The notes under the pieces: generated by a model
What the model saw: the letters and a program-made list of their open reading frames with translations, nothing else
What the model was told of the DNA's origin: nothing
Databases searched by the model: none
Shown here: piece by piece, positions 1 through 32,197 of the stretch
Layout: each line of letters opens with the position of its first letter
Position numbering within the stretch: position 1 is the stretch's first letter
Source of the DNA: a virus
Virus record (IMG/VR): IMGVR_UViG_3300025872_000028
Location: 1 to 32,197 of that record
Length of the DNA: 32,197 bases
Reading direction: 5' to 3' (one strand)
Program-made: the position numbers and the translations under genes

Positions 1-127
1 CGGTAACCGCCGGGACGGTCTCCGACAAGACCGGATATTCGCTCACCCAAGCGTTCCCGACGAACTTCTCGAGCCTGGCGATTACGGCTGGCGGTGCTGT
101 TACCGCTGGCACCGTTTCGGACAAAAC
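1..127. repeat. Terminal direct repeat (copy 1 of 2), circular-contig overlap
   Basis: These 127 bases are identical to the last 127 bases of the window (32071-32197). The shared piece lies inside one open reading frame, which stays in frame across the join. An overlap of exactly 127 bases is what a de Bruijn assembler run with k=127 leaves on a circular contig, so this is more likely an assembly signature than physical phage ends. The non-redundant circle would be about 32,070 bp. A caveat is that the overlap falls in a gene with 96-bp tandem repeats, so repeat number near the join could be wrong. Confidence 0.9.
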
Positions 128-1547
128 GGGCTACTCGCTCACGCAGACGTTCCCGACAAACTTCTCGAGCCTGGCGATCACGGCTGGTGGCATCGTTACC
201 GCCAACACGACGCAGCTCGCTGGTCAGACGGTCACCGCCGCGGCTGGCGTCACGTTCCCCAGCTCGGTCTCGAGCCTCACCGCGGCCAACGTCTGGCAGA
301 CCGATATCAGCGGGTACACGACGGCGGGTTACGCCGGGACGTACCTCAAGGGCGCGGGATCGAGCGGAGACCCATGGTCCACGGCGATACCGGGGTCGTA
401 TGGCGTCGGCACCGCGGGCTACATTGTCGGCAATAACCTCAACGCCTCGATCACCAGCCGCATGGCCTCCTACACTCAGCCGACGGGTTTCCTTACCGCA
501 ACGTTCCCGAGCACGGTGGCATCGACGACCAACATCACCTCCGCGACCGGCATCACGCTGGCGGCGGTGACGCATACCGGCGCGACGATCCCGACGGTGA
601 CCACGGTCACCAACGCGGTGACGGCTGGCACGGTCTCGGACAAGACCGGCTACAGCCTCAGCGGTTCGCAGACATTCTCAACCACGGGATCGGTCGGCTC
701 GGTCACTGGCGCGGTGGGATCGGTCACCGGAGCGGTCGGATCGGTCACCGGCGCGGTGACGGTCGGGACGATCAACGCCAACGTGATCACCGCGGCGTCC
801 ATCGCCACCAACGCGATCGATGCGGATGCTATCGCCGCGGATGCGGTGACGGAGATTCAGTCCGGCCTTTCGACCCTCACCGCGACCGGCGTCGAAAACG
901 CGGTCTGGGATGCGGCTCTGACGTCCCATACGGGTGCGTCCAGCTATGGTGGCCGGATTGTCCGCACGGACGGCACAAACGGCAACGAAGTCAAGCTGAC
1001 GGCGGCGCACCATATCGCGGCCGATATCCACGAGGTCCAGCCCGCAACGTTCGCCGACGCGGACTGGGCGGCTGGATCGACCTACGCCAAGCTTGCGACG
1101 CTCATCGAGGCCGACACGCCATCCGGCTACCGTTACACAGCGCAAGCCCTCGAGCAAGCTCCTGCTGGTGGTGGCGGTGGTGGAGGGTCCACGACGGTCC
1201 GCATGGGGCCGTTCACGGTCAAGGCCGATGGCGGTGGAGCGGATCAGCCGCTCGACCTCCAAAAGGGCGCGACGCACGGTATCGACTGCACATTGGTGGA
1301 CGGCACCGGGACCGGCGTGGACCTTACCGGCGCGACGCTATCGGCCAAGGTCTACAATTCGGCCGGGACGCTGGTGGAGACGCTGACAGGCACCGCGACG
1401 TACGCCGCCGGAGGATCGCTCACGTGGACGATCAGCACCACGACGACGAACACGGCCGGGACCTATACCGCGACGATCACCAGGACGACGGGAGCCTCGG
1501 ACACGCAGGTATTCGGTCCGCTCCGCATCTATGTGAGGGAGGTCTGA
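1..1547 (+). CDS. Tail fibre / receptor-binding-type repeat protein, 3' part (continues from 31497)
   Basis: This is the C-terminal part of a protein starting at 31497. Joined across the circle it is 2121 nt, 706 aa. The reading frame is open from position 3 with no need of a start here. It begins with two 32-residue tandem units (VTAGTVSDKTGYSLTQ...), followed by Ser/Thr/Ala/Gly-rich low-complexity sequence, a partial further DKTGYSLS unit near 640, a run of GSVTGAV heptads (about 697-758), and a poly-Gly linker (GGGGGGG, about 1168-1188). A C-terminal beta-rich domain of about 115 residues ends in FGPLRIYVREV. That domain resembles the next gene product, which ends FGPLEIKVLAP, and BppU-like baseplate domains. 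Repetitive beta-structured sequence among tail genes points to a fibre. The receptor is not predictable. Confidence 0.75.
   Translation, partial: VTAGTVSDKTGYSLTQAFPTNFSSLAITAGGAVTAGTVSDKTGYSLTQTFPTNFSSLAITAGGIVTANTTQLAGQTVTAAAGVTFPSSVSSLTAANVWQTDISGYTTAGYAGTYLKGAGSSGDPWSTAIPGSYGVGTAGYIVGNNLNASITSRMASYTQPTGFLTATFPSTVASTTNITSATGITLAAVTHTGATIPTVTTVTNAVTAGTVSDKTGYSLSGSQTFSTTGSVGSVTGAVGSVTGAVGSVTGAVTVGTINANVITAASIATNAIDADAIAADAVTEIQSGLSTLTATGVENAVWDAALTSHTGASSYGGRIVRTDGTNGNEVKLTAAHHIAADIHEVQPATFADADWAAGSTYAKLATLIEADTPSGYRYTAQALEQAPAGGGGGGGSTTVRMGPFTVKADGGGADQPLDLQKGATHGIDCTLVDGTGTGVDLTGATLSAKVYNSAGTLVETLTGTATYAAGGSLTWTISTTTTNTAGTYTATITRTTGASDTQVFGPLRIYVREV
3..194 (+). repeat. 96-bp tandem repeats in the fibre gene (units 2 and 3)
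   Basis: Two consecutive 96-bp units (3-98 and 99-194) each encode 32 residues of the form VTAGTVSDKTGYSLTQ followed by xFPTNFSSLAITAGGx. A first, more diverged unit precedes them at 31977-32072. The amino acids are better conserved than the codons, so the array is not a fresh duplication. A degenerate copy of the first half recurs near 612-670. Confidence 0.85.
697..758 (+). repeat. 21-bp (7-residue) tandem repeat, GSVTGAV
   Basis: Three tandem copies of a 21-bp unit encode GSVTGAV within the fibre protein, preceded by a degenerate GSV. The third positions of the codons differ slightly between copies. Short periodic Gly/Val/Ser repeats are common in trimeric phage fibre shafts. The unit number may vary between related phages. 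Confidence 0.75.
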
Positions 1548-1548
1548 G

Positions 1549-1902
1549 ATGGCTGCGATCGTTGATCTTTACGAGGACCCGGAGGAAGTCCAGCAGACCT
1601 CCGCCTGGACGGGCGATTGGCACGTCTACGTCGTTCGTCTGGTCGACGAGAACGGATCGCCGATCGACATCACGACCGGGACCCTCGGGGCGACGTTCAC
1701 CAACATCGCCACGGGCTCGGCGTATTCGTTCGGAGCCGGAACGGTGACGCTCACGAAGCAATACTCGGCCCAGGGGATCGTCTCGGTGCTCAATCCCGCG
1801 GCGTATCCCTCGGCCGCGGTGGTTCGCCTCACGCTATCGTTAACGGTCGGATCGGTGGTTCGCCGATTCGGCCCGCTCGAGATCAAGGTGCTCGCGCCGT
1901 GA
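1549..1902 (+). CDS. Small baseplate/fibre-associated protein, BppU-N-like domain
   Basis: 117 aa. The ATG follows the fibre stop by one base and an upstream GGGAGG acts as ribosome binding site, so the two genes are translated as a pair. The protein has the pattern of a beta-sandwich: a polar start, then DENGSPIDITTGTLGATF, and an end FGPLEIKVLAP. This matches the C-terminal domain of the preceding fibre (...GPLRIYVREV) in spacing and key residues, so the two are probably paralogues. The family resemblance is to the N-terminal domain of baseplate upper proteins, which attach receptor-binding proteins to the tail tip. It may be an accessory subunit for the fibre. The call rests on pattern, not alignment. 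Confidence 0.5.
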   Translation: MAAIVDLYEDPEEVQQTSAWTGDWHVYVVRLVDENGSPIDITTGTLGATFTNIATGSAYSFGAGTVTLTKQYSAQGIVSVLNPAAYPSAAVVRLTLSLTVGSVVRRFGPLEIKVLAP

Positions 1903-2327
1903 TCCGGCTTGGCGTCGATGTCAGGCTCTACAACCTTCGCCGGTATCAGGAGAACCTCGACAAGCTCGAGATAGTGGTTGGTTCGACCGCAGCAAACATC
2001 GCAGGCGATGCCGCAACATCTATCGAGGTGTCCAGCGGCCAATGGAAACCATATCAGCGTGGCGATAAGGTCCATTGGTCGGCACCGCCAGGAACACCAC
2101 CAAACCGCGATACCGGCTATCTTGCGAATAACATCAAGGCTTATCGGATCAACGGCTCAACATACGAGATAAAGGTACACGCGGAATATGGTATTCCGCT
2201 TGAGATCGGGCATATCACCGAAGCCGGCCACCATGTACCAGCCAGGCCATTCCTCGTTCCCGCGGTGCGCCGCCACGAGAAAGCGTTCATCAAAGCGGTT
2301 CGATCGATTCTTTACGGGAGGATGTGA
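1899..2327 (+). CDS. HK97 gp10-like tail completion / neck protein
   Basis: 142 aa, start GTG at 1899 in a GTGA overlap with the preceding gene. The layout fits the HK97 gp10 family of small neck proteins: an N-terminal helix (RRYQENLDKLEIVV), a central TGYLANNIKAY segment, a glycine and Tyr-Gly strand (HAEYGIPLEIGH), then ARPFLVPAVRRHEKAFIKAV at the C terminus. The ARPFLxPA motif near the end is the most diagnostic part. In related siphoviruses the protein sits at the head-tail interface beside the tail terminator, which is exactly the next gene here. An upstream in-frame ATG at 1617 lies inside the preceding gene and is not used in this annotation. Confidence 0.75.
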   Translation: MIRLGVDVRLYNLRRYQENLDKLEIVVGSTAANIAGDAATSIEVSSGQWKPYQRGDKVHWSAPPGTPPNRDTGYLANNIKAYRINGSTYEIKVHAEYGIPLEIGHITEAGHHVPARPFLVPAVRRHEKAFIKAVRSILYGRM

Positions 2328-2803
2328 TGGCATTCGAGGCCGGCGTGATCGAGGGATGGATTTACACGACCCTCACGGGCGATGCCACGCTCGACGATCT
2401 CCTCGCGGTGGACAACCTGCCCGCGAACTATCAGCAGGGCGTCTACAATACGGTGGCACCCGAGATCGATGCGGTATCGGGCAAGCCTCCGAAGTTCCCC
2501 TATATCGTCTTCAGCGCGAACGGATCAGGCCAGGACGAAGCACCGCTCTGCGGTTCGCGGGCGTTTGCCAGGCCGAGCTTCCGGCTGGTGGTATGGGATA
2601 ATCAGAGCGGAAGCATCTCGATGCTTCGGGCGCAACAGATCATGGACCGCGTGGATACGCTGCTGGACAACCAGACGGTGACCAGCACGAGCCCGCGGTT
2701 TTACTTCAGGCGTTCGAGCACCGCGGAGACCTTCGCACTCAATACCGGAGGACGCACCGATATCGGCGTGACGGCGGTCTACGACGCGATCACGCAATCG
2801 TAA
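2327..2803 (+). CDS. Tail terminator / tail completion protein (DUF3168-like)
   Basis: 158 aa from ATG 2327, with GGGAGG 5 nt upstream. A GTG at 2324 is in frame and would add one residue. The protein begins with a helix (FEAGVIEGWIYTTLTGDATLDDLLAV), followed by FPYIVFSANGSG, a strand RPSFRLVVWDNQ and a helix DRVDTLLDNQ, ending with a strand of the type GVTAVYDAITQS. This alpha/beta arrangement and the position between the gp10-like gene and the major tail protein fit tail terminators, which cap the tail tube and join it to the head. The coding sequence contains a copy of TGGGATAATC (2594-2603), the decamer found at three late promoters. Confidence 0.65.
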   Translation: MAFEAGVIEGWIYTTLTGDATLDDLLAVDNLPANYQQGVYNTVAPEIDAVSGKPPKFPYIVFSANGSGQDEAPLCGSRAFARPSFRLVVWDNQSGSISMLRAQQIMDRVDTLLDNQTVTSTSPRFYFRRSSTAETFALNTGGRTDIGVTAVYDAITQS

Positions 2804-2815
2804 GGATAACAGCCC

Positions 2816-3256
2816 ATGCCATTCACACGAACTGCCGCCTTGATCGGCGAAAACTGCACCGTCACCATCGCCTTCGGTGGTGCTCAGGATGGATCGCCGT
2901 CCGCGTTCACGGCCGAAACATATACTTGTCTGGCCCGCACCGCCCGCGTGTCCACGACTACCGCCACGGTCGATGTCTCCGCGCTTTGCGACACGACCTC
3001 CAAGGCTCAGACCACGAAGAGTTCAGGTACGCTCGACCTCGAGCTTCTGGTGGATTCGGTCGTCGGTCCGATCTGTTCCCTCAAGGAAGGCTACTATATC
3101 CAAGTGGTCCTCACGCTCGGCGGCTTGACCTCCTCGATCAAGACTTACGTCGGCGTAGTGACGGGCTGGGGCCTTTCCGCGGCGAACTCCGAAGCGGTTG
3201 TCGAGAACGTCACCGTGACGCTCGGTGCCAACGGCGTGGCGACTGCCTGGGCCTAA
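2816..3256 (+). CDS. Major tail (tube) protein
   Basis: 146 aa from ATG 2816, preceded by an AAGGA ribosome binding site. The product is almost entirely beta-strand and Thr/Val/Ser-rich, without extra domains. Its segments ARTARVSTTTATVDVSALCD, SSGTLDLELLVDS and a C-terminal VVENVTVTLGAN suit the tail-tube fold of siphoviruses. Its place between the tail terminator and the chaperone/tape-measure genes is the usual place of this gene. It overlaps the chaperone start by one base (TAATG). It should be the second most abundant virion protein after the capsid protein. No C-terminal Ig-like domain is visible. Confidence 0.75.
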   Translation: MPFTRTAALIGENCTVTIAFGGAQDGSPSAFTAETYTCLARTARVSTTTATVDVSALCDTTSKAQTTKSSGTLDLELLVDSVVGPICSLKEGYYIQVVLTLGGLTSSIKTYVGVVTGWGLSAANSEAVVENVTVTLGANGVATAWA

Positions 3257-3642
3257 TGCTTAAATCCCTCTCCAACATCGCGAAGGACCCCGATCTCGGG
3301 GTCCTCGCAATCGATCTCTCGGACGTTGCAGGGGAAGGCGCGATCTTCCGGTTCCGCGAACCGAAGGCGGCGGACATCTTCCCAGATGCGAAGGAACTCG
3401 GTGCGATGCGGGTGGCATTCCCCGAGTTCCCCGATCCGATGCTCTACCAAATCTACCTGATCTCGCGAACCTACCTTCCGGGACCGGACGACGACGGTGA
3501 GAGCCCGATGCGGGCATTCGGCAACCTGGCGCGGGCGTCGAAGGCGGTCTTCTTCCGGATCGTCGGAGATTACACGGCGAAGTTCCCGCTCGATGCGTTC
3601 GAGGCCAAGGTCGACGAAGCAAAAAACGACTCCGCGGAGTAG
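3256..3642 (+). CDS. Tail assembly chaperone (G-type, non-frameshifted product)
   Basis: 128 aa. The ATG overlaps the major tail protein stop by one base. In siphoviruses the short product (G) and a longer frameshift product (GT) coat the tape measure protein during tail assembly and leave before completion. The sequence is acidic, mostly helical and compact (DPDLGVLAIDLSD, FPEFPDPMLYQIYLISRTYL, RASKAVFFRIVGDY), as expected. The decisive evidence is a slippery heptamer A AAA AAC at 3621-3627, in the right register and 13 bases before the stop codon, with an open -1 frame running to the tape measure start. Confidence 0.8.
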   Translation: MLKSLSNIAKDPDLGVLAIDLSDVAGEGAIFRFREPKAADIFPDAKELGAMRVAFPEFPDPMLYQIYLISRTYLPGPDDDGESPMRAFGNLARASKAVFFRIVGDYTAKFPLDAFEAKVDEAKNDSAE

Positions 3643-3797
3643 CAGGGCAGGTCCTCTGGTACTCCGTCAAGTATCTGCACCGCCACCCGAGCGAACTCGA
3701 CCTTACGATTGACCAGATCGCCGAAGTGGCGATTGTTGGGCGGCAGATCGAGGAGAATCAAATCGAGGCCATGTCGGCCATCGGAGGCATCGGATGA
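3256..3797 (+). CDS. Tail assembly chaperone GT fusion, made by -1 ribosomal frameshift at 3621-3627
   Basis: The predicted product is 180 aa: 124 codons in frame 0 (3256-3627), then a re-read of base 3627 and 56 codons in the -1 frame to TGA at 3795-3797. The extension begins RLRGVAGQVLWYSVKYLHRH and continues with PSELDLTIDQIAEVAIVG. The WYSVKYLHRHPSELDLT stretch looks like a T-type domain, which binds the tape measure. The stop overlaps the tape-measure ATG (ATGA at 3794). No separate good start exists for the extension. The sequence shows the slip site, the open frame and a downstream stem-loop. Frameshifting itself is inferred from the conserved behaviour of G/GT genes. Confidence 0.85.
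3621..3665 (+). promoter_or_regulatory. Programmed -1 frameshift signal: slippery heptamer plus stem-loop
   Basis: The heptamer AAAAAAC (3621-3627) is phased as A AAA AAC in the zero frame. Eight bases later a stem-loop starts: GGAGTA (3636-3641) pairs with TACTCC (3660-3665) and, after one mismatch, CAGGG (3643-3647) pairs with CCTCTG-side bases (3654-3658, one G-U). The result is an 11-pair stem with a short loop. The distance between slip site and stem is in the range known to stimulate frameshifting. Confidence 0.85.
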
Positions 3798-5380
3798 CGG
3801 TTGCGGAACTCACGGCTCGGGTCAGCGTTGTCGGTACGGAACCGGCCAAACGCGCCCTCGAAGGCCTTGGCAAATCGGCGAGGTCTTTCGGCGAGGCGAT
3901 CCGCTCCGCGGCCGACGCGACCCGCCTTCTAGAGATCGCCACCAACGCGCTCACCAAGATATCCGGCATCGAGGCCGCGATGTCCTATGACGCCCAGGTG
4001 CGCGGTCTGGCGGCGTATCAGAAGAACGCGAAGGACCTTGAAGCGCAGCTCGCGCGTCTCATCGATATCGCGAAGCTTCCCGGCCTTGGTCTCCCCGAAG
4101 TGGCGCAAGGCGTCCTATCGCTCGAGGCGGCTGGTTTGTCGGCTCAAATGAGCGAACGGGCGATCAAGGCATTCGGCAATGCATTGGCCCTCGCCGGCCG
4201 CGGCAAGGCCGAGCTCGACGGTGTCATCCTTGCGCTCGGGCAGATCGCCTCGAAGGGCAAGATTTCCGCGGAAGAGATCAACCAGATGGCCGAGCGCGTG
4301 CCGCAGATTCGCCAGGCATTGCAGAAGGCGTTCGGAACATCGAGCACCGAAGCGATCCAGAAGATGGGTATTTCCGCGAACGAGGCGATCGGCAAGATCA
4401 TCGCCGCGATGGAGGAACTTCCGAAGGCCACGACCGGCTTCCGCGTCACCTTCGAGAACCTCGGAGATGCGTTCAACGCGATGGTGCGACCGATCGGCCG
4501 CGGACTGCTCGACATTTTCCAGGCATCGAGCGACACCGGTGGACGGCTGATCGATACGCTCACCAGGATGACAACGGCGATCGGCGAGGTTCTTTCGGCT
4601 GTTGCCAAAAGCGGCGCGGTCCAAGAGATGTTCTCGACCATGTTCGATTCAGCGATGCAATTCGGGAAGGGATGGCAGGTTGGCCTTGCGAATGCGATCG
4701 GCGCGACGATGGCCTTCGTTGGCAACGTGCCGAGCCTCTGGCGGGCGATGGTGGCCGACCTCGAAGGTTTCTGGTCGACCTTTACCGAGAACCTTGGAAT
4801 CGGTTTTCGGAACACGTTGCGGGATATGGTTGGATCGACCGCGACCGCGGTGGCGGATATCGCATCGCTCCTCGGTCTGAAGGGCATTGCAGCGAATATC
4901 ACGACGGCGATGGCACCCGAGGAGAGACGATCCTATACCGCGAATACCCAAGGCGCGGTTGCGAACATGATCTTGCAGATGATGTCGTTCCAGAAGGGGA
5001 TCATTTCAAACCTCGGTCCGCAAGGGTTGCCCCAAGGTTTGATAACCGGTGGTGGCGCGGCAACGAAGGCAGGAGCCGCCGCGGCGGATGCGGACAAGAA
5101 GGCCAAGGACACGCAGAAGACATTGCAGCGGATCGAATCGAATACCAGGCGATCCGCGGATGCGCTCGATCTCCGCACCCAGACGATCGGCGGTGGACAA
5201 CTCGGACGGCTCGGTGTAACCGGGACCGAGCTCGCCGGCATGGGTGTTCGAACGCAGAACGAGATATCCCGCGCCAAGCCGATATCCTCCGATACGATGG
5301 TCACCAGAGGCATCAAGCAGATGATCCAGAACAACCTCTCCTTCGCCGTGAACGGCGGTAGAAGCCTCCCGGTGCGCTGA
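3794..5380 (+). CDS. Tape measure protein (short)
   Basis: 528 aa, with its ATG inside the stop of the GT frame. The first 230 residues match the tape-measure N-terminal pattern: long amphipathic helices with AAMSYDAQVRGLAAYQKNAK, then LPEVAQGVLSLEAAGLS, KISAEEINQMAERVPQIRQA and TGFRVTFENLGDAFNAM. The middle is hydrophobic and Ala/Met/Phe-rich, and the C-terminal third is Gln/Gly/Ala-rich. Tape measure length sets tail length at roughly 0.15 nm per residue, so a tail tube of about 80 nm is expected (inference). This is short compared with lambda (853 aa). No lytic transglycosylase or peptidase domain is visible. The 1-base overlap with the next gene shows the tail operon continues. Confidence 0.85.
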   Translation: MTVAELTARVSVVGTEPAKRALEGLGKSARSFGEAIRSAADATRLLEIATNALTKISGIEAAMSYDAQVRGLAAYQKNAKDLEAQLARLIDIAKLPGLGLPEVAQGVLSLEAAGLSAQMSERAIKAFGNALALAGRGKAELDGVILALGQIASKGKISAEEINQMAERVPQIRQALQKAFGTSSTEAIQKMGISANEAIGKIIAAMEELPKATTGFRVTFENLGDAFNAMVRPIGRGLLDIFQASSDTGGRLIDTLTRMTTAIGEVLSAVAKSGAVQEMFSTMFDSAMQFGKGWQVGLANAIGATMAFVGNVPSLWRAMVADLEGFWSTFTENLGIGFRNTLRDMVGSTATAVADIASLLGLKGIAANITTAMAPEERRSYTANTQGAVANMILQMMSFQKGIISNLGPQGLPQGLITGGGAATKAGAAAADADKKAKDTQKTLQRIESNTRRSADALDLRTQTIGGGQLGRLGVTGTELAGMGVRTQNEISRAKPISSDTMVTRGIKQMIQNNLSFAVNGGRSLPVR

Positions 5381-8133
5381 TGTCGAGGCGTGTTCGTGTT
5401 CTGATCGATGTTCCCGAGCCGCGCCCGGTGAAGGGACGCCTCGCCGTTGGCGCGGATGGTTCGACCTGGGACTTCAAACCGGGCACCACGGTCTCGAACG
5501 TCTGGATCGATCCTTGCACCAGTACGGCCATGCTGGCCCCTCTGCCGGTCACCAGCGCATGGGCGACGACATTCACGGGCAACTACGCCAGGCTGAGCTA
5601 TTCGGACTTCACCGGAACCGACATCACCAAGTGGGAAGGATTCGCCGTCTCGAAGAACGCGTCCGATACCGCGGTGCGGATGAAGGACACGACCACAAAC
5701 AAGATCGAGACCACGGCGACCTACTCCCGCAACACGCCGTTCTGGTTCCGGTATTACCGGAATCAGGTGCAGGATTCTAGCGATGATCCGTTCCTGGTTG
5801 TTCAGTACAACGACGGGGCCGGCGGGTCCGCGCCGGACAACTTCTCGGTGCAGATCAAGTTCCGAGCGAATGGCTCCATCTCGGTCTTCAAGAACGGGAC
5901 GCTCGAGGCGACGTACGATCGGAGCGGATCGAACTTCAGTTCGGCGAGGGCCTACACCTCGATCTTCAATCCCGCGAAGAAGTGGGTGAACGTGATGATC
6001 ATCCCGTTCCGCACTCGCGAGCTCCTGATCTGGACCGACAACGGAACGTGCTGCGTCCACACATTCGAGGGTTTGTCCTATCCAAACGATCCCGCAGCGA
6101 ATCCAATCGTCCCGGCCGGGAAGCTCTCGTTCGTGGTTCCAACCGGCAAGCTTGCCTTGCAGGTGGCTCGTCTCTACTTCGAGACGACTGGTTACATCAT
6201 GGGTGCCACGAAAACGTTTCGGTACGCTCCGACGTCTGGCGAATGGACAACGCCATCAACGCAGGTTTACTCGGACAACTTCGGAACTGGCGGATCGAAT
6301 CCGACCCTCACGACCACGGTGGTCGACGCGACATCTCCTTGGGCCACGTTCGCCGGGAATGGCACAAAGACCGATGTGCGAATCAAGGTGGCGTGGTCCG
6401 GATCGAGCGGCGGATGCAACACCGGCGTTTACTGCGCCGACGCCTGGGTGGATCAAACCGCCAGCTCGACGTATGACGGCACGATCGACATCACGACCGC
6501 GGTGCAGAGCATGAGCCTATCAACCGGCGAGGATGGGCGCACGAGCCTCGATATGACCTGCCGGATCAAGCCTATGATCGATCTCGCCGTTCCGAAGATC
6601 AGTCAAACCGGCGACCGTCCGATCGCGATTCAGATCAGCAGCCCGAAAACGGGTGCGCTCTGGGTGGACCTGTTCCGCGGTACGCTCGGGCCTCCCGAGA
6701 TCATCTACGAGCCGTCATCGGATGCATACACGAACGGCACGTTCAGGTTCCAGGGCGTCGACCGCTTCGGCGATTTCGACGTCACCATGTTCCCCGAGGC
6801 GGTTCCAAACGACAACAACACCATTGCCCAGTTCTTCGACAAGGTCTTCCCGGTTGCCGGCTACTCGACCGCCACATACCTTTCCTCGAACTATTCGAGC
6901 ACGTTCACGGTGCCATTCTCGGCCGACATCAGCCGCGGGAATTACGCCATGGTTCCCAAGCGTGGCGACTACGCCGGCGGATACATCAACGCCTTCCGCG
7001 ACGAATACTTTGCGACCTGGTATCTGGGATGGCGTCCAACCTCGGCAACCAGTCCGACCGGCGGTTACAAGTTCCAAGTCTCCGATCCGGCATCGGTCGG
7101 CACCACGTCGTGCATGACGATCTACCAGCGGATGGAGGATGCGGACGCCTGGGGAGGTTACCCGTACTACCTCGCGTCCACGAAGACGATTCGTGGGCTT
7201 CGGCGATATTACGAGTCTCCCGAGGCGAATCAGGTCACCGTGGTGGGGCAGGACCCGAAGACGAACAAACTGCTGGTGAAGACGACGATCGACACCGCAT
7301 CCCAGACGCCCGGCACCGCGCCGGCATCGCGGCCGGACAACTGGCGCGGTAGGCCGATTCAGTACATCCTCACGAACGAGAACCTCACCACCCAGAGCGC
7401 GGTCGACTCCGCGGCTTCGCTGCTCTACAACCGCCTTGGAACCGGGCGGTATCTCGTCGAGTGGGAATCCGATTTGCTCACCTACTACTCGCCAGCTCCG
7501 GTCAAGGCTCTCCTGCGACCGAGCGCGACCGCGACGGTCACGAGCGGGAATGCGACCATCAGCTGCACGAACAGCTTCGTGGACGGTGTCCGCGTTGTTC
7601 CGCGGACGACGGTCGGCAACATCACCGCCGGGACGACTTACTACGTTGTGAGCCGGACGGCCACGACGCTCGGCCTTGCGACGACGAGCGGTGGAGCGGC
7701 GATCACGCCTACCGCCAGCGGTACGGTGATCCTGGATGCTCCATGGCTCGAGGGCGTCCATTCATATTCGGTCGGGAATACGATCACCTTCGAGATATCG
7801 ATCGGCGGGTTCACCAGCTCGACGACGTACTACGTCGTGGCGACCGCCACGGGCTTGTTCCAGCTATCGGCGACCAGCGGCGGTGCGTTCATCGCTCCGA
7901 CCGAATACGGCAAGGTGTATCTATTCGACGGCACCCAGCATACCAATGTGGTCTGGATTGGTGATACGGTCGGGATCAGCCTGCCCGAAACAACGGTCGG
8001 TGTCGATCCTGGACTACTGGGCACCTACCAGGTGATCGCGATTCCGAACATCACATTCACCCGCGAAGGCGTCACCGATGACATGATGCACGTTCGCAAC
8101 TGCACCTACCGCGGGCTCTACAAGGCCGTCTGA
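5380..8133 (+). CDS. Large tail-tip protein, hub/Tal-like with lectin-like and repeat insertions
   Basis: 917 aa, ATG overlapping the tape measure stop by one base. Residues about 55-275 look like a concanavalin/LamG-type beta sandwich (DNFSVQIKFRANGSISVFKNG, ELLIWTDNG). Residues about 390-710 contain ITTAVQSMSLSTGEDGRTSL, WVDLFRGTLGPPEI, FRFQGVDRFGDFD and a later YLVEWESDLLTYYSPAPV, the manner of baseplate hub (gp27/Tal) proteins. Within that hub end, residues about 709-783 and 791-847 hold two related TTYYVV...TSGGAxIxPT units. After them the hub sequence appears to resume (VWIGDTVGISLP). As the first gene after the tape measure it would form the tail tip, making first contact with the host surface. 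The exact assignment is by position and pattern. Confidence 0.6.
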   Translation: MSRRVRVLIDVPEPRPVKGRLAVGADGSTWDFKPGTTVSNVWIDPCTSTAMLAPLPVTSAWATTFTGNYARLSYSDFTGTDITKWEGFAVSKNASDTAVRMKDTTTNKIETTATYSRNTPFWFRYYRNQVQDSSDDPFLVVQYNDGAGGSAPDNFSVQIKFRANGSISVFKNGTLEATYDRSGSNFSSARAYTSIFNPAKKWVNVMIIPFRTRELLIWTDNGTCCVHTFEGLSYPNDPAANPIVPAGKLSFVVPTGKLALQVARLYFETTGYIMGATKTFRYAPTSGEWTTPSTQVYSDNFGTGGSNPTLTTTVVDATSPWATFAGNGTKTDVRIKVAWSGSSGGCNTGVYCADAWVDQTASSTYDGTIDITTAVQSMSLSTGEDGRTSLDMTCRIKPMIDLAVPKISQTGDRPIAIQISSPKTGALWVDLFRGTLGPPEIIYEPSSDAYTNGTFRFQGVDRFGDFDVTMFPEAVPNDNNTIAQFFDKVFPVAGYSTATYLSSNYSSTFTVPFSADISRGNYAMVPKRGDYAGGYINAFRDEYFATWYLGWRPTSATSPTGGYKFQVSDPASVGTTSCMTIYQRMEDADAWGGYPYYLASTKTIRGLRRYYESPEANQVTVVGQDPKTNKLLVKTTIDTASQTPGTAPASRPDNWRGRPIQYILTNENLTTQSAVDSAASLLYNRLGTGRYLVEWESDLLTYYSPAPVKALLRPSATATVTSGNATISCTNSFVDGVRVVPRTTVGNITAGTTYYVVSRTATTLGLATTSGGAAITPTASGTVILDAPWLEGVHSYSVGNTITFEISIGGFTSSTTYYVVATATGLFQLSATSGGAFIAPTEYGKVYLFDGTQHTNVVWIGDTVGISLPETTVGVDPGLLGTYQVIAIPNITFTREGVTDDMMHVRNCTYRGLYKAV

Positions 8134-11030
8134 TGGCGACCTACATCGACCGGACCAGGCTCTCCACGTTTACGGCCCTCTGCTCGTTCGACCTCCGAGT
8201 CCATGTATATCCCGGCGATGTTCCGACGCCGGATATCCTCGAGCAGTATTTTCCGAGCCCGATCACGTTCGCGAGCAACCAACAGAGCGGGACGTGCGAT
8301 ACGAGCTGGACGGCATCGACATCCGGCTTTGGCACGACCAGCTGGACGTACACGATCATTGCCGCGATCACGGTTGACAACGGCTTCGGGGCGACGACCA
8401 CGACCAACGTCACGCTGGCATCGGGCACCGGCACCGCGGCTCAGGCCGCGACCGGAATTAGCGTCAACGTTGGGGCCTGCACCGTCCAATGGGACGTCTC
8501 GATCGACTACACGACGATCAAATGGGACATCACCCAATCCGCGATGGGCGTGGCCGGGACGGCGTATCCGGACACGACCTACACCATGTACGAGCGGGCC
8601 GAGACAGGAGTGACAGCCCTCGCCAAGATCACGGCCAACGGAACCGCGGTCACGGCCACCGGTAGCGTTGGTACCGCGTCGAACCTCAATCACACGCTCG
8701 ACGTCGACTGGACGTACTACAACAACACGACGACCGCGAAAACGTTCACGGTCAGTAGCCAGGCGATGAACAGCCTGTCCATGTCCGGGTCCATTCCGAC
8801 CTACAGCCACACGGGCAACGGCCAATCCTGTACGGCCACCCAGAGCATCGTCACCGGGCATGGAATCGGCGCACCGTACTACGGCGTCAACAGTTACGCC
8901 ACGGTCAACACCTCGGTGACCTACAAGCGGGACGTCACGGTGCGCGGGCGCATCCTTGCATTCAACCAGAGTTATCCCGACTCCTTGACGTGCAGGATCA
9001 CGGGCTTCGACGGTGCGACCGGCTACCGGGATGTCACCGCGGTGGCCGGTTCGTTCGACGCATCCGACACGTTCCAGAAGTATTCGATCTCCAGCAGCTT
9101 TACAGACCCGGCCTATGGTTCACCGTCGACCAGCTCGGCCTCGGCGAACACCGTGCCGGCATGGGTCTACGCGGACGTCTCGTCCTCGAGCTTGTCGAGC
9201 CTGGGCGACGACACGGCCAACACGACGATGTACCTGCGCGGCTGGCACTTCGCGGGCGCATCGGTCCAGCAATCCCAGACCAAGGCGATCAGCACCGGTA
9301 CGACGACGGCAACGCGGACCTTCGCTTCGGAGGGCGTCGGGCTCAACTCCTACCGGTATCTCCGGGTTCAGCTCCGCGTCACCGCTGGCACGACTCAAAG
9401 CGCAACGGTATCGATCACGACCCAGCCATCGAGCGTTGTCAAGAGCTGGACGATCCCGGTCACCGGCGGAACGTTCAGCTACTACTATCTGGACCTTTGC
9501 TCCCCGGACAATAAAACATCGACAATGGACGAGACGGATAGTCCATACCCGCGGATGAATCCTTCCGATCCCACCAATGCCGGCCAGCTCCTCGATGGCG
9601 ACTACTGGGGGATCACCAGGGCCACGCAGATCGCGCTCACGGGCACGAGCCTCGAGATGGGGGATATCCATCTTTCATCCTCGAGCGGTGCAACCCAATG
9701 GTGCAAGGGCAACTGGACTCCGACGCGAACCTGGACCAAGCTCCAGAAGACGAGCTTCGGTGGCAACAGCTGGACGACGAATCGCCTGTTCCAGGGCGAC
9801 ACCGAAGGGAATACCCAGAGCGAGGAAGGATGGGCCGTCTGGGAGACCAGCCCGACCGCGAATACCATCTGGACGATCACCGATCTGGTGAATGCGATCA
9901 ACGCATCAGACGGCACCGTGGTGCGTCACCAGGGATACACCGCGACCGCGAGCACCACGAACAGCTCTCCTTCGTACATCAAGAACGGCTACGCCAATAG
10001 CGTCAACGGCCACGCGATCTGGCTCGGCGGTCTGACGCGGCGACGCGGTCAAGGCGACAAACTCTGGATGGACACGGACCAGTCCGCTGGAGGCGCGGAC
10101 GTGCAGGTATACGCCCAGACCATGTACCGCAAGCTCAACGGTGACTACGTACCAGATGCGTTCGACGCGTTCGAGATCGAGGACGCGGGCGTTCAATACC
10201 TGAGCCTTTTGGCGGTCAACTACGCCAGAGGCAGAGCGCATGGGCTGGTGCTTGGGACGGACACCGAGCCATACCCGCTCCAGACGGTGTATCTTCGCCT
10301 GGACTCGACCAGCGCGAGCCGCGGATCGGGCGCGAGCAACACCATCGGAGAGTATTGGACCGGCCTTCCAGCCGGGCTTGGAATGGCGAATCACAATACG
10401 GTCTGCAACACGCTCGATACCGGCGATCCAGACCCGCTCTACACCAACAAGCAACAACGGGCCGTGTTCAAGCTCACAAGCCCGAGTGGAACGTTCGTGA
10501 GCGCGGATCGAAACATCCTCAATCAGCACTACTACGCCACGATCCAGTCCGGAACCATCAGCCTCTGGAAAGCCGCCGGACCGCTTGGCACGGCCTATAC
10601 GCAGACGATCACGAGCATCACCGGAGCGGCGAACCTGCACCTGCGGACGTTGCATACCGATCCCGATCTCGGAATCGTCCTGTTCGTCGAGAACACCGCT
10701 GGCGGGCTCGACCGCCAATACACCAAGACCGAAGGAGCATCGTTCGTGAGCACGGTGATCAACAGCAGCGGAACGCAGCCGGCCTTCTGCGTGGACGATC
10801 TCGGCCTCGAATACTACATTTGGAGGACGTCCGGAGGCGCGATCCAGGGGAAGATACTCGATGCCAATGGAACGGTGCTGATGACCGCGACGACGCTGGT
10901 GGCTGCGAACGTGGCCGACCAGAGCATCGATATCTACGAGCGGTTGGACGATCTCTATATTGTCTACAACCACACGACCAACGGAATCACGGTGGTTCGG
11001 TCGACGGATGGCGGGAGGACGTATTCGTGA
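8133..11030 (+). CDS. Large tail-tip / fibre-like structural protein with C-terminal BNR-type motif
   Basis: 965 aa, starting in a 1-base overlap with the preceding tail gene. The sequence is Ser/Thr/Gly-rich and almost wholly beta, with few charged runs. The first 35 residues (MATYIDRTRLSTFTALCSFD...) look like an attachment segment. Residues about 120-470 contain repeated jelly-roll-like stretches (TTTAKTFTVSSQAMNSLSM, YRYLRVQLRVTAGTTQS, YYYLDLC). The last 200 residues alternate hydrophobic strands (NLHLRTLHTDPDLGIVLFVE, YIWRTSGG) and end with VRSTDGGRTYS, an Asp-box motif (S-x-D-x-G-x-T) of beta-propeller proteins such as sialidases. A receptor-binding or glycan-binding role is likely. No catalytic residues can be assigned. 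Confidence 0.55.
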   Translation: MATYIDRTRLSTFTALCSFDLRVHVYPGDVPTPDILEQYFPSPITFASNQQSGTCDTSWTASTSGFGTTSWTYTIIAAITVDNGFGATTTTNVTLASGTGTAAQAATGISVNVGACTVQWDVSIDYTTIKWDITQSAMGVAGTAYPDTTYTMYERAETGVTALAKITANGTAVTATGSVGTASNLNHTLDVDWTYYNNTTTAKTFTVSSQAMNSLSMSGSIPTYSHTGNGQSCTATQSIVTGHGIGAPYYGVNSYATVNTSVTYKRDVTVRGRILAFNQSYPDSLTCRITGFDGATGYRDVTAVAGSFDASDTFQKYSISSSFTDPAYGSPSTSSASANTVPAWVYADVSSSSLSSLGDDTANTTMYLRGWHFAGASVQQSQTKAISTGTTTATRTFASEGVGLNSYRYLRVQLRVTAGTTQSATVSITTQPSSVVKSWTIPVTGGTFSYYYLDLCSPDNKTSTMDETDSPYPRMNPSDPTNAGQLLDGDYWGITRATQIALTGTSLEMGDIHLSSSSGATQWCKGNWTPTRTWTKLQKTSFGGNSWTTNRLFQGDTEGNTQSEEGWAVWETSPTANTIWTITDLVNAINASDGTVVRHQGYTATASTTNSSPSYIKNGYANSVNGHAIWLGGLTRRRGQGDKLWMDTDQSAGGADVQVYAQTMYRKLNGDYVPDAFDAFEIEDAGVQYLSLLAVNYARGRAHGLVLGTDTEPYPLQTVYLRLDSTSASRGSGASNTIGEYWTGLPAGLGMANHNTVCNTLDTGDPDPLYTNKQQRAVFKLTSPSGTFVSADRNILNQHYYATIQSGTISLWKAAGPLGTAYTQTITSITGAANLHLRTLHTDPDLGIVLFVENTAGGLDRQYTKTEGASFVSTVINSSGTQPAFCVDDLGLEYYIWRTSGGAIQGKILDANGTVLMTATTLVAANVADQSIDIYERLDDLYIVYNHTTNGITVVRSTDGGRTYS

Positions 11031-11557
11031 GCAACAGGCCCATTGCGCTCAACGCCGCGGCGCAATCACTACTCAACATCGGCGTGGTCGAGGAGGGCGA
11101 GAACCGCGGACGGTGGGTCGAGACGTACCAGGCTGCGGTTGGAATTCCGCCTGGATCGCCTTGGTGCGCGGCGTTCGTGCGGTTTCGGCTCGAGCGAGCC
11201 GCGGCCGGCCTCGGCACCCAGATACCACCCGGATTCCCCGACTCAGGCTGGACGCCCGATTATGCCAACTGGGCCAAGGCGAACGGTTTCTGGATTCCGG
11301 TGGCGACCGCGGAGGCCGGGACCGTATCGCCCAGGATCGGCGATCTGGCGTGTTTCTACTTCGCGGCGAAGCAAAGGATCGCCCATATCGGGATCGTCGT
11401 CGAATCCGCGAAGCCCTGGGGCGTGGTGACGGTCGAGGGAAATACGGGACCTGATTCCGAGGATGGGGTCAATCGCGAAGGCGATGGAGTCTATAAAAAG
11501 ACCCGCACCTGGTCGGAGCTCGGCAAGCTCGGCGGTTTCGTGCGGATCAATTGGTGA
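11027..11557 (+). CDS. Endolysin, CHAP-type amidase/peptidase
   Basis: 176 aa, GTG start at 11027 in a GTGA overlap with the tail gene. The CHAP-like core shows GSPWCAAFVRF with the probable catalytic Cys47, RIGDLACFYF, then RIAHIGIVVES with His120, and a third polar residue in VEGNT (Glu137). The Cys-His-Glu/Asn order and spacing are those of CHAP cell-wall hydrolases. They cleave amide bonds in peptidoglycan and free the phage. There is no signal peptide or obvious binding domain, so release through a holin is expected. Holin candidates lie elsewhere (29462-30098). It is the last gene before a strong terminator, so it is expressed late. A virion-associated lysin is a less likely alternative. 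Confidence 0.8.
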   Translation: MSNRPIALNAAAQSLLNIGVVEEGENRGRWVETYQAAVGIPPGSPWCAAFVRFRLERAAAGLGTQIPPGFPDSGWTPDYANWAKANGFWIPVATAEAGTVSPRIGDLACFYFAAKQRIAHIGIVVESAKPWGVVTVEGNTGPDSEDGVNREGDGVYKKTRTWSELGKLGGFVRINW

Positions 11558-11592
11558 GGTATACTGAGCCCGCATCTGTTCTCCAGCAGACC

Positions 11593-11625
11593 GAAGCCCG
11601 GACCGATTGGCCCGGGCTTCTTTTT
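11593..11625 (+). terminator. Rho-independent terminator of the late tail/lysis operon
   Basis: GAAGCCCGG (11593-11601) pairs perfectly with CCGGGCTTC (11612-11620), with a 10-base loop and TTTTT directly after. It lies 35 bases past the endolysin stop. On the opposite strand no T-run follows the stem, so it is probably one-way. It separates the late rightward operon from the converging leftward genes. Confidence 0.92.
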
Positions 11626-11627
11626 GT

Positions 11628-11876
11628 CTAGTGCTGAAGGGCGGCGAGCAGGCCATCGTACCAACGCGGCCGGCGTGGTTTCGGCCTGATCCCATCGAGT
11701 GCCATCGCCTTCACGACGAGCTGGTTCAGGGCGTCGATGCCGAGCTCGATGTCGGCGAAAGTCTCCGCATCGACCGCGGGATCACCGCTCATGCGAATCA
11801 TCTTGATCATGGTGGCGGCATCGTACAGGTTTGCCACCACCGATTCCAGACGCTTATGCGTCGTCTCGGTCTTCAT
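11628..11876 (-). CDS. Small protein of unknown function, recombination operon
   Basis: 82 aa, start ATG at 11876 overlapping the stop of the Gam-like gene (ATGA), with GGAGG upstream. The protein is predicted all helical, with a start MKTETTHKRLESVVANLYDA, an acidic middle (DPAVDAETFADIELGIDALNQL) and a basic proline-rich tail (RPKPRRPRW). No catalytic motif or membrane segment is seen. Its place as last gene of an ERF/Gam-like operon suggests an accessory in early DNA metabolism, but that is inference only. The stop codon touches the T-run of the opposing terminator. Confidence 0.7.
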   Translation of the reverse strand: MKTETTHKRLESVVANLYDAATMIKMIRMSGDPAVDAETFADIELGIDALNQLVVKAMALDGIRPKPRRPRWYDGLLAALQH

Positions 11877-12454
11877 TTCGCTTCCTCCACCAGGCTCTTG
11901 ATGCGGACTGTTTCCTCGCCTTCGACGATGCCGAAGCCGATGAACTCGGCATCCTCGGGCTTCTCGATCATGGCGGTCTTCACGTCCTCCGGAATCTGCG
12001 ACACGAGGATGGACCGCTTGACCTTCACGGCTCCCGGACAATGCCTTTCCGCCCAGCGCAGGGCTTCCTCCTCGTCCTGCACCTCGATCTTGGGCGCGGA
12101 GGTTCGGAAGGACACGGTGCCGTAGGGCGTTCGCCAGGTCTTCGACTTGAGGTTCCCGGCGCGATCCCGCGGGAGCTGGGTCAAGGCGAAACCGGCGATC
12201 TCCTCCTGATACCGACGCTTGAACCATTCGAGCCGCGCCGCGGATTCGCGGGACAATCGACGAACGTGCTCGAGCACCGATTCCAGTTCCGCGGTCTTGG
12301 CCGCGTGGGCGGCTTCCAGCTCGAGGTGGCGGCGCATCACCTGCATCGCCACGTCCAGCGAGTCCACGGGACCTTCGATCCAATTGGAGACCGGACCGAG
12401 GTATTCCCCGGTCTGGTCGTCCCAAAGCTCTCCACCAATCTCAACGGTTGCCAT
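11873..12454 (-). CDS. Gam-like / Gp157-like protein (putative host-nuclease inhibitor)
   Basis: 193 aa from ATG 12454, with GGAGG 5 bases upstream. The N-terminal 45 residues are variable. Residues about 50-110 form a long coiled-coil helix (LELEAAHAAKTAELESVLEHV...), then TPYGTVSFRTSAPKIEVQDE (about 120-140) and an alpha/beta end with VKRSILVSQIPEDVKTAMIE. The TPxGTVSxR...PKIxVxDE motif after a long helix is typical of Gam and siphovirus Gp157 families. Gam proteins bind DNA ends and block host exonucleases such as RecBCD. Sitting beside the ERF annealing protein supports a role in recombination. It overlaps the erf stop by 14 bases. Confidence 0.65.
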   Translation of the reverse strand: MATVEIGGELWDDQTGEYLGPVSNWIEGPVDSLDVAMQVMRRHLELEAAHAAKTAELESVLEHVRRLSRESAARLEWFKRRYQEEIAGFALTQLPRDRAGNLKSKTWRTPYGTVSFRTSAPKIEVQDEEEALRWAERHCPGAVKVKRSILVSQIPEDVKTAMIEKPEDAEFIGFGIVEGEETVRIKSLVEEAK

Positions 12455-12932
12455 CGTATCCTCCAGAGGTGATCGGGCGCGTGATTCGCGTCTGCGCGGC
12501 CGGCCCGGTGGCTTGCGCGACGTTCGTGGCGGCATTGGCATCGTCGTCCTCATCGGCCATGATGCCGAGGATCGAGGCGATGCCGTATCGCCGACCGTAG
12601 GTGATCGCCGAGCCCATGCCGTGGGCATCGGGCTTGGTGATCGGGATGATCGCATCGGTGGCGATCCATTGGCCCGACTTGTGGATCAGGCGGGTGGTGA
12701 TGGTGACGGCCATCGGCCGAAAATTATCGTCCAGGCTGGCGATCGCCGAGCCTTGAACCACGGCGACGCCGTGCTTCGCCAGCACCGGCACCGCGGTTCC
12801 AAGGATGGCGTCGAGCGTCATATACCGGCTGCGGAACGCCGGGTTTCGGCCGTCCTTGCCGACGGCGGGCATATCGCGCTGGATTTGTGCCAGAGCGACG
12901 GCGATTTGATCGATCTCGTTTGATGTTTGCAT
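12441..12932 (-). CDS. erf: ERF-family single-strand annealing protein
   Basis: 163 aa from ATG 12932, which has GGAGG upstream and lies 16 bases downstream of a good -10 box. ERF hallmarks are clear: NEIDQIAVALAQIQRDMPAVGKD, then RYMTLDAILGTAVPVLAKHG (the Y-x-x-L-x-x-x... block), IHKSGQWIATDAIIPITK and GSAITYGRRYGIASILGI followed by acidic DEDDDAN. ERF proteins form rings on single-stranded DNA and anneal homologous strands, aiding circularisation or recombination-dependent replication. It is the first gene of the leftward operon, divergent from the XRE regulator, so it is probably early and repressible. Confidence 0.9.
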   Translation of the reverse strand: MQTSNEIDQIAVALAQIQRDMPAVGKDGRNPAFRSRYMTLDAILGTAVPVLAKHGVAVVQGSAIASLDDNFRPMAVTITTRLIHKSGQWIATDAIIPITKPDAHGMGSAITYGRRYGIASILGIMADEDDDANAATNVAQATGPAAQTRITRPITSGGYDGNR

Positions 12933-12947
12933 CGTTCCTCCATGCCC

Positions 12948-12976
12948 AATATAGCATCCGGTGCGATATCTGGCAA
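12948..12976 (-). promoter_or_regulatory. Leftward sigma-70-type promoter for the erf operon
   Basis: Read on the minus strand: TTGCCA (complement of 12971-12976), a 17-base spacer, then TATATT (complement of 12948-12953) preceded by TGC, giving an extended -10. The erf ATG is 16 bases beyond the -10. One copy of the GGTGCGATAT repeat lies in the spacer, where a bound repressor would block RNA polymerase. Confidence 0.8.
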
Positions 12977-12998
12977 GAATCATCCTACGGTGCGATAT
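12960..12998 (+). promoter_or_regulatory. Two direct operator-like repeats, GGTGCGATAT
   Basis: GGTGCGATAT occurs at 12960-12969 and 12989-12998, 29 bases apart, each preceded within a few bases by CATCC. The first copy is inside the spacer of the leftward promoter, and the second overlaps the -10 of the rightward promoter. This is the expected place for the binding sites of the XRE regulator that starts at 13008. Binding is inferred from position. Confidence 0.6.
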
Positions 12999-13007
12999 AC
13001 TCCCGGC
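12996..13007 (+). promoter_or_regulatory. Rightward promoter -10, leaderless spacing, for the XRE-sigma operon
   Basis: TATACT (12996-13001) is followed by exactly six bases and the ATG at 13008. Transcription would begin at or beside the A of the start codon, giving a leaderless mRNA. No SD-like sequence stands at a useful distance in front of this ATG. A -35 is weak (TGGCAA at 12971-12976 has a 19-base spacer, and is shared with the leftward -35 on the other strand). Confidence 0.6.
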
Positions 13008-13205
13008 ATGATTCGAGGCATCACACAAGAGGAAATCGCTCGGCGCATGGGATCGCACCAGAGCAACGTGAGTTCGTGGCTCTCCGGTCGGCGCATTCCG
13101 ACCAGGCGAAACCTTGTCCTGCTGGCCGAGGCGATGGAGACGACGCCCGAGAACCTCGCGGCTATCCTCTATCGCAAGCATATGGAGCGGCTCGGGCAAC
13201 CTTGA
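13008..13205 (+). CDS. XRE-family helix-turn-helix regulator (Cro-like)
   Basis: 65 aa. The product is essentially one DNA-binding domain: ITQEEIARRMGSHQSNVSSW is a classic helix-turn-helix (residues about 5-25), followed by LSGRRIPTRRNLVLLAEAM and a last helix TPENLAAILYRK. There is no oligomerisation or cleavage domain, so it resembles Cro rather than a LexA-like CI repressor. It lies against a divergent promoter region with two GGTGCGATAT repeats, which probably are its operators, controlling the erf operon and its own operon. The sigma factor gene starts inside its stop codon (TTGA), so the two are coupled. An upstream in-frame ATG at 12927 would lie across the promoter and is rejected. 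Confidence 0.85.
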   Translation: MIRGITQEEIARRMGSHQSNVSSWLSGRRIPTRRNLVLLAEAMETTPENLAAILYRKHMERLGQP

Positions 13206-14011
13206 AACCGACGGAGGCCCGCGTTCGCGGCGTGGCGACGCGGCTCCGTGCTCGGCATTATCAGGGCATCACCCGCGAGGAGGATCGTCTGCTGGTCGAG
13301 GCGTACCAGATGGGCATCGGGCGCGATCTCGCCATCGGAGCTCTCCTCGAGGCGCACAAGGGCCTTGGAATGGCGATCGCGAAACGGTATGCCCGGCCAG
13401 ATCAGATGGAGGACTGCCTGCTCGAAGCCGAGCTCGGGATCGCCGCCGCGGCCGAGCGGTTCGATCTCTCCCGGAACATCAAGTTCGCCACCTACGCCAC
13501 ATACCAGATCGTCAACCGCGTGAGGCGGTATTGCGTGGCGAACAACTGGGGAATCCGCGTCCCCGAATACGCCGCGTACAGGACGTTCCGCGTCCTGCGG
13601 ATGCTCAAGGCCGATCCCGATGCGACGGACGCCCAGATCGCCGAATCCCTCGATCTGACCATCCCGGCGGTCGAGGATTCGCGGCGCATCATCAAGACCG
13701 AGATGATCAGCCTGGACGATACCTACAATCCCGGCGGCATCGCGCCGGCCGATTACCTCGAGGACGAGACGCTCGACCTGCTCGGTGGAATGATCGCCGA
13801 GCACGAATCCAAGGCGATCGCCGCGGCCATCAAACGGCTTCGGCCGACCCACCAGCGGGCGATAATGCTTCGCTTCGGATTCGATGGGGATGATCCGCGA
13901 ACATACGAGCAAATGGCCGAGCTGCGCGGAGTCTCGCGCCAGGCGGCTTGCGACGCGGTGCTTCGTGCACTCGAGCGTCTGCGGAAGGAGCTTACCGATG
14001 AAGCACCATGA
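13202..14011 (+). CDS. RNA polymerase sigma factor, sigma-70 family
   Basis: 269 aa from TTG 13202 (TTGA overlap with the XRE stop). The start is uncertain: a GTG at 13232 is possible. Region 2 is seen at residues about 45-115, with DQMEDCLLEAELGIAAAAER, then FDLSRNIKFATYATYQIVNR, which matches the DxxxEGxxGLxxAxxxFD...FxTYAxxxI signature of core binding and -10 melting. Region 3 covers about 130-172. Region 4 (about 205-263) ends with the HTH TYEQMAELRGVSRQAACDAV that reads -35 sequences. The full domain set separates it from ECF factors. It probably directs host polymerase to phage promoters, with the late TGGGATAATC sites as candidates. Sigma factors are unusual in a phage this small. Confidence 0.88.
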   Translation: MKPTEARVRGVATRLRARHYQGITREEDRLLVEAYQMGIGRDLAIGALLEAHKGLGMAIAKRYARPDQMEDCLLEAELGIAAAAERFDLSRNIKFATYATYQIVNRVRRYCVANNWGIRVPEYAAYRTFRVLRMLKADPDATDAQIAESLDLTIPAVEDSRRIIKTEMISLDDTYNPGGIAPADYLEDETLDLLGGMIAEHESKAIAAAIKRLRPTHQRAIMLRFGFDGDDPRTYEQMAELRGVSRQAACDAVLRALERLRKELTDEAP

Positions 14012-14366
14012 GGACATGGCCCAGATCGCGTTGATCCATTGGGTGCGGACGATGGCACACAGATATCCGCTCCTCGAGCTCGTCTACCACACGCCCAACG
14101 GTGGATACCGCGACCCGCGGACCGCGGCGAAGTTCCGCGCCCTCGGCGTCAAGGCGGGCATCTGGGATATCTTCGTTCCACTACCGGCTCCGGGCCTCTG
14201 GGTGGAGATGAAGGCCGGGAAGAACCGGCTCACGCCGGACCAGGCGAAGTGGCGGGATCGCTTGGAACCGTTTGGCTACCGCTTCGAAGTGGCGTATGAT
14301 TGGCCCACGGCCGCTCGTGCCATCGCCGAGCATATCGGCATCCCGGAGGACGAGCGACCGATCTAG
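13998..14366 (+). CDS. VRR-NUC domain nuclease
   Basis: 122 aa, ATG 13998 overlapping the sigma gene by 14 bases, with GGAG upstream. The whole protein is one VRR-NUC domain: YHTPNGGYRDPRTAAKFRAL, then GVKAGIWDIFVPLPAPGLWVEMKAGKNRLTPDQAKW. The G-(I/V)-x-D...E-x-K core (Asp in GIWDIF, then E and K in VEMKAG) and the downstream Gln are the metal-dependent PD-(D/E)XK nuclease residues. Stand-alone VRR-NUC proteins are frequent in phages next to replication genes and are thought to act on branched DNA such as Holliday junctions. It lies just before the primase and helicase. Its true substrate is unknown. Confidence 0.88.
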   Translation: MKHHEDMAQIALIHWVRTMAHRYPLLELVYHTPNGGYRDPRTAAKFRALGVKAGIWDIFVPLPAPGLWVEMKAGKNRLTPDQAKWRDRLEPFGYRFEVAYDWPTAARAIAEHIGIPEDERPI

Positions 14367-14389
14367 GATCGCTTGGAGACAATTGCAAA

Positions 14390-15301
14390 ATGGATTTCGA
14401 TCGCAAGGATGCCGAGAGGCATCTGCACTTTTTGTTCGACCGCTACCACGACGGTTGGGTCGAATTCCGCGGGCTCCGCAAGCCCGCCAATCCGTTCCGC
14501 ACCTCGGTCCGGCTGAACGCATTGTTCGGTGGTATCGACCTGGTGTTCGCCGAGCTCCAGACATGGCTCGACCACGGCGCGGACATCTACCTCGGCGTCC
14601 TTCCACGCGAGGTTTCGCATCTGGCATCGGGCAAGGTGGGCGAAGAGTACATCGCCCAGATGGGCGTCCTCTGGACCGATCTCGATCGCAAGGTGCCGGG
14701 CGCATCGCTCGAGCAGCTGGCCCGGTGCGATCTGGTGGTGGACTCTGGCAACGGCTGGCACGGCTACTCGTCCGCTCCGACCATCTTCGAGGCCGATACC
14801 CGCGAGCGGCGCAAGATGGCGAAAAAGGCCCTCCGATCCTATGCCGATCGCATCACGCCAGGAACCGATAATGTTTCCGACCTCACGCGCATCCTTCGAC
14901 TCGCCGGGACCTGGAACTTCAAGGACCCGGCCAACCCGAAGCCGGTCCGGATCGTCGAGGTTCAGGCGAAGCCGCGGCCGGCGGTGATTGCCAAGGCCAC
15001 GGCCTCGAGCGTGGCGAACCCGCCGGACTGGACCGAAGAGGAAGAGGCAACCTACCGCAGGATTCGCGGGCTTGATTCCGTGCTCAGCACCGCTGGTCGG
15101 TATCGGGAGCGGGACGAGCCGTGGCCCGACGGCTCCGCGCTCGAGGACCGCTATTCGTGGGTCATCCGCATCCTTCAGCGTATGATGGCCCGCGGCGACT
15201 CGAAGGCATCGATCCTCGAGTTCGCGGCTTTGGAAGGAATTAGCAAGGCCGAGGTGCAATCGGCCCGTCTAGCCCTGGAGGAATCGGATGCCAATCTCTG
15301 A
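14390..15301 (+). CDS. Archaeo-eukaryotic-type primase (RepB/primase-polymerase-like)
   Basis: 303 aa from ATG 14390, with TTGGAGA upstream. The catalytic core of AEP primases is visible: an acidic pair in LWTDLDRK (Asp97, Asp99), SGNGWHGY with His124 (like the SxH motif), and DLTRILRLAGTWNFKDP (about 164-180), which corresponds to the D-x-x-R-x-x-R-x-P/G-G-T-x-N-x-K block of phage and plasmid RepB-like primases. The C-terminal 100 residues form a helical domain of unknown use. It overlaps the helicase gene by 14 bases, so the pair forms a replication module that starts strands and unwinds DNA. A full DNA polymerase is not encoded, so the host replisome is presumably used. Confidence 0.8.
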   Translation: MDFDRKDAERHLHFLFDRYHDGWVEFRGLRKPANPFRTSVRLNALFGGIDLVFAELQTWLDHGADIYLGVLPREVSHLASGKVGEEYIAQMGVLWTDLDRKVPGASLEQLARCDLVVDSGNGWHGYSSAPTIFEADTRERRKMAKKALRSYADRITPGTDNVSDLTRILRLAGTWNFKDPANPKPVRIVEVQAKPRPAVIAKATASSVANPPDWTEEEEATYRRIRGLDSVLSTAGRYRERDEPWPDGSALEDRYSWVIRILQRMMARGDSKASILEFAALEGISKAEVQSARLALEESDANL

Positions 15302-16631
15302 GGAGGAGTTCTACAGTCTCCTCCACGACCACGCGAAGGAGCATACCGGCGCGGACGCGCCGCGGATCGAAGGTGGCCAATGGGCCGCGCTGTTCGAGCG
15401 TCACCCGGAAGGTGGCGGGCCATTCGGCGGGCGCGACAATGCGCTGGTGAAGCTTCTCGGCTTCCTGCGGGCGAAGTCCTTCCCGTATCAGGTCGCCCTT
15501 GGGATCGCCGAATGGTGGGACGCGAAATACGTCGATCCTCCGCTCGGGCCGGTGGCGATTCGAGACAAGATGTCCCGCGGTTGGGTCGAATGGATGGCCG
15601 GCGGTATACCGGACGATCGGCCGGATTCGGTCGGCCAGACCGGCGGGAACCTGCTCGAGTTCATCGGGCTGGATCGCCTGGCCGAGCTGGCCGCGGCCGC
15701 GAGCGACACGGAATGGATCGTCGACAACCTGATCATCTCAGGTGGAATCCATTTCGTGACGGCCCCGCCGGGTGGCGGGAAAACATGGGTGGCGGTCGAT
15801 CTGCTCCGCGCTTGCCTCACCGGAACCAAATGGCTGGTGGACCATCAGGCACGGCGTATAGCATCCCTCTATATAAACGAGGAGATGTCTCCCGGGACTT
15901 TTTTCGACCGTCTTTCACGGCTCGGAGTGCCATCCGAAGGGCTCTCGATCCTTCAACGCTCGGGCGTCCGGTTGGATTCGCCGGGCGATCTGGACCAGAT
16001 CATCGCCCATATCAAGGCCAACGGCATCAGGCTGGTGATCGTCGATACCTTCGTCCGCGTCCACCGACTGGACGAGAACTCCAACGTGGAGATGGCCTCC
16101 CTGTATCAGAGGCTGAAGGCCATGAGCGAGGCGGGCGCGGCGGTGGTATGCCTCCACCACCATCGCAAGTCCGCGGCCGGCGGTGGCCCGGTCGAGCACG
16201 AGGCGATGCGCGGTGCGGGCGAGATCGCGGCCCAGGCCGATTTGATCGCGTCGATCGACAAGCGGGACGGCGTCTACCGGTTCCACGTCACGAAACATCG
16301 GCACCTTGAAGAAGGTGCCGTTCCGGACGTTGGATTCGGAATCGAGACGTTAGACGATAACACGGTCAGACTCTGCCATTCGGAATTGCCCGATACGGCC
16401 TCCACGTTGCCCGTACAGGGGCGCAAGGCCAAAGATGGTACTCCTAGCCCATCCGACCGAATTCTAGCCGTCCTGAGCGAAAATCCGGGCATCGGGCTGA
16501 ACAAGGTCCAGAACCTTGCGAGGGTCAAGCGGGAGACGTGCCAGGCGGTTTTGGCGGAGCTCGAGGCCGACGGTCTGATCGAATCGGTGACCAAGGACAA
16601 GTGGCCGATCTGGTTCGTGGCGGGAGCGTAG
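15288..16631 (+). CDS. RepA-like replicative helicase (AAA_25, DnaB-type RecA fold)
   Basis: 447 aa, ATG 15288 with GGAGG upstream. The N-terminal 125 residues are a primase-C-like helical domain (KLLGFLRAKSFPYQVALGIAEWW). A RecA-type ATPase follows: Walker A APPGGGKTW (159-167), a motif LYINEEM (catalytic Glu, about 198-199), Walker B LVIVDTF (249-255) and CLHHHRK (288-294), which resembles the RepA/AAA_25 sensor. The C-terminal 60 residues (about 385-445) form a winged helix, NPGIGLNKVQNLARVKRETC. The family forms hexameric rings that unwind DNA at replication forks. It is the last gene before a structured noncoding region that may be the origin. Confidence 0.85.
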   Translation: MPISEEEFYSLLHDHAKEHTGADAPRIEGGQWAALFERHPEGGGPFGGRDNALVKLLGFLRAKSFPYQVALGIAEWWDAKYVDPPLGPVAIRDKMSRGWVEWMAGGIPDDRPDSVGQTGGNLLEFIGLDRLAELAAAASDTEWIVDNLIISGGIHFVTAPPGGGKTWVAVDLLRACLTGTKWLVDHQARRIASLYINEEMSPGTFFDRLSRLGVPSEGLSILQRSGVRLDSPGDLDQIIAHIKANGIRLVIVDTFVRVHRLDENSNVEMASLYQRLKAMSEAGAAVVCLHHHRKSAAGGGPVEHEAMRGAGEIAAQADLIASIDKRDGVYRFHVTKHRHLEEGAVPDVGFGIETLDDNTVRLCHSELPDTASTLPVQGRKAKDGTPSPSDRILAVLSENPGIGLNKVQNLARVKRETCQAVLAELEADGLIESVTKDKWPIWFVAGA

Positions 16632-16782
16632 GTGGTTCCCGACCCTTAGCCCCCTACGGGGGCTTTAGGTTGGAACCAGTCTGGGAACCACCTTTTGGTT
16701 TCCCCCAGACCCCCTTCCACCTTAGGGCCGGCAAGGTTCCGCGCTACGCTTCGCGGCGCAGAACCAAGCCGGCCGACCTAAG
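16631..16782 (+). other. Highly structured noncoding region (candidate origin, ncRNA or attenuator)
   Basis: Directly after the helicase stop several stems follow without a gene. GGTGGTTCCC (16631-16640) pairs perfectly with GGGAACCACC (16683-16692), enclosing the hairpin AGCCCCC-tac-GGGGGCT (16648-16664). GTCTGGG (16679-16685) can instead pair with CCCAGAC (16704-16710), excluding the first pairing. A third, long stem joins CTTAGG-GCCGGC-AA-GGTTC (16721-16739) to GAACC-AA-GCCGGC-CGA-CCTAAG (16761-16782), with an inner CCGCG/CGCGG. No T-run follows any stem closely. Such overlapping alternatives suit a replication origin or a folded regulatory RNA. Confidence 0.65.
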
Positions 16783-16809
16783 TGGTTTGATGGTTATTCG
16801 TGCGGGATA

Positions 16810-16839
16810 TTGACGCACCGATATAGCACCGTGTAGAAT
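16810..16839 (+). promoter_or_regulatory. Sigma-70-type promoter for the ssDNA-binding/terminase operon
   Basis: TTGACG (16810-16815), an 18-base spacer and TAGAAT (16834-16839) preceded by TG. The -35 matches the consensus at five of six positions. The next gene starts about 50 bases past the expected transcription start, leaving a folded 5' leader. Confidence 0.75.
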
Positions 16840-16844
16840 GCCCT

Positions 16845-16882
16845 GCCGGACACTCCGGCGATAACGCAGCCGGATGTCCGGC
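16845..16882 (+). promoter_or_regulatory. Twin hairpin 5' leader (GCCGGA/TCCGGC twice)
   Basis: GCCGGA-CAC-TCCGGC (16845-16859) and GCCGGA-TG-TCCGGC (16869-16882) are near-identical inverted repeats 24 bases apart, just before the SD of the next gene. Because the arms are the same, the outer arms can also pair with each other. They could stabilise the transcript, bind a dimeric regulator, or control access to the ribosome binding site. An ATG at 16874 lies inside the second hairpin and is not the preferred start. Confidence 0.55.
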
Positions 16883-16894
16883 GAAGGAAAAAAC

Positions 16895-17380
16895 ATGAGC
16901 TTTTTCGCGAAACACGCAAGCTTCAGCGGCGGGTCGTACCCGGTGGCCGATGCTGGTGCGTACAAGTGCACGTTGATCGATGTCGAGCAGACGGACCGGC
17001 CCAGCTTCGAGGATCGGGACCGCCTGGAGCCCAACTTCCGCTGGATTTTCGAGACGGTCGAGGTCGGAGACGAAGAGGGCCGGCCGTTTCGGTTCACCCA
17101 GTTCACGAAGACGGCCTACGGCTACGATGCCGCCAAGCTGACCAAGCTGCTCGATGGAATGCTCGGACGGCGTCTCACCCCGCAGGAATTCGCCGGGCTG
17201 GACCTCGACGAGCTCAAGGCCGCGTCCTGGTCGGTCACCGTTGACACGGTAATGTCCGCGAAGGGACGCGAGGTGAACACCATCCAGAGCGTCAAGCCGT
17301 GGAAGGCACCGGTCCGCAAGCCGCTCCGCAAGCCGGTGGTCGACGACACCGATGGCATCGAGGACCCGTTCGCCGAATGA
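16895..17380 (+). CDS. Putative single-stranded DNA-binding protein (DUF669/SSB-like)
   Basis: 161 aa from ATG 16895, with AAGGA upstream. An in-frame ATG at 16874 would add seven residues but lies in a hairpin. The core looks like an OB-type fold: PVADAGAYKCTLIDVEQTDR, LEPNFRWIFETVEVGDEEGR, PFRFTQFTKTAYGYDAAKLT, then a helical part, then WSVTVDTVMSAKGREVNTIQ. The last 20 residues are acidic (DDTDGIEDPFAE), as in SSB tails that recruit partner proteins. Phage genes with this pattern are usually annotated as ssDNA-binding. It heads the operon next to the replication module. It has no catalytic motif, and direct homology is not proven here. Confidence 0.6.
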   Translation: MSFFAKHASFSGGSYPVADAGAYKCTLIDVEQTDRPSFEDRDRLEPNFRWIFETVEVGDEEGRPFRFTQFTKTAYGYDAAKLTKLLDGMLGRRLTPQEFAGLDLDELKAASWSVTVDTVMSAKGREVNTIQSVKPWKAPVRKPLRKPVVDDTDGIEDPFAE

Positions 17381-17631
17381 CTGAAGAAGAATGGGATCGG
17401 AAATACAACGAAACGGATAATGGGCGACTGAGACTCACTCCTGAAGAAAAGGCTCGTCAAGACCGTCGTGCAGCTCATGCAACCACGACGCTCGAAAACT
17501 TGATTGATTTCTCTTCGGTTGATGTCGAAGACCCTCATGCCGGACGAACAGATCAAATCTTGATGATCATCGCGAATCATCTCGGTGATCTGAACGAAAC
17601 CTTGAAAGAAATCAGCGCGAAGCTGAAATGA
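17377..17631 (+). CDS. Small acidic protein of unknown function
   Basis: 84 aa, ATG in an ATGA overlap with the SSB-like gene. The N-terminal part is polar and basic/acidic mixed (MTEEEWDRKYNETDNGRLRL), followed by PEEKARQDRRAAHATTTLENL and a C-terminal amphipathic helix (ILMIIANHLGDLNETLKEISAKL). No motif is recognised. The base composition is visibly more AT-rich than its neighbours (17400-17630), suggesting a separate origin. The C-terminal helix could mediate oligomerisation. It is followed by a GC-rich hairpin. Confidence 0.7.
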   Translation: MTEEEWDRKYNETDNGRLRLTPEEKARQDRRAAHATTTLENLIDFSSVDVEDPHAGRTDQILMIIANHLGDLNETLKEISAKLK

Positions 17632-17638
17632 TGACCCG

Positions 17639-17664
17639 CCGGCCCGGCCAACCAGCCGGGCCGG
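17639..17664 (+). other. GC-rich intergenic hairpin (GGCCCGG family, copy 1)
   Basis: CCGGCCCGGC (17639-17648) pairs perfectly with GCCGGGCCGG (17655-17664) around a 6-base loop. TTTACTTT follows, which is a poor terminator tail. Similar GGCCCGG/CCGGGCC hairpins stand at 21017 and 21489. It may act as a weak terminator or protect the upstream mRNA end. Confidence 0.7.
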
Positions 17665-17681
17665 TTTACTTTGGAGACAAG

Positions 17682-17915
17682 ATGGAACGAACCAAAACCC
17701 AGATCGAGGAAAGCATCGAAACCTTTCGGCGCAAGACCGAGGAGATGCAGACCGCGAACCGCATCGTCACCGGCCTCCAGCGGTGGCTCGATACCGGCAA
17801 CGAAGCCTACCTGAAGAACATCATCCTCCACGCCGCGTGGCTCTACACCCGCGACGACACCAAGGCGCAGGACACCGTGAAGGCACTCGACAAGATCAAG
17901 GACATGAGCCGGTGA
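17682..17915 (+). CDS. Small helical protein of unknown function
   Basis: 77 aa from ATG 17682, with TTGGAGA upstream. An ATG at 17628 is in frame but would read through the hairpin at 17639-17664. The N-terminal half is a charged helix (RTKTQIEESIETFRRKTEEM) that could form a coiled coil. It is followed by LQRWLDTGNEAYLKNIILHA and AWLYTRDDTKAQDTVKALDK. No family is recognised and there is no membrane segment. It overlaps the next gene by four bases. Confidence 0.7.
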   Translation: MERTKTQIEESIETFRRKTEEMQTANRIVTGLQRWLDTGNEAYLKNIILHAAWLYTRDDTKAQDTVKALDKIKDMSR

Positions 17916-18190
17916 TCATCGAAGGCAACCTCACCGGTCCGCAAGCTCTCAAAGCTCTGATCGAGGGCCAAGCGATACGGTGCAAGTGGTGGACCACCAT
18001 CAACCGCATCGAGCGTGTATGGGACCAGAACCTCGAGCAATACGTTGTCCAGGCGCGAGGCACCGACATCTTCACCGCGGACTGCCAACAGACCGGCGCA
18101 CTCTGGCTGGTCGAGCTCCTCGCCGAATCCGAATCCCAATGGGAGGTTTGGTCCAACAACCTCGAGGAGGCGTACCAAGCGGCCCAATGA
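17912..18190 (+). CDS. Unknown protein with a short GPQALKALIEGQAIRCKWW start, possible DUF-type early protein
   Basis: 92 aa, GTG at 17912 in a GTGA overlap. The beginning, LTGPQALKALIEGQAIRCKW, recalls small phage proteins in which a helix is followed by a strand and a conserved Trp (tfsEALxxLxxGkxIxrxxW). Later parts are IERVWDQNLEQYVVQARGTD and two Trp-rich strands (GALWLVELLAESESQWEVW). The acidic composition and small size would suit an inhibitor or DNA mimic, but nothing in the sequence shows that directly. It is tightly coupled to both neighbours. Confidence 0.65.
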   Translation: MIIEGNLTGPQALKALIEGQAIRCKWWTTINRIERVWDQNLEQYVVQARGTDIFTADCQQTGALWLVELLAESESQWEVWSNNLEEAYQAAQ

Positions 18191-18804
18191 GCACTGGCAG
18201 ACCCGTCGCAAAGTGGACATCGAGGCGATGCACCGTCTGCAAGGAGCTCAAGCCGCGAAGCAGCTTCGAGATCGCGCGTGCCGAATCGAAAACAGGGAAG
18301 ACGACGCTCGGAAAATGCGCGGAATGCCGGCGGCGCATCGACCTCTCCCGCAAGTTCGAGCAATACCACAACGATCCCGAATACAAAGCCCGCCAGCTCG
18401 AGCGAAATCGGATCAAGGCCTACCACACATACAACGCGGACCAGCGGGCCAAGAACTGCTATTACCAGGGACGCTGGCAATGGATCGAACGGCGCATGGC
18501 GCGAATCACATGGTGGGACGATCAACCCATAATCATCTGCGTCAAGCCGAGCGGACGGCATATCCGATCGGATGAAAAGCATACCGAGCGAACCGGCATG
18601 GAGCTGGCGATCGTCCGAGATCGAGCACCAGTGAACCTACCACTCGGCTGGAGGCCGATCCTGCGGGCCAAAGGACCGATAATAACCAAGCACCCGTCCT
18701 GCCCGACCGAATGGGAATGGATGGAATTCGCGGTCGAGAAGAGGTATCCAAAGTGGAGACAAAAGGCAAACGAGGACGCTGGACAAAGCGAACACCAGCC
18801 GTAG
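18187..18804 (+). CDS. Zinc-finger protein of unknown function
   Basis: 205 aa, ATG in an ATGA overlap. The N-terminal region carries two CxxC knuckles (CTVC and CAEC, about residues 14-17 and 40-43), separated by KELKPRSSFEIARAESKTGK. This resembles the zinc-binding part of recombination endonuclease VII/HNH-type proteins. A basic helical stretch (RKFEQYHNDPEYKARQLERN) follows. The C-terminal 90 residues, with Trp-rich TEWEWMEFAVEKRYPKWR, are not recognised. No clear HNH catalytic triad is seen, so nuclease activity cannot be claimed. It probably binds DNA or RNA. It overlaps the proposed terS start by 52 bases. Confidence 0.6.
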   Translation: MSTGRPVAKWTSRRCTVCKELKPRSSFEIARAESKTGKTTLGKCAECRRRIDLSRKFEQYHNDPEYKARQLERNRIKAYHTYNADQRAKNCYYQGRWQWIERRMARITWWDDQPIIICVKPSGRHIRSDEKHTERTGMELAIVRDRAPVNLPLGWRPILRAKGPIITKHPSCPTEWEWMEFAVEKRYPKWRQKANEDAGQSEHQP

Positions 18805-19133
18805 AAGAAGGCATCCTGCAAGCCCTGCGGGACGGATGCACCCAAAAGGACGCGGCCGAATCCAACGGCGTGACCTGGGACACACTCAACCGATGGCGCA
18901 TCGAGGATGAGGAATTCCGCAAGGCCGTATCGCGCGCGGAGGCCGAAGTAGCCCGCGCCATGGCCGCGAGGCTCCGCGTGGAGGCCACGAAGGCGGACGG
19001 CGACTGGCGGGCCGCGGAGTCATGGCTGAAGCGACGACGCCGGGAAGACTGGTCCGAGCGGCAGGAGGTCACGGGCGCGGCCGGCGGTGGCATCGAGGTC
19101 GTGGTCCGCTTCGCGGACGAGGAACAGCCGTGA
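18753..19133 (+). CDS. terS: Terminase small subunit
   Basis: 126 aa from GTG 18753, which has AGAGG about 8 bases upstream. ATGs at 18711 and 18717 would add up to 14 residues. The N terminus is basic (ETKGKRGRWTKRTPAVEE), followed by a helix-turn-helix, LRDGCTQKDAAESNGVTWDTLNRW, typical for recognition of packaging sites. A helical oligomerisation region follows (FRKAVSRAEAEVARAMAARL, then WRAAESWLKRRRREDWSER), and the tail is acidic. The ...AAEWxLKRRxPExWs-type block near the end is frequent in TerS. The large subunit lies about 100 bases downstream, with one tiny membrane-protein gene between. Confidence 0.8.
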   Translation: METKGKRGRWTKRTPAVEEGILQALRDGCTQKDAAESNGVTWDTLNRWRIEDEEFRKAVSRAEAEVARAMAARLRVEATKADGDWRAAESWLKRRRREDWSERQEVTGAAGGGIEVVVRFADEEQP

Positions 19134-19252
19134 ACCTGATCCATTGGCTCTGCTGGATCGGCGTTGGCATCGTCCTGTTCTGCATCCTCACCGTGATCAT
19201 CTTCCTCACCATCGACGATGCCCAGCGGAGGATCGATGCCAGAGAGGATTGA
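19130..19252 (+). CDS. 40-aa single-pass membrane protein between the terminase genes
   Basis: 40 aa, GTG at 19130 in a GTGA overlap with terS. It overlaps terL by 17 bases, so it belongs to the packaging operon. The sequence is nearly one transmembrane helix (WLCWIGVGIVLFCILTVIIF), followed by a charged tail LTIDDAQRRIDARED that would face the cytoplasm if the N terminus is outside. It holds two Cys. A function cannot be assigned. Possible roles are a small holin or antiholin, a membrane effector, or an anchor. Tight coupling on both sides and an uninterrupted hydrophobic run argue that it is a real gene. Confidence 0.65.
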   Translation: MNLIHWLCWIGVGIVLFCILTVIIFLTIDDAQRRIDARED

Positions 19253-20411
19253 GCTGGTCCTACCGCGCCCTCACGCGGCGCAGAAGGAGATCATGGCTGC
19301 GCCCGCCAGATACAACGTGGTCTCCTGCGGCCGGCGGTTCGGGAAGACCACCATGGGCGCGATCCTCATGGCCGAATCGCTTTTGAAGCACCGAAGGTCC
19401 TGCGGATGGTTCGCGCCGACGTACAGGCTCCTTGAGGAGGCCTACAACGACCAGCGCAAGATACTCCAGCCGATCATAAGCCGCGCGGTGGTGAGCCCGT
19501 TCCCGCGCATCGAGCTAATCACCGGATCGGCGATCGACTACTGGACCCTGGGGGAACCGGCCACGGTTGCCCGCGGACGCCGATACGCTTGGGTCGGCAT
19601 CGACGAAGCCGCGATGGCGGTCTACCTCGAGGAGGCGTGGACGCAGGCGATTCGGCCGACCCTCACCGACTACGCCGGTTCCGCATGGTTCTTCTCAACG
19701 CCAAAGGGCCACAATTACTTCAAGACGCTGTTCGACCAAGCCAAAACCGACGACGAATGGCGGAGCTGGACCATGCCGACGCTTGCCAACCCGTATATCC
19801 CGCCGGCCGAGGTCGAGGCCGCGGAGCGGAGCCTTCCGAGCATCGCCTTCCGGCAGGAGTACCTTGCCGAGTTCGTGGACGCCCAAGGCGCGAGGATGCG
19901 GCGCGAGTGGATTCGCACCGGGACCCCGCCGGCCGGCCTCGACGTGTACATCGGCGTCGACCTGGCGATCAGCACGAAGACCGACGCGGACTGGACCGCC
20001 GCGGTGGCGATCGGGCGCGACTCCGCGGGCACCATCTGGGTGCTCGACGCGGCGCGGATTCGCGCACCGTTCGACGGCGTCCTGCGCTTCGTCCAGGACA
20101 TGGCGGGCAAGTGGCGACCGAAGGCCATCGGCATCGAGCAGGTGCAATACCAAGCCGCGGTGATACAGGAGCTCCTGCGGACCACGCGGCTCCCGGTCCG
20201 CGGGATCAAGCCCGACAAGGACAAGGTGACCCGCTTCGGTCCGCTTGAGGCGCGGTACGAGCAGGGACTGGTGGTCCACGCGCCCGACCTGCCGTCCTGG
20301 TTCGCGGACGAGCTGCTGAGCTTCCCGATCGGGCGGCACGACGACTGCGTTGACGCCACAAGCTACGCTTGGGCGGCGATGGGCGCGACGCGGAGCTTCG
20401 CGGCCGTATGA
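19236..20411 (+). CDS. terL: Terminase large subunit (ATPase-nuclease)
   Basis: 391 aa from ATG 19236, with GGAGG 6 bases upstream. An in-frame ATG at 19218 lacks a good site. The ATPase shows a Walker A SCGRRFGKTT (30-39), a Walker B YAWVGIDEAA with Asp123 and Glu124, and the coupling motif FFSTPKG (152-158). The RNase H-like nuclease shows YIGVDLA (Asp242), AIGIEQ (Glu301) and RHDDCVDA (Asp369/370), all metal-binding positions. The protein powers DNA translocation into the procapsid at the portal and cuts concatemers. It is short for the family but has both domains complete. Confidence 0.95.
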   Translation: MPERIELVLPRPHAAQKEIMAAPARYNVVSCGRRFGKTTMGAILMAESLLKHRRSCGWFAPTYRLLEEAYNDQRKILQPIISRAVVSPFPRIELITGSAIDYWTLGEPATVARGRRYAWVGIDEAAMAVYLEEAWTQAIRPTLTDYAGSAWFFSTPKGHNYFKTLFDQAKTDDEWRSWTMPTLANPYIPPAEVEAAERSLPSIAFRQEYLAEFVDAQGARMRREWIRTGTPPAGLDVYIGVDLAISTKTDADWTAAVAIGRDSAGTIWVLDAARIRAPFDGVLRFVQDMAGKWRPKAIGIEQVQYQAAVIQELLRTTRLPVRGIKPDKDKVTRFGPLEARYEQGLVVHAPDLPSWFADELLSFPIGRHDDCVDATSYAWAAMGATRSFAAV

Positions 20412-20683
20412 GGGCTTGCAAGGTTTGCGGTTGCCGCCCGGCGGATCACCGCTCGATCTGGTGCATGGATTGCTACCGGGCGCACAAGGCCGGGAAACAG
20501 GCCGAGATCGCGATGGATGACGACGCCCGCCTGGCGCGGGTGAGCGACACGCACCAGACCTGCCGTGGTTGCGGGATCGACCTCTACCGCGTGGTGGACT
20601 GGGTTGCCGAGGCCAGACGGTGCAACCGGCGGTGGTTCTGCGGTCGGGACTGCTTCGAGGACTGGCGGTTTCGGACGTTCTGA
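20408..20683 (+). CDS. Small double zinc-cluster protein
   Basis: 91 aa, ATG in an ATGA overlap with terL. It has two cysteine clusters: CKVCGC...WCMDC (residues about 4-21) and CRGCGIDL...CNRRWFCGRDC (about 53-82). Each can bind one zinc. The second is like the MYM/treble-clef type with W-F-C-x-x-x-C. No catalytic His-Asn-His pattern is present, so an HNH endonuclease, often found beside terminase genes, is not supported as such. It may be a degenerate relative or a nucleic-acid-binding partner of packaging. It ends the operon before an inverted-repeat promoter. Confidence 0.65.
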   Translation: MRACKVCGCRPADHRSIWCMDCYRAHKAGKQAEIAMDDDARLARVSDTHQTCRGCGIDLYRVVDWVAEARRCNRRWFCGRDCFEDWRFRTF

Positions 20684-20702
20684 AAATTCTTGGATTATTT
20701 TT

Positions 20703-20740
20703 GCCACACATATGGCGGGATTCTATATGTGTGGCATAAT
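20703..20740 (+). promoter_or_regulatory. Operator-like inverted repeat with extended -10 promoter
   Basis: GCCACACATAT (20703-20713) and ATATGTGTGGC (20725-20735) are a perfect 11-bp inverted repeat around 11 bases. CATAAT (20735-20740), with TGG in front, forms an extended -10 touching the right arm. A dimeric repressor on this repeat would cover the promoter of the following gene. There is no T-run after it, so it is not a terminator. The inner sequence GGATTCTATATG (20718-20729) recurs exactly at 23242-23253. Confidence 0.7.
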
Positions 20741-20774
20741 GTCCTTGTCGGAACCACCGACACGGAGAACCAAG

Positions 20775-21011
20775 ATGCAAACGACGACGATCCAACAAGG
20801 CGCGCAGATTCTTATCAACGAATACAAGGAAGTGTCCGACGCGTTGCGCGAGATCAAGATCAATCTTGACAACGCTGGACGCACCCGTTCGATCCTTTCG
20901 GACATCCTCGAGGAGCGATCGCATGAATTGTTCAACCATATCTGCGCTTTCGTTCCTCATATGGTTGAGGTCGACGAAGTCCTCGACTGGATTCACGCCA
21001 ACGCCAAATAA
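20775..21011 (+). CDS. Small protein of unknown function
   Basis: 78 aa from ATG 20775, with GGAGAACCAAG directly before it. The same leader stands before the gene at 21099. The protein is helical: QQGAQILINEYKEVSDALRE, then SILSDILEERSHELFNHICA and a C-terminal HMVEVDEVLDWIHANAK. No motif, membrane segment or known family is recognised. It is the first gene behind the inverted-repeat promoter, so it is probably expressed early and under repression. Its acidic character and size recall host-takeover or anti-defence proteins, without direct evidence. Confidence 0.65.
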   Translation: MQTTTIQQGAQILINEYKEVSDALREIKINLDNAGRTRSILSDILEERSHELFNHICAFVPHMVEVDEVLDWIHANAK

Positions 21012-21016
21012 TCAAC

Positions 21017-21056
21017 GGCCCGGGAAACCGGGCCACCGTCCACCGGTAGGCCGGTG
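21017..21056 (+). other. Two GC-rich intergenic hairpins (GGCCCGG family, copy 2)
   Basis: GGCCCGG-GAAA-CCGGGCC (21017-21034) is a 7-bp stem with a GNRA-type tetraloop. CACCGG-TAGG-CCGGTG (21041-21056) follows at once. Neither has a T-run. They lie between the small genes at 20775 and 21099 and may set transcript stability or act as weak termination points. Confidence 0.7.
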
Positions 21057-21098
21057 CTGATGAGCCCAGAGGGCGAAACGGAACCAAGGAGAACCAAG

Positions 21099-21479
21099 AT
21101 GATTACGGCTACGATGCCGACGATGCCCGCGATCAAGTGGAGCCGCGACGGTTGGCAGACGCAAGAAGAATCGACATACAGGACGTTCGTCGAGATCGAT
21201 TGGCGCAAGGGTACGATCGAAGTCTACAAGCTCGGATGCGATGAGCGATACTTCGTTCCGACCCGTTTCAAGAACAACCATGCCGCTCGTATGATGGTTG
21301 CGCCTGGAACACCCAAGGTCGAGATCGTCAACGTCCTCGAAATCTACTGGGATCAAATCTCCGAGATCATGGCATCCTACGAGCAAGGTATCCACGTCTC
21401 GGAACCTGCCAGATTCGGCGAAGCATCGGAACTGTTGCGGTTCGCGGTGCGTGGCATCGCATGGGCCTTGGAAGGCTGA
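21099..21479 (+). CDS. Unknown protein, accessory region
   Basis: 126 aa from ATG 21099, preceded by GGAACCAAGGAGAACCAAG, a good SD. The N-terminal half is beta-like (AIKWSRDGWQTQEESTYRTF, then VEIDWRKGTIEVYKLGCDER), and the C-terminal half is helical (VNVLEIYWDQISEIMASYEQ, ELLRFAVRGIAWALEG). It may be a small alpha/beta domain. No family is recognised. Its leader is like that of the previous gene, which suggests duplicated translation signals. Position in the cluster between terminase and methyltransferase suggests an accessory host-interaction role, as inference only. Confidence 0.65.
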   Translation: MITATMPTMPAIKWSRDGWQTQEESTYRTFVEIDWRKGTIEVYKLGCDERYFVPTRFKNNHAARMMVAPGTPKVEIVNVLEIYWDQISEIMASYEQGIHVSEPARFGEASELLRFAVRGIAWALEG

Positions 21480-21488
21480 TAAAGAAAC

Positions 21489-21514
21489 GGCCCGGCTGTG
21501 AGACCAGCCGGGCC
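21489..21514 (+). other. GC-rich intergenic hairpin (GGCCCGG family, copy 3)
   Basis: GGCCCGGCT (21489-21497) pairs perfectly with AGCCGGGCC (21506-21514) around an 8-base loop. The bases after it (TAGTGTGG) do not form a T-run. It lies 10 bases past a stop codon and 21 before the next start, like the copies at 17639 and 21017. Confidence 0.7.
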
Positions 21515-21535
21515 TAGTGTGGAAAGGAGAACCTG

Positions 21536-21706
21536 ATGAAGCGTACCACAAACAACAAATTCACCGAGGCAATGCAGGAGATCATGGCGTTCCTCGTGTT
21601 CCTGGCATTCGGCTGGTGGGCGATCCAAGGCTTCGCCGAGCGACGCGAGATCGAGGCCGAGCAACGCTCCGCGATCATCCGCGCCGAAGGAGGCATGAGC
21701 CGATGA
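21536..21706 (+). CDS. 56-aa single-pass membrane protein
   Basis: 56 aa, with AAGGAGA seven bases in front of ATG 21536. It has a polar start (MKRTTNNKFTEAMQ), a transmembrane helix EIMAFLVFLAFGWWAIQGF (about residues 15-33), and a charged helical tail (AERREIEAEQRSAIIRAEGG). The positive N terminus suggests the N terminus stays inside. The next gene begins within its stop. The form is that of small phage membrane proteins, including holins with one segment and superinfection-exclusion proteins. There is no stronger evidence. Confidence 0.65.
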   Translation: MKRTTNNKFTEAMQEIMAFLVFLAFGWWAIQGFAERREIEAEQRSAIIRAEGGMSR

Positions 21707-21861
21707 AAGCAGGTCGACCGCGGATCGCTCCTGACGGGCCTCCTTGCCCGTCCTGCGGTGCCGGGACGCGCCCGCGTGGCACGGGCTTCCGCTGGTGCCC
21801 GAGCTGCGGGAAGCGCATCCGAATTCCGGTCCTGGTGGACCGCCGGCGGAAAAAATCGTGA
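21703..21861 (+). CDS. 52-aa zinc-ribbon protein
   Basis: 52 aa, ATG at 21703 in an ATGA overlap with the membrane-protein gene. It contains two CPSC knuckles (CPSCGAGT and CPSCGKRI), 18 residues apart, a minimal zinc ribbon, with basic ends (KAGRPRIAPDG, VLVDRRRKKS). A role in binding nucleic acid or modulating a partner is plausible. It overlaps the methyltransferase start by four bases, so it could be a cofactor of that enzyme (inference). Confidence 0.65.
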   Translation: MKAGRPRIAPDGPPCPSCGAGTRPRGTGFRWCPSCGKRIRIPVLVDRRRKKS

Positions 21862-23180
21862 AGTACCTCAGCGTCTGCTCCGGCATCGAGGCGGCTACGG
21901 TAGCGTGGCACGGCCTCGGCTGGGAGCCCGTGGCATTCAGCGAGATTGAACCGTTCCCGTGCCAGCTACTGGCAGAGCGGTTTCCGACCGTCCCCAACCT
22001 GGGGGACATGACAAAGTATCGGGAGTGGCAAATTGAACGTGGAGCAATTGACCTTTTGGTCGGAGGAACACCTTGCCAAGCTTTCTCCGTCGCAGGACTT
22101 CGGAAGGGACTCGAGGACCCCAGGGGCAACCTCGCACTCGTATTTGTTGGAATGGTTGACCACTACCGCCCCGAATGGGTTGTCTGGGAAAACGTCCCCG
22201 GTGTTTTGTCGTCCAACGGAGGACGAGATTTTGGTTCCATCGTCGGGGCGTTGGGGCAACTCGGGTATGGGTGGGCCTACCGAGTGCTGGACGCTCAGTA
22301 CTTCGGAGTACCCCAGCGACGCCGTAGAGTCTTCCTTGTCGCGCATTCTTCAGGAGACTCCAGACGTTGCGCCGAAGTACTTTTTGAGCCGGAAAGCCTG
22401 CGAGGGGATACTAAGGCGCGCAGGCGCACGGGGAAAGACGCTCCCGCCGATGCTGGAGCAAGCCTTGAGGCAGGTCTGCCACGGACCGTTGGAGCCTTGT
22501 GCGCGGACACCCACCCCGGAGCCTACAGCGGACAAGATGCCTATACCGGCCGACTGATCCCGGCATCCATCCTGTACGAGAACCACGCGAACGACTCCCG
22601 GGTAACGCAGGAGGATTCGACCTGCCCGACGGTCACCAGCCGTTGGGGCACCGGCGGGAACAATACTCCGCTGGTGCAACAGGCATACCGCAAAAGCCGC
22701 CGGGCGCAATCCACGGATGACTTCGAGACGTGGGTGGACGACGGCGTGGCGAACACGGTGAACTGCTTCGACCAAGGCGACATTCGGACAACCCACGCGG
22801 TGGCCGTGCAACAGCCGATTGTGCTGATGGATCAGGGTGGGGGTGTGATGCAGGTCAACACGGATGGTCAGACCGGCACCCTTAGGCGGGAAACCCATGG
22901 TCATGAACCGATAGTGTTGGTGCAACAGCCGATGGCGTTCAGCCCGCAAGGCGGTGGCGATATGCGCGGGGTTGATCCGCTCATAAGGCACCAGATGGCA
23001 GTCAGGCGCCTAACGCCGGTCGAGTGCGAGCGGCTCCAAGGATTCCCGGACGGATGGACCGACATCAGGCCCAAGGGCAAGGATACGCCCGACTCGCCAC
23101 GGTACAAAGCCTTGGGGAACAGTATGGCGGTCCCGGTCATGCGTTGGATAGGGGAGCGTATCGCAACCGTGGTACGATGA
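21858..23180 (+). CDS. DNA (cytosine-5) methyltransferase
   Basis: 440 aa, GTG at 21858 in a GTGA overlap. All main C5-MTase motifs are present: I (LSVCSGIEAATVAWHGLG, AdoMet binding), IV with catalytic Cys73 (GGTPCQAFS), VI ENV (111-113), VIII QRRRRVFLVA (153-162), IX (RRLTPVECERLQGFPDGWT) and X (ALGNSMAVPV, about 418-427). Between VIII and IX lies a variable region of about 210 residues for target recognition, longer than in minimal enzymes, with repeated VQQ-x and QGGG blocks. No restriction nuclease partner is nearby, so it is an orphan enzyme, probably protecting phage DNA from host restriction. The recognition site cannot be read from the sequence. Confidence 0.93.
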   Translation: MKYLSVCSGIEAATVAWHGLGWEPVAFSEIEPFPCQLLAERFPTVPNLGDMTKYREWQIERGAIDLLVGGTPCQAFSVAGLRKGLEDPRGNLALVFVGMVDHYRPEWVVWENVPGVLSSNGGRDFGSIVGALGQLGYGWAYRVLDAQYFGVPQRRRRVFLVAHSSGDSRRCAEVLFEPESLRGDTKARRRTGKDAPADAGASLEAGLPRTVGALCADTHPGAYSGQDAYTGRLIPASILYENHANDSRVTQEDSTCPTVTSRWGTGGNNTPLVQQAYRKSRRAQSTDDFETWVDDGVANTVNCFDQGDIRTTHAVAVQQPIVLMDQGGGVMQVNTDGQTGTLRRETHGHEPIVLVQQPMAFSPQGGGDMRGVDPLIRHQMAVRRLTPVECERLQGFPDGWTDIRPKGKDTPDSPRYKALGNSMAVPVMRWIGERIATVVR

Positions 23181-23231
23181 TTCGCCAAGGGCTGGCAGGA
23201 TCACCACCGTTCGTTGCCCAGCCCGAGGCAT

Positions 23232-23253
23232 CATATCGAGCGGATTCTATATG
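23232..23253 (+). promoter_or_regulatory. Second operator-like site sharing GGATTCTATATG
   Basis: CATAT (23232-23236) and ATATG (23249-23253) flank 12 bases, and the inner right half GGATTCTATATG (23242-23253) is identical to 20718-20729. It lies between the methyltransferase stop and the terminator in front of the portal gene. A common DNA-binding protein for both sites is inferred. Confidence 0.45.
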
Positions 23254-23259
23254 GCACGG

Positions 23260-23293
23260 GGCCTCGATGCGCTACCACGCATCGGGGCCTTTT
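23260..23293 (+). terminator. Rho-independent terminator before the late head operon
   Basis: GGCC-T-CGATGCG (23260-23271) pairs with CGCATCG-G-GGCC (23278-23289), with one T-G wobble and a 6-base loop, followed by TTTT. It ends the methyltransferase operon, five bases before the portal promoter. Confidence 0.85.
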
Positions 23294-23297
23294 CGCA

Positions 23298-23312
23298 TGG
23301 GATAATCAGACC
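23298..23312 (+). promoter_or_regulatory. Late promoter with leaderless spacing, portal gene
   Basis: TGGGATAATC (23298-23307) holds an extended -10 (TG-G-GATAAT). GATAAT ends six bases before the portal ATG, so the transcript should start at the start codon. No SD lies at proper distance. The same 10-mer occurs before the genes at 26241 and 28600. No conserved -35 is seen. Confidence 0.7.
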
Positions 23313-25181
23313 ATGGGTATCCTCGATCGCCTCCTCGGGCGCAAGGCAATGGCCGATCCATCCGCGCCGCTCCCGCTCCCGCTCGGGCAATCCCGGGACA
23401 TCTACCTCACCGGTTACGGATCGGGCCAGCTGGTCTCGATGCTTCGCCGAGTCCTACCGGGATCACACCGCGACTGGTCCTTGGTGGCCGGCGACCTCGG
23501 GCTGAACAGCGTGATCGCGCCCGCGATGGACTGGTACATCCGCAACTGGCCCCAAGGAACGCCTCGGGTCATGCGGAAGGTGGACTCCCAGCAGGTCGAG
23601 CCAGTCGAGGATCACCCGGTCATTCAGCTGATGCAGGAGCCCGAGCCTGGCATGGTCGGGAACCTGCTCTGGGGATGGGTTATTCAGGACTACAAGCTGT
23701 TCGGGAACGCGTACCTCCGCAAGCAGCGGATCAGCGGTCCTGGCTCCGCGGTGGTGGCCCTGCAATACCTCCCGCAGGACATGATCCGGCCGGTGGGCGA
23801 TGGCCGGAACCCGCTCACGCACTTCGTCTACACGACCGATGGGCGATCCTACGAGCTCCCGGTCGAGGACGTGATTCACCTGCGGTATGGCCGCGATCCC
23901 TCCGACATGAGGCTCGGGCGGTCCACGGTCCAGGCGGTGCTCCGCGAGATCGCGACCGACAATACCGCGAGCTCCGCGGCCTTCGGCCTCCTTTCTAACG
24001 GCGCGATGCCGAGCATCATCGTCGGCCCGGATTCCAACGGTTCCGCGCAGGTCGACATCTCGCCAGACGACGCCCAGCAGGTCAAGCGAAGCCTCCGCGA
24101 GAACCTCACCGGCGACAATGCCGGCGGCATCGTCGTGATGTCCGGCCCGTACAAGATGGACAAGGTGAGCTTGACTCCTTCCGAGCTCGCCCTGGACTCC
24201 GTGCGGCGTGTACCGGAGGAGCGTATCTGCTCGGCCCTCGGTCTCAATCCGATGGTGCTCGGCCTCGGCTCCGGCCTCGATCGCTCGACCTACAGCAACT
24301 ACGAGCGGGCGCAGCAGGCCGCGTGGGAAGACGGCATGGTGCCGCTCATGCGGGCGGTGGCCGACACGCTCACCGTGGCACTCCTGCCGGACTTCCCCGA
24401 ATCGCAGGAAGGCGACTTTATCGAATTCGACCTTTCAGGCGTCCGCGCCCTGATGGACGACCGCCAGAGCGAGGCCGAGCGGGCGGAGCGGCTCTACAAG
24501 GCGGGCGTGGCCGATCTGGCCGAAGCGAAGCGCATCGCGGGCCTCGAGGCCGCGCCAGAAGATGAGGGCGTCATGCATCCCGACGCATCTCAGCAAACCG
24601 CGGCCGGCGGTGGACCAGCGATGTCTGTCGAGGACGCCGCGAATGCGGCTGGTATCCTCATCCGCTCTGGTTACGATCCGCAATCGGTGACTCAATTCCT
24701 CGGCCTTCAAGTTCAACATACCGGCGCGGCTCCGGTAACACTTCGCGAAGAGACCAAGGCCATCAAGTCTCACCCAACCGCGGCCATGCAGGAGGCCGCC
24801 CGCCGAGCCCTCGCCTGGAAGGAAGAGGGACGGCCCGGCGGAACGCGGGTCGGTCTCGCCAGGGCGAACCAGATCGTGAACGGCGATCTGATCAGCGAGG
24901 ACACCATCCTGCGGATGCACTCTTTCTTCTCTCGCCATGAGGTCGACAAGGAAGCCGAGGGCTTCTCCCAGGGCGAGGAAGGCTTCCCATCTCCCGGCCG
25001 CGTGGCATGGGACCTCTGGGGAGGCGATGCCGGGCAGGTCTGGGCCGCGAGGCTCCGCGACAAGATCATGCGCGGCGAGAAGCTCCCGGCCAAGGCGGAC
25101 GGCTGCGACCACGGCTCGGAGGTGCCGTACGAAAGCCACCCTTTCTACGGGTGGTCGAGCATACCTCCGGCCGAGCGGTAA
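23313..25181 (+). CDS. Portal protein with long C-terminal extension
   Basis: 622 aa from ATG 23313, chosen for the promoter placed 6 bases upstream. The first 400 residues are an HK97-type portal: LNSVIAPAMDWYIRNWPQGT, VEDHPVIQLMQEPEPGM, WGWVIQDYKLFGNAYLRKQR, EDVIHLRYGRDPSD, RRVPEERICSALGLNPMVLG. Twelve copies form the DNA entry ring at one capsid vertex. The C-terminal 150 residues are a separate domain: EETKAIKSHPTAAMQEAARR, then RANQIVNGDLISEDTILRMH and WDLWGGDAGQVWAARLRDK. This domain appears in other phage structural proteins, but its function is not known to me. Portals of this type are usually about 400-450 aa, so the fusion is notable. Confidence 0.9.
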   Translation: MGILDRLLGRKAMADPSAPLPLPLGQSRDIYLTGYGSGQLVSMLRRVLPGSHRDWSLVAGDLGLNSVIAPAMDWYIRNWPQGTPRVMRKVDSQQVEPVEDHPVIQLMQEPEPGMVGNLLWGWVIQDYKLFGNAYLRKQRISGPGSAVVALQYLPQDMIRPVGDGRNPLTHFVYTTDGRSYELPVEDVIHLRYGRDPSDMRLGRSTVQAVLREIATDNTASSAAFGLLSNGAMPSIIVGPDSNGSAQVDISPDDAQQVKRSLRENLTGDNAGGIVVMSGPYKMDKVSLTPSELALDSVRRVPEERICSALGLNPMVLGLGSGLDRSTYSNYERAQQAAWEDGMVPLMRAVADTLTVALLPDFPESQEGDFIEFDLSGVRALMDDRQSEAERAERLYKAGVADLAEAKRIAGLEAAPEDEGVMHPDASQQTAAGGGPAMSVEDAANAAGILIRSGYDPQSVTQFLGLQVQHTGAAPVTLREETKAIKSHPTAAMQEAARRALAWKEEGRPGGTRVGLARANQIVNGDLISEDTILRMHSFFSRHEVDKEAEGFSQGEEGFPSPGRVAWDLWGGDAGQVWAARLRDKIMRGEKLPAKADGCDHGSEVPYESHPFYGWSSIPPAER

Positions 25182-26233
25182 AGCGTACCGGCCAGGAATC
25201 GGAACTCTACCGAGCCGCGCAAGCCTTCCGGAATGGCCTCCTCAAGGGCGAGGAGACCGCGGTGGGTCGGATGCGCGGCATCTACGCCGAAGCCACGGCG
25301 CAGCTCGAGCGTGAGCTGATGGCCCTCGAGGCGCGGCTTGCCGAGCGTGAGGCCCAAGGCAAGCCTCTCGCGGATGCGGCGATGGCCATGCGCGATCGCC
25401 TTGAGCGTCTCATCGAGCAGACCCGCCAACGCCTCGCGGACGTGAGCGGCGAAGGTGTCCGCGTGGTCTCCGACGGCCAACAGACCGCGCTCGAGTTCGT
25501 GAACGCTGGAACGGGCGAGCTCCTCGCGGCCTCCACCGGCGATCCGAGCCGCGCCGCGGGCATCCTCGCGGGATTCGATCGGCTCGACGACGAGGCGATC
25601 CAAGCGTTCGTCGGCTTCTCGTCCGACGGGTCTCCGCTTGCGGTCCTGTTCGACCAGATCGCGACGGACGTGCCGAATGCGCTTCAATACACCCTCGCCA
25701 GCGGGATCGCCCAAGGACGCAATCCGCGGGCCGTGGCGCGGGAAATGTCCGCGCTTGCGAGTCTACCGCGCCGGCGGGCAGAGACGATCGCCAGGACGGA
25801 GATGATCCGCGCGGCCCGCGAAGGCCAGCGGCTCCAATACGGAAGCAACCCCGCGGTGACCGGCTACCGCCGCGTGGCGGCGCAGGATGCCCGGGTATGC
25901 CCGGCTTGCCTCGCGCTATCCGGTACGCTCCACAAGACGGCCGAGATCATGCCGAGCCATCCCAACTGCCGATGCGTCATGGTGCCGGTGACGCCGAGCC
26001 TGGCCGAGATCACCGGCGATCCATCGATCCCCGACATGAGGCCGGGACCGGTGACGCCCGAGATCATCATGGCTGGTCTTTCGGAGTCAGAGCTGCGCGG
26101 TATCCTCGGGCCTGCGCGGCTCGAGCTGCTCGATCAAGGCTATCCTCTGGCCGACATGGTCGAGGTGCGGATGGACCCGCGGTGGGGACCAACGACGCGG
26201 GTGAAGCCTCTCAAGGAGCTGGAGGTGGGATAA
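25151..26233 (+). CDS. Minor head protein, phage Mu gpF-like
   Basis: 360 aa if GTG 25151 is the start, which gives a 31-base overlap with the portal gene. A GTG at 25262 has a better SD (GAGGAG) but would cut a helix that looks conserved, so the start is open. The N-terminal 100 residues are long helices (YRAAQAFRNGLLKGEETAVG, LEARLAEREAQGK). The MuF core lies at about 205-285: RRRAETIARTEMIRAAREGQ, then CPACLALSGTLH and HPNCRCVMVPV, a CxxC-H-CxC-like metal site. MuF proteins lie in the head near the portal and may be ejected with DNA. Portal-MuF-protease-capsid order fits well. The protein's end overlaps the next promoter. Confidence 0.85.
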   Translation: MVEHTSGRAVKRTGQESELYRAAQAFRNGLLKGEETAVGRMRGIYAEATAQLERELMALEARLAEREAQGKPLADAAMAMRDRLERLIEQTRQRLADVSGEGVRVVSDGQQTALEFVNAGTGELLAASTGDPSRAAGILAGFDRLDDEAIQAFVGFSSDGSPLAVLFDQIATDVPNALQYTLASGIAQGRNPRAVAREMSALASLPRRRAETIARTEMIRAAREGQRLQYGSNPAVTGYRRVAAQDARVCPACLALSGTLHKTAEIMPSHPNCRCVMVPVTPSLAEITGDPSIPDMRPGPVTPEIIMAGLSESELRGILGPARLELLDQGYPLADMVEVRMDPRWGPTTRVKPLKELEVG

Positions 26234-26240
26234 TCGGAGC
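26226..26240 (+). promoter_or_regulatory. Late promoter with leaderless spacing, protease gene
   Basis: TGGGATAATC (26226-26235) includes the MuF stop codon (TAA 26231-26233). GATAAT ends six bases before ATG 26241, as at 23298 and 28585. An SD-like GGAGG at 26221 is too far (15 bases) and GGAG at 26236 too close. So the gene may be served by a leaderless transcript besides read-through. Confidence 0.6.
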
Positions 26241-27242
26241 ATGGACGATATGGCGACCATCATCGCGGATGCGGTCAAGAGCGACCGCCTGGGACACGTC
26301 AAGGGCTACCTGGTGCGCTTCGGCGATCCGAGCAAGGCCGACCTCGAGGGCGAGTATTTCACTCCCCAGACCGACTTCGGCTTCCCCATCAAGGCTGGTC
26401 AGCGCATCCCGCTGAACGTCTACTACCACCACGGCATGGATTCGAAGGTGGGGCGCAAGAGTATCGGCACGGGCTACATCAAGGCCGACGACACGGGCCT
26501 CTGGTATGAGGCCCAGCTGGACATGGCCGACGAATACGCCGCGATGGTGGCGAAGCTCTGCAAGGAAGGCAAGATGGGCTACAGCTCGGGCGCGGCCGGC
26601 CATCTCGTCGAGCGCAAGAGCGTTGGCGGTGCATCCGAGATCACGCGGTGGCCGATCGCCGAAGCTTCGATCACGCCGACGCCCGCGGAATGGCGCAACG
26701 GCGTGAAGTCCATCGAGGACTGGTATGGAATGGAGATGCCGGAGATGGACGAAGGCGAGATGGAGATGCCGGAACCGCCGGCCGAGGGAATGGACCCGGC
26801 CACGTTCGCCGACGAGACCTTCGCCCAGGAGCTCCGGTTCGAGGTGCTCCACGAGGCGATCGAAGCCTACTACGAGGCGTTGTGCCGCGGTATCGAGGGC
26901 GTGGCGATGTTGCCCGCCGGCGACCGCTCGGCCTTCGTGGTGGCCCTCCTGGATGCCTTCTCGGGCCGGTTGTCCGACATGGTCGGGCAGATGGGCCTTG
27001 ATGCCAAATCGCTCCAGCGTGTCTCGCCGGACACGCTCCGAGCGACTGAACGTCGATTGCGGGATGCAATCGGCCTAAGCCGGTCCGATGCCAAGCGGCT
27101 GGCACCGGAGGTTTGGGACCTCCTGCGGGACGCAGGCCAAACCAAGGGGACGGACTTCACGCCGGACACGCCGCCGGCCACGTCGACCTCGATGCGGGAG
27201 GATATGCTTGCCCGCATCAACTACCTCTTGGAGATCGTATGA
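26241..27242 (+). CDS. Prohead protease (HK97 gp4-like, S78 type), probably with scaffold region
   Basis: 333 aa. The protease occupies the first 155 residues: GHVKGYLVRFGDPSKADLEG, IPLNVYYHHGM with the probable catalytic His63/64, GYSSGAAGHLVER with Ser115/116, and ITRWPIAEASITPTPAE. These are the HK97-type prohead protease blocks. The following acidic Met/Glu/Pro linker (MEMPEMDEGEMEMPEPP) and helical C terminus (about 190-333) resemble a scaffolding or delta domain fused to the protease. The enzyme removes scaffold during capsid maturation. The major capsid gene overlaps its stop by four bases. Confidence 0.88.
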   Translation: MDDMATIIADAVKSDRLGHVKGYLVRFGDPSKADLEGEYFTPQTDFGFPIKAGQRIPLNVYYHHGMDSKVGRKSIGTGYIKADDTGLWYEAQLDMADEYAAMVAKLCKEGKMGYSSGAAGHLVERKSVGGASEITRWPIAEASITPTPAEWRNGVKSIEDWYGMEMPEMDEGEMEMPEPPAEGMDPATFADETFAQELRFEVLHEAIEAYYEALCRGIEGVAMLPAGDRSAFVVALLDAFSGRLSDMVGQMGLDAKSLQRVSPDTLRATERRLRDAIGLSRSDAKRLAPEVWDLLRDAGQTKGTDFTPDTPPATSTSMREDMLARINYLLEIV

Positions 27243-28525
27243 ACATCGAACAGCTGAACGAGAAGCGCAATACGCTCCTCGCCACCGCCCGCGAGCTGGC
27301 CTCCAGCCCCGAAGGCGACCTCGCCCAGGTGAAGTCCTACATGGCCGAAGCCGAGCAGATCGCCCAGCGCATCGAAGCCGTGAAGGCTCTCGGCGAGATG
27401 GCCCCCGTGGCCTCGAAGCCGGCACAGATCGACGAGCCCTGGAAGTCCGGCGGCGTGGTGAAGAATCCCTTCACCGGCTCCCGCGACGAGGCCAACTTCA
27501 AAGCCTATGCCTTCGGCCAATGGGCCCGCTCGATCATGGGCAACAAGAAGGCCGCGGATTGGGTCAAGAACAACCTCAAGGCTCAATCGGAAGGTACGAC
27601 CACCGCTGGTGGTTTCACCGTTCCCGACCCGCTCTCGAGCGACCTGATCTACCTTCGGGAAGGTTACGGTATCGGTCGGCAGAACTGCCGCGTCTACCCG
27701 ATGACCTCCGATACGCTCCTGGTTCCCAACGCCACGGCCAGCACGACGGTCTACTACCCGGGTGAAAACACGGCGATCACCGCGTCCGACCTCACGTTCG
27801 CGCAGGTGAGCCTCACCGCGAAGAAAATGGCTGTGTTGACGCAGGTCTCCAAGGAACTTGCCGAGGACTCGGTGATTGATTTCGGCGCGACGCTGGCCCG
27901 CGATATGGCGTTCGTGATGGCGAAGGAAGAAGACCGCGTGATCTTCAACAACGCCACGGATGCTACCTCCGGCATCGATGGTGCGCTCTGGGCGGTCTAC
28001 AACCTGAACGCGACCAAGGCGAACATCGCCTCGCTCGTGCTGTTCGCGACCGGTCAGACGATCACCTACAGCCCGACGCTCGCGAACCTTGCGACGATGG
28101 TCGGCAAGCTCCCGACCTACGCCGCGAACGCCAAGTGGTATATGCACAAGGAGATCTGGTTCAACGCCATCGCGCCGTTGCTTCAGGCTCTGAGCGGCAA
28201 CGCCATCGGCGATATTCAGAACGCTTACGGCCCGAATCCGACCCTGTTCGGTTACCCGGTCGTCTTCGTTCAGAATATGCAGAAGACCCTCGCGGCCTCC
28301 ACGCCATACATCCTGCTCGGCGACCTCTCGATGGGTACCGTCTTCGGCGACCGCCGCGGCGTCACCATCGATGTCTCCGATCAGCGGTATTTCGTGGAAG
28401 ACTCGCTGGCGTTCAAGGGCACCGAGCGGTTCGCCTTCTCGGCGTTCGACACGGGCAACGTCTCCGCGACGGCTTCGGCCCGCGTTCCCGGTGCGCTCAT
28501 CGTTGGTGCTTCGCAGGCCACCTGA
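27239..28525 (+). CDS. Major capsid protein, HK97 fold
   Basis: 428 aa, ATG 27239 in an ATGA overlap with the protease gene and GGAG in front. The first 100 residues are a helical, charged delta-like domain (NIEQLNEKRNTLLATARELA...) that the protease would remove. The mature part starts around LKAQSEGTTTAGGFTVPDPL, the usual beginning of the N-arm in HK97-type capsids. It continues with VYPMTSDTLLVPN, AVLTQVSKELAEDSVIDFGA (spine helix region), KEEDRVIFNNATDATSGIDG, and ILLGDLSMGTVFGDRRGVTI and DQRYFVEDSLAFKGTERFAF near the end. These blocks fit the family in order and spacing. A terminator follows, so this gene ends the head unit. Confidence 0.93.
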   Translation: MNIEQLNEKRNTLLATARELASSPEGDLAQVKSYMAEAEQIAQRIEAVKALGEMAPVASKPAQIDEPWKSGGVVKNPFTGSRDEANFKAYAFGQWARSIMGNKKAADWVKNNLKAQSEGTTTAGGFTVPDPLSSDLIYLREGYGIGRQNCRVYPMTSDTLLVPNATASTTVYYPGENTAITASDLTFAQVSLTAKKMAVLTQVSKELAEDSVIDFGATLARDMAFVMAKEEDRVIFNNATDATSGIDGALWAVYNLNATKANIASLVLFATGQTITYSPTLANLATMVGKLPTYAANAKWYMHKEIWFNAIAPLLQALSGNAIGDIQNAYGPNPTLFGYPVVFVQNMQKTLAASTPYILLGDLSMGTVFGDRRGVTIDVSDQRYFVEDSLAFKGTERFAFSAFDTGNVSATASARVPGALIVGASQAT

Positions 28526-28547
28526 TACAGGTTCCTGGCTGATCGAG

Positions 28548-28583
28548 CCCTCCCGGTGGATGCACCGGGAGGGTTTCCCTTTT
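28548..28583 (+). terminator. Rho-independent terminator after the major capsid gene
   Basis: CCCTCCCGGTG (28548-28558) pairs perfectly with CACCGGGAGGG (28563-28573) around GATG, followed by TTTCCCTTTT. It ends two bases before the promoter of the next unit. A partial terminator here would keep capsid transcripts in excess over connector transcripts. Confidence 0.9.
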
Positions 28584-28584
28584 G

Positions 28585-28599
28585 TGGGATAATCCGATC
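28585..28599 (+). promoter_or_regulatory. Late promoter with leaderless spacing, connector/tail unit
   Basis: TGGGATAATC (28585-28594) with GATAAT ending six bases before ATG 28600. It is the third copy of the motif. As at the portal gene, a terminator stands immediately upstream, making a terminator-promoter junction between transcription units. Confidence 0.7.
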
Positions 28600-29100
28600 A
28601 TGGGACTAAGCCGAGCCGATTCGATCGCCCGCGTGAGCCTCTGGTGCGATGCGACCTCCTATCCCGAGGTGAGCACGACCGATATCGGCACCGTGGTCGA
28701 CCAGTTCAGCCGGTTCACGACATGGACCGCGAGCACGGCATATGCCGTTGGTGATCGCGTGGTGCCATCCACGCCGAATGGCCGGGTGTACGAGTGCCGC
28801 ACCGCCGGGACCAGCGCGACGACCGAACCAGACTGGCCGACCGCTCCCGGCAACCTGTTCCAGGGATGGCTCTATTCCGAGGGCGCATCCGATCCCCAAC
28901 TCCTCTGGGTGGACGTTGGACCGGCGCACGTCGAGCGGTACGATGTCCGCTCCGCGGCGCGGCAGGTCTGGCTTATCAAGGCATCCCGCGTGGCGGGCGA
29001 AATCGACGCCAAGGACGGATCGAGCGACGTCAAGCTATCCCAGCTCCGGGCGCATTGTCTGGGTCAGGCGGAGGTGTATCGTCCGCTGGTGATCATCTGA
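28600..29100 (+). CDS. Head-tail adaptor with inserted carbohydrate-binding-like module
   Basis: 166 aa from ATG 28600. An ATG at 28582 would overlap the promoter. The two ends fit a head-tail connector (HK97 gp6-type): LSRADSIARVSLWCDATSYP and AARQVWLIKASRVAGEIDAK, then DVKLSQLRAHCLGQAEVYRP (the SQLxxHCLxxAxxYRP part is typical). Between them lies WTASTAYAVGDRVVPSTPNG, then YECRTAGTSATTEPDWPT (residues about 44-85). That block is the W-x-Y-x-x-G-D-x-V...Y-x-C-x-x-x-G-T-S-x-x-x-x-P-x-W pattern of small carbohydrate-binding or decoration modules seen in phage proteins. The adaptor would join portal and stopper. The insert could decorate the neck. Confidence 0.65.
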   Translation: MGLSRADSIARVSLWCDATSYPEVSTTDIGTVVDQFSRFTTWTASTAYAVGDRVVPSTPNGRVYECRTAGTSATTEPDWPTAPGNLFQGWLYSEGASDPQLLWVDVGPAHVERYDVRSAARQVWLIKASRVAGEIDAKDGSSDVKLSQLRAHCLGQAEVYRPLVII

Positions 29101-29465
29101 TGGATACCCAGCTGCGGGAGCGGTTGTCCGCGCGGTTCGTCGCGCGGCTTTGTCCCGACATGATCGAGGTGCACCGCTTCACCATGACTGCGGACGGGCG
29201 CGGCGGGACCACGCTCTCCTGGCGCAAGATCGGGACGCACAAGGCGCGATTGTCGGCCGGCCTTGGCAACGAGGCGCAACCGGCTGGTGGTATCGAAACG
29301 GTAAGCCGGTGGATGCTACTGGTGCATCGGTCGGTGGATATCCAGCCTCGGGATCGAGTCTACGTTCCCGGCAATTCCAACCAATACTGGGAGGTCACGG
29401 GCTCGGATTCCGGGACGACGGACCTTTTGATCCAACATCTCGACCTCGAGGAGCGGGCGCAATGA
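29100..29465 (+). CDS. Head-tail stopper / joining protein
   Basis: 121 aa, ATG overlapping the adaptor stop by one base. The pattern is that of the SPP1 gp16/HK97 gp7 type stopper (phage head-tail joining family): an N-terminal helix, then MIEVHRFTMTADGRGGTTLS, WRKIGTHKARLSAGLG, a central WMLLVHRSVDIQPRDRVYVP with the conserved DIxxxDRV, and YWEVTGSDSGTTDLLIQHLD at the end. It closes the portal channel after packaging and forms the tail docking site. The following overlapping gene encodes a membrane protein, an unusual neighbour. The tail completion gene that normally comes next lies 4.5 kb further on. Confidence 0.75.
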   Translation: MDTQLRERLSARFVARLCPDMIEVHRFTMTADGRGGTTLSWRKIGTHKARLSAGLGNEAQPAGGIETVSRWMLLVHRSVDIQPRDRVYVPGNSNQYWEVTGSDSGTTDLLIQHLDLEERAQ

Positions 29466-29722
29466 CGGCGAAGGCGAATGCGAATACGGTGCCACAAGGA
29501 TCGGGCAATCCAGGACCGTGGTTTATGGCTTTGGTGCAGATTGCAGGCACCGTGGTGGCCGTGATCATCGGTGGTTGGACGATCGCCATGCAACAGCAGC
29601 TTCGAGCCGAGGAAACGGCCAAATCCCTCGCCCGCATCGAGGAAGGCGTCCGCGCTCAATCAACACGCCTGGACGGTATCGAGGAGCGGTTGTTCCGTTT
29701 GGAAAGCACGAAGGTCAAATGA
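29462..29722 (+). CDS. Membrane protein with coiled coil (holin candidate)
   Basis: 86 aa, ATG in an ATGA overlap. A polar, Asn/Pro/Gly-rich start is followed by one transmembrane helix (WFMALVQIAGTVVAVIIGGW, residues about 21-42), then a charged coiled coil (QQQLRAEETAKSLARIEEGV, RLDGIEERLFRLESTKVK). Small proteins of this shape near lysis genes are often holins (single membrane segment) or haemolysin-XhlA-like proteins. The XhlA type also has a coiled coil and a membrane helix, but in the opposite order. It lies with two further small membrane proteins, so a lysis cassette away from the endolysin is possible. Confidence 0.65.
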   Translation: MTAKANANTVPQGSGNPGPWFMALVQIAGTVVAVIIGGWTIAMQQQLRAEETAKSLARIEEGVRAQSTRLDGIEERLFRLESTKVK

Positions 29723-29832
29723 TGCAAGACAAGATCATTCGTTTCGTGATAAGGGCGTTCGCGGTGATCGGATGCGCCATCATGGCCTACCAGTTCATCA
29801 CGGTCATTGCCGGTTTTTCGGAGGCGTCGTGA
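29719..29832 (+). CDS. 37-aa membrane peptide
   Basis: 37 aa, with the first of two ATGs at 29719 in an ATGA overlap. It has a short basic start (MMQDKIIRFVIR) and a transmembrane stretch AFAVIGCAIMAYQFITVIAG, and ends with FSEAS. It overlaps the next gene by one base. It is too small for a family call. Its overlap on both sides with other small membrane-protein genes argues that it is translated. Confidence 0.55.
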   Translation: MMQDKIIRFVIRAFAVIGCAIMAYQFITVIAGFSEAS

Positions 29833-30098
29833 TGGTCCGCAACGTATCGATCAAGAGGCTGGTCACGGTGATGCTGGCGACCAGTATCGCGGTTGTATCT
29901 CCGGCCATGCAACAGGCGTTCGCAACTCCCATGCCGCAGGAGGCCGGGCTGGAGGAGATCGCCGCGCGGATCAAGTTCGCCGGGATGATGAGCATCAACG
30001 CTTTGATCCCTGCGCTGGTCGGAGCCGCGATGGGCTTTTTCACCCGCGCCGATAAGACCGAGCCGGTGTTTGCATTATCGCGAAAGGGCGACGAATAA
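29832..30098 (+). CDS. Membrane/secreted small protein with signal-like N terminus
   Basis: 88 aa. ATG 29832 overlaps the preceding stop by one base. The N terminus is basic (MVRNVSIKRLV), then hydrophobic (TVMLATSIAVVSPAMQQAFA), with a plausible signal-peptidase site after AFA. A second hydrophobic segment follows (MMSINALIPALVGAAMGFF, residues about 55-73), and the end is charged. It thus has either a cleaved signal and one membrane helix, or two helices. It could be a holin (two segments) or a pinholin-like partner of the genes before it. No family match is obvious. Confidence 0.6.
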   Translation: MVRNVSIKRLVTVMLATSIAVVSPAMQQAFATPMPQEAGLEEIAARIKFAGMMSINALIPALVGAAMGFFTRADKTEPVFALSRKGDE

Positions 30099-30377
30099 AT
30101 GCCAGACATCCCGGCAAATGCGAGTCCGGTGGTCCTCTCGCTCCAGCTCGTATCCGCAAGGACGGAAGGTGAAAAGATCATCGCAATGTTTGATGATGAC
30201 ACAACGACCGAGTTTTCCTATGCCAATTCGGCCGACTTTTTCAATGACCCGAATCAATACAAGGAAATGATCCGCAGGATGCTTGTATTGGATTGGTTGC
30301 AAGAGCAGGTTATGAGCAAACGGGCCCTGTTCGACGTTTCCAATCCATCGGATATTTGGGTGCAGGTGGTGCCCTAA
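30099..30377 (+). CDS. Unknown protein, possibly fibre-associated
   Basis: 92 aa from ATG 30099, immediately after the preceding stop. It begins with a strand-rich segment (SPVVLSLQLVSARTEGEKII, AMFDDDTTTEFSYANSADFF), then helices (NDPNQYKEMIRRMLVLDWLQ), and ends with strands. Base composition becomes more AT-rich here and in the next gene. It overlaps the fibre-like gene by one base. It might be a fibre chaperone or an attachment subunit, but no evidence beyond position supports this. Confidence 0.6.
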   Translation: MPDIPANASPVVLSLQLVSARTEGEKIIAMFDDDTTTEFSYANSADFFNDPNQYKEMIRRMLVLDWLQEQVMSKRALFDVSNPSDIWVQVVP

Positions 30378-31495
30378 TGGCAACAACAGCTGGACCAACA
30401 ATGATCCTGCCCGCCTGGAAGACGGTCAAAATACGCACCGCGGGCGTGGACCTAACTACGACTGTTTTCAATTCCAACAGCACGGCATTCGGAACTTATG
30501 TCGCCGGTGTATTCATGCCGGAGGAATCCATCACTTGCACTCGTGTCGCATTTTACCAATCGACATCCGCTGGTGCGGCGACGAAGGTATTGCGATGCGG
30601 TATTCAGGCCGTGTCAGCAACGACCGGTTTGCCAAATGGTACATGGACTTATTTCGGCGATTACACCGTGACATCCGCGAACAATGCTACGTTCGTCAGC
30701 GTTGCGCTGGGTACATCTGCCACATTGACTCGTGGCACTGCATTTGCGGTTGTGCTCGAGCCGCGGAGTGGATTCGGCGCATCGGATACGATCACCATCA
30801 ATCGCAACCATGGGACCGACTCATATGCGTCCAATGCGGAATATCTCCCATACATTTGTACAAATGGTGCGAAAACCATTAATAGCGCACCATTGTATGC
30901 ATATGGGACATCGACTACATGGTACGGGTATCCATGGTCCGCGGAGGCAAATGATCCGATCACGACGCAAGAGAGTGGGAACAGCATCAAATTGATTTGC
31001 TCTGGCGTCAAGGCATTCCGCGTTACAGGTGTTCGAGTATGGGGCCACACAGCCAACACCAACGATACTCAGCTGAATATCTACGATACCGTCAATGGCA
31101 CCACGCCAATGGCAAATGCCACTGCATCAATGGACACCGACGTAATTTACGCGCGATCTGCGATAGGGAATTCGCGTGTCTATTATTTCAACGGAGCGAT
31201 CGATTTACAGGCCGGGACGAAATACTATCTCGCGATTAAACGCACGTCTGGGACCAACGATCAAAACCATGCGTATTTGGATTTCAAAACCGGTGGAACT
31301 GATTATTTCAAGGCTTTGAATCAAAACTACGAGGCGTACTACATCACCAGAGCAACCGCAGGAACCGGATCGTTCACGGAAACGACGACGCGCCGAATGG
31401 TTTGGGATTTGTATATCGACGGTTATGAGTCAACTGCAGGCAGCTCTGGCGGAATGATCGTCCATCCCGGCATGGGCGGAGGCATGAGAGGCTGA
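30377..31495 (+). CDS. Beta-rich tail fibre/spike protein with two jelly-roll-like domains
   Basis: 372 aa from ATG 30377, overlapping the preceding stop by one base. It is nearly all beta, rich in Thr/Ser/Asn/Tyr. Two related domains are visible: residues about 45-150 (ESITCTRVAFYQSTSAGAAT, LGTSATLTRGTAFAVVLEPR) and about 215-325 (FRVTGVRVWGHTANTNDTQL, AIDLQAGTKYYLAIKRTSGT). Both have the strand patterns of galactose-binding-like or surface beta-sandwich domains. It ends in a Gly/Met tail (GGMIVHPGMGGGMRG), often seen at the ends of phage fibres. Codons are clearly poorer in GC than the genome norm: bases 30841-30900 have 23 G+C of 60 by hand count. That suggests a recently exchanged receptor-binding gene. 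Confidence 0.6.
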   Translation: MATTAGPTMILPAWKTVKIRTAGVDLTTTVFNSNSTAFGTYVAGVFMPEESITCTRVAFYQSTSAGAATKVLRCGIQAVSATTGLPNGTWTYFGDYTVTSANNATFVSVALGTSATLTRGTAFAVVLEPRSGFGASDTITINRNHGTDSYASNAEYLPYICTNGAKTINSAPLYAYGTSTTWYGYPWSAEANDPITTQESGNSIKLICSGVKAFRVTGVRVWGHTANTNDTQLNIYDTVNGTTPMANATASMDTDVIYARSAIGNSRVYYFNGAIDLQAGTKYYLAIKRTSGTNDQNHAYLDFKTGGTDYFKALNQNYEAYYITRATAGTGSFTETTTRRMVWDLYIDGYESTAGSSGGMIVHPGMGGGMRG

Positions 31496-31496
31496 T

Positions 31497-32197
31497 ATGG
31501 CGAAACTGACGGTCAAAGCCGGCTCAACCAGCCGTCGCGAGTATGTCCTGATCCTCGACTCGACCAGCACGGCTGGTGCCGGGGATACTGGGCTCCTCTA
31601 CAACACCTCCGGCCTCAAAGCTTATTATGTGCGGCCTGGCGGGTCGGCCACGGCGATCACGCTTGCGACGCAGACCGTGACCGGCGCGTATTCGTCCGGC
31701 GGTTTCGTCGAGGTCGATGCAACCAATATGCCGGGCATCTACCGATTCGATGTCCCGGACGCGGTGTTCGCCGCCGGTGTTGACAAGGCCATCGTGATGT
31801 TGTCTGGCGCGACCGGCATGGCTCCGGTTGCGCTTGAGTACGATCTGGTGGCATACGATCCGTTGGATACGGTGCGCCTCGGCCTCACCGCGCTCCCCAA
31901 CGTGGCATCGGGATCGGCTGGTGCGATCATCACGAGCGGCACCGGTACGGCCCAGCTCTCGACCACGAGCGGCAACGTCACGGTTGGCACCAACAACGAC
32001 AAGACGGGCTACAGCCTGACGCAAGCATTCCCATCCAATTTCTCGAGCCTCGCCATTACGGCCGGCGGCGCGGTAACCGCCGGGACGGTCTCCGACAAGA
32101 CCGGATATTCGCTCACCCAAGCGTTCCCGACGAACTTCTCGAGCCTGGCGATTACGGCTGGCGGTGCTGTTACCGCTGGCACCGTTTCGGACAAAAC
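31497..32197 (+). CDS. Tail fibre / receptor-binding-type repeat protein, 5' part (continues at 1-1547)
   Basis: ATG 31497 lies one base after the preceding stop, so the genes are coupled. The N-terminal 115 residues form a compact beta domain: AKLTVKAGSTSRREYVLILD, then YYVRPGGSATAITLATQTVT, FVEVDATNMPGIYRFDVPD and PVALEYDLVAYDP. This domain precedes DKTGYSLT-type repeats in many environmental phage fibres and probably anchors the fibre. The first 96-bp repeat begins at 31977. Frame is kept across the circular join (position 32073 equals 3), giving 706 aa in total. Confidence 0.75.
   Translation, partial: MAKLTVKAGSTSRREYVLILDSTSTAGAGDTGLLYNTSGLKAYYVRPGGSATAITLATQTVTGAYSSGGFVEVDATNMPGIYRFDVPDAVFAAGVDKAIVMLSGATGMAPVALEYDLVAYDPLDTVRLGLTALPNVASGSAGAIITSGTGTAQLSTTSGNVTVGTNNDKTGYSLTQAFPSNFSSLAITAGGAVTAGTVSDKTGYSLTQAFPTNFSSLAITAGGAVTAGTVSDK
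31977..32072 (+). repeat. 96-bp tandem repeat in the fibre gene (unit 1)
   Basis: Encodes VTVGTNNDKTGYSLTQAFPS and NFSSLAITAGGA. It is the first of three consecutive units; the other two are at 3-98 (also 32073-32168) and 99-194. Confidence 0.85.
32071..32197. repeat. Terminal direct repeat (copy 2 of 2)
   Basis: Identical to bases 1-127. See the first copy. It supports a circular genome map of about 32,070 bp. Confidence 0.9.

Follow-up and report, generated by a model that had tools for sequence, protein, structure and literature searches.

The window, that is the whole stretch of 32,197 nucleotides that was analysed (IMG/VR record IMGVR_UViG_3300025872_000028), is a complete phage genome with 32,070 unique bases (32.07 kb), since the circularly assembled record ends in a direct terminal repeat of 127 bp (1-127 and 32071-32197) and a contig of the relative G001 spans the end-to-start junction. 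On its plus strand, a gene for a Cro-like XRE regulator of 65 aa (13008..13205; Pfam HTH_3, 6.4e-12) is followed by a gene for a phage sigma-70 factor of 269 aa with a TTG start (13202..14011). Mu Gam-like and Erf recombination genes (11873-12935, minus strand) are divergent from this pair and share a common control region with it, and a gene for a C-5 cytosine DNA methylase (21780-23180; Pfam 3.4e-55) lies between the terminase and the portal operon. Three late operons follow, all on the plus strand. The first begins with the portal gene (23313..25181; phrog_2662, 8.6e-52), the second with a prohead serine protease gene (Peptidase_S78, 26241..27242; Pfam PF04586, 5.6e-8) that precedes the capsid gene (phrog_10), and the last with a gene for a head-decoration-like protein (28600..29100; phrog_20658, 1.4e-9), after which the operon leads round the circular map to tail and lysis genes. 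The head-decoration-like protein also has a weak match to the chitin-binding module CBM_5_12 (25.2 bits, slightly below the cut-off). Residues 488-585 of the portal protein form a C-terminal domain with a family of its own (phrog_2859), which is the only part of the portal with bacterial relatives (four unrelated MAGs, 57-66% identity); a contig scan with the portal returned no true portal homologue among 84,980 bacterial and archaeal species.

The 269-aa protein belongs to the sigma-70 family by several measures. Pfam detects Sigma70_r2 at residues 48-116 (1.1e-7) and Sigma70_r4 at 209-262 (5e-8), both above the gathering scores, the superfamily model TIGR02937 gives 55.9 bits against a cut-off of 42.9, and the sigma factor family PHROG_351 is matched at 4.9e-34. 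Pfam returns no match to region 3, but residues 42-262 align unbroken with SigA and SigB of solved holoenzymes (phmmer), which shows that region 3 is present, next to regions 2 and 4 and part of region 1.2. An AlphaFold model built with 32 sequences (mean pLDDT 80.5) contains helices for each sigma domain. Almost all of its best PDB matches are sigma factors, and the top viral matches that have a name carry a sigma factor annotation, with low whole-chain TM-scores (about 0.3-0.4) because the linker and the placement of the domains are uncertain in the model. A preceding sequence-only reading had described a complete sigma-70 factor in a 32-kb phage, distinct from ECF factors, and had proposed a profile search. 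The open reading frame, both Pfam domains, PHROG_351 and the SigA/SigB alignment agree with this description, and the Pfam, TIGR02937 and PHROG_351 profiles all place the protein among the sigma factors. An ECF sigma, which consists of regions 2 and 4 only, is ruled out by the continuous alignment through region 3 and by the helices at residues 122-164 between the domains of the model. The protein is not a group 1 RpoD/SigA factor either (TIGR02393; 72.5 bits, equivalog cut-off 354), nor a member of the Sig70-cyanoRpoD subfamily (TIGR02997; 68.1 bits, cut-off 384.5). TIGR02997 is the best match for the sigma factors of two relatives (L023 and L060), and those relatives with the RRY residues discussed below for which this model is listed score 70-114 bits against the same 384.5. 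Membership of the T4 gp55 family, which structurally has no DNA-binding region 4, is excluded by the Sigma70_r4 match (5e-8).

The stop codon of the XRE gene (TGA, 13203-13205) overlaps the TTG start of the sigma gene in the sequence TTGA, which is replaced by GTGA in the relative L003. In more distant relatives about 0.1-1.7 kb separates the two genes, and XRE lies upstream of sigma in most relatives. The vicinity of XRE and sigma is general, and the start-in-stop coupling is limited to the subclade of the window; the coupling that had been proposed from the overlap therefore stands for this subclade and not as a general trait. Upstream of XRE, an early -10 element, TATACT with T at -12 (12996..13001, plus strand), is located 6 nt 5' of the ATG and is also found in L003. 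It is the sole occurrence of TANNNT-N6-ATG in the window, in which this pattern is not enriched (1 found, 3.8 expected). A direct repeat, CGGTGCGATAT, occurs in two copies (12959-12969 and 12988-12998) in the stretch that separates Erf from the divergently transcribed XRE gene, where they probably serve as operators for XRE: one copy overlaps the XRE -10, the other occupies a place between the two genes. At the putative operator position, L003 has a perfect palindrome, TTATATCGG-ATG-CCGATATAA. Because of the copy over its own -10 and the palindrome of L003 at this place, XRE probably limits its own operon, and it is likely to do so as an autorepressor that would bind the CGGTGCGATAT copies. 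The sequence-only reading had assumed that the early regulator allows production of the sigma factor, for which autorepression through the two copies, as we infer it, is the more likely substitute.

Exact copies of TGGGATAATC occur at four places in the window, all on the plus strand (2594, 23298, 26226 and 28585), and at the last three GATAAT ends exactly 6 nt 5' of an ATG. These three contain the extended -10 sequence TGGGATAAT at 23298..23306 (late promoter 1, 6 nt 5' of the portal ATG at 23313), 26226..26234 (late promoter 2, 6 nt 5' of the protease ATG at 26241) and 28585..28593 (late promoter 3, 6 nt 5' of the ATG at 28600, the gene after the capsid). The copy at 2594-2603 was rejected as a promoter; it lies inside a gene (2324-2803), encodes Trp-Asp-Asn-Gln codons that are kept in L003, and has no start codon at the proper spacing. 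The pattern TGNGATANT-N6-RTG has exactly three matches in the window against 0.05 expected, and three were reached in 0 of 100 shuffles. When two mismatches are allowed, TGGGATAATC is not enriched in the window (24 found, 21.8 expected), hence only the exact and spaced form of the motif is counted here. Around the late genes, scanning for consensus promoters gave matches at chance level only. Just 5' of late promoter 1, a terminator-like hairpin with a 12-bp stem, a loop of 6 and TTTT (23260..23293, plus strand) was read by eye and falls under the T-run threshold of the terminator scan, which did detect a terminator hairpin after the capsid gene, just 5' of late promoter 3 (28545..28576, plus strand). 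The order of hairpin and then promoter at the portal recurs in many relatives. All three late sites have the -10 hexamer exactly 6 nt from the start codon, in line with the distance of about 6 nt in leaderless promoters, and Shine-Dalgarno-like sequences precede several of the downstream late-operon genes in the window. As a -10 element 6 nt away from the ATG, the distance of GATAAT here, would place the transcription start on the ATG itself and yield a leaderless mRNA, the late sites look like extended -10 promoters of leaderless mRNAs, without a -35 element. Late promoters of the type TGGGATAATC had been read earlier at the same three positions. The motif has proven real, regularly spaced and located at the first gene of each operon, and the form of the putative promoters is revised to -10-only and leaderless-looking.

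The motif is not restricted to the window. A scan of viral contigs with the window portal returned 80 contigs, and nearly all of those that reach far enough 5' show TGGGATAAT or TGGGATACT at the portal site; TGGGATACT is the late motif in most relatives, TGGGATAAT that of the window. Among distinct 40-nt portal upstreams the exact motif is found in 79 of 81, the exceptions being G010 and L013 (TGGGACAAT). In the loci gathered by that stage, TGGGATAMT is followed by an ATG exactly 6 nt further on at 93 of 120 distinct sites, whereas control motifs with one or a few bases changed have 0-1 such sites. The true late sites in relatives belong to the same three gene families as in the window (68 portal, 33 protease, 28 third-gene), and exactly three late sites each are present in two relatives of about 32 kb (G011, G016) and in a record of 27.9 kb (G015). 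The consensus over 61 non-portal late sites is TG-TGGGATAMT, six bases ending in C, and ATG; these 61 sites have no conserved -35 element, with no more than a slight enrichment in A and T around -27 to -23. TGGGATA(A/C)T-N6-ATGGG also matched other conserved genes of the viral contigs; none of these matches falls in the three-gene regulon, and in most of them the letters are read in frame as Trp-Asp-Asn or Trp-Asp-Thr. Two sites of L044 (11501 and 13804) carry G at -8 (TGGGATAGT), and such variation within the motif might track sigma subtypes. One contig, G014 (62434 bases; L143 and L170), has two different RRY sigmas and five late-type sites, and represents a double genome or else an assembly in which two phage genomes were fused.

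A fixed distance of 6 nt to the ATG would also fit a ribosome signal, and TGGGATAMT could in principle be a translation or mRNA signal 5' of the start codon instead of a promoter. This is very improbable, for the motif occurs only at three operon-first genes, often directly after a terminator hairpin, does not resemble a Shine-Dalgarno sequence and retains A and T where a -10 typically has them. It moreover parallels the TATATA-type element that, together with TTGACA, lies at equal spacing 5' of XRE.

This parallel permits a direct comparison of early and late promoters in the same phages. In relatives the early XRE -10, a host-type element, is likewise positioned about six bases 5' of the ATG, so that early and late promoters share frame and spacing and differ at base -12 and in the -35 element. 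Base -12 is G in all 97 distinct portal upstreams of the window phage and its relatives; at the early XRE promoters it is T in 37 of 41, A in 4 and G in none. TTGACA is absent from all 97 portal upstreams and present in 34 of 41 early XRE upstreams. The late genes have a dedicated motif that is distinct from the early promoters, which is one of the traits of a phage late sigma factor that works like SPO1 gp34 or T4 gp55. In region 2.4, where base -12 is read, the window sigma has Arg108-Arg109-Tyr110 (RRY), residues that are invariant in an alignment of seven family members. By alignment to SigA, Asn105 and Arg108 occupy the positions of residues 437 and 440 of E. coli sigma70, which govern -12, as the substitutions Q437H and T440I suppress a change at this base (PMC2613000). 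The sigma factors of the window and L003 are 65% identical overall, with 84% in region 2.3-2.4 and 43-75% elsewhere. An arginine at the T440 position alone cannot define specificity, because it is also present in four unrelated phage sigmas (L105, L120 of the record G010, L127 and L134).

The motif and the sigma factor are found together. Each portal-family contig that extends far enough upstream encodes the sigma: it is present in 7 of 7 portal-scan records that reach past the gathered locus, in G001, which was found via its sigma, in L060, and in three contigs that end inside the sigma gene. RRY is present in the portal-family sigmas wherever the stretch of region 2.4 is covered, with the exception of G010. 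Among 32 RRY-sigma loci that include the portal, the motif is placed at six bases in 30 and at five bases in two (L156, on the same contig as L060, and L158), both with TGGGATACT. At 19 loci of other phage sigmas no late site was found, and apart from L120 none of these is a portal relative. L120 belongs to G010, a record of 40.3 kb with homologues of the portal, protease, capsid and third gene at 48-63% identity. Its sigma is without RRY and all three late sites are gone; the portal has CATAAT six bases 5' of the ATG, while the protease and the third gene have Shine-Dalgarno-like sequences in place of the motif. G010 is the one genome in which the linkage between sigma and motif breaks, and since the relatives are mostly one lineage, their co-occurrence does not count as independent evidence many times over. 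Sigma and motif could also be conserved side by side with no direct link. In a phylogeny of the sigma factors, clade support for the RRY group is weak (64/40), and a single origin of the RRY sigmas is not established by this tree.

These data also bear on whether the host can read the late sites by itself. GATAAT and GATACT are only one or two bases off the -10 consensus and an extended -10 can function without a -35, so the late sites might be ordinary extended -10 promoters of the host principal sigma. The phage sigma would then serve another purpose, for example redirecting or repressing host transcription. Cyanophage sigmas are described as repressing cyanobacterial growth in a passage of a freshwater-phage paper that cites this result (PMC9878933). 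We regard this explanation as improbable: all of the 97 portal upstreams have G at -12, a position occupied by T or A in the early promoters of these phages, no sufficiently long contig is without the sigma, and the motif and the RRY sigma go together and are both lost in G010. The assignment of the sigma factor to the TGGGATAATC late promoters, as originally made, is supported by the co-conservation, the loss of the motif alongside a different sigma, and the contrast at -12 between early and late promoters. On these sequence comparisons the protein is very probably a phage-encoded late sigma factor with a promoter class of its own, an extended -10 with G at -12 that would serve the three late operons. 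Somewhat further goes the view, to which we give about an even chance, that a widespread lineage of small phages has a SigA-like late sigma whose region 2.4, with the T440-position arginine in RRY, is re-specified for G and not T at -12. The late regulon of this lineage would consist of three leaderless, -10-only promoters that differ from the early class chiefly in a single base pair and the -35, and the match would have persisted even as the remainder of the sigma drifted apart to about 20-35% identity.

Very probably, as judged from the genome, the phage reprograms the host polymerase for the production of shell and tail late in infection. Early on, the host holoenzyme would transcribe the XRE-sigma operon from the ordinary promoter, with T at -12, just 5' of the XRE start, and the new sigma would join the host core RNA polymerase. 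The sigma-bound core would then read the extended -10 found only in the phage, TGGGATAAT or in most relatives TGGGATACT, with G at -12 and no -35, and would begin the transcript with the A of the ATG that lies six bases further on, which would leave the first gene of each late operon leaderless. The three late promoters would drive the portal, the prohead protease and capsid, and the head-tail, tail and lysis genes, respectively. The hairpins 5' of promoters 1 and 3 (two of the three promoters) may block read-through and separate late from earlier transcription, in which case late expression would depend on the new sigma. The first late genes would be translated leaderless, and several downstream genes by means of Shine-Dalgarno-like sequences. 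Because the window sigma is translated along with the early XRE, late timing requires some delay. It is conceivable, though rather unlikely, that the phage sigma serves the late promoters and needs a second phage factor, a co-activator or an anti-host-sigma factor, for its timing or activity; this is compatible with the best explanation, a late sigma with its own promoters. T4 gp55 needs co-factors (gp33 and the sliding clamp), and the position of the window sigma in an early operon suggests that its timing may need another layer. The full region 4 of the window sigma argues against such a need, as does, weakly, a scan of part of the encoded proteins, without many of the small ORFs, in which nothing homologous to a co-activator was seen. 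Of the timed switch proposed from the sequence, the late sigma and promoter class is now much better supported, and autorepression by XRE appears likelier than its permissive role.

Late genes served by a phage sigma factor are well established; T4 gp55 is without a normal region 4, and SPO1 late promoters carry a -35 element. SPO1 gp34 (late) and gp28 (middle) and T4 gp55 likewise redirect the host core to dedicated phage promoters, including those of virion genes (PMC9429907). SPO1 and T4 are much larger than the window phage, which combines a genome of ~32 kb with a SigA-like sigma with regions 2-4 and three -10-only, leaderless-looking promoters with G at -12. A sigma gene was found in about 13% of phage genomes in one survey (PMC9429907), and freshwater phages of 30-31 kb with a TIGR02997-type sigma have been reported, with a picocyanobacterial host assigned largely on that basis (PMC9878933). 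The suggestion that sigma factors are uncommon in small siphoviruses needs amending in view of these phages, for which no promoters were given. They have a similar genome size and a single sigma gene and, likened by description only, are probably related to the window phage; the report covers the presence of the sigma gene and a cyanobacterial host prediction and no promoters (PMC9878933). The sigmas studied here reach 68-114 of the 384.5 bits of TIGR02997. As the RRY sigmas score at most 114 of these bits, the cyanobacterial host assignment is a lead and not a test. The Prochlorococcus siphovirus P-SS2 also has its own sigma-70 genes, but its genome exceeds 100 kb, its two sigmas belong to groups 2 and 3, and a promoter class reserved for them is not described there (PMC2784084). 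Leaderless promoters of Deinococcus-Thermus and Actinobacteria likewise have a -10 directly 5' of the ORF and yield leaderless mRNAs (PMC12340547); they are TANNNT elements of the host sigma with T at -12, whereas the window's late class carries G at -12 and occurs at three phage operons only. In the literature searched, with most subscription journals outside it, neither a phage sigma that uses leaderless late promoters nor a dedicated class with G at -12 was described.

The window phage offers a compact and testable example of how a small phage could seize transcription by means of a single protein and three short stretches of DNA. Together with its relatives it provides a natural series of sigma and promoter pairs for studying how region 2.4 reads base -12. 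The combination of TGGGATAMT-N6-ATG with an RRY sigma is a signature by which late operons can be recognised in many uncultured phages. It also suggests that leaderless late mRNAs may be common among phages known only from metagenomes.

Follow-up and report, generated by a model that had tools for sequence, protein, structure and literature searches.

The noncoding gap at 16632-16894, directly behind the helicase gene of this phage, probably combines its replication origin with the promoter that serves the next operon. An origin at this place had been guessed in the original prediction, and the guess gained support because a predicted RSF1010-type primase/helicase pair adjoins the gap and the layout of the gap is conserved together with these genes, and also because the relatives of the phage have inverted iterons and the C-tract motif of the gap recurs beside the replication genes of unrelated phages. 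From these observations we infer helicase binding, melting, priming and origin activity at the gap.

Gene order, proteins and folds of the gap

The window (the whole stretch of DNA that was analysed, an IMG/VR virus record of 32,197 bases) carries genes that all run rightward from ~13,000 to 20,400. They encode, in order, a small HTH-like protein, a sigma factor, a Holliday-junction resolvase, the primase and the helicase; the gap follows, and the order continues with an OB-fold protein and two small genes, then an HNH-type endonuclease, another small ORF and, 2.5 kb downstream of the gap, the large terminase. The phage-encoded sigma-70-like factor lies at 12887-14011, just 5' of the replication genes. 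The gene 3' of the gap most likely starts at the ATG at 16895, since its relatives begin with M(S/G)FF there, and the noncoding gap is therefore taken as ~16632-16894; the first ATG of the listed ORF, at 16874, sits within the second leader hairpin. No Rfam family scored above its gathering score in the window, and a tRNA/tmRNA scan found none. An identical 37-mer occurs at 1-37 and 32071-32107, inside a repetitive gene near both ends of the window, so a break of the contig at a repeat is probable, and the window may be almost a whole genome. The features of the gap and its flanking genes are as follows.

14390-15301, plus strand: AEP primase, RepB'-like (AF2 model, Foldseek, PHROG)
15288-16631, plus strand: RepA-like hexameric helicase (PDB and AAA_25 matches)
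16630-16640, plus strand: left iteron-like arm AGGTGGTTCCC (repeat analysis; counterpart in relatives)
16649-16663, plus strand: GC hairpin GCCCCCTACGGGGGC, enclosed by the arms
16672-16693, minus strand: two inverted iteron-like copies, GGAACCA and GGGAACCACCT
16679-16710, plus strand: alternative hairpin GTCTGGG (16679-16685) / CCCAGAC (16704-16710)
16683-16693: right arm GGGAACCACCT, in perfect 11-bp pairing with the left arm AGGTGGTTCCC
16693-16696, plus strand: short T-run TTTT, directly 3' of the right arm
16696-16718, plus strand: C-tract motif TGGTTTCCCCCAGACCCCCTTCC, between the iterons and long hairpin C
16721-16782, plus strand: long hairpin C, 62 bases, with AA/AA loops at 16733-16734 and 16766-16767
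16810-16839, plus strand: sigma-70-like promoter TTGACG-18-TAGAAT, 10/12 matches
16821-16831, minus strand: operator-like CGGTGCTATAT in the promoter spacer (exact pattern copies also at 12959 and 12988)
16845-16882, plus strand: twin GCCGGA/TCCGGC leader hairpins (16845-16859 and 16869-16882), 5' of the ribosome-binding site
16895-17380, plus strand: OB-fold, SSB/PriB-like protein (AF2 model, pLDDT 78)

The helicase assignment rests on matches to RSF1010 RepA (PDB 1g8y, E 3.5e-10) and to AAA_25 (E 1.5e-31). Its C-terminal ~75 residues resemble a winged helix in prediction (residues 337-433 weakly match MarR, 5eri, E 0.35), and such a tail is present in those relatives that were aligned to their ends (the L057 row is shortened). 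The AF2 model of the primase is of low confidence (pLDDT 62), and its two best Foldseek matches are RepB' structures (3h20, E 6e-6; 3h25, E 7e-4), while all later matches have E of 0.45 or more; the protein also matches a DNA polymerase/primase in PHROG (E 3e-6), while there was no phmmer or profile match to RepB' in PDB and no Pfam match. The gene 3' of the gap looks like an OB-fold SSB from its model, for which the top Foldseek matches are PriB/SSB (E 0.011-0.02) and the first VIA-align match is PrgE of pCF10 (Z 8.7, rmsd 4.6, 119 aligned).

The dense folds that had been described for the noncoding stretch after the helicase are all there, namely the perfect arms around a GC hairpin (11 bp long rather than 10), the 62-base stem with its AA/AA internal loop, the sigma-70-like promoter and the twin GCCGGA hairpins. 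The competing GTCTGGG/CCCAGAC arm is likewise present in the window, and its pairing and that of the arms are mutually exclusive. The stretch had also been said to hold no T-runs, which is wrong: the right arm is directly followed by TTTT, and a T-run stands at this place in most relatives. Folding of the gap is better than that of its own dinucleotide shuffles (z -5.4, 0/200), although its absolute fold energy is not unique in this GC-rich phage, where 47 of 640 sliding windows on both strands equal or exceed the plus strand of the gap. In both RNA and DNA folds of the gap, two separate hairpins are favoured. The GC-skew minimum that had been proposed as a check on the origin failed, as the cumulative skew of the window has no switch at the gap and a weak minimum at ~10-11 kb instead.

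Conservation in relatives and control of transcription

A scan with the terminase gave 37 loci, in which synteny was followed by tblastn of the window genes. The order primase, helicase, gap and OB-fold gene is kept in relatives down to ~35-60% helicase identity, and so is the layout of the gap, which in its 5' part has iteron-like arms flanking a hairpin or spacer, in most cases a T-run, and the C-tract, and in its 3' part a long hairpin, a promoter and hairpins 5' of the ribosome-binding site. The leader hairpins of the window thereby have counterparts in relatives. The exact C-tract motif was present in 19 of the 21 syntenic loci checked and absent from the other two (L035 and L037), in which two C6 tracts some bases apart are seen by eye.

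The iterons are mainly inverted 9-11-mers, with an exact direct tandem only in some relatives (for example two copies of GGGAAACGGTC in L019). Inverted iterons are clear in L030, L035, L036, L059 and L113: L030 reads AACTGGTTCC AACCGGTTCC in its left arm and GGAACCAGTT C GGAACCGGTT in its right arm, and L036 has two copies of AACCGGTATC plus inverses. Compared with shuffles, 9-mers occur in 5 copies in L030 (reached in 1/100 shuffles), 7 in L035 (0/100), 5 in L036 (2/100), 4 in L059 (2/100) and 4 in L113 (4/100), whereas iterons were not clearly above shuffles in the window (41/100), L025 (16/100), L003, L019 and L024. A tandem duplication of TTTGGTTTCCCCCAG is found in the gap of the subgroup L053, L059, L065 and L068.

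The covariation that had been suggested as a check is modestly positive. On one side, L003 has a C and a G inserted at facing places of hairpin C relative to the window, 3 of 50 predicted pairs are changed on both sides in a six-row alignment, and hairpin C shows a UA to AU double change (alignment columns 141/167). On the other, many predicted pairs fail to hold across the two subgroups because of gaps or broken pairing, and the covariation term (+3.42) is not favourable; the support from covariation is therefore modest. The attenuator that had been offered as another reading is weakly supported, in that the GTCTGGG/CCCAGAC competition is not kept in the gap sequences of the other relative groups compared.

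The gap might also be nothing but transcription punctuation, in which the arms and T-run would terminate the helicase operon, a repressor would control the promoter and the leader hairpins would be protective. A T-run does follow the right arm in most relatives, and the promoter is conserved (in L003 as TTGACA-17-TACCAT). Moreover, the window has three exact copies of operator-like CGGTGCNATAT, two of them in the divergent early promoter region (12959 and 12988) and the third in the spacer of the gap promoter (16821); allowing one mismatch gives 6 matches in the window vs 1.6 expected. Both promoters may be under one repressor, for which the small protein at 13008 is a candidate. Punctuation nevertheless leaves the C-tract motif and hairpin C unexplained, as well as the position of the motif within opposite-strand replication-type ORFs in other phages, and the arm stem, with 11 bp and TTTT but a 42-nt loop, was not listed by the terminator scan. 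We consider this account improbable as the whole function of the gap; a terminator plus promoter can coexist with an origin at the same place.

The C-tract motif in unrelated phages

A narrow pattern of the motif matched 25 stretches in viral contigs and a single one in 257 Gb of bacterial genomes (L074). A broad pattern (TGGTTYCCCCC-RNA-CCCCCYTCC) matched 68 stretches in IMG/VR, and a decoy consisting of a single permutation of TGGTT matched none; the chance figure is ~1.5e-11 per position for uniform base composition. Together with the window and the bacterial contig L074, the 68 stretches make 70 loci, which flank similarity sorted into 29 unrelated clusters (L055, L060 and L062, which fit only the narrow pattern, are excluded from these). 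Between the C tracts a purine comes first in 27 of the 29 cluster representatives.

As a sequence fact, the position of the C-tract next to replication modules of phages is solid. Within 1.5 kb of the motif the commonest families (108 ORFs, comprising 107 with the window's own excluded and at most five per cluster, plus L058:2-685) were DnaB helicases, primase/helicases, DNA polymerase/primases, DnaC loaders and replication initiators. At 4 kb or more in the same loci (107 of 110 ORFs, three very long ones in L110, L118 and L106 being left out) they were methyltransferases, portals, integrases, ParB and head proteins, and DnaB, primase/helicase, DnaC and replication initiation were absent from the top 25 families of these far ORFs. 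In single scans of part of the near ORFs, a named replication gene was found in at least 12 of the 29 clusters (window, L125, L084, L069 [scanned as L054], L086, L118, L058, L082, L087, L108, L112 and L122). The singly scanned ORFs of the other 17 clusters included no named replicative helicase, primase, loader or initiator, and among these L106 had no more than an SF2-type DNA helicase. Four independent clusters have the motif 3' of the stop codon of a RepA-like AAA_25 helicase, at 65 bp in the window, 51 in L054, 132 in L087 and 352 in L112, and inverted repeats are seen by eye between helicase and motif in each of them (AACCGGGACA, GGCAACA and TTTGTGCA in the last three, respectively).

An excess of direct 8-mer repeats next to the motif was seen in 9 of 29 clusters, vs 4.9% of control pairs, and the window's own direct-repeat score is low; L074, L076 and L131 have clear iterons adjoining the motif by eye. 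Over the first three 50-bp bins on the TTCC side of the motif, AT content exceeds the locus mean by 9.4, 6.8 and 5.6 points in turn, whereas the other flank has no such enrichment.

Several further occurrences were noted. The L125 cluster (12 loci) is a second large phage group, with mostly a C6/C6 motif followed by a GGGGGTTAGACCCCC-like hairpin. In the small Acidiphilium plasmid pACRY07 (L078 3002-3023) the motif lies ~300 bp before an O-like/DnaD-like replication protein. A cultured phage, Aeromonas phage LAh10, carries it at 221677-221701. A microvirus (ssDNA phage, L128 2970-2991) has GGTTCCCCCCGAACCCCCCTCC outside an annotated gene, at a weak E-value; microvirus and Streptomyces phage matches, with E of 0.3 or more, were set aside as evidence. 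We found no paper on the C-tract motif in the openly accessible literature under core strings and phage origin terms.

The motif lies inside an opposite-strand ORF in many clusters and is intergenic in others, and motif-bearing ORFs also match DUF1376, DUF6291, DUF7833 and HTH_36, some of them below the curated cut-off. Conservation as a protein segment, an EGGxGET linker, would agree with the coding cases, which mostly read the purine strand as EGGxGET or EGGxGGT. It is very unlikely, given that no ORF overlaps the motif in the window, L125, L110, L086, L096, L106 and L120, that in L123, L105, L085 and L080 the longest open reading frame runs in a different frame or on the opposite strand, and that the ORF annotated in L076 also lies on the opposite strand. 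Even less credit goes to a packaging (cos/pac) or recombination site: the gap does hold inverted repeats and has the terminase 2.5 kb downstream, but across families the motif is linked to helicase/primase genes rather than to terminase, and the window's own ends fall in another gene.

The motif may act as a primase start, a site of helicase entry or a G-strand structure such as a quadruplex or triplex. The broader proposal, to which we give somewhat less than an even chance, is that the motif serves dsDNA phages and some plasmids as a general origin element, so far unrecognised. Such an element would work with unrelated initiators; it would therefore either be recognised by a conserved factor of the host replisome or act through a structure of its own (two G5 tracts with a 3-nt loop, and mirror symmetry), and beside the iterons it would set the point at which helicase entry or priming starts.

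Comparison with known origins and a proposed mechanism

In IncQ replication, as two papers describe it (PMC6925257; PMC4538821), RepC acts on iterons, RepA unwinds and RepB' primes at ssiA and ssiB. The phage resembles RSF1010 oriV in its RepA-type helicase, repeats, hairpins and TTTCCCCC element, and in a primase whose predicted fold is RepB'-like. It differs in that RSF1010 has a separate RepC, while none was seen adjacent in the phage and a winged-helix-like tail is fused to its helicase; in that IncQ iterons are direct repeats and those of the phage inverted 9-11-mers; in that RSF1010 has two ssi sites on opposite strands and the phage has TTTCCCCC once in 32 kb; and in that, unlike RSF1010 oriV, the phage gap is followed by an SSB-like gene.

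Within the origin reading, the C-tract could be a RepB'-type ssi primase start, with the phage using strand displacement like IncQ plasmids. The predicted primase fold matches RepB', and in an IncQ1 plasmid CTTTCCCCCTRCC stands before a hairpin once per strand, near the iterons; these two elements we infer to be ssiA and ssiB. ssiA is a 40-nt element with a hairpin, of which RepB' contacts the 5' tail and the first pair, according to PMC4434180. On the other hand, the single TTTCCCCC in 32 kb is about the number expected from base composition by estimate, IncQ2 plasmid L136 has no TTTCCCCC, and many motif-bearing phages have DnaB or other helicases instead of the RepA type; the full C-tract motif was not found in IncQ plasmids. 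On balance this special case is possible but rather unlikely.

The pRN1 origin, according to PMC4234260, is a stem-loop behind a gene whose product combines an AEP primase with an SF3 helicase and a winged helix. The phage is alike in having a stem-loop directly 3' of AEP primase, helicase and winged-helix functions, but these are separate proteins with a RepA-like AAA_25 helicase rather than one fused protein with an SF3 helicase, and there are iterons and a C-tract in place of a single 100-nt loop. Because of the outcome of these comparisons, we regard the gap as origin-like in the pRN1 position with RSF1010-like proteins, and the phage as a member of neither family. The PrimPol of phage NrS-1 recognises TTTGGTTA (PMC8718748). 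Here the likeness consists of repeats next to the primase gene and a TTTGGTT in common with the window; the one TTTGGTTA of NrS-1 sits in GGTTACACTTT repeats and is not in the gap, which reads TTTGGTTT. We rejected a link through TTTGGTTA, as the NrS-1 genome is without the C-tract motif.

For the origin reading of the gap we propose the following. The winged-helix tail of the helicase would bind the inverted iterons flanking the GC hairpin, perhaps together with the copies in hairpin C, whose stem again carries GGTTCC/GAACC, and the helicase would thereby load itself, a task that RepA and RepC share in RSF1010. Melting would run across the C-tract, here a putative conserved origin element also used by unrelated phages, and the exposed strands would fold into hairpins. 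The RepB'-like primase would then start a primer on or beside TTTCCCCC or hairpin C, and the SSB-like protein, made from the adjacent promoter, would coat the displaced strand. Hairpins as primase start sites, as the original prediction had it, are plausible since the primase model matches RepB', a user of ssi hairpins.

The helicase of this phage seems to have an origin-recognition domain of its own, which would be a more compact arrangement than the three proteins of the RSF1010 system. The origins of most phages are unknown, and a 23-base motif marking replication modules across unrelated phages would let a simple scan find many origins of uncultivated phages. Such a motif would also raise the question of which common factor or DNA structure serves such different replication systems.
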